A stretch of DNA of 33,306 bases from NCBI GenBank assembly GCA_023300375.1, contig JALZWO010000107.1:1-33306 (forward strand), read 5' to 3'. The DNA is from Granulosicoccus sp. GTDB lineage: Bacteria; Pseudomonadota; Gammaproteobacteria; Granulosicoccales; Granulosicoccaceae. This document shows, one piece after another, positions 1-33,306 of the stretch (its first letter is position 1; each line of letters opens with the position of its first letter). The notes beneath the pieces are model-generated. The model was not told the origin of the DNA. It worked only from the letters and a program-made list of their open reading frames with translations, and did no database searches. Made by a program: the position numbers and the translations under genes.

Positions 1-60
1 TTTCACTTTCACACTACCTCGCACTACCCAACTTTCGTCACTACAAATCTAGACACCATA

Positions 61-89
61 TTGCAACCCGATACGTTACATGTTACGAT
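61..89 (+). promoter_or_regulatory. Possible promoter of the higBA pair
   Basis: A TTGCAA box at 61-66 and a TACGAT box at 84-89 are separated by 17 bases, a sigma70-like arrangement. The expected transcription start falls at or next to the higB ATG at 96, so the toxin message would be leaderless or nearly so. The direct repeat GTTAC-AT-GTTAC lies between the boxes and could be an antitoxin operator. Both boxes are imperfect; this is inference. Confidence 0.3.
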
Positions 90-95
90 TCTTGC

Positions 96-374
96 ATGAT
101 CAAGAACTTCAGGCATCGTGGTCTTCAGAAATTCTTCGAAACCGGCAAAACGTCGGGCATCAACGCACAACATGCTCAGAAAATTCGTATTCTGCTGGCT
201 CGGCTTAACGTTGCCGTAAACCCTAAAGATCTGGATGCACCAGGGTTCTACCTGCACGAGCTAAAAGGTAAACGAAAGTCGACTTGGAGTCTTCGAGTCA
301 ATAAAAATTGGAGAATCACCTTCAGCGTTGAAGACGGAGATGTCGTCGATGTTGATCTTGAGGATTACCATTGA
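96..374 (+). CDS. higB: HigB/RelE-type toxin of a type II toxin-antitoxin pair
   Basis: 92-residue protein of the HigB (RelE/ParE fold) family, which are ribosome-dependent mRNA interferases that cut mRNA during translation. The N-terminal FRHRGLQKFFETG, the central F-x-LHELKG stretch and the C-terminal NWRITF...DVDLEDYH are typical of the chromosomal HigB family, and the length (about 92 residues) is the usual one. It is followed nine bases later by its cognate HigA-type antitoxin, the toxin-first order normal for hig loci. No Shine-Dalgarno sequence is visible before the ATG, so low or leaderless translation is likely. The gene looks intact. The family assignment is firm; activity is inferred. 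Confidence 0.92.
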   Translation: MIKNFRHRGLQKFFETGKTSGINAQHAQKIRILLARLNVAVNPKDLDAPGFYLHELKGKRKSTWSLRVNKNWRITFSVEDGDVVDVDLEDYH

Positions 375-383
375 GGTTAAAAT

Positions 384-671
384 ATGAGAATGCATAATCC
401 GCCACATCCCGGCGAAGTATTAAAAGAAGGTTGGATCGAGCCCTTAGGCTTAACCGTTACTGCGGCTGCAGAAGCACTAGGAGTCACTCGCAAGACATTG
501 TCCGCCATTCTTAATGGTCGTTCTGGTATTAGCCCTGACATGGCACTTCGCTTGTCCAGAGCTTTTGGCACCACTGCAGAGAGCTGGCTCAACCAACAGA
601 TGCAATATGACCTGTGGCAGGCAATGCAAGAAAAAGAACACCTCAAAGTGAAACGCATCAAGGCCGCGTAA
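384..671 (+). CDS. higA: HigA-type antitoxin, XRE-family DNA-binding protein
   Basis: 95-residue helix-turn-helix antitoxin that should bind and neutralise the HigB-type toxin encoded nine bases upstream and repress the shared promoter. It starts with [11 protein letters not shown], the hallmark opening of HigA antitoxins, then has an XRE helix-turn-helix ([27 protein letters not shown], about residues 24-50) and a C-terminal helix, [13 protein letters not shown]. Length and order are normal and the reading frame is intact. The two genes form one operon. Confidence 0.93.
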
Positions 672-682
672 GGATATACACA

Positions 683-724
683 ATGACTAAAATCATAGGA
701 TACGAGGAGCTCGACATTTTCTAG
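683..724 (+). other. 13-codon mini-ORF after higA
   Basis: Eleven bases after the higA stop, an ATG opens a 13-codon frame (MTKIIGYEELDIF) preceded by AAGGATAT, a fair ribosome binding site. It may be the surviving 5' end of a third gene truncated here, or it may mean nothing. I do not recognise it. Confidence 0.15.
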
Positions 725-741
725 TTAATTCAAACTAGAGA

Positions 742-990
742 ATGGAAATGTCCGTAAGAAACAAAACTTTTGATCGAAACGACGAAGGTAAGATCCGACG
801 CAAATATACATCTCGAACCAAAGGCGAAGTCCATTGGTATGCGGCACCAAGGGCATGGAGAAATTTGTATATGACTCGACCGAGAAGACGAGAAACAACA
901 CATCTTTGCAAAGCGTTATTGCGCGGATCAGACCCAGAGGGTGCAATATTCCCACTGGGTAATCACAAGCCCCACCACTATTACTGGTGA
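742..990 (+). CDS. Small conserved basic hypothetical protein
   Basis: 82-residue, strongly basic protein rich in Arg, Trp and His (KIRRKYTSRTKGEVHWYAAP, TRPRRRETTH, GNHKPHHYYW). No known domain can be named, but the composition is not that of random sequence. The pattern (KIRRKYTSRTKGE followed by an HKPHxYYW C-terminus) resembles short hypothetical proteins I recall from other gammaproteobacterial accessory regions. It lies 70 bases after higA on the same strand. The start could be ATG 742 or ATG 748. It could be nucleic-acid binding, given its charge, but that is inference only. Confidence 0.55.
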   Translation: MEMSVRNKTFDRNDEGKIRRKYTSRTKGEVHWYAAPRAWRNLYMTRPRRRETTHLCKALLRGSDPEGAIFPLGNHKPHHYYW

Positions 991-1161
991 GGTACTACAA
1001 ACATCAGAAATGTGAAATCTAACCCAGCCGTGAACTCGACAGTTGCGCCGCGACCTGAACCAAATGAGTACCTCAGAACCAGGCCGCGCCGCAACTGCAA
1101 GTTACGGCAAATGTGTGTTGTACCAATCTGCAACTTTGATTGGCGAATAAAAATAATGTAA

Positions 1162-1178
1162 GGCCATGTTTTGTGGCC
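1162..1178 (+). other. Short GGCCA/TGGCC hairpin
   Basis: GGCCA at 1162-1166 pairs with TGGCC at 1174-1178 across a seven-base loop, followed by a T-rich run. It could be a weak terminator for the preceding 82-residue gene. The stem is only five pairs. Confidence 0.25.
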
Positions 1179-1217
1179 ACTTTTATGTTTTTAGAAGTAA
1201 CGGTAAAATAAGAAACG

Positions 1218-1430
1218 ATTGATTGGTCTACATGTAAAGATGATGAGAGAAGCCCAGACCGCGTTAGTGGTGTGTGGGTATTTCGTGACTCACGTGTCCC
1301 TATTTCTGCACTATTCGAAAATCTTGAAGACGGCGCGATGGTAGACGAATTCGTTGAATGGTTTCCCGGCGTATCAAAAGAGCAGGTACGTGATGTGCTG
1401 GAACATGCTGCGCGTAGTGCGGCTGCGTAG
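1218..1430 (+). pseudogene. DUF433 (VapB45-like) antitoxin with no normal start codon
   Basis: The frame encodes a complete DUF433 antitoxin: VSGVWVFRDSRVPISALF, ENLEDGAMVDEFVEWFPG, VSKEQVRDVLEHAARSAA, stop at 1428-1430. DUF433 proteins are small helix-turn-helix antitoxins paired with DUF5615 PIN-like toxins. The homologous N-terminus (DWS-C-...-ERxP-x-RVSGxW) begins at about 1215-1221, but the in-frame stop is at 1209-1211 and the codons after it are GAA ACG ATT GAT TGG. There is no ATG, GTG or TTG before GTG 1272, which is too far inside. Either ATT or ACG is used, or the start codon was lost by one substitution (ACG is one change from ATG). The partner toxin just downstream is clearly broken, which favours decay. 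Confidence 0.7.
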
Positions 1431-1432
1431 AG

Positions 1433-1592
1433 TTGAAAGTACTTTTCGACCAGTGAAAACACCAGCTCCTTTACGTAATTCGTTGGAAGGCCATCTTGTG
1501 AGCACTGCTCACGAACTTGGGTGGGCTACTCTTACAAATGGAGACTTGTTATCAGCAGCCGAAGACTCAAACTTCGAGATCTTCATAACGGT
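1433..1592 (+). pseudogene. DUF5615 PIN-like toxin, frameshifted and truncated
   Basis: TTG at 1433, two bases after the DUF433 stop, opens LKVLFDQ, the usual DUF5615 N-terminus (consensus MKVLFDQN-TP-PLR), then hits TGA at 1454-1456. The homology continues in another frame from 1456: KTPAPLRNSLEGHLVSTAHE, LGWATLTNGDLLSAAEDSNF, EIFIT. That gives one frameshift (two bases gained or one lost) near 1454. The homology stops abruptly after EIFIT, at about 1581-1592, roughly halfway through the family's length, where it joins the PPOX fragment. The conserved acidic residue of the family's second half (the D of the usual TDQNL) is absent. Not functional. Confidence 0.75.
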
Positions 1593-1862
1593 CGGGCCTA
1601 TTTGACACTAGATGCTCAATTGCTTGAGACATTCGAAGTCAAAGGAAAGAAACCGTTGACGGCGATTGTGATAGAAATTGATCGAGTATATTTCCAATGC
1701 GCGCGTGCACTGAAGCGTTCGCAGATTTGGAATCCTGCAAGCTATCTTGAGGTTGATTCGCTCCCAAGTGCTGGAACATTAATACGGTCGGCTATCGATG
1801 ACTTTGACGCAAAGTCGTATGATGCACAGCTTCAAGAGCGACAAGAGCAAACATTGTACTGA
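1587..1862 (+). pseudogene. 3' fragment of a PPOX (pyridoxamine-phosphate-oxidase-like) flavin-binding gene
   Basis: From 1587 the frame reads NGRAYLTLDAQLLETFEVKG, KKPLTAIVIEIDRVYFQCAR, ALKRSQIWNPAS, and ends at 1862. This matches the C-terminal half of the family of FMN-dependent split-barrel proteins annotated as pyridoxamine 5'-phosphate oxidase family proteins, whose signature is FxxCAKAxxRSxLWxPAS. The N-terminal half is missing; upstream in the same frame there is only the out-of-frame DUF5615 sequence. So a deletion or recombination joined the middle of a toxin gene to the middle of a PPOX gene. The ATG at 1521 would give a 113-residue chimeric protein, but its first 22 residues are out-of-frame toxin sequence. 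Confidence 0.7.
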
Positions 1863-1914
1863 GCATGTTCTTGTGAGACAGAGTTGGAGAGAATAGGCGG
1901 CAGCTGCACGCTTG

Positions 1915-1940
1915 ACGCACATCGATATTATCGACGCACG
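1915..1940. repeat. Palindrome flanked by a direct repeat
   Basis: TCGATA (1922-1927), T, TATCGA (1929-1934) is a perfect palindrome, flanked on each side by GACGCAC. It lies between the PPOX remnant and the 3' end of a convergent gene. Function unknown; it could be a small hairpin or a recombination scar. Confidence 0.3.
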
Positions 1941-1950
1941 CCTAACGCAA

Positions 1951-2472
1951 CTATGCAGTATTAAGTGCGAAATTGCCACTCACTTTGGTACCGTTGGATA
2001 GCGTACGCTTTGAATGGAATGCTAGTTTGTCAAAGGCCTTGATGCCGAACCGATTACAAATCGAAGCAACGCTCAATGGATTTTCATTTTTAGCCACTAA
2101 TCTATCCGCTCGATAGAAATCGACCCCATCATCAGGGGTGTCGCTTAGCCAAGCTGTTAGCCCCACTATTTCATCTTTAACTGTCGCAATGAAGCCGTCC
2201 AACTCTAGATCTTCAGCAATAGTGATGGCCACCTGCAAGTACAGAAATTCTCGAAACGGAAGATTATTCGAAATTACCATTGGATAAAAGGTTTCTCTAT
2301 CCTCGGTGAAAGGCTTAACAATCACTTCTGCATATTCGGATTCATCAGTGCACATCGATTTTAGATAGATTTCTTCAGTTGAATCATGCCATTCGCACCA
2401 AACATCGAAGCGTTCAAAATCTGGCTTTTCTGGAAATGAAGGGGAGTTGATTACATAGAAATCAGATTTCAT
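1951..2472 (-). CDS. Hypothetical protein, 173 residues, acidic
   Basis: An open frame starting MKSDFYVINSPSFPEKPDF, with no family I recognise. It is acidic and soluble, with no signal peptide or membrane segment. Aromatic and charged residues are spread evenly (FDVWCEWHDSTEEIYLKSM; LPFREFLYLQVAITIAEDLE), which supports real coding. The C-terminal third is more basic (FGIKAFDKLAFHSKRTLSNG). It stands alone, convergent with the decayed PPOX fragment. Nothing visible indicates a role. Confidence 0.55.
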   Translation of the reverse strand: MKSDFYVINSPSFPEKPDFERFDVWCEWHDSTEEIYLKSMCTDESEYAEVIVKPFTEDRETFYPMVISNNLPFREFLYLQVAITIAEDLELDGFIATVKDEIVGLTAWLSDTPDDGVDFYRADRLVAKNENPLSVASICNRFGIKAFDKLAFHSKRTLSNGTKVSGNFALNTA

Positions 2473-3149
2473 CGGTACGTTGTCGCATTAGCCTGTTATC
2501 AAAAGAATATAACGCATAAAACACCTTCGTTCACTCCCATCGAAGTTCTGGATAATCTTTTATTAGTCACAAAATTTTAAGGCCGCCACTGGGTATTTTA
2601 CAAGCGATAAAATGGTTGAGGCAATTAATAGGCACGTACCTTTTACTTAGTACGTGCAGTAAGCACCAAAATTTTTCCAGTTGTATTGAATCCCTGAATC
2701 AACAAGTTCAGAAGTAACAAATGACAGAACCAAGAGCAACGCGTTATTTCAATAGTAGCTTCAATAAAAATGTAAGAAGCCCTGTGTGTTTATCGCTTTG
2801 GTGATCAGTTTGTCTGTGGAGTATCACCTGTTGTGAATTCACTGATGAATTCTATTCAAATGATCAAGCGATTGAATCCACGGAACGTAATGCTAGATGT
2901 GTCATCTGACGTGTCGTGTGTGATGGAGTGAACTAAAAGAGATTAGCCGAGGTGTCGAAAGGTGTATCAGCGAATGCCTGGCAACTGTATTACTGAGCTA
3001 AGCAACACCATGACAACGACGCGTCCTGTACCATACACGTTGGTTTTTTGATGTCTAGTTTGGAGGCGATACGTCTTTGATGCTTCCCACACTCGACAAC
3101 TACGATTAAACCTTTTTTGTTACTTTTAATAACTAGCGATATATAAATA
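2473..3149. other. 677-base intergenic stretch, no recognisable gene
   Basis: AT-rich sequence with no ORF of convincing composition on either strand. The only clear structure is the inverted repeat at 2632-2657. No tRNA-like T-loop or transposase remnant was found. The length and lack of coding fit the generally decayed character of the first 10 kb. Confidence 0.5.
2632..2657. repeat. Inverted repeat, 8-base perfect arms
   Basis: GCACGTAC at 2632-2639 and GTACGTGC at 2650-2657 flank a ten-base T-rich loop. Each arm is itself nearly palindromic around ACGT. It could be a hairpin or an operator; no adjacent gene makes one reading clearly better. Confidence 0.45.
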
Positions 3150-3437
3150 ATGGCACGTACTGCAAAAAAACTGAATTTTGAAGATGTTAGCGCTCTTGTT
3201 GCAATTCTTGACGCTATCGGTGCTCAAGACAAAAAAGCGCCTTTGACTAAACCTCAGGTTGTTGAAATCACTAAATTGCCCACTCCCGACGTAACTGCAG
3301 CTTACAAAAGACTGCTGAAGATGGAACTGGCCACGCAGATTGATCCGCCTAAAGGTATGCCTTTAAAAGGTGTTTACCTGAAAATCGCGGCTAAAGGAAA
3401 AGCGTACGGCAAAGCCTATAACTTGCTGTTTGCTTGA
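3150..3437 (+). CDS. Small hypothetical protein, possible winged-helix-like fold
   Basis: 95 residues, basic, Lys/Ala/Leu-rich (MARTAKKLNFEDVSALVAIL; KPQVVEITKLPTPDVTAAYK; RLLKMELATQ; KGVYLKIAAKGKAYGKAYN). The order of a helix, a TKPQVVEITKLPTPDVTAAYKRLLK helical pair and a short K/G-rich beta-like stretch is reminiscent of a winged helix-turn-helix, as in MarR/DprA-like small DNA-binding proteins, but this is a guess from secondary structure. No Shine-Dalgarno is visible before the ATG; the upstream 30 bases are very AT-rich. A strong hairpin follows 20 bases after the stop. Confidence 0.6.
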   Translation: MARTAKKLNFEDVSALVAILDAIGAQDKKAPLTKPQVVEITKLPTPDVTAAYKRLLKMELATQIDPPKGMPLKGVYLKIAAKGKAYGKAYNLLFA

Positions 3438-3457
3438 TCTATTGATTGATTGGTATT

Positions 3458-3485
3458 CCGCTGAGAATAGAAATATTCTCAGCGG
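3458..3485. terminator. Strong 12-base-pair hairpin with GAAA tetraloop
   Basis: CCGCTGAGAATA (3458-3469), GAAA loop, TATTCTCAGCGG (3474-3485): a perfect 12-pair stem between two convergent genes (ends at 3437 and 3536). It is followed by GGTGCTTTAC rather than a clean T-run, so it is a stable RNA 3'-end structure more than a textbook intrinsic terminator. Confidence 0.6.
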
Positions 3486-3505
3486 GGTGCTTTACTAGCG
3501 ACAAA

Positions 3506-3528
3506 TTTTTAGATTGGCAATCTAAAAA
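3506..3528. repeat. Near-perfect palindrome in the convergent intergenic gap
   Basis: TTTTTAGATTG (3506-3516), one base, CAATCTAAAAA (3518-3528). The T-run precedes and the A-run follows the stem core on both strands, the reverse of an intrinsic bidirectional terminator, so it may be a protein site or an RNA-stability hairpin for the minus-strand gene that ends at 3536. Confidence 0.45.
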
Positions 3529-3535
3529 AAGCTGA

Positions 3536-4468
3536 TTATTCCTTTTCCTTTCTGCCCTCGATAAGATCCCGCACGATCACGCGCGGCACTCCCAGCGCTC
3601 TCAAGGCGGTTGAGATGACATTATCGATAGAGTCTTGCAGATGAAATGTACGCTTACCATCTTCCTCAACATAGGCTGGCTGATGAGCGTCGATTAATGA
3701 AATGCACGCCCCTCCGAGTTCGCTTTTCATGTAATCCACTGAAGGTTGTACGTTTTCAACATAAAATTCAAAACGACTGCGCAGTGCCTCTGAATGATCA
3801 TCGGCGCGGCCACGCTTGCTGGCGCGTAAGCTCATCTCCGCTTTGCTTATTGACAGGTGCAGTACCTTCAGCACTGGCACATTAACGCTGTTCAGGTAGT
3901 TGAGTAGATGCTCGGCGGCTGCCACGGTTCTTGGGTAGCCATCAAGAATGAATGGGGTGGTGTAAGCATCAGTGCCGTCGGCTGACTCGGACTGCAGAAT
4001 AGTATCTATTTCTGCAGAGATTAGATTTTGTGTCCATCGATTCGGAATTAGTAGACCACGTACGGTACAGAACTCCAGCCATTCCAGCTGACTTGCGTCG
4101 GCGTTGTTGGTATCGGGCTTTCGGCCAAAGTAGCTTTCCAATTCGGGCAAATAGCGACGGACTTTTTCGCTAAGATCGTCGTTGGTGTCGATGCTGTCGA
4201 ACATGCTCACCGAGTTTGACAAGGAATATTTATCGGCGAGCAGCGATGCATAGTCATCATTATTTTTGGCCCGCTCGACAGTGGTGCGTAGGATGACGCC
4301 CATTGATAAGTGCCGTTCTGGATGAATAGACAGCACCTCGCATAAGGCGTTTGCTACTTCACCCTTGCCGCAACTGGACGGACCAGTCAGGATCACAACG
4401 CCAGGGCCGTTCAACGCTATTGTCTCAACTCGAACTAGGGACAGCGGAAGATAAGCAGTTCTATTCAT
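3536..4468 (-). CDS. Adenylate-kinase-like nucleoside monophosphate kinase, divergent and enlarged
   Basis: 310 residues, P-loop NMP-kinase fold, expected to transfer phosphate from ATP to a small phosphate acceptor. A Walker A motif GPSSCGKG lies at about 29-36, an LSMGVILR segment matches the adenylate kinase ISTGDMLR region (about 54-61), LDGYPRT (about 175-181) matches the adenylate kinase LDGFPRT, and RASKRGRADDHSEALRSRFE (about 215-234) matches the R-GRxDD-x(5)-R-R-x-x-Y region with the lid reduced to a few residues. Ordinary adenylate kinases are about 214 residues; here about 60 extra residues sit between the NMP-binding part and DGYPRT, and there is an N-terminal extension. Substrate unknown. 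It is a single gene convergent with the 95-residue gene. Confidence 0.75.
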   Translation of the reverse strand: MNRTAYLPLSLVRVETIALNGPGVVILTGPSSCGKGEVANALCEVLSIHPERHLSMGVILRTTVERAKNNDDYASLLADKYSLSNSVSMFDSIDTNDDLSEKVRRYLPELESYFGRKPDTNNADASQLEWLEFCTVRGLLIPNRWTQNLISAEIDTILQSESADGTDAYTTPFILDGYPRTVAAAEHLLNYLNSVNVPVLKVLHLSISKAEMSLRASKRGRADDHSEALRSRFEFYVENVQPSVDYMKSELGGACISLIDAHQPAYVEEDGKRTFHLQDSIDNVISTALRALGVPRVIVRDLIEGRKEKE

Positions 4469-5009
4469 TGCAAAACTTTAGCGGTAGAGTGGTATTGGCT
4501 GCAGCAAATGTATGCAAGCAAAGGGCCGAAGCTGGAGATGCTCCAAGCTGAGGGATTCGTCATGCTCAGGAGTGTACTTCGGCTGATTGGAGAATGTTGT
4601 ACCCTGACACAAATAATTTACCTTTTTAAACTATTCGTCCACCGGGTTTTTGAATAACTCCATAATCATGGTGCTCTACGTGGTAGAGGCTTTGCTACTG
4701 GGACTATATCCTGACACTATGTCTTATTGATTATCATCGAGGTATATCAATAAGTAGGTGGTCCTGTTGGGGAAGGGAGGCTAGTTTTGTGTAACTGTTA
4801 CACGGCATATTTGCCTGGGTGTGTTTATGCGAAGACGCTGCGATGAGCTAAATCGAACCACGTGTCCTAAAAGTAAAACTGTATCTCACCTCTCTAAGAA
4901 CTACTAATCAGTAAAGACATCATCATTTTGAATCTCAGTGCGACCGTGAATAGTCTGGTACTGATGCCCCGTAGAGGTGAAATACAGTTAATTAACGACA
5001 GTGCTTGTA
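4469..5009. other. 541-base intergenic stretch with a structured element
   Basis: No convincing ORF. The left part would hold the promoter of the minus-strand kinase gene; no boxes stand out. The right part holds the 113-base nested inverted repeat at 4877-4989. Nothing else was recognised. Confidence 0.5.
4877..4989. repeat. 113-base nested inverted repeat (structured RNA or MITE-like element)
   Basis: Outer arms 4877-4893 and 4973-4989 (17 bases, AACTGTATCTCACCTCT against the complement of AGAGGTGAAATACAGTT) match at 16 of 17 positions. Nested inside are ATCAGTA (4907-4913) with TACTGAT (4959-4965), then AGAC (4915-4918) with GTCT (4953-4956), leaving a loop of about 34 bases. The nested pairs are collinear, so the whole stretch can fold into one long stem. 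It starts 20 bases beyond the 3' end of the minus-strand binding-protein gene. No target-site duplication is obvious. It could be a 3' untranslated RNA structure, a terminator/attenuator, or a small transposable repeat without its own transposase. Confidence 0.7.
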
Positions 5010-6017
5010 CTACTTTGTCATCATGGGTTCTGAGTAGCGCGTAGCGTTTGCAACCAATGCGTCAGCGTCTGAGTCTTTGTCAATCATGACAAACGGACCA
5101 CCCCAGATCTCTTCTACCGGCTCGCCTTTGCTTTGAGCGACAAACGCATCAGCCACAGCTGCACCGCTATCATCGATTGAGCGTAATACTGAAGCGGTTA
5201 ACCAGCCTTCTTCCATCGCAACGATTTCGTCACCGGTACCACCGAAACCCATGGACGCAATGGTTTCGGATTTACCCGCTTGACGAATCGCCTGACCAGC
5301 CCCCAACCCTATGGTCGAAGAGACACCATAGATAAGATCGATGTCATCGTGAGCGACTAACAGATTTTGCGCAGCATCGAATGCTCTAGTACGATCGAAA
5401 TCAGTGAAAGGGCCCATTACCACTTCAATATCTGGGTTTTGCTCAATGATTTCCATAAAACCACCAACACGCAAATCGTTGGTGACACCCGGAGCGCCTT
5501 GTATTATCGCAATTTTTCCAGCTCCACCCAAATGCTCAGCCGCCCACTCTCCCGACATCTGCCCACCGGTGAGGTGTGAGAACGCGATATAGCTCATGGC
5601 TCTGGCTGCCTCGTCGTCGTGTGGCTCAAGATAGTTGTACAGCACGGTGGGAATACCTGCTTCCTTGAGTTTTCGTAGTGCAGGAATAGCTGCTTCATAT
5701 TCGGTTGGCCCTAGGGCCACGTAGTCAACACCGCGAGCAATTATCGCTTCGACTTGTGCCAACTGGCCAGCGTGGTCCACATGGCTAGCCACCGCAAGGT
5801 GCTGAATTTCATAGTCAACACCAAGCTCATCCAGTCTTCCCTGCATGGACCAGTAGACCCGCTCCCAAGCATCGGATAAGTCGAAAGAGGGCGACAAATA
5901 GGCAATGCGTACCTTATCTTCGTCGGCTTGCACCGGCAGGGCCGAGGCTGCAAGAAGTGCGGCTGCAGCACCTGTGGCCAGAAATGATCTACGGTTGAAT
6001 AAACGTCTTGACTCCAT
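5010..6017 (-). CDS. ABC importer periplasmic sugar-binding protein, Tat-exported
   Basis: 335 residues, periplasmic binding protein of the LacI-like sugar-binding group (ribose/fructose/autoinducer-2 type). It delivers its ligand to the permease encoded just upstream. The N-terminus, RLFNRRSFLATGAAAALLAA, followed by SALPVQADE, is a twin-arginine signal peptide with an AxA-like cleavage site (about residue 31), which is uncommon for this family. Mature features are the first-lobe VRIAYLSPSFDLSDAWERV, IARGVDYVALGPTEYEAAIP and GKIAIIQGAPGVTNDLRVGG. It is the last gene of the minus-strand operon, 22 bases after the permease gene. The sugar cannot be named from sequence, and no kinase or dehydrogenase is encoded nearby to suggest one. 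Confidence 0.88.
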   Translation of the reverse strand: MESRRLFNRRSFLATGAAAALLAASALPVQADEDKVRIAYLSPSFDLSDAWERVYWSMQGRLDELGVDYEIQHLAVASHVDHAGQLAQVEAIIARGVDYVALGPTEYEAAIPALRKLKEAGIPTVLYNYLEPHDDEAARAMSYIAFSHLTGGQMSGEWAAEHLGGAGKIAIIQGAPGVTNDLRVGGFMEIIEQNPDIEVVMGPFTDFDRTRAFDAAQNLLVAHDDIDLIYGVSSTIGLGAGQAIRQAGKSETIASMGFGGTGDEIVAMEEGWLTASVLRSIDDSGAAVADAFVAQSKGEPVEEIWGGPFVMIDKDSDADALVANATRYSEPMMTK

Positions 6018-6039
6018 AAGAGGTAGGTTTCCGTTGTGT

Positions 6040-7083
6040 TTAGCGGCTTCGCCGCGTGAGGGACGAGAGCAGCGAAATGCGATTCTCCCGAAGGTTGTTG
6101 ATCGAAACTGCCATCAACACGATGATGCCCATAATGACTAACTGCCAGAAATTGTCGACGCCTGCTATTACCAGCGCGTTGGTCATCATCGACAGCAGTA
6201 TTGCGCCTAAAACGGTGCCGTAAATAGTGCCTCGCCCACCGAACAAACTGGTGCCTCCGATGATGACCGCAGCTATGATGTGAATTTCCATGCTGGTGCC
6301 AATGGTGGCTTGAGTTGAGTCGATCCTTGCGATCATGATGAGACCGCCTATCGATGTCACCAATCCCATTAGCGAGTACACCAAAATTTCAATGAGATTA
6401 ACGGGTACACCTGCCAACCTTGCAGCTTCGCGGTTACCGCCGATAGCCCGCACATACAGACCAAATTTAGTGTGATTGAATAGCCAGGCGCCTACCACAG
6501 CGACAAGAGTTGCAATAATCACAGGAACAGGTACACCCACCACTTTGCCCTGACCCAGCCACGTCAAAGAGCTTGGTAAACCAAAGTGCATGGTGCCGGC
6601 AGAATGCAATAAGGCCAGACCACGCAGGCTTACCATCATGCCCAGTGTGGCAATGAATGGCGGAATTTTTATTATGGCGATTAGCGTGCCAGTGAAAGCA
6701 CCGATAAGTGCACCTAATGAGAACATGATAGCCAAAGCTAACGCTGGATTCATTCCGCCCTTAATCAGTGCAAAACCAATCACTGTTACCAGCGCTAAAA
6801 CAGAGCCGACCGACAGATCGATTCCTGCGCTGGTGATGACGAATGTCATGGCAACCGCAATGATGATGTAGTGCGACGATTGCGTGAGTACGTTCGCTAG
6901 ATTGGCCAGTGTAGCGAAGCGAGGATTGATTAATGTAAAGATGATAGCGAGTACCATCACCACGATAGTTAATCCCATGCTCTGCAACAGCCAATGGCGG
7001 TCAGCATGACCAACGCCAGGTGTCGGCAGGGTACTTTTTACATCTGTGTTCATAGACGTATTTATCCTAGTGAACGCTGCCAA
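6040..7083 (-). CDS. ABC importer permease, RbsC/FrcC family
   Basis: 347 residues, inner-membrane permease of the branched-chain/ribose class (BPD_transp_2), normally a homodimer. About eight to ten hydrophobic segments are visible, e.g. LTIVVMVLAIIFTLI near residue 38, HYIIIAVAMTFVITSAGIDL near residue 71, IIATLVAVVGAWLF and VLGAILLSMMTNALVIAGV. The family signature SAGIDLSVGSVLAL and the conserved GLYVRAIGGNREAARLAGVP cytoplasmic loop that contacts the ATPase are both present. Its start overlaps the end of the ATPase gene by 17 bases, which indicates translational coupling. Length is normal for the family. Confidence 0.93.
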   Translation of the reverse strand: MAAFTRINTSMNTDVKSTLPTPGVGHADRHWLLQSMGLTIVVMVLAIIFTLINPRFATLANLANVLTQSSHYIIIAVAMTFVITSAGIDLSVGSVLALVTVIGFALIKGGMNPALALAIMFSLGALIGAFTGTLIAIIKIPPFIATLGMMVSLRGLALLHSAGTMHFGLPSSLTWLGQGKVVGVPVPVIIATLVAVVGAWLFNHTKFGLYVRAIGGNREAARLAGVPVNLIEILVYSLMGLVTSIGGLIMIARIDSTQATIGTSMEIHIIAAVIIGGTSLFGGRGTIYGTVLGAILLSMMTNALVIAGVDNFWQLVIMGIIVLMAVSINNLRENRISLLSSLTRRSR

Positions 7084-7834
7084 AGGTGATCATCTTAATC
7101 ACCGCATCGCGTGTTGTTTTGGCTGTTTCGACAACGTCAACAAGCCGCCCGTTTTTCAAAACAGCAATGCGATCGGCAATCTGAAAAACGTGTTCAAGAT
7201 TATGGCTAATGATAAAAATGCTGATGCCCTGATCACGCATATTGCTCACTAACTGCATCACCCGTTTGCCTTCGTCAAGACCGAGTGCGGCCATAGGCTC
7301 GTCCATGATGACTAAACGTACGTCTTGGAGTAATAAGCGACTGATTGCGATGGATTGACGTTGTCCTCCTGACAACTTGACCACGGGCGTGTTCAGAGTA
7401 GACAAGTTCACGCCGAAGCGTTCTAGCAGTTCAACCGTTTTTTCCCTCATGCTTGCATGATCGAGCTCTGGTAGGAATCCGAAGCGCTTTCTTTGTAATT
7501 CACGACCAAGAAAAACATTCTCAGGTACGTTTAGCGCATCAACTAATCCAAGGCTTTGGTGTATGCATCCGATACCTGCTGCATCTGCATCGCGTGGGGT
7601 ACGAAGCTCAATAGGCTGGCCATGACTTTCGATTTGACCGCTGTCGGGTGGCTGAGCTCCAGAGAGCGCTTTGACCAACGTAGATTTTCCGGCGCCGTTA
7701 TCGCCCACCAACGCCATTACTTCACCGCGTTTCACTGAAAAACTCACGCCATCCATCGCCTTTAAACCACCGTAACTCTTACTCAGCTCAGTGACTCGAA
7801 GTACGTCAGTCGCGCCTTCCATCTCTCCGATCAT
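7067..7834 (-). CDS. ABC importer ATP-binding protein, single-domain (FrcA-like)
   Basis: 255 residues with one complete nucleotide-binding domain: Walker A GDNGAGKST (44-52), Q-loop region HQSLGLVDALNVPENVFLG, signature LSGGQ (154-158), Walker B VIMDEP (175-180) and H-loop histidine 211 in ISHN. Most ribose-type importers use a double-length RbsA ATPase of about 500 residues; a single-domain ATPase with an RbsC-type permease is the arrangement of the rhizobial fructose importer FrcBCA, so a fructose/ribose/mannose-class substrate is plausible but unproven. First gene of the three-gene minus-strand operon. AAAGG directly precedes the ATG at 7834. Confidence 0.93.
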   Translation of the reverse strand: MIGEMEGATDVLRVTELSKSYGGLKAMDGVSFSVKRGEVMALVGDNGAGKSTLVKALSGAQPPDSGQIESHGQPIELRTPRDADAAGIGCIHQSLGLVDALNVPENVFLGRELQRKRFGFLPELDHASMREKTVELLERFGVNLSTLNTPVVKLSGGQRQSIAISRLLLQDVRLVIMDEPMAALGLDEGKRVMQLVSNMRDQGISIFIISHNLEHVFQIADRIAVLKNGRLVDVVETAKTTRDAVIKMITFGSVH

Positions 7835-8286
7835 CCTTTATCCTCGCTTCAACGGTTCAGTTGTTGTTCGGCATTTGGATTTACAGGCTGCTTCGTGCTG
7901 TGCTCAATCCAACCACTTGCAATTAAAAACTAAACAGAATCGAAGAGTTTGTCCAGCACTCTTTTACTCATTTGAATGTTTTAGGCGATTAAATAGTGGC
8001 GTCAAAAAATTGAAGGTATGCGGTTATTGTTGGCGATATAAGTTGCGGTGAAATCCTAGTGTTTTGACCCTGCAGCAGAGAAGGGGGGCATACCTGATTT
8101 GTACGTGTAAGAAAATGACACTTATTAGTATGTGTTGCAAATAGTGCTACTTTTAAACACATACGAACAACAACCGACAGCAAAAAGCACTTATTGCTTA
8201 TCCAAAAAACAGCGAATGCGGTGATGCTTGTGACGAAGACTATTCACAACGAAAACGTTAAATTTTACGGGTGATTAATTTACTTA

Positions 8287-8320
8287 TTACATGAATCGTG
8301 TAGCATGTAAGTTCACGTAA
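8287..8320. promoter_or_regulatory. Overlapping inverted repeats, possible operator
   Basis: TTACATG (8287-8293) and CATGTAA (8304-8310) are perfect 7-base arms with a ten-base spacer. The longer TTACATGAA (8287-8295) also pairs at eight of nine positions with TTCACGTAA (8312-8320). The site lies upstream of the small ORF at 8366 and the RelA/SpoT gene at 8666. It fits a dimeric-repressor operator, as would be expected for an autoregulated toxin-type locus. Inference only. Confidence 0.4.
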
Positions 8321-8365
8321 TTTCTAAGTAAACAGTAGATTGCTTTTCAGATATCAACTTATCTT

Positions 8366-8578
8366 TTGTTTAATTCAGGATACGCAATCAACGATACAGA
8401 TGGCTTGCATTTTAACCTTCTACTCATGTTGTATTGTGGATGCAAGGGTACCAACGAGCTTTACAACAAATCTCAGTTACATTCCTTATTGGAGCGTATG
8501 ACACCCAGAGAGCACGAACAGGTTTTTTCCCTTTCAAAGGGTTTCAACTCAGATGATGAAATTATTGTTCAAAACTAG
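8366..8578 (+). CDS. Doubtful small ORF upstream of the RelA/SpoT gene
   Basis: 70 codons from a TTG (alternative ATG later at about 8426): HFNLLLMLYCGCKGTNELYN, KSQLHSLLERMTPREHEQVF, SLSKGFNSDDEIIVQN. I recognise no family. The composition is protein-like in the second half. It ends 87 bases before the RelA/SpoT gene on the same strand, so it could be a cotranscribed partner (for example an antitoxin), but there is no clear ribosome binding site and it may be chance. Confidence 0.25.
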   Translation: MFNSGYAINDTDGLHFNLLLMLYCGCKGTNELYNKSQLHSLLERMTPREHEQVFSLSKGFNSDDEIIVQN

Positions 8579-8665
8579 TCAGTATCGCGTACAGGCCAAA
8601 CGTAGTAATTTCGTTATGTTTGGCTATCAAATAGGTTCAACTGTATAAACAGGTTCATACGAAAC

Positions 8666-9730
8666 ATGCCTCCTCAATTCTCATCATCTAAAATTGGTAG
8701 GGCGGGAAAACGACTTAGAAATGATGACACTCCACCTGATCAAAAAGAGGCTGCTCTAGATGTTTTGGCTTATTGGAGAGCTCAGCATTCAGGTCCTCTA
8801 AAAATTGCGTTAGCAGAATTAGGAACAGCCAGTGTACAGCACGATAAAAACACTCTTCTGGCGTCAAGGGAGAAACGTGCAAAATCAATAATAGATAAGC
8901 TAAAGCGCGAACGGAGTATGAATCTGACCACAATGCAAGACATCGCCGGGTGTCGAGCCATTGTTGGAGTTCAGAAAGACGCGCTGAAAGTGGCAAAATC
9001 CTTGAAAAAAAAGAAGCATATAAAACTAGTCAATAACTATATCAACTCACCGAAAAGTGATGGCTATAGAGGAATCCATTTAGTCGGAAAATTCAGCACG
9101 AAAGAATTTCAAACCCTTCAAGTTGAATTCCAAATACGCACTAATATTCAGCATGCTTGGGCTACCGCTGGCGAGATCACCGAATTATTCTCTGCAACTC
9201 CAATCAAGAATCTGCACGGTGATGCACAGTGGAAGCATTTCTACAAATTGGTAGCTGACTGTTTTGCAATCATTGACGACAAGTATATTAATAGAGATAT
9301 CAGACAAGATAGCTTCGATACGGATCAAGCTACCTACTTGCTCCGCAATAGACACGGCGCTGAGCTTGGCTCTATTGCAAAGGAGATTAGGAGGCGCTCT
9401 AAAGAACTGAAAGTCCACGATAAATTTAATGTTTTCAGAAAAACGCTTCAATTCTCAATTTTGCATGTACCACCTGGTAGCAACTATTGTGTAATTCATG
9501 CAACTGACCTTGGCACCGCTAAGCCCTCGATCAAAGTACGTATGTGCAAAGATGTTGTTTCTGCGCGAAACATCAACTTTACCATCGAGAAAAATATCAT
9601 CAACGATTCAAACGAGCTTGTTGTGATGTTGTCGGTTGGAGCAATGGCTTCTCTAGAATCCGCGTATCCAAATTATTTCGCCGATTCTGGGTATTTTTTA
9701 AAACTGCTAAAAACCATAGAAAAGATATAA
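8666..9730 (+). CDS. Orphan RelA/SpoT-domain (p)ppGpp-synthetase-like nucleotide pyrophosphokinase
   Basis: 354 residues. The RelA/SpoT synthetase domain covers about 45-175. It should transfer pyrophosphate from ATP to a 3'-OH, classically GDP/GTP to give (p)ppGpp; some small toxic members act on ATP or on the tRNA CCA end. The expected catalytic elements are visible: R68, K70, K73, K78 (SREKRAKSIIDKLKRE) for ATP, Mg-binding D92 in MQDIAGCRAIV, Y134 in SPKSDGYRGIHL (acceptor-base stacking), E154 in VEFQIRT, and H163 in IQHAWA. There is no HD hydrolase domain and no TGS/ACT regulatory domain. About 180 C-terminal residues match no domain I know. The gene is AT-rich and isolated between two operons, with weak small ORFs on both sides, typical of toxSAS or defence-type alarmone synthetases. 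The specific product is unknown. Confidence 0.82.
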   Translation: MPPQFSSSKIGRAGKRLRNDDTPPDQKEAALDVLAYWRAQHSGPLKIALAELGTASVQHDKNTLLASREKRAKSIIDKLKRERSMNLTTMQDIAGCRAIVGVQKDALKVAKSLKKKKHIKLVNNYINSPKSDGYRGIHLVGKFSTKEFQTLQVEFQIRTNIQHAWATAGEITELFSATPIKNLHGDAQWKHFYKLVADCFAIIDDKYINRDIRQDSFDTDQATYLLRNRHGAELGSIAKEIRRRSKELKVHDKFNVFRKTLQFSILHVPPGSNYCVIHATDLGTAKPSIKVRMCKDVVSARNINFTIEKNIINDSNELVVMLSVGAMASLESAYPNYFADSGYFLKLLKTIEKI

Positions 9731-9752
9731 CTTTCAAGAATTCTGGAAGGCA

Positions 9753-9914
9753 ATGGCAAGAACCATGGTCACTAAACCTTCAGTCACGCTGCTCGATTGC
9801 ATCTTGGGTTTGACCAAGACTACAGGTGACATTCGTTTGGAAGCTCATTCGTTGGTAGGGCAGGGAAGTTCAGCCATTGTGACTCAAGGTGTTGGCTACG
9901 CGCCCCAACGCTAG
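9753..9914 (+). CDS. Doubtful 53-residue ORF downstream of the RelA/SpoT gene
   Basis: ATG at 9753 is preceded by GGAAGG at good Shine-Dalgarno spacing and opens 53 codons (MARTMVTKPSVTLLDCILGL, TKTTGDIRLEAHSLVGQGSS, AIVTQGVGYAPQR). It begins 22 bases after the RelA/SpoT stop on the same strand, so cotranscription is likely if it is real. No family recognised. It could be a small partner protein or the 5' remnant of a longer gene. Confidence 0.25.
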   Translation: MARTMVTKPSVTLLDCILGLTKTTGDIRLEAHSLVGQGSSAIVTQGVGYAPQR

Positions 9915-10037
9915 TCCGTGTTGAAATTGGAGCATGTTAAGGCGCAGGGACGGGTTGAAGAACTCAGGAATGCTTCGCGACTCACTGAAGCCTACTTCGG
10001 ACACTAGCAGCCGTTTTAGGAAGTGTATGAGCTGTTT

Positions 10038-10075
10038 GGCGCTTTTGGTATGTAAAAGGTACCATCAGAGGCGCC
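10038..10075. terminator. Nested hairpin after the RelA/SpoT locus
   Basis: GGCGC (10038-10042) pairs with GCGCC (10071-10075), and inside it TGGTA (10046-10050) pairs with TACCA (10060-10064). A TTTG follows. It could end the RelA/SpoT transcript; the T-run is too short for confidence. Confidence 0.4.
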
Positions 10076-10197
10076 TTTGTAAAAGACGACATCGTAACAG
10101 TGATATGTGTTGTTCAATTTTTCAGTTGCTGGAGGCGATCTGATGTTGAACAATTAGCCTTTGAGCGATTTTTCTTAAACTCTGTGGTCTATCCCAA

Positions 10198-10219
10198 TCA
10201 GTTCTAAACTGAATACAGT
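10198..10219. promoter_or_regulatory. Overlapping palindromes upstream of the liu operon, possible operator
   Basis: TCAGTT-CTA-AACTGA (10198-10212) is a perfect palindrome, overlapped by ACTG-AATA-CAGT (10208-10219), about 25-45 bases before the liuA start. In other proteobacteria liu operons are controlled by a MerR-type (LiuR) or TetR-type (LiuQ) repressor, but no such regulator gene lies next to this operon. The site is a candidate for a distant regulator. Confidence 0.45.
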
Positions 10220-10232
10220 TCTATTAGTCGGC

Positions 10233-10237
10233 AAGGA
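10233..10237 (+). promoter_or_regulatory. Ribosome binding site of liuA
   Basis: AAGGA six bases before ATG 10244 supports that start codon over the next in-frame ATG at 10259. Confidence 0.6.
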
Positions 10238-10243
10238 TTTATT

Positions 10244-11407
10244 ATGTTTAATGCAACAATGAAATTTGATCTGGGCGAAGAGGTGAATTCTCTCCGGGAT
10301 GTTATACATCGTTGGGCGCAAGAACGCGTCAAACCACTCGCTGCTCAGATTGATAAAGATAATGAATTTCCAGCAGAACTGTGGCAGGAAATGGGTGAGC
10401 TTGGATTACTGGGCATTACCGTACCTGATCAATATGGCGGTGCGGGCATGGGATACCTTGCCCACTCGATTGCTGTTGAGGAAATTGCACGTGCGAGTGC
10501 ATCAGTATCGCTGAGCTATGGCGCGCACTCTAACCTGTGTGTCAGTCAAATCAATTTGAACGGTACGCACGATCAAAAAGAGAAATATCTACCTGATCTG
10601 ATCTCTGGCAAGCATGTAGGTGCATTGGCCATGTCAGAGTCTGGTGCAGGATCAGATGTTGTTGGCATGAAACTCAGGGCTGAGAAGCATGATGGCTATT
10701 TCAAACTTAATGGCACGAAGTACTGGATTACCAACGGTGGCGAGGCGAATACGCTAGTGGTTTATGCGGTAACCGACCCTGATGCCGGTAGTAGAGGCTT
10801 AACCGCCTTCATCATTGAGAAAGATATGCCGGGTTTTTCGCATTCCGAGCATTTTGATAAATTAGGTATGCGCGGCTCTAACACCGTCGAGTTAGTTTTT
10901 GATGGCGTAGAGGTTCCGTTTGAGAACATCCTTGGTAAAGAAGGTAAGGGCGTAAACGTGCTCATGTCAGGTCTGGACTATGAGCGTGTTGTCTTGTCCG
11001 GGATTGGTTGCGGAATCATGGCGGGCTGCCTCGATGAAATTATGCCTTACATGGCGGAGAGGAAACAGTTTGGTCAAAGCATTGGTAACTTCCAGCTTAT
11101 GCAAGGTAAGTTGGCGGATATGTACACCAAAATGAATTCTTCTCGGGCTTACGTCTATGAGGTAGCTAAGGCGTGTGATCGTGGTGAGGTAACACGCCAA
11201 GATGCTGCTGCCTGCGTTCTTTATGCTTCTGAAGAGGCTATGGTCGTGGCACATCAGGCAGTGCAGGCCATGGGTGGTGCCGGTTTCATGAATGACAGCC
11301 CCGTAAGTCGAATTTTCCGAGATGCAAAGCTTATGGAAATTGGCGCGGGCACATCTGAAATACGTCGTATGCTAATCGGCCGAGAATTGATGGGAGCCAT
11401 GCGATAG
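10244..11407 (+). CDS. liuA: Isovaleryl-CoA dehydrogenase
   Basis: 387-residue acyl-CoA dehydrogenase, FAD-dependent, oxidising isovaleryl-CoA to 3-methylcrotonyl-CoA in leucine catabolism; electrons go to ETF. Normal length. Family motifs are the FAD/substrate stretch [32 protein letters not shown], and the C-terminal [20 protein letters not shown] ... [19 protein letters not shown]. The glutamate in [12 protein letters not shown] is at the position of the isovaleryl-CoA dehydrogenase catalytic base, which distinguishes it from most acyl-CoA dehydrogenases, where the base is near the C-terminus. First gene of a four-gene plus-strand operon whose next members are both methylcrotonyl-CoA carboxylase subunits, which confirms the substrate. 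Confidence 0.95.
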
Positions 11408-13015
11408 ATGAGTGTTATTAATTCCAAGATCTCGACAAGATCAGCAATGTTTAAGGATAACGTTGCCGCTCATGAAATTGCGATGGATGTGGTTCGAGAA
11501 GCTGAGGCAGTTTCCATAGGCGGGGGTGGGCAAAAATCGCGTGAACGGCATCAGTCGCGAGGCAAGATGTTGCCGCGAGACAGAGTGACGCATCTGCTTG
11601 ATCCGGGGTCTCCATTTTTGGAGGTTGGGATATTCGCCGCTTTCAATCTACATGACAGCGCTTGTCCTGCCGCTGGTTTAATTGCGGGCGTTGGACGAGT
11701 ATGCGGCCGCGATGTCATGGTTGTGTGTAACGATGCGACCGTTAAAGGTGGCACCTACTTTCCCATGTCAGTAAAGAAGCATTTACGAGCACAAAAAATA
11801 GCCGAAGAAAATAACTTGCCGTGTATCTACCTTGTAGATTCTGGAGGCGCTAACCTACCTAATCAGGACGAGGTGTTTGCTGACGAGAATCACTTTGGAC
11901 GCATTTTTTTTAATCAGGCAAATATGTCTGCAAAAGGTATCCCGCAAATTGCAGTTGTCATGGGATCATGCACCGCTGGTGGTGCCTATGTTCCGGCAAT
12001 GTCTGATATTTCCATTATCGTCAAAGATCAGGGCACTATCTTTCTTGCTGGTCCGCCACTGGTGAAAGCAGCGACCGGTGAAGTGGTTACCGCTGAAGCA
12101 CTGGGTGGTGCGGACGTTCACACAAGATTATCAGGTGTTGCCGATTACTTGGCTAATGATGATGATCATGCGCTGGCGATAACGCGCGAAGTGGTATCGA
12201 ATCTGAATCATACAAAACACGCCATGGTTACGCTGTGCGATGCGGAACCGCCTCTCTATGATCCAGAGGAGATATTGGGTGTAGTGCCAGCGGATCTGCG
12301 TACGCCTTACGATATCCGGGAGGTCATTGCTCGCTTGGTGGACGGCTCGCGCTTTGACGAATTTAAACAACGATACGGTACTACCCTGGTTTGTGGGTTC
12401 GCGCATGTGATGGGCATACCCGTCGGCATTATCGCCAATAACGGTGTGCTATTTTCGGAAGCAGCCGTGAAAGGTGCCCATTTTGTAGAATTGTGCTCAC
12501 AGCGAAAAACACCGCTTGTGTTTCTGCAAAACATCACAGGGTTTATGGTGGGGCAAAAATATGAGTCAGAAGGTATTGCAAAACACGGTGCAAAATTGGT
12601 TACCGCTGTTGCTACAACATCTGTCCCCAAAATAACTCTGCTGGTTGGCGGCTCTTTCGGCGCTGGCAATTATGGAATGTGTGGCCGTGCGTATTCCCCA
12701 CGGTTTCTGTGGACATGGCCTAACTCGCGTATCAGCGTTATGGGCGGTGAACAGGCGGCCGGTGTTCTTGCCACTGTGCGGCGTGATTCAATCGAGCGCC
12801 GTGGCGAATCTTGGTCGGTGGAGGAAGAGACGGCGTTTAAAAAACCCACCATTGATATGTTTGAAGAACAAAGCCATCCACTCTATGCGTCCGCTAGGCT
12901 TTGGGACGACGGCATTATAGACCCACGCAAAAGTCGCGACGTGTTAGCACTTAGCTTACGGGCAGCGCTGAATGCCCCGATCGAAGAGACCAAGTTTGGT
13001 CTCTTTAGAATGTAG
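11408..13015 (+). CDS. liuB: 3-Methylcrotonyl-CoA carboxylase, carboxyltransferase (beta) subunit
   Basis: 535 residues, the usual length. It transfers CO2 from carboxybiotin to 3-methylcrotonyl-CoA, forming 3-methylglutaconyl-CoA, in complex with the biotin-carrying alpha subunit encoded next. Carboxyltransferase features are [20 protein letters not shown] (acyl-CoA binding), [16 protein letters not shown] and the second-half oxyanion region [20 protein letters not shown]. The start codon abuts the liuA stop without a spacer, so translation is probably coupled. No frame break. Confidence 0.96.
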
Positions 13016-13023
13016 GAAGCATT

Positions 13024-15036
13024 ATGTTCAGTAAAATACTTATCGCCAATCGAGGCGAGATTGCCTGCCGAGTAATAACAACTGCACACCGGCTTGGTGT
13101 GAAAACAATTGCCATCTATTCTGATGCAGATGCGAATTCGAAGCACGTTAGCATGGCCGACGAAGCCGTTTATATCGGTGCATCACCGGTAGCTGAGAGC
13201 TACCTTCAGGCTGATCGTATTATAGCTGTAGCTCTGGCCAATGGCGCGCAAGCTATTCACCCAGGATACGGTTTTCTTTCAGAGAATCCTGGCTTTGTTC
13301 AATCGGTTGAGAAAGCAGGGCTGGTTTTCATTGGTCCTTCAGCCACGGCCATTGAAGCGATGGGGCTCAAAGATGCTGCAAAGCGATTAATGGAGAATGC
13401 CGGAGTTCCTTCAGTACCTGGATACCTCGGTGAGAGTCAGGATCTAGACGTGCTAGAACGTGAAGCTGATCGAATGGGTTACCCAGTACTCATAAAGGCG
13501 CGAGCTGGGGGCGGTGGCAAAGGCATGCGATTGGTAGAGAATCGTGAAGATTTCAAGGAGCTTTTTGAGGCTGCCAGTCGGGAGGGGGAGTCCAGCTTTG
13601 GTGACTCTGTGTGCATTGTTGAGAAATACATAACCCGCCCTCGGCATATTGAAATACAAGTGTTCGGTGATAACCATGGCAATGTTGTTCATTTGTTTGA
13701 ACGAGATTGTTCACTGCAACGACGACATCAAAAAGTGATAGAGGAGGCTCCTGCACCTGATATGCCGGTTGGTGTGCGAAAGGCAATGGGGCAGGCGGCC
13801 GTTGATGCCGCAAAAGCGATCGGTTACTCCGGCGCAGGAACCGTTGAGTTTATTGTTGATGGATCCTCGGGCTTGAGGGAGGATGGCTTCTGGTTTATGG
13901 AAATGAACACGCGCTTGCAGGTTGAGCATCCCGTATCTGAAGCCATCACGGGGCTGGATTTTGTAGAGCTACAGCTGCGAGTCGCGGCTGGCGAACCACT
14001 ACCGTTTGCACAAGAGGATCTTACGATTAATGGTTGGTCGTTTGAGGCTCGAGTTTACGCAGAAGATGTACCCAAAGGATTTCTTCCTGCCATTGGTGTG
14101 ATTGAGCATCTGAATTTCCCTGAAAACTGTTCAGATTTTGGTGCAGGGTCGGTACGAGTAGATAGCGGCGTGCGTCAAGGTGACGCCATCAGTCCATTTT
14201 ACGATCCTATGATCGCCAAGATTATCGTACACGGACCTACACGCGCATCTGCGTTGAACCTATTAACTAGAGCGCTTTTGCAAACGCATGTGGGAGGAAC
14301 CGTCACTAATATGGAGTTTCTATCTGCGCTGGCTAAACACAGCGAATTTTCAAGTGCTGACGTTGATACGGATCTTATTGCGCGAAATATTGATAGCCTT
14401 ACATCGGAGTCAGCGCCTCCTGAGAGCGTCATCGCACTTGCCGCTATTGCCTCACTCGGGTTGTTGGACAAAGAAACTGATCATTCGGTCAAGCTGTGGG
14501 ATGAGCTTTTGGGATGGTGCCATTGGTCGAGCAGTGCTTACACGTCAAACCTGGTAGCCGATGGGGCAGCTTTTAGGCAGCAGATCACTATCGTTGATCA
14601 ACATCAGTTTACAGTTGCAGGCGAGGGCACTTCGTGTGAATTGAAGATTCACCACGTATCTGGGTCTGAATTTAATGTCGAGCATAACGGCTTACAAAGC
14701 TCGGTGAATCTGGTTCTTAACAAACAGTCTGTATTTGTTTTCTACGATAGTCAGAGTTTCACTTTTGAAAGGCCTGATTATTTAAACGCACAAGCTGATG
14801 AAGCTATTGGCGGCGATGTTGTCGTAGCACCAATGCCCGGTGTAGTCACCGTGCTAAGTGCAAAAACGGGTCAAAAGGTTTTGGCTGGAGACACTCTTGC
14901 GGTGTTAGAAGCCATGAAGATGGAGCACGCACTGCAAGCACCGCGTAACGGAATTGTTGCAGGGGTACTGTGTGCGGTTGGCGATCAAGTGGTTGACGGT
15001 GATCTTTTAATTCAGTTGGACTCTGATAATGCCTGA
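13024..15036 (+). CDS. liuD: 3-Methylcrotonyl-CoA carboxylase, biotin carboxylase/BCCP (alpha) subunit
   Basis: 670 residues. An N-terminal biotin carboxylase domain (FSKILIANRGEIACRVITTA), ATP-grasp glycine-rich loop (ARAGGGGKGMRLV) and the EMNTRLQVEHPVSEAITGLD signature carboxylate biotin with bicarbonate and ATP. The C-terminal biotinyl domain carries EAMKMEH with biotin lysine K632. Between them is a BT-type linker of low conservation that docks with the beta subunit. The domain order and length are those of methylcrotonyl-/propionyl-CoA carboxylase alpha subunits; operon context fixes methylcrotonyl. It starts eight bases after liuB and overlaps liuE by eight bases. Confidence 0.96.
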   Translation: MFSKILIANRGEIACRVITTAHRLGVKTIAIYSDADANSKHVSMADEAVYIGASPVAESYLQADRIIAVALANGAQAIHPGYGFLSENPGFVQSVEKAGLVFIGPSATAIEAMGLKDAAKRLMENAGVPSVPGYLGESQDLDVLEREADRMGYPVLIKARAGGGGKGMRLVENREDFKELFEAASREGESSFGDSVCIVEKYITRPRHIEIQVFGDNHGNVVHLFERDCSLQRRHQKVIEEAPAPDMPVGVRKAMGQAAVDAAKAIGYSGAGTVEFIVDGSSGLREDGFWFMEMNTRLQVEHPVSEAITGLDFVELQLRVAAGEPLPFAQEDLTINGWSFEARVYAEDVPKGFLPAIGVIEHLNFPENCSDFGAGSVRVDSGVRQGDAISPFYDPMIAKIIVHGPTRASALNLLTRALLQTHVGGTVTNMEFLSALAKHSEFSSADVDTDLIARNIDSLTSESAPPESVIALAAIASLGLLDKETDHSVKLWDELLGWCHWSSSAYTSNLVADGAAFRQQITIVDQHQFTVAGEGTSCELKIHHVSGSEFNVEHNGLQSSVNLVLNKQSVFVFYDSQSFTFERPDYLNAQADEAIGGDVVVAPMPGVVTVLSAKTGQKVLAGDTLAVLEAMKMEHALQAPRNGIVAGVLCAVGDQVVDGDLLIQLDSDNA

Positions 15037-15886
15037 GAAAATTACAATTGTTGAAATGAGTCCACGCGATGGGCTACAAAATGAAAAAAGTCCTATTTCT
15101 ACAGCGAATAAAATCGCGCTGGTTGACCAGCTGTCTGATTGTGGATTTACCAGGATAGAGGTAAGCAGTTTCGTCAGTCCAAAACGGATACCTCAGCTGG
15201 CTGATGCGATAGACGTCATGTCAGGAATTACTCGCAACCACTCAGTGAGCTATGCTGTATTAACGCCAAATTTGCGCGGATTCCAAACCGCCATTAAAGT
15301 TAAGGCAGATGAAGTAGCCATATTTACATCGGCATCAGAGGGCTTCTGTCGGGAAAACATCAACTGTAGTATTGATGAGAGCCTGGTGCGATTTGCTCCG
15401 GTCTTGAATGCGGCCAGAGCGTTGAATATTCCTGTTCGTGGCTACGTCTCCTGTGTTACCGACTGTCCTTACGATGGGCCCACGCAGCCGTCGCAAGTTG
15501 CAGATGTATCAGCCAAGCTTATTGAGTTGGGTTGTTTTGAGGTGAGTCTGGGAGACACCTTGGGCGTTGGTATGCCGGATGCCGTTGCTGAGATGTTAAG
15601 TGCGGTAACAGCGCGAGTGTCTCCATCGTTACTTGCGGGACATTTCCACGATACCAATAACAATGCGTTGAATAACATCAGGGTTAGCCTAGAAGCTGGG
15701 TTGAAGGTGTTTGATTCTTCCGCAGGTGGTCTTGGAGGATGTCCGTATGCACCCGGAGCAAAGGGTAATGTAGCGACAGAGCAGGTTGTTGAGTTTCTGC
15801 ATAGCGAAGGATATGCAACAGGTATAGATGTTGGGCGGCTAAATAGCGCTGCTCAGTTCGCTAAGAGTTTAAGGTCAGCATCATGA
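15029..15886 (+). CDS. liuE: Hydroxymethylglutaryl-CoA lyase
   Basis: 285 residues, a TIM-barrel lyase splitting HMG-CoA into acetyl-CoA and acetoacetate, the last step of leucine catabolism. Visible are the N-terminal SPRDGLQNEKSPI, the metal-binding HFHDTNNNALNN (two histidines and an Asp/Asn set), and the signature loop GGLGGCPYAPGAKGNVATE with the catalytic cysteine. The start lies within the liuD 3' end (8-base overlap). Its TGA overlaps the ATG of the truncated liuC remnant in an ATGA, showing that the operon formerly continued. Confidence 0.95.
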   Translation: MPEKITIVEMSPRDGLQNEKSPISTANKIALVDQLSDCGFTRIEVSSFVSPKRIPQLADAIDVMSGITRNHSVSYAVLTPNLRGFQTAIKVKADEVAIFTSASEGFCRENINCSIDESLVRFAPVLNAARALNIPVRGYVSCVTDCPYDGPTQPSQVADVSAKLIELGCFEVSLGDTLGVGMPDAVAEMLSAVTARVSPSLLAGHFHDTNNNALNNIRVSLEAGLKVFDSSAGGLGGCPYAPGAKGNVATEQVVEFLHSEGYATGIDVGRLNSAAQFAKSLRSAS

Positions 15887-15963
15887 AGAAATACGAAACC
15901 TTGTCTTTGACAGTTGATGGGCGTGGGGTCGCGTCTAGGCGAAGGCGCAACACGACAGGTTGA
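15883..15963 (+). pseudogene. liuC: 5' stub of methylglutaconyl-CoA hydratase
   Basis: An ATG in a 4-base ATGA overlap with the liuE stop opens MKKYETLSLTVDGRGVAS, then Arg-rich unrelated residues and a stop at 15961-15963 (26 residues in total). The first 18 residues fit the N-terminal pattern of LiuC-type enoyl-CoA hydratases (Y-x-TL-x-L-x-(V/I)D-x-RGVA, normally followed by TLTLNRP). Homology ends at about 15936. The position, coupling and pattern point to a deletion that removed nearly all of liuC, the one liu enzyme otherwise missing. The match is short, so a search is needed to be certain; the alternative is an accidental mini-ORF. Confidence 0.6.
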
Positions 15964-15967
15964 AAAA

Positions 15968-16003
15968 CGTTAGGCCGAGCCTTCAAGGCTGAACGACCTA
16001 ACG
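15968..16003. terminator. Nested hairpin downstream of the liu operon
   Basis: CGTTAGG (15968-15974) pairs with CCTAACG (15997-16003), and inside them AGCCTT (15978-15983) with AAGGCT (15985-15990). No strong T-run follows. It probably stabilises or ends the liu transcript. Confidence 0.5.
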
Positions 16004-16145
16004 AGAAACGGGTGACATTGTCATCATTTTTTGACACGCAGAGAGGCCACTGCAGCGATTTTTGAAAACACTGAAGTGTTCTAAAACCGAACCCGGTTAC
16101 ATTCCATTTTTGGATGCAAAACGCGAGTAGCCGTGCGGAGAGTGT

Positions 16146-16763
16146 TTAAACCTTAGCAGGCGCTGACATCGAACTTTGCCCACGATCTGGGTTGGGCTCC
16201 ACAGGTGCATTAACAATCGCAGCTAACTTGTCAGAACCGCCCACATACTTACCATCGATCCAAATTTGTGGAACAGTAATAGGCGTCTTCGGGCCAACAA
16301 TGGGCTTAACTCGCGCAAGCATCTCGTATAGATCTAGCGGGTTGGTTATGACATCTCGATATTCATAGTCAATACCTGCTGTCTCCAAATACGTTTTAGC
16401 ATTCACACAGTGTGGGCAACTAGCCTTTCCAAACACGTGGTTGCCGGAAATAGAAGTGCGCTTGGCATGATGCTCTATGACCGCTTGAGTTAGCATACCG
16501 CGATTCAAAGCACCACCTTGTCCAACAATTTTTCCTTCAACTAATACAATAGGCGCATGCCAACCACCTTTTAGCAATGGCTTATACCATTCGGACAGCC
16601 AATCTCTGGTTTCGAGTTCAACTTCAATACCTTGCAACTCGTTTTGCATTGTATCTTTGATGACGTCTGAGGTTAGCGCGCACTCGCCACAGGGGATAGA
16701 GACTTTGAATGGTCCGAATGAGCCTGCCCATCGGTACACTAGAATTTTGATTGGATCTGCCAT
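16146..16763 (-). CDS. Two-domain thioredoxin-fold protein with C-terminal glutaredoxin
   Basis: 205 residues. The C-terminal half (about 108-185) is a glutaredoxin: VFGKASCPHCVNAKTYLETA with active-site CPHC (116-119), the cis-proline motif TVPQIWIDGKYVGGSDKL (163-180), which binds glutathione. The N-terminal half (about 5-100) has CGEC at 25-28, a WHAPIVLVEGKIVGQGGALN stretch with a cis-Pro-like AP and a second glycine turn, and looks like a second thioredoxin-fold domain. So both halves have a CxxC pair. A disulfide reductase role in the cytoplasm is likely, but partners are unknown. It has no export signal. It lies 106 bases after the xylanase gene on the same strand. Confidence 0.8.
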   Translation of the reverse strand: MADPIKILVYRWAGSFGPFKVSIPCGECALTSDVIKDTMQNELQGIEVELETRDWLSEWYKPLLKGGWHAPIVLVEGKIVGQGGALNRGMLTQAVIEHHAKRTSISGNHVFGKASCPHCVNAKTYLETAGIDYEYRDVITNPLDLYEMLARVKPIVGPKTPITVPQIWIDGKYVGGSDKLAAIVNAPVEPNPDRGQSSMSAPAKV

Positions 16764-16869
16764 TTAGGTACCGTTTTGTTATTAAATTCGATAGAGATAC
16801 TACAGTTTGCCACGAATTGTAGCGCTATCACAATCCGCGCGCTAGCTCCTGTTTTTGCTGATGTCAGTG

Positions 16870-18939
16870 TCACTCACCACTGAGTCCGCTGCGCAAAGCG
16901 TCGTAGCTAGGTTTCACCTGATGATTTTCATCCAGATACAACGGCGAGGTAAATCGTCTGAACGAATAGCGGTCGGTAAACCCCCAGGTTTGTAGTACGG
17001 TGCACCGAGGTTGGGCAAGGCAAGTTTCTGCCACACGTTCATACACTTCTGCTTGTACCTCTTCTGTATCGTCGCCCACAATGGCTACATCCAACTCGGT
17101 AACATGTATGTCTAGCCCACGCGCCGCAATCTCTGCCATGTTGGCGGCGAATTCGTCGTACTGGTCGTAGCTAGAAAAGACATGCATTTGAAACCCTATT
17201 GCATCAACGGGCACTTCTCGTTCTAGTAGTCTATCTATAAGAGACAAAAAGTCGTCAAATTTACGACCTGCAAAGCCGATGTCAAATTCATTCAATACAA
17301 GTGTGGCGTTAGGGGCTAGCTCACGTGCCTGAAGGAAAGCGGTATCGATATAGCCCTCTCCCATGGCTTCAAACCAGATGCTGTCGCGCAAGCCATCTTC
17401 TTCACTGATCGGCTCATTAACAACGTCCCAGTAGTCCACTCTGTCAGCGTATCGTGTCATTACCCGCGTGATGTATTCACGCATGTGGACTTCTCGGTCT
17501 TCGGGTTCAGTCTGTTCAACCCACGAGGGCAGGCTGGTATACCAGATTAAGGTGTGGCCGCGCACCTCCATGTCGTAGAATTCTGCAAAATTTAGGAGTG
17601 TGTCCATGTCAGCCCATTCGAAGCGCCCCGGCAGCGGATTAATGGCATCCCATTTCATTGAGCTCTCAGGGCTCATCACACCGAACTCACTGCCAGCGAA
17701 GGCTTCATACACACCGCCATCAGCTTGCAGGTAGAACACCGGCGACACCGCACTGCCAAATGCCACGCCACTGCCTGCAACTGCATTGCGCAAGCGCTCG
17801 CCGCCGCGTTCGAACGCGTCGGCGTCGAGTACCTCAAGGGTGATCTGATTAAGCCCCGTGAGTAATGGGTCGTCTGCATCCCGAGTGAGAATATCAATAA
17901 CGAGTGTGCCTGCTGAATCAGGAACCACTTGCAGGATCTGAATCTCAGGTGTTCGCGGGTCTGGTGTCAGGATTGCACTCGGGGGAGGGTTTTGCAATTC
18001 GATAGTGGGGACAGTGCCATTTCTATCCGTACCGATCAAGAAAATAGATACCGGATCGCCCACGCGCACAGTGTAGTCGGCCACAGGTTCAATACCGGGT
18101 GGCACGTTGGGTATACCGGCAAGGTTGCTCGGCTCGTCAACCGCAATGAGCACCATTTGCGAACTTCGGTAGTTGCTGTTATCCGGGTCAATGGCCACAG
18201 CTGTGAACTCTGTAATGCCTACATCACCTTGCAGTGGTGTCCATTCAAGCGTTCTTGTGCCATCACGGTTGTCGTCAAAGCTCGCGCCTGGGGGTAGCTC
18301 TTGGCCGAACATCCCAGGTAGATCCCCTTCAGGATCAACAGGGTCAAAGAGTAACTGCAGCGTTTGCCCAGCTTCTATTCGAACATTGGCTAGCCCTTCA
18401 AAGAAGGGAGGCGCATTGGTTTCGGGATCCACATCGTTGGGTACTGTGATAACCGCGTCTGGAAGGCCGGCGTCGAAGTCCTCTTGGGTAAATTCGTTTG
18501 CCTCTTTAGCTTTGCTAATTCGTGGGCCAGTATCACGCAGAGCTTGGAATTGTGTGATCGTGTGTAATTCAGAATCGAAGGCTACCGGCTCATCATCGGC
18601 CGACGGGCCTTCAGTAAGCGGTGGGTTAGGCAGTTCAGCCAAGCCAACAGGCGCACCGTCAACAGGCGCACCGTCAAGAGGTGCTTCGTCAAGAGGTGCT
18701 CCGTCAAGAGGTGCTTCGTCAAGAGGTGCTTCGTCAAGAGGTGCTTCGTCAAGAGGTGCTTCGTCAAGAGGTGCCTCGTCAAGAGGTGCCTCGTCTATCG
18801 GTGGGCTCGGTGTTCCAAGCGCTGATCCGTCATTGTTGGCTACGTCGTCGTCGCTACCGCCATCTCCTCCTCCACCACAGGCGCTTAAGCCAAGTGTCAT
18901 GAGCAGTAGTGCACAAAGATTGGTCCATTTCGAATTCAT
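16870..18939 (-). CDS. GH10 endo-1,4-beta-xylanase-like lipoprotein with Pro/Asp repeat linker
   Basis: 689 residues, predicted surface or outer-membrane lipoprotein. Signal: MNSKWTNLCALLLMTLGLSA with lipobox LSAC, then GGGG. Residues about 45-105 are a low-complexity linker with ten DEAPL-type pentapeptides; about 175-375 contain at least two Ig/cadherin-like beta domains (NVRIEAGQTLQLLF, DPEGDLPG; DYTVRVGDPVSIFLIGTDRN). From about 385 to the end is a glycoside hydrolase family 10 domain: SSMKWDAINPLPGRFEWADM, RGHTLIWY, acid/base E509 in DVVNEP, nucleophile E615 in HVTELDV, and TWGFTDRYSF. All key residues are present, so it should be active on xylan or a related beta-1,4-glycan. No other polysaccharide-degrading gene is nearby. 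Confidence 0.93.
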   Translation of the reverse strand: MNSKWTNLCALLLMTLGLSACGGGGDGGSDDDVANNDGSALGTPSPPIDEAPLDEAPLDEAPLDEAPLDEAPLDEAPLDGAPLDEAPLDGAPVDGAPVGLAELPNPPLTEGPSADDEPVAFDSELHTITQFQALRDTGPRISKAKEANEFTQEDFDAGLPDAVITVPNDVDPETNAPPFFEGLANVRIEAGQTLQLLFDPVDPEGDLPGMFGQELPPGASFDDNRDGTRTLEWTPLQGDVGITEFTAVAIDPDNSNYRSSQMVLIAVDEPSNLAGIPNVPPGIEPVADYTVRVGDPVSIFLIGTDRNGTVPTIELQNPPPSAILTPDPRTPEIQILQVVPDSAGTLVIDILTRDADDPLLTGLNQITLEVLDADAFERGGERLRNAVAGSGVAFGSAVSPVFYLQADGGVYEAFAGSEFGVMSPESSMKWDAINPLPGRFEWADMDTLLNFAEFYDMEVRGHTLIWYTSLPSWVEQTEPEDREVHMREYITRVMTRYADRVDYWDVVNEPISEEDGLRDSIWFEAMGEGYIDTAFLQARELAPNATLVLNEFDIGFAGRKFDDFLSLIDRLLEREVPVDAIGFQMHVFSSYDQYDEFAANMAEIAARGLDIHVTELDVAIVGDDTEEVQAEVYERVAETCLAQPRCTVLQTWGFTDRYSFRRFTSPLYLDENHQVKPSYDALRSGLSGE
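18646..18795. repeat. Ten 15-base in-frame tandem repeats within the xylanase gene
   Basis: Ten contiguous 15-base units, consensus AAGAGGTGCTTCGTC on the plus strand, encode DEAPL, DGAPL or DGAPV on the minus strand. Units 3 and 5-8 are identical; units 4, 9 and 10 differ by single bases and units 1-2 (AACAGGCGCACCGTC) are the most diverged. Near-identity marks recent slippage expansion; because units are multiples of three, number changes keep the reading frame and alter only linker length. Confidence 0.95.
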
Positions 18940-19096
18940 CAGCGCTGGCAGTGTCCCGTTATTGATCTAGGAATAGGTATATGGCTCACCGGGTACAGCG
19001 TGAAATTCGGCGAGTCAACACCGAGAAGGTTAGCGAAATTGTGGCGTACAGAACGGGTAATTTCTCGCAAAAGCCAATTGTTTACCTTCTGGTTTG

Positions 19097-19121
19097 AGGA
19101 ACAGTGCCAATTTTGGTTCCT
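19097..19121. terminator. Hairpin downstream of the dapD-yffB genes
   Basis: AGGAAC (19097-19102) and GTTCCT (19116-19121) flank 13 bases containing another CCAA/TTGG possibility. It lies 36 bases beyond the minus-strand yffB stop. No T-run on the minus strand follows, so terminator function is uncertain. Confidence 0.3.
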
Positions 19122-19157
19122 TATCGCCTCAAATGGCTCGTTATTCCTCTGACTCGG

Positions 19158-19505
19158 CTATTTAAGCGCCTCGTACGCTGTCTCATCAAACCCCAGCAAT
19201 AAGCCTGCTTTATGTTGAATGACGGGGCGTTTGATCATGCTGGTGTGCTCAAGCATCAGCTCGATAGCACGGTCTTCATCTATATCCTGTTTCTGCGCTT
19301 CATCGAGTTTGCGCCAGGTGGTACCCCGCCTATTGAGTAAGGCCTCCCATCCTAGCGCTTTACTCCAAGCTGTAAGGGTTGCCTCCTCAATACCTTTCTT
19401 TTTGTAGTCGTGAAACTCATAGCTGACGTCATTGGCATCCAGCCACTTTCGTGCTTTTTTTACCGTATCGCAATTCGGAATGCCGAATACCGTGACGTCA
19501 GCCAT
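19158..19505 (-). CDS. yffB: ArsC/Spx-family protein (YffB-like)
   Basis: 115 residues, the length of YffB/Spx-like ArsC-fold proteins. The start DVTVFGIPNCDTVKKARKWL has the family's single N-terminal cysteine in NCDT, and the middle has WEALLNRRGTTWRKL and the C-terminus IKRPVIQHKAGLLLGFDE. True arsenate reductases share the fold, but the GIPNCDTVKKAR pattern is YffB-like and its biochemical role is not established. It starts two bases after the dapD stop, in one minus-strand operon; dapD-yffB-dapC neighbourhoods recur in gammaproteobacteria. Confidence 0.88.
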   Translation of the reverse strand: MADVTVFGIPNCDTVKKARKWLDANDVSYEFHDYKKKGIEEATLTAWSKALGWEALLNRRGTTWRKLDEAQKQDIDEDRAIELMLEHTSMIKRPVIQHKAGLLLGFDETAYEALK

Positions 19506-19507
19506 TA

Positions 19508-20338
19508 TTAGTCAACCACCCTGAGCAACTCGTTAATACCTACCTTGCTGCGTGTTTTCTCATCAACTCGCTTAACAATAACGGCACAGTAAAGGCTGTA
19601 TTTGCCATTGCTTGATGGCAGGTTGCCTGATACGACCACTGAACCTGCTGGAATACGTCCGTAAGTGACTTCATCGCGCTCACGATCATAGATGCGTGTG
19701 CTTTGACCCAGGTATACGCCCATGGAAATAACTGAGCCTTCCTCAACAATCACACCTTCTACCACTTCAGAACGTGCACCGATGAAGCAGTTGTCTTCAA
19801 TAATTGTGGGAGAGGCTTGTAAAGGTTCTAGTACGCCACCGATGCCCACACCACCTGATAAATGCACGTTCTTACCAATCTGGGCGCAAGAACCTACAGT
19901 GGCCCAAGTATCAACCATGGTGCCTGAATCGACGTAGGCGCCAATGTTGACGTAAGAGGGCATGAGTACGGTATTGGTAGCAACGAAGCTACCTTTACGG
20001 GCCATAGCAGGTGGTACTACGCGCACGCCAGAGGCTTGAAACTGCTCTGGTGTCATGTCACCAAACTTGGATGGTACTTTGTCGTAGAACTGAGTGTATC
20101 CACCAGCAGCCATAGGCGCGTTGTCACGCAGGCGGAATGACAGCAATACGGCCTTCTTCAGCCATTCGTTGACTTTCCATTGGCCAACACTTTGTCGTTC
20201 AGCGACACGAGCTTCACCTGAGTCAAGCATTGCAATGGCTTGTTCAACAGCCTTGCCCACGTCGCTACCCGCTTGTGACGGGTTGATGTCAGCGCGGTTT
20301 TCCCATGCATCATTGATGATGCTTTCAAGTTCGCTCAT
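19508..20338 (-). CDS. dapD: 2,3,4,5-Tetrahydropyridine-2,6-dicarboxylate N-succinyltransferase
   Basis: 276 residues, standard DapD length. It succinylates tetrahydrodipicolinate in the succinylase branch of lysine/diaminopimelate synthesis. Left-handed beta-helix hexapeptide repeats run from about residue 110 to 220 (e.g. [60 protein letters not shown]), with the family's conserved [17 protein letters not shown] block. Homotrimer, cytoplasmic. The gene follows dapC (84-base gap) and precedes yffB on the minus strand. Confidence 0.97.
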
Positions 20339-20421
20339 GTTCTAAGTGTTCTCAGGTTATTAATGGATAGTGGAAAAAATAGGTAAACGATGCGTTTCGA
20401 AGCTGGTGTTTTGTTAACTCT

Positions 20422-21624
20422 TCAGCTGTGTTTTTTAAGGCATTCAACGATGCGCGTCGCGGCATCAAGGCAATCTGCAATTGGGGCAACGAGTGCCAGT
20501 CTTAGTCGATGTGCACCGGGGTTGGCGGTGCCATGGGTTTCGCGAGCCAGAAAGCTGCCCGGTACTGTTCGAACGTTGTGTTCTGCCAGTAGTTGACGTG
20601 TAAAAAACTGATCATCTAGGGGGAGTTGAGGCCATAGATAAAAGCCAGCAGGTGGTGTCGCCACGTTTAGTTCAGGGGACAAGACGTTGATAACACCTTT
20701 GTATTTTGCGTCGTACGCACATCGGTTGGCTTCAACGTGTGTCTCATCCGACCAAGCCGCAATGCTGGCATCTTGCACCGCACCCGACATCGCGCACCCT
20801 TGGTATGTACGGTATTCGACAAAACGCTTAATAATGTTGGCATCGCCGGCTACAAAGCCCGAGCGCAGTCCGGGCAAGTTTGAACGCTTGGACAGGCTAT
20901 GAAAAACAATACAGCGCTCAAAAGTGCTGTTTCCCATATCGTTGGCAGCCTCGAGAAGTCCGCAAGGCGCGCCGTGTTCTTCACGATAGATTTCGCTGTA
21001 GCACTCGTCGCTAACAATTACAAAGTTATGCTGGTGGGCTTTTTCTATTAAGCGCTGTAAAGCTTGTTTGGAATTTACGGCCCCTGTGGGGTTGCCAGGC
21101 GTACACACATAAATCATCTGGCACTGGTCTAACTGTGCATCGCTGAGGCCATCCAGATTATCGTCTGCATTTTCGTCAATGGTGTAGAAGTCTGGTTGGC
21201 AACCCGCGAGTAGGGTGGCACCTTCGTAAATTTGATAGAACGGGTTTGGCATGAGCACTGAACGCGCGTTCTGTTTGTTGTCTAGCAAGCACTGGGCGAT
21301 AGCAAACAACCCTTCACGTGTTCCATTGACCGGAATGACATGTTGCTCTGCAATAGTGCTGCTGCGGCTTGCGTCAATGTGAAAACGCCGGCACAACCAT
21401 TGAGCCATAGATTCACGAAGTGCATCTGAACCTCGCGTAGACGGATAGTTTTCCAGTTTAGCTAACCCTGCCACCAGAGCGTCTAGAGCGAACTGTGGGG
21501 CTGCATGTTTGGGCTCGCCAACGGATAAGGACACCGCGTGGATGTCAGCCGGTTCGACGCCTTCGAGCAATTGTCGAAGTTTTTCGAAGGGATAAGGTTG
21601 TAAAAGGTCTAGGTCTGCGTTCAT
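20422..21624 (-). CDS. dapC: Succinyldiaminopimelate aminotransferase (class I/II PLP aminotransferase)
   Basis: 400 residues from the chosen ATG at 21624 (MNADLDLLQPYPFEKLRQLL); an upstream in-frame ATG at 21672 adds only a non-conserved 16-residue tail. PLP enzyme converting N-succinyl-2-amino-6-ketopimelate to N-succinyl-diaminopimelate. Motifs: PVNGTREGLFAIAQ, PFYQIYEGATLLAG, CTPGNPTGAV, SDECYSEIY (Asp/Tyr contacting PLP), and SLSKRSNLPGLRSGFVAG with the PLP lysine. The PYPFEKLR start, the KRSNLPGLRSGF block and the location next to dapD identify DapC. Diverges from the DUF1415 gene with 47 bases between starts. Confidence 0.94.
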   Translation of the reverse strand: MNADLDLLQPYPFEKLRQLLEGVEPADIHAVSLSVGEPKHAAPQFALDALVAGLAKLENYPSTRGSDALRESMAQWLCRRFHIDASRSSTIAEQHVIPVNGTREGLFAIAQCLLDNKQNARSVLMPNPFYQIYEGATLLAGCQPDFYTIDENADDNLDGLSDAQLDQCQMIYVCTPGNPTGAVNSKQALQRLIEKAHQHNFVIVSDECYSEIYREEHGAPCGLLEAANDMGNSTFERCIVFHSLSKRSNLPGLRSGFVAGDANIIKRFVEYRTYQGCAMSGAVQDASIAAWSDETHVEANRCAYDAKYKGVINVLSPELNVATPPAGFYLWPQLPLDDQFFTRQLLAEHNVRTVPGSFLARETHGTANPGAHRLRLALVAPIADCLDAATRIVECLKKHS

Positions 21625-21671
21625 CCAGCGTATTATACGGGACGGTTGGCCACTCAAGAGCAGTAATAGCA

Positions 21672-22226
21672 ATGCAACACCATCAGGATCACGAACAAAT
21701 AGTTGCTCGAGTGGAGCGCTGGGCTGAATCTGTGGTGATAGGACTCAACCTTTGCCCGTTTGCGTCAGGCGCGTTGCGCCGCGGGCAGCTCAATATTGTT
21801 GTGGCGGATGACAAAACAGCCGAGTTGTGTTTGCAACAAATGGCCGATGAGGCCGACGATCTGCTGGACGGAGATCAGCAGGCAACTACCTTGTTTGTTC
21901 TGCCTGAAGGCTTTGAGAACTTCGATGATTACCTCGATCTGCTCGCCTTGGGCGAAGCGCTGCTTGAGGACATAGGGTTAGAGGGCGAGCTGCAGCTGGC
22001 AAGTTTTCATCCACAGTATCAGTTTGACGACACAGACTACGATGATGTGGAAAATTGGACTAATCGCGCCCCGTATCCCATTCTGCATTTGCTCACTGAA
22101 GTCAGCGTGGCTGACGCGGTAGATTCGCATCCTGATATCGACAGCGTGCCGGAGAACAATATCGACAGACTGGAGGCTATGGGCACTGAGATGCTGGAAG
22201 CTCTAAATCGTGCCGCCGATGGCTAA
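21672..22226 (+). CDS. DUF1415 family protein
   Basis: 184 residues from ATG 21672 (MQHHQDHEQIVARVERWAES). DUF1415 proteins are conserved in proteobacteria and their function is unknown. Family-like features are the opening VERWAESVVIGLNLCPFA, the acidic middle, SFHPQYQFDDTDYDDVENWT, NRAPYPILHLLTE, and the C-terminal NIDRLEAMG. An in-frame open extension upstream to 21495 lies inside dapC and is not translated in my reading. Divergent from dapC across 47 bases, so they probably share a promoter region. Confidence 0.88.
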   Translation: MQHHQDHEQIVARVERWAESVVIGLNLCPFASGALRRGQLNIVVADDKTAELCLQQMADEADDLLDGDQQATTLFVLPEGFENFDDYLDLLALGEALLEDIGLEGELQLASFHPQYQFDDTDYDDVENWTNRAPYPILHLLTEVSVADAVDSHPDIDSVPENNIDRLEAMGTEMLEALNRAADG

Positions 22227-22293
22227 CCGTTGGTGATAGAGAATTAATTCCATGCGCAGCATAAGTGCTTGAACCGAACGTTGAGACAAAACC

Positions 22294-23307
22294 ATGAAAG
22301 CAGTTGGATTCAAAAAATACCTGCCCATCAAAGATGATGATTCATTCCTCGATCTCGACGTGGAAAAGCCGGTTGCCACAGGGCGTGACATTTTGGTGTC
22401 GGTTCAGTCAATTTCAGTAAATCCGGTAGACATTAAAGTACGCACGTCGAAAGATTCCATTGAGGATCCGGCGCGTATCATTGGCTTCGATGCTAGTGGC
22501 ACAGTTGAATCGGTTGGCGAAGACGTCACCTTGTTCAAGGCAGGCGACGAGGTGTTTTATGCTGGCGATCTGACCCGATCAGGCAGCAATGCTCAATTCC
22601 AGTTGGTTGATGAGCAGATTGTCGGTCGAAAGCCAAAAACATTGTCATTTGCACAGGCTGCCGCTTTACCACTCACCGCTCTGACAGCCTATGAGAGTTT
22701 TTTTGATCGCCTGAATATCGATATTTCTGGAGCTAACAAAGGCGAATCCATACTGATCATTGGTGCTGGAGGCGGTGTTGGCTCAATCGGCATTCAATTG
22801 GCAAAGACTGCCGGGTTAAAGGTGATTGCCACGGCGTCGCGCAAAGAGTCTGCGGATTGGGTGACATCACTCGGTGCTGACCACGTGGTCAATCATCATG
22901 AAAACATGGTGGAGCAAGTGCACGCTTTGGGTCTGAATACGGTTGATCACATCGCTATTTTCAGTGACAAAGTGCATTGGGATGCGTGTGTCGCGCTTAT
23001 TCGTCCGCAAGGGGGCATCGTGGCTATTGGCGATCAGAATTCAGATTTCCCTATGGCGGGTTTAAAAGTCAAAAGCGCCAGCTTGCATTGGGAGTTTATG
23101 TTCGCTCGGGCCATGCATAAAACACCAGACATGATTAAGCAACATGAATCGCTGAACTATGTCGCTGACCGTGTTGACGATGGAACACTAAAAACGACGT
23201 TGAGCGAAACGATTTCACCTATCAATGCCAGCAACTTGAAAAAGGCGCATGGCTTGATTGAGCAGGGTAATGCCATCGGTAAAGTGGTCTTGGATGGCTG
23301 GAGCTAG
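22294..23307 (+). CDS. MDR-family zinc-binding-type alcohol dehydrogenase / quinone oxidoreductase
   Basis: 337 residues, medium-chain dehydrogenase/reductase of the NADPH:quinone oxidoreductase-like (ZDH/QOR) group. The N-terminal GroES-like part has SVNPVDIKVRTS and GFDASGTVESVGEDVTLFKA GDEV; the Rossmann part has LIIGAGGGVGSIGIQLAKTA, with the NAD(P)-binding glycine pattern, and ATASRKESADWVTSLGADHV. The catalytic zinc cysteine-histidine set of true alcohol dehydrogenases is missing, so NADPH-dependent reduction of a quinone or enone is more likely. It is a single gene, convergent with the dienelactone-hydrolase-like gene. Confidence 0.88.
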   Translation: MKAVGFKKYLPIKDDDSFLDLDVEKPVATGRDILVSVQSISVNPVDIKVRTSKDSIEDPARIIGFDASGTVESVGEDVTLFKAGDEVFYAGDLTRSGSNAQFQLVDEQIVGRKPKTLSFAQAAALPLTALTAYESFFDRLNIDISGANKGESILIIGAGGGVGSIGIQLAKTAGLKVIATASRKESADWVTSLGADHVVNHHENMVEQVHALGLNTVDHIAIFSDKVHWDACVALIRPQGGIVAIGDQNSDFPMAGLKVKSASLHWEFMFARAMHKTPDMIKQHESLNYVADRVDDGTLKTTLSETISPINASNLKKAHGLIEQGNAIGKVVLDGWS

Positions 23308-23337
23308 TCCAAAAGCCGTCGATTAGTGTCGTGAACA

Positions 23338-23374
23338 AGGCAAGCTACCCATCGGCTTCCGTGGGAGCTTGCCT
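23338..23374. terminator. Bidirectional hairpin between convergent genes
   Basis: AGGCAAGCT (23338-23346) pairs perfectly with AGCTTGCCT (23366-23374), and the CCC at 23348-23350 can extend the stem with GGG at 23363-23365. It sits between genes ending at 23307 and 23414. A short AACA before and CGTTTG after give a weak T-run on each strand. Confidence 0.65.
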
Positions 23375-23413
23375 CGTTTGACATTACGCTGATTTAAATT
23401 CAGCGCAACTCTG

Positions 23414-24322
23414 TCAACTCAGGTGCTTCTTGAAAAAATCCAAGGTGCGTGTTTCAGCCAGCTGAGCAGTAGCTTCGTTATAACGCGGCGTAGAGTTGTT
23501 GTGAAACCCGTGCTTCGAATTCTCGTACACATGTCGGATGTGGTCTTTTCCACCGGCAACGAGTGCAGCTTCGAATTCTGGCCACTGGGCGTTAATGCGG
23601 TCATCATCACTAGCTGTTTGTACCATGAGTGGTGCTTGCATAGCAGCCACGTCGGCAGCGTCTGGCGATGAACCATAGAAAGGCACTGCGGCATGAAGAT
23701 CAGCACCCATCACAACAGCTAGATGGTTGGTCGTGCCACCACCCCAGCAAAAACCCACAGAGCCCAGTTTGCCTGTTGACAGTTCATGGTTTTGAACAAA
23801 GCGCGCACTATTAAGCATGTCGCGTTTCAATTTGGTTTGATCGAGACTTTTCTGCAATATTTTGCCGTCATCATCGTTGCCTGGATAGCCGCCAACCGGT
23901 GATAGACCATCAGGTGCTATGGCAAGAAAACCCATGGTAGCGAAACGTCGAGCGACGTCTTCGATGTAAGGATTAAGGCCACGATTTTCATGGATAACAA
24001 TCACTGCTGGATGCGGCCCCGCCTCTGCTGGCTGAACTAGATAGGCGCGCATTTCTCCAGATGTACCTTCTGGAGAGGCGTAGTCAACATAGTTGGCTTT
24101 GATACGTTCGTCGGTGAACGAAATGGTTTGAGCTTGAGCGTATCGCGGCAGAAGCGACTGTGCCATAGCGAGTCCTGAGACACCGGCAATAGTCATGGCG
24201 CTGGCTTTTTGCAAGAAATCCCGACGTGTCATACCGGTGTGACAATACTCATCATACAGGTCATAAATTTGACGATCGACGTCTTCCGGTGCAATGTGTG
24301 TGGCGTCGTTTTGCCCAGTCAT
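23414..24322 (-). CDS. Tat-exported dienelactone-hydrolase-family protein
   Basis: 302 residues, alpha/beta hydrolase of the dienelactone hydrolase family with a twin-arginine signal: MTRRDFLQKASAMTIAGVSG (residues 31-50) and a cleavage-like AQAQ near residue 62-65, so it acts in the periplasm. Catalytic triad: Cys192 in GFCWGG (cysteine nucleophile typical of the family), Asp near 240 in SDDDRIN, His271 in SKHGFHN. HENRGLNPYIEDVARRFATM is also family-typical. The N-terminal 30 residues before the Arg pair are long for a Tat signal, as seen in YghX-like hydrolases. Substrate unknown. Convergent with the MDR gene. Confidence 0.9.
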   Translation of the reverse strand: MTGQNDATHIAPEDVDRQIYDLYDEYCHTGMTRRDFLQKASAMTIAGVSGLAMAQSLLPRYAQAQTISFTDERIKANYVDYASPEGTSGEMRAYLVQPAEAGPHPAVIVIHENRGLNPYIEDVARRFATMGFLAIAPDGLSPVGGYPGNDDDGKILQKSLDQTKLKRDMLNSARFVQNHELSTGKLGSVGFCWGGGTTNHLAVVMGADLHAAVPFYGSSPDAADVAAMQAPLMVQTASDDDRINAQWPEFEAALVAGGKDHIRHVYENSKHGFHNNSTPRYNEATAQLAETRTLDFFKKHLS

Positions 24323-24606
24323 GGTGAATCTCCTATGGTTTTAAAATTTGAGTGTTTAACTACTGTACGCATCAATGCGTGTCTATGGTTTATTTGTTAG
24401 TGGCATTCACTATCAACAATCGACCGCTAAACTACACAAAGTTCCCGCCCAATTTGCAGCCGCCTGTGCAGCTTCTCCCAACAAGGTCGCGCCGCGTCAA
24501 TACTTTCATCTGGTAGGGCGTATTCATTTTTTTTAATTCCTTCGAGCTGAATAAAAAAATTGAGCTGTGGATTCTCGGGTGCGAACTATGCTTACACATT
24601 AGCTCT

Positions 24607-25677
24607 ATGGATGTGGATGGAATAGCAATGGCTGGAAATGATGCGCTTGATAATTTTCTCAAGCAGCTGAAAAGCTCAAGAGGTAAGTCCGGTAGAGGAG
24701 GTGGCTCTTCAGGCACTTTTGTGTCCACTGGCGGCAATGGCAGTTTTTTAGGTATGGGTGCACTTATAGTCCTGGGGCTAATTGCGTACTCTATGTATAC
24801 CGCCGCTTACACTGTGCCCAGTGATTCGGTTGGGATTGTGCAGCGCTTTGGGGCGTATTCGACGGAACGCACATCAGGTTTGCATTTCAAACTGCCTCTA
24901 GGAATAGACAAGGTCACCATCCTGCCTGTTAAACGGCAGTTGAAGCAGGAATTTGGTTTCTACACATCAGGTGCAACCAATACCAGTCAAGCCCGAAGCA
25001 ACGATCTGGCGCAACAGAGCCAGATGGTAACGGGAGACTTGAACGCAGCATTAGTTGAATGGGTGGTTCAGTACCGTATTTCAGAGCCGCTTAAATATCT
25101 TTTTGAAGTGCGCAACCCTGGCGAGACACTTCGAGATTTATCGGAGTCTGTGATGCGTGAAGTGGTTGGTGATCGCACGGTAGATGAAGTCATCACTATC
25201 GGTCGACAAGAGATAGAAGATGAGGCACTCGTTAATATGCAGGATCTGGTGAGTAAATATGCCATTGGTGTGAGTATTGACCAGGTGCAGCTGAAGAACA
25301 TCAATCCGCCGCGCCCTGTTCAGGAATCGTTCAACGAGGTGAATCAAGCGCAGCAAGAAAAGGAAAGCCTGATAAACGCGGCAAGACGTGAGTACAACAA
25401 AGTTATTCCGCTAGCCGAAGGCGAAAAGGATCAGCGTATTCGCGCCGCTGATGGTTATCGCTTGAAACGTATCAATGAAGCAGAGGGAGACGCATCACGA
25501 TTTAACGCCGTATTCACCGAATATCAGAAAGCGCCTGTGGTTACTCGTCGCAGAATTTATATTGAAACCTTGCAAGAAGTGTTACCTAATTTAGATAGCA
25601 AGATAATTGTGGATGATAGCTCTCAACAAATTCTACCGCTGATGCATCTTAATCCTGGTCAGGAGACCTTGCGATGA
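24607..25677 (+). CDS. hflK: HflK, subunit of the FtsH protease modulator
   Basis: 356 residues from ATG 24607; ATG 24628 (MAGNDALDNFLKQLKSS) is an equally good start. One N-terminal transmembrane segment (LGMGALIVLGLIAYSMY, about 49-66) and then an SPFH/PHB domain: YTVPSDSVGIVQRFGAYSTE, SGLHFKLPLGIDKV, DLNAALVEWVVQYRI, VVGDRTVDEVITIGRQEIED, followed by a coiled-coil QQEKESLINAARREYNKVIP. HflK and HflC form a periplasm-facing cage that encloses FtsH at the inner membrane. The stop overlaps hflC by four bases. The usual upstream hfq-hflX genes are absent here. Confidence 0.94.
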   Translation: MDVDGIAMAGNDALDNFLKQLKSSRGKSGRGGGSSGTFVSTGGNGSFLGMGALIVLGLIAYSMYTAAYTVPSDSVGIVQRFGAYSTERTSGLHFKLPLGIDKVTILPVKRQLKQEFGFYTSGATNTSQARSNDLAQQSQMVTGDLNAALVEWVVQYRISEPLKYLFEVRNPGETLRDLSESVMREVVGDRTVDEVITIGRQEIEDEALVNMQDLVSKYAIGVSIDQVQLKNINPPRPVQESFNEVNQAQQEKESLINAARREYNKVIPLAEGEKDQRIRAADGYRLKRINEAEGDASRFNAVFTEYQKAPVVTRRRIYIETLQEVLPNLDSKIIVDDSSQQILPLMHLNPGQETLR

Positions 25678-26654
25678 AAATCATACACATAGCATTTGCC
25701 ATTGTTTGTCTGGGTGTTGTATTGTTGGCCTCCGGATTTTTATATACGGTTGATGAAACTGAACAAGTTATCATTACTCAGTTTGGCAAGCCTGTGGGTG
25801 ATCCGAAAACTGAAGCGGGTTTGAAATTTAAAACCCCTTTTATTCAGCAAGTAAATCCTATTGATAAGCGCATTCTGGAGTGGGACGGGGCACCGAGCAA
25901 CATGCCGACAAAAGACAAGCTTTACATCGCTGTTGATTTGTTTGCACGTTGGAGAATCACAGATCCATTGCAGTATTTCCTGCGCTTACGTGACGAGCGT
26001 AGCGCTCAATCGCGCCTAGACGACATTTTGGGTAGTGAAACCCGGAATGCCGTGGCCAAACACGAACTCATTGAAATTGTGCGAACCACTAAAGATCGGG
26101 AACCACTACGAGATGCGTTTCTTTCAGAGTCTGATCTGAATACTTTGGGCGGTTTGGTACCGATTCGTAAAGGTCGGGCGTTAATAGAAGAGGAAATATT
26201 CAGCGCTGCTGCTCCAAAAATTGAAGTGTTTGGAATTGAGTTGTTGGATATCCGGTTCAAGCGGATCAACTACAACGAAAGCGTTCGTCCAAAAATCTAC
26301 GAACGTATGATTAGTGAGCGTCGTCAAATTGCTGAGCGGTTTCGTTCTGAGGGTAACGGAGAGGCTGCGCGTATCAATGGTAATCGTGAACGAGAACTGA
26401 ACAGGATTCGTTCTGAAGCTTATCGTGAGGTGGAGCAAATCCGTGGTACTGCCGATGCTGAAGCTACCGGGATTTATTCTTCGGCTTATAACCAATCGAC
26501 AAAGGCTGCTGACTTTTATGAATTTCAGCGAACCATGGATATGTACAAGTCAGTTATGGAGACTAACTCTACGCTAATAATGAGCACCAGCAGTGAGGCT
26601 TGGGAGTATCTGACATCTATGGACCCAAACGCTGAAGACGACGAAGAACAGTAA
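25674..26654 (+). CDS. hflC: HflC, subunit of the FtsH protease modulator
   Basis: 326 residues, membrane-anchored SPFH protein partnering HflK. The N-terminal segment FAIVCLGVVLLASGFLYTVD is the membrane anchor, followed by ETEQVIITQFGKPVGDPKTE, GLKFKTPFIQQVNPIDKRIL, the SPFH core, and a long charged C-terminal helix (AERFRSEGNGEAARINGNRE). The start ATG lies in a four-base overlap (ATGA) with the hflK stop, so the two are translationally coupled. Length normal. Confidence 0.95.
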   Translation: MKIIHIAFAIVCLGVVLLASGFLYTVDETEQVIITQFGKPVGDPKTEAGLKFKTPFIQQVNPIDKRILEWDGAPSNMPTKDKLYIAVDLFARWRITDPLQYFLRLRDERSAQSRLDDILGSETRNAVAKHELIEIVRTTKDREPLRDAFLSESDLNTLGGLVPIRKGRALIEEEIFSAAAPKIEVFGIELLDIRFKRINYNESVRPKIYERMISERRQIAERFRSEGNGEAARINGNRERELNRIRSEAYREVEQIRGTADAEATGIYSSAYNQSTKAADFYEFQRTMDMYKSVMETNSTLIMSTSSEAWEYLTSMDPNAEDDEEQ

Positions 26655-26666
26655 ACATTATTTGAA

Positions 26667-26699
26667 AATGGCAATGTTACATATCAGTGCATTGCCATT
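26667..26699. terminator. Hairpin after hflC
   Basis: AATGGCAATG (26667-26676) and CATTGCCATT (26690-26699) are perfect ten-base arms with a 13-base loop, 12 bases after the hflC stop. No T-run follows, so it may act in RNA stability or Rho-assisted termination. Confidence 0.55.
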
Positions 26700-26753
26700 G
26701 CTAATGAGGGGTTATGTGAGTGGTGGTACGTGTTATGTTTCACCAATGTCTTA

Positions 26754-26781
26754 AAAACGTGCGTAAAATTTCGTACGTTTT
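26754..26781. repeat. AAAACGT inverted repeat upstream of the PAPS-reductase-like gene
   Basis: AAAACGT (26754-26760) and ACGTTTT (26775-26781) flank 14 bases; a CTAGCTAG palindrome and a T7 run follow at about 26787-26803. It could be a regulatory site or terminator in the 256-base gap; function unknown. Confidence 0.3.
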
Positions 26782-26910
26782 AACCTCTAGCTAGAAGTTT
26801 TTTTACGCCTAAGTTCATATTATGGAACATAATCCCTAACTGCTTGATGATACTTGCCTCCCTGTTAGGTGCGCCTTATATTTGATGCACACGCTATCAA
26901 AGGTAATCGC

Positions 26911-27525
26911 ATGTTTCGCTCTGATATTCAAGATTTACACTCGAATGCGCAAGCTGCTGAAATTATTGCATCGGTAAACGCCATATCAAATAGCGTTGTT
27001 CTCTCAACCAGCTTTGGCCATTATTCGGCGGTACTGCTCAAGCTGGTTACTGATGTTGCGCCACGCACGCCAGTACTATGGGTTGATACTGGTTACAACA
27101 CAGAGCAAACGTACCGCTACTGTGAGTTATTAAAAGATCGGCTCAACCTGAATCTGCATATTTACCATCCTCAACGTAGCGTGACGCATCGCTCTGCATT
27201 GGGAGGAAAGGTAGAGCCAAACGATGATGGCTTTCAAGAGTTTGTTGATGAGATAAAATTGGAGCCATTCAGACGAGCGCTTAGCCACTTTGAGCCTGAG
27301 TATTGGTTGTCGGGTATTCGTGGAGAAGAAACTGAGCACCGTCGTTCGCTGGGCATCTTGTCAGAAGGTCCTAATGGGATAAAAAAGGTAGCACCGTTGT
27401 ATTATTGGGCAGAAAAAGATCTCACTAATTTTATGATTGAACACGACTTGCCATTCGAAGAAAACTACGTTGATCCGACAAAGCTAAGTGCAAAAAACGA
27501 GTGTGGTTTGCACTGCCGGCTGTAG
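26911..27525 (+). CDS. Phosphoadenosine phosphosulfate reductase-like protein
   Basis: 204 residues from ATG 26911, which has AAAGG about seven bases upstream; an extension to 26869 is not conserved. Adenine-nucleotide alpha-hydrolase-like fold of CysH, reducing (P)APS to sulfite in assimilatory sulfate reduction. Motifs are VVLSTSFGHYSAVLLKLVTD (P-loop-like), LWVDTGYNTEQTYRYCE, WLSGIRGEETEHRRSLG and the C-terminal ECGLHC with the catalytic cysteine. The [4Fe-4S] cysteine pairs of APS reductases are absent, which points to a PAPS-type, thioredoxin-dependent enzyme. No other sulfate-assimilation gene is nearby. Confidence 0.85.
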   Translation: MFRSDIQDLHSNAQAAEIIASVNAISNSVVLSTSFGHYSAVLLKLVTDVAPRTPVLWVDTGYNTEQTYRYCELLKDRLNLNLHIYHPQRSVTHRSALGGKVEPNDDGFQEFVDEIKLEPFRRALSHFEPEYWLSGIRGEETEHRRSLGILSEGPNGIKKVAPLYYWAEKDLTNFMIEHDLPFEENYVDPTKLSAKNECGLHCRL

Positions 27526-27588
27526 GCATGATGCGGGTTGCATGGTTCTGGACTCAACCCAAACCACCAGTTGTCTACGCCAAAGTCA

Positions 27589-27684
27589 CGCCATCTGCGC
27601 GAGGGCAAGAACCGCCATCTGCGCGAAGGCAAGCCACGTCATCTGCTCGAGGGTAGGCCACGTCATCTGCGCGAAGGCGGAGAT
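27589..27684. repeat. Four 24-base tandem repeats, degenerate REP-like units
   Basis: Units start at 27589, 27613, 27637 and 27661; each reads CGYCATCTGCGCGARGGC followed by a variable six bases. The core resembles the widespread proteobacterial REP-like sequence CGTCATTCCCGCGAAGGCGGGAATC, with CTG where CCC is usual. No spacer separates units, so this is not a CRISPR. It lies between convergent genes. Confidence 0.85.
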
Positions 27685-27713
27685 TCATGTGGGCCGAAGT
27701 AAATACCAGTATT

Positions 27714-27793
27714 CAAGATTCTCGCCTGCGTGGGAATGACGGTTAGGCGATACTTTTGTCAAGGTTCTCGCCTGCACAGGAACGACGTTTAGG
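27714..27793. repeat. Two 34-base direct repeats, inverted relative to the 24-base units
   Basis: Copies at 27714-27747 and 27760-27793 (CAAGRTTCTCGCCTGC-type start, GACG near the end) agree at about 28 of 34 positions. Their core, TTCTCGCCTGCGTGGGAATGACG, is the reverse complement form of the REP-like family seen at 27589-27684, so the block can fold into a large hairpin. The second copy contains the stop codon of the minus-strand acyltransferase gene. Confidence 0.8.
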
Positions 27794-29186
27794 GCAAGCT
27801 CTCAACTAGGTGCCGAATCGAATTGGCGTAGTAGTTCAGCAGTTGCTGCTCATCTGGGTTAGCTTGCAGTAGGCCATCAGCCTCCAATAGTGCTCCGCGC
27901 ATAACGAGCATGCGCACTCCAACATCTACCGCATAATTATCATCACCGCGTGGTATGTACGCTCTATAGCCGGCTTGTTGCAATTGGTTCAACAGTGCAA
28001 GCACGTCAGCTTTAAGTTCAAGAATACTGAAACTTCGCAGCGGATCGGCGATAATAACCGTGGTAACCAATGACACAGGCAGTATGGGTACGATGTTGCC
28101 AATGCGCTGCATCATATCTGCTGCCAGTGGCGTAACATCATTTAACTGATTTAGACCCAGAGACCGCTCTTTCATCCAAGCGCGAAGTGATACAGGAACG
28201 CCAAAATTCACGCAGGCATACCCATTCTTGTATCGTGTTCCAAGCAGTTTTTTCCAAGCTACTTTGCTAACGTGTTTGATGATAACGCCCATAGCGAACA
28301 ACGATGAGCGTCGCGGCAATTGCTCTAATGAACGCAACAAGCTTCTATCTTCCATCACTCGATCGTAGTTAATGCCTACCGGTATAAACACAATGTCGCG
28401 CTCACCGTCAGGGTCGAAGCCTCGAGTCATGTAACCGAGTAAACCGAGCTTTGCTGGTTTTAAATGACCATCAAGGCTGAGTTTTCCTTCAGGAAACACC
28501 GCTTGTGGTACTCCACCTTGGGCGGCCATTTGTACGTAGCATTCCAACACACGCCTGTACAGAGGGTCACCAGAATCACGCCGCACGAAATATCCTCCCA
28601 TGGCGCGAATCAATTGCTGTAGCGGCCAGATTCTTGCCCATTCGCCTACTGCATACGACAAGGCTGTGCGCTCAGCGGCAAGGTAGGTGGCAAGGATATA
28701 GTCCATATTGCTGCGGTGGTTCATTAGAAAAACCACGCTGCTGTCAGGGCTTATATCTTTAAGGGTTTCGTCTTCAGAAAACCCTAAACGGACCCTGTAA
28801 AATGTGTGCACCACGTGACGGGCCAGCCAGTAGGCGCCCTTGAAATACACTAGAGCATTGAAGGCCGGCACGATCTCTCGTGCGTAGGTGTTTACTCGTT
28901 GCATTAGTGCTTCGCGTGGAATGTCTTCTTCACGGGCTAACTGATCGATCATTTCGATGACATGCGGGTGATAGCTGAGTCGATCTACCAGAACCGTACG
29001 CTTGGTCAGTTTGAAGCTGGGGAGTTGTAGCGCCAGGCGCGAGTTCACCTCGTCGATGAGCTTGTTGGCGCGACGCCGCAGCACCCAACGTGCCGAAGGT
29101 AGCAAAAAGTGCTGTAGCAACCAAAGGACTGCAATACTTAGAAACAGCCAGACAAACCATAGGGGGAGTTCAACAGTCGAGTTCAC
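27789..29186 (-). CDS. PlsB-like glycerol-3-phosphate/lysophospholipid acyltransferase
   Basis: 465 residues, membrane-bound acyltransferase of the PlsB/PlsC superfamily. One N-terminal transmembrane segment (LWFVWLFLSIAVLWLLQHFL). Acyltransferase motif I is NHRSNMD (HxxxxD), followed by YFVRRDSGDPLYRRVL (motif II), FPEGKLSLDGHLKPAKLGLL (motif III, FPEG) and VFIPVGINYDRVMED (motif IV), as in glycerol-3-phosphate acyltransferases. It is much shorter than E. coli PlsB (about 800 residues) and longer than PlsC (about 245), so the acceptor is not certain. The 3' end overlaps a REP-like repeat. Divergent from the glyoxalase-like gene. Confidence 0.86.
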   Translation of the reverse strand: MNSTVELPLWFVWLFLSIAVLWLLQHFLLPSARWVLRRRANKLIDEVNSRLALQLPSFKLTKRTVLVDRLSYHPHVIEMIDQLAREEDIPREALMQRVNTYAREIVPAFNALVYFKGAYWLARHVVHTFYRVRLGFSEDETLKDISPDSSVVFLMNHRSNMDYILATYLAAERTALSYAVGEWARIWPLQQLIRAMGGYFVRRDSGDPLYRRVLECYVQMAAQGGVPQAVFPEGKLSLDGHLKPAKLGLLGYMTRGFDPDGERDIVFIPVGINYDRVMEDRSLLRSLEQLPRRSSLFAMGVIIKHVSKVAWKKLLGTRYKNGYACVNFGVPVSLRAWMKERSLGLNQLNDVTPLAADMMQRIGNIVPILPVSLVTTVIIADPLRSFSILELKADVLALLNQLQQAGYRAYIPRGDDNYAVDVGVRMLVMRGALLEADGLLQANPDEQQLLNYYANSIRHLVESLP

Positions 29187-29283
29187 ACTAATCAGGCCTG
29201 CAGTTAATGGGTAGCAAGAATGGCGGGGCGCAGGAAGAGTATACTTGTCGGCCCTTATTACTGTTTAGAAGCCCTAGCATTGT

Positions 29284-29949
29284 ATGTCTGCCGAATCGGA
29301 GTTCGACTGTCGTTTTGACCACTTGGTGCTGTGCACCAACGAGCTAGCCAGCGGCGCTCGATGGTTTGAAGAAAAAAGTGGTGTTTTGATGGACAAAGGT
29401 GGCAGTCATCCGCTGATGTCTACGCACAACCGCCTAAGCGCTCTGTCCGATAATTCCTTTATGGAAATTATCGCCATTGACCCTAAAGCCCCAGCGATTC
29501 CTCAAGCGCGCTGGTTTGATCTTGATAGCCCCGGGTTCCAACAGTATCTCAAGCAAGCTCCTGCGCTGGCTACTTGGGTGGTTGCCACTGATAATCTCGA
29601 GGCTGCTTTGAACGCTGCGCGCGAGGCGGGCATTGACGCTGGGGAGTCCGTTGCGAGTACTCGGGGAGAACTTCACTGGAATATAGCCGTCAGAGCCGAT
29701 GGAACCCTAGCATGTGGTGGGGCGTTCCCGATCCTTATACAATGGCCAACGGGGATTAACCCAGTGAATAGTATGCAGGATCAGGGCTTACAGCTAAAAT
29801 CACTCAGTGTGCAGCACCCCGAATCCGACAAATTGCTTAACGCTTTGATGGCTATCGGTGCTGAGCACCTTGTTGAGGTTAATGAGGGACCGGTTTTGCT
29901 GAGGGCACAGATGAGCTGCGAAGACCGATCGTTCGATCTGCGTTCTTAG
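29284..29949 (+). CDS. Glyoxalase-like (VOC-fold) domain protein
   Basis: 221 residues beginning ESEFDCRFDHLVLCTNELAS, a Glyoxalase_3-like vicinal-oxygen-chelate domain. Two beta-alpha-beta-beta-beta modules are visible: FDHLVLCTNELASGARWFEE with STHNRLSALSDNSFMEIIAI, and LKSLSVQHPESDKLLNALMA. A histidine (FDH) and glutamate (MEIIAI) at the expected metal positions remain. Substrate unknown. No membrane segment or signal. It precedes pgi, 70 bases upstream, in the same direction. Confidence 0.78.
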   Translation: MSAESEFDCRFDHLVLCTNELASGARWFEEKSGVLMDKGGSHPLMSTHNRLSALSDNSFMEIIAIDPKAPAIPQARWFDLDSPGFQQYLKQAPALATWVVATDNLEAALNAAREAGIDAGESVASTRGELHWNIAVRADGTLACGGAFPILIQWPTGINPVNSMQDQGLQLKSLSVQHPESDKLLNALMAIGAEHLVEVNEGPVLLRAQMSCEDRSFDLRS

Positions 29950-30018
29950 GCGCATCTGCACCCTCGTATGCACCTTGGGGTGTTAAATGTTACAAATAAC
30001 CACGGAAAATTACTATCC

Positions 30019-31677
30019 ATGTCAAACAAGAGTCCAGTAGAGCTTGAACAATGGCGTGCTCTAGAGGCACATCAACAGAGTGTGGCAAGCACCAGTTTGC
30101 GTGAGCTCTTTGCCAACGATGCCAATCGGTTTGAGAAATTCCAGCTCAATGCAGCAGGCATTTTTCTGGATTTTTCAAAAAATCATATAACGCAAGAAAC
30201 GCATCAGAAGCTTATCGCTCTAGCTGAAGCCAGTGGCGTACAGGCCAAGTTCAAGGCCATGTTTTCAGGTGAAATTGTCAACACCACGGAAAAGCGTCCG
30301 GTATTGCATACCGCTTTGCGTTATCAAGGCAGCGATCCTATTCTGGTGGAAGGCAAGGATGTGATGCCGGGTGTGCGAGAAGTACTGGATCGTATGCGTG
30401 TGTTCACGCAGCAGGTTCGAGATGGCAGTTGGACAGGTTTTACTGGCAAACCCATCACGGATGTTGTCAATATCGGCATTGGTGGTTCAGATCTAGGCCC
30501 CCTAATGGCGGTAGAGGCTCTGGCCCCGTTTGCTCACGAACTGCTTACTATTCATTTTGTATCCAACGTCGATGGGTCTCACCTGGTATCCACTCTTAAA
30601 AAGGTGAATCCGGAAACAACATTATTCGTTGTAGCCTCCAAAACCTTCACTACTCAGGAAACGCTGACCAACGCGCATTCGGCCCGTGATTGGTTTTTGC
30701 AAAGTGCGGCAACTGACGCTGATGTGGCCAAACACTTTGCGGCGCTGTCTACGAATGCCGATGCGGTCTCGACTTTCGGCATCGACACCAACAATATGTT
30801 CGGATTCTGGGACTGGGTAGGTGGTCGTTATTCTTTATGGTCGGCTATTGGTTTACCGCTTGCCTTATCTATTGGTATGGACCGCTTCGAGGAATTTCTT
30901 AGTGGTGCTTATGAGATGGACCGGCATGCGCTGGAAGCACCATTGGCTGAGAACATGCCAGTCACTTTGGCATTACTCACCGTTTGGTATAACAATTTCT
31001 GGGGAGCGCCCAGTCACCTGATTGCACCTTACGATCAATACTTACATCGCTTTCCGGCCTACTTGCAACAGCTCACCATGGAAAGCAACGGCAAGTCGGT
31101 GCATCATGATGGTACAGTGGTGAACATGGCCACTGGGCCTGTTGTCTGGGGCGAACCCGGTACAAATGGGCAGCATGCGTATTTTCAGCTTGTACATCAG
31201 GGCACGCACTTAATACCCACTGATTTCATTATGGCAATGCAAAGCTTGAATCCTTTAGGCATTCATCATGAGTTGTTGATGGCCAACTGCTTTGCACAAT
31301 CTGAAGCCTTGATGATGGGTAAGAACGCCGATGAGCTACATGCAGAGATGAAGCAAAGTGGTGCGTCTGAAGATGAGATAGGCGAGCTTACTGGGCATCG
31401 TACTTTCCAAGGTAATCGGCCGAGCAACACCTTGTTAGTGCAACAGTTAACGCCCAAAGCATTAGGGTCACTTATTGCTTTGTACGAGCAGAAGGTATTC
31501 GTTGAGGCGGCTATTTGGGATATCAATGCATTTGATCAGTGGGGGGTGGAGCTTGGTAAGGCTCTGGCTAAATCGATACACGGTGAGATTCAGGAAGGCT
31601 TAACAGTAAAATCTCACGATGCATCGACCAACGGGCTCATCAATCGCACTCTAAAACTAAACAATACTCTGGCATAA
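30019..31677 (+). CDS. pgi: Glucose-6-phosphate isomerase
   Basis: 552 residues from ATG 30019 ([20 protein letters not shown]); the ATG at 29968 adds a non-conserved 17-residue tail. It interconverts glucose-6-phosphate and fructose-6-phosphate. Signature sequences: [60 protein letters not shown] (first signature), the [20 protein letters not shown] block with catalytic histidine, and [10 protein letters not shown]. Length normal. It ends four bases before parC, so the two are probably cotranscribed. Confidence 0.97.
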
Positions 31678-31681
31678 AATA

Positions 31682-33306
31682 ATGGCGCAGAAAAAGAAAA
31701 AGAGCTCGAAGAAAGCTCTAGCTATGTCAGCAATGGCGGTTCCAGATAACGTTGAAGAACTGCCGCTAACCGATTACACCCAGAAGGCCTACTTGGATTA
31801 TTCCATGTACGTCATTCTCGATAGAGCGTTGCCACATATCGCTGATGGTTTAAAACCCGTTCAACGGCGCATTATTTACGCAATGTCTGAATTGGGTTTG
31901 TCGGCCGCCTCCAAGCACAAAAAATCAGCAAGAACAGTGGGTGATGTGCTCGGTAAATTCCACCCGCACGGTGATACTGCTTGCTATGAAGCGATGGTGC
32001 TCATGGCGCAGCCGTTCACCTATCGCTATCCACTGGTTGATGGGCAGGGCAACTGGGGATCGCAAGATGATCCTAAGTCGTTTGCTGCGATGCGTTATAC
32101 GGAATCCAAGCTCACACGTTTTTCAAAGTCTTTGTTGCAGGAGCTAGGGCAGGGCACGGTTGATTTTGTACCCAATTTTGATGGCACACTCATGGAGCCC
32201 TCGTTACTACCTTCAAGGTTGCCAGGTATTTTGCTCAACAGCACCACAGGTATTGCAGTTGGTATGGCTACCGACATACCACCTCACAATCTTCGTGAAG
32301 TGGGCCAAGCTTGTATTCATTTACTGGATAAGCCCAAGGCCACTCTCGATGATATGCTGGAATACATCAACGGCCCAGACTATCCAACAGACGCTGAGGT
32401 GATTTCCTCGCCCGAAGATATCCGTAACATGTACGCCACAGGGCACGGCAGTTTGCGTGCCCGAGCAATCTATGTGCAAGAGGACAATGACATCATCATT
32501 ACCTCACTGCCATTTCAGGTGTCTGGTTCAAAAATATTGGAGCAGATTGCGCAGCAAATGATTGCCAAGAAGCTGCCGATGGTCGAAGACCTACGTGATG
32601 AATCGGATCATGAGCACCCAACACGTTTAGTTATAACCCCTCGCAGCAATCGGGTTGAGGTTGATAGCCTCATGCAGCATCTGTTCGCCACGACCGATCT
32701 TGAGCGCACTTATCGCGTCAACATGAACATGATCGGACTCAATGGGCGTCCAAAGGTCAAACCACTGCTAGAGATTCTAGTGGAGTGGCTGAGTTACCGA
32801 ATGGAGACGGTAAGACGGCGCTTGCAGTGGCGATTGGATAAAGTTGAAGCACGCCTGCACATCCTCGAAGGTTTGTTGATCGCGTACCTTAATATTGATG
32901 AGGTCATCGCTATTATTCGTAACAACGATGAACCAAAACCTGTGTTGATGAGTCGCTTTAAGATCAGCGATGAGCAAGCAGAGGCTATTCTAGAACTGAA
33001 ACTTCGTCATCTTGCACAACTTGAAGAGATGAAGATTCGTGGCGAGCAGGATGAGCTGGCAAAAGAGCGTGACAAGCTGCAAGCCACGCTGGGCTCTGAC
33101 AGACGCATGAAAACACTGGTTAAAAAAGAGCTTCAGGACGATATAGATACCTACGGTGATGGGCGGCGCTCGCCTATTGTGCAACGCAATGCCGCACAAG
33201 CTATCTCTGAAGCTGATCTCATTCCCAGCGAGCCGATCACCGTCGTACTCTCAGAACGTGGGTGGGTTCGTGCTGGCAAAGGCTTCGATGTTGATCCTGT
33301 CGCACT
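31682..33306 (+). CDS. parC: DNA topoisomerase IV subunit A (ParC), truncated by the window end
   Basis: The first 541 residues are present and the frame is still open at the last base, so the C-terminus lies outside. ParC decatenates daughter chromosomes with ParE. After a basic tail ([12 protein letters not shown]), the GyrA/ParC breakage-reunion domain begins at [20 protein letters not shown]. It has the helix-turn [17 protein letters not shown] and the catalytic Tyr139 in [23 protein letters not shown] and AMRYTESK match ParC rather than GyrA (GyrA has HPHGDSAVY). The E. coli Ser80 equivalent is Thr99 here. A coiled-coil hinge starts at about 425. It starts four bases after pgi. Confidence 0.96.

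Follow-up and report, generated by a model that had tools for sequence, protein, structure and literature searches.

A probable liuC pseudogene at the end of a liu operon in Granulosicoccus

The end of the liu operon of a Granulosicoccus sp. genome raises a question. Behind liuE lies a frame of only 26 codons: is this what remains of liuC, and if so, is the degradation of leucine blocked? A sequence-only reading had proposed that almost all of liuC is deleted from an otherwise intact operon, and that the pathway either depends on another hydratase or stops at methylglutaconyl-CoA. The window, meaning the whole stretch of DNA analysed, is one entire contig (G000:C107) of 33,306 bases, from a MAG of 4.58 Mb in 247 contigs that is 97.5% complete. 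A search of titles and the starts of abstracts found no paper title on this locus.

The operon and the two pieces behind liuE

The operon lies on the plus strand. Its first gene, liuA (10244..11407), encodes an isovaleryl-CoA dehydrogenase-like acyl-CoA dehydrogenase, which matches the NCBIfam acyl-CoA dehydrogenase family below the cut-offs and is 82% identical to its counterpart in the operon of genome G003. Then come liuB (11408..13015) and liuD (13024..15036), for the carboxyltransferase and biotin-carrying subunits of methylcrotonyl-CoA carboxylase. They match a carboxyltransferase family and biotin carboxylase and biotin carrier models, respectively, again below cut-offs. The hydroxymethylglutaryl-CoA lyase gene liuE (15029..15886) matches NCBIfam NF004283 with 431 bits (cut-off 246). 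All four are intact open frames, as the sequence-only reading had held. Comparison with the nearest relative, G008, gives dN/dS values of 0.044 for liuA, 0.018 for liuB and 0.069 for liuD. Values of 0.02-0.07 in these genes indicate that the remainder of the operon is kept by selection.

The 26-codon frame (MKKYETLSLTVDGRGVASRRRRNTTG) occupies 15883-15963, and its coordinates, its translation and its ATGA overlap with the liuE stop are exactly as first read. The ATG begins one base ahead of the liuE stop codon (15884-15886), which places an alpha-type LiuC N-terminus directly behind liuE. This likeness was measured with a position-specific matrix from 71 alpha-type LiuC proteins. Its source was the best 80 of 554 LiuC loci plus those of G002, G009 and G021, which made 81 distinct loci after 2 repeats were dropped; a motif filter removed 10 more. 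The first piece of the remnant (15883..15936, plus strand; start codon and codons 1-18, MKKYETLSLTVDGRGVAS) contains KYETLSLTVDGRGVAS, which scores 35.4 bits at profile column 2, that is, at the N-terminus. No other of the 34,231 stop-free 16-residue windows in the six frames of the contig scores as high, so the proposal that the first 18 residues fit LiuC N-termini is borne out.

The rest of the frame had been taken for unrelated Arg-rich sequence. However, it holds LiuC read out of frame. RLGEGATRQV (15932..15961, plus strand, other frame) scores 24.5 bits at columns 154-163 of 261, higher than any other of 43,158 ten-residue windows in the contig, although the window lengths of 16 and 10 were picked after the pieces had been seen. 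The remnant therefore has two pieces. The motif R-L/M-G-E-G-x-x-R-x-V, which is internal to alpha-type LiuC, is thus present at 15932-15961 but out of frame with the start. LGEGATRQV resembles alpha-type proteins (MGEGRARQV, LGEGAARRV) and not the gamma-type gene described below (ISSRAARRY). Beyond it, the same frame reads EKR and a TAG stop (15962..15973, plus strand), a tail not assignable to LiuC. With 8-residue windows the stub leads narrowly (20.4 against 19.7 bits at position 8839, an unrelated site), and the best 4 contig matches listed do not include piece 2. In HMMER the separate pieces reach just 3.0 and 0.3 bits; even so, they are the top two of the six frames, in that order, and both lie where expected, with piece 2 matching model positions 153-163.

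The readings of the two pieces share 15932-15936, and the deletion junction must lie about there. Measured against the profile, the remnant lacks 136 columns internally (~0.41 kb) and 98 beyond piece 2 (~0.29 kb at the 3' end). No trace of columns 18-153 or 164-261 was located in the contig windows. Further LiuC pieces were sought in 15962-16146, but no window there stood out: the highest rank is 111 of 39,870, for a 12-residue window on the minus strand, and the best listed for 8-residue windows on the plus strand is 534 of 46,856. No complete crotonase domain lies in one open frame here; the frame stops after 26 codons. The 267-nt region is single in the genome and has no match among plasmids, so there is no sign of a repeated mobile element at the stub.

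Just downstream are two hairpins (15968..16031, plus strand), with a T run behind the second; they are a possible terminator of the liu transcript. The first (15968-16003) is strong (CGTTAGG...CCTAACG). The fold of 15955-16035 has -23.7 kcal/mol (z -2.79; 4 of 200 shuffles equally good), and one terminator-like site was found (16011-16025), which is no excess because shuffles average 0.6. The first hairpin was also considered as an integron attC site, a candidate dropped since its arm order looks opposite to the usual attC pattern. At gathering scores, Rfam matched nothing in the window. Farther downstream, on the minus strand at 16870-18939, is a protein with tandem EAPLDEAPLD repeats that is 86-87% identical in G008; one domain, by eye, presumably resembles a GH10 xylanase.

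The place of liuC in other genomes

An A-B-D-E-C order had been called unusual. The best 80 of 554 LiuC loci contradict this. liuE lies directly before liuC in 71 of the 80. The order B-D-E-C could be read in 55 of them and A-B-D-E-C in 37, although contig ends or the 7-kb flank truncate many of these loci and the sample, being the best 80, is not random. The record titles are mostly Rhodobacteraceae or other Alphaproteobacteria. Of the 71 loci with liuE directly before liuC, 51 have an ATG in frame with liuC no more than 5 nt from the liuE stop, which makes the overlap of the stub with liuE ordinary.

Relatives that keep an intact hydratase after liuE were also found. The crotonase-family frame of G002, a member of the same genus, starts at an ATGA overlap with liuE, although its true start may be 21 codons inward; the conserved part opens TWETLKVASDARGVVTVTLNRPDKRNAL 22 codons in. 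In G009 a short gap separates liuE from the hydratase gene behind it. The G002 protein scores 383 bits with NCBIfam NF005675/PRK07468 (cut-off 350) and the G009 protein, at 346, is just under. In G021 the hydratase gene precedes liuA and is not near the liuE that was found, and its protein deviates from the R-L/M-G-E-G-x-x-R-x-V motif at one place. Other genomes have no such gene. G003 has the order A-B-D-E and no hydratase match on its 14-kb contig, including behind liuE. A possible liuC trace at the end of its liuE, SGVATVPLNVSE, ranks first of 21,283 twelve-residue windows but is only 0.6 bits ahead of the next and overlaps real liuE codons. G004 has B-D and no E or C match behind liuD, on a short contig of a genome that is 74% complete; the gene behind liuD looks by eye like a GntR-type regulator. 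Two liuABD clusters (L135 and L142) are present in G023.

In G008 the neighbourhood is as in the window, with liuA 98%, liuB 99%, liuD 96% and the downstream glutaredoxin-like gene 97% identical. However, the operon end that is eroded in the window is eroded further here. Only the first ~27 nt of liuE and a 118-nt internal piece survive (window 15420-15537, 89% identical), at L127:7870-8010 (G008:C108) between liuD and the glutaredoxin-like gene. G008 lacks the remainder of liuE as well as the stub region as far as 16142, and the gap holds no prominent LiuC trace (best rank 615 of 23,043). A further HMG-CoA lyase-like gene of G008, 37% identical, lies on another contig, C24. Synonymous divergence between the two genomes is 0.18-0.29 for liuA, liuB and liuD, 0.42-0.45 for two downstream genes and 1.21 for the unlinked gamma-type liuC described below, possibly because of a recent between-species exchange of the liu region, or of codon bias.

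These comparisons bear on whether the stub is a remnant at all. The stub combines homologous pieces with a lost frame, and relatives keep an intact liuC there, as expected of a pseudogene made by deletion. What if no hydratase ever stood behind liuE in this lineage and the likeness is due to chance? The low HMMER scores of the separate pieces would fit, and so would G003, with the same A-B-D-E order and no hydratase match behind liuE. However, the two matches are each the best in the contig at their own lengths, adjacent, in order and as far from liuE as expected, and G002 and G009 carry an intact liuC at just this place. Chance is thus a very improbable source of the likeness. Equally hard to credit is that the frame encodes a genuine small protein or a leader peptide at the operon end, which the start codon overlapping the liuE stop might suggest. 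The second half of its sequence is LiuC read out of frame, the frame is absent in G008 and has no other copy in the genome, and the short frame behind liuE of G003 reads differently.

A more serious concern is the assembly. The species might have an intact liuC, with strain variants collapsed or mis-joined in the MAG contig, and the window, being that entire contig, comes without an independent copy. Against this, no intact alpha-type liuC was found elsewhere in a genome of such completeness, and G008, a separate assembly, also lacks liuC here and has the same gene downstream. An artefact would also leave unexplained the parallel lack of liuC matches around the G003 operon and behind liuD of G004. 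Such an error is unlikely, though less so than the other two alternatives. We therefore consider it highly probable that the stub is a pseudogene of an alpha-type liuC, formerly the last gene of liuABDEC, made by deletion and now functionless, its loss tolerated through a second hydratase.

A second hydratase at an unlinked locus

The enoyl-CoA hydratase family has 11 matches in the genome, and the search for a second hydratase of the LiuC clade that the sequence-only reading had suggested was successful, with one qualification: the gene belongs to another LiuC clade. This gamma-type gene lies at G000:C219:23136-23918 (L055:9137-9919), unlinked to the liu operon, and is the only match to itself in the genome at E <= 1e-40. 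It is 47% identical to a hydratase encoded between liuB and liuD in G037 and 38% identical to the alpha-type enzyme of G002. In G027, G028, G030 and G037 a homolog follows the liuB match at a distance of 29-55 nt (spacing from coordinates), and in G035 one precedes liuD by ~37 nt. The enzyme is below the cut-off of every NCBIfam model listed, with PRK05674 giving the best score.

In a quick tree of 46 rows, alpha-type and gamma-type LiuC form two groups (SH-aLRT 94 and 89). Together they are split from four paralogs of the same genome with 97 SH-aLRT, the branches being long. Those four were taken from the ten other hydratases of the genome (six further matches and one short row were left out), and because of the long branches their order is meaningless. 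The C219 gene thus groups with hydratases encoded inside liu operons, apart from its own paralogs. Proteins of G010, G011, G015, G020 and G022 (40-43% identical) form a sub-branch on the gamma side, apart from other genus members. One Granulosicoccaceae row, L200, lies among alphaproteobacterial rows and not with G002, G009, G021 and L174.

In the stretch L055:8458-9922 of the same genome, the gene directly before gamma-type liuC encodes what we take, by eye, to be a DsbA-type 2-hydroxychromene-2-carboxylate isomerase. Its homolog adjoins gamma-type liuC in all six other genus genomes fetched that have one, and in the liu operon of G037 it lies directly before liuB.

It is helpful to set the two types side by side. 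Alpha-type LiuC (PRK07468/NF005675) is last in liuABDEC of many Rhodobacteraceae and relatives, and the stub has in common with it the place behind liuE, the ATGA overlap, the N-terminal pattern and the R-L/M-G-E-G motif. However, it keeps only ~28 of some 260 codons, in two frames, from which no enzyme is possible. Gamma-type LiuC, found beside liuB or liuD in other Gammaproteobacteria, serves the same pathway step by gene context and is intact at C219. It is a separate clade, 37-42% identical to the alpha type, here unlinked to the operon, and not the parent of the stub. The C219 gene is predicted to hydrate methylglutaconyl-CoA in place of the lost liuC. As for the choice between another hydratase and a block, a candidate for the former has been found, and the latter is unlikely because the genome keeps a hydratase with homologs inside gammaproteobacterial liu operons. 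Given this predicted enzyme, the leucine pathway is probably complete.

Loss of liuC and its distribution in the genus

How might the loss have come about? The starting state would have been a liuABDEC operon with an alpha-type liuC, for 3-methylglutaconyl-CoA hydratase, in last place. With a gamma-type LiuC at an unlinked locus of the same genome, the constraint on the operon copy would have been lost, and most likely this second hydratase is what made it redundant. An internal deletion of ~136 codons, which did not keep the frame, joined column 17 to column 154. The 3' part past column 163 has been lost as well, perhaps as a second event. Both losses, and the presence and clade of the second LiuC, can be read directly at the sequence level. 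We infer the rest, namely that there were two separate deletions, the order of events and the physiological replacement. The stub itself is most likely without function.

The two types are nearly complementary in the genus. Among its 24 genomes, this one included, 17 have a gamma-type match and three (G002, G009 and G021) an intact alpha type, all three without the gamma type; none has both intact. The present genome fits, its gamma type being intact and its alpha type a remnant, and G008 has a gamma-type LiuC 80% identical to that of G000. However, the complementarity is imperfect because four genomes have neither type at the thresholds used: G004 (74% complete), G013 (87%), G005 (90%) and G018 (100%), the last also without a close liuB. 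The chance that three alpha-type genomes all fall among the seven without the gamma type is 35/2024 (~0.02), a figure that is only indicative because the 24 genomes are related and not independent. A tentative extension, which we think somewhat doubtful, is that an alpha-type liuE-liuC module competes across the genus with other genes for the same steps, and that the operon is trimmed stepwise from its 3' end wherever another copy is present (C in the present genome, E and C in G008). The module was perhaps acquired from Alphaproteobacteria.

In bacteria, deletion leaves pseudogenes where one of two genes serving a single step has become redundant. The stub is like these in being truncated and frameshifted, with neighbours under purifying selection and a counterpart elsewhere. 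There is no essential difference, and here the operon end is eroded to differing extents in sister genomes. The observation first made from the sequence is confirmed and its interpretation partly supported: this looks like ordinary gene loss and not a broken pathway. It is a small but clear case in which a differently related gene at an unlinked locus would have taken the place of a pathway gene whose old copy can still be recognised. Caution is also called for: one broken gene in an operon is no ground for calling a pathway blocked.
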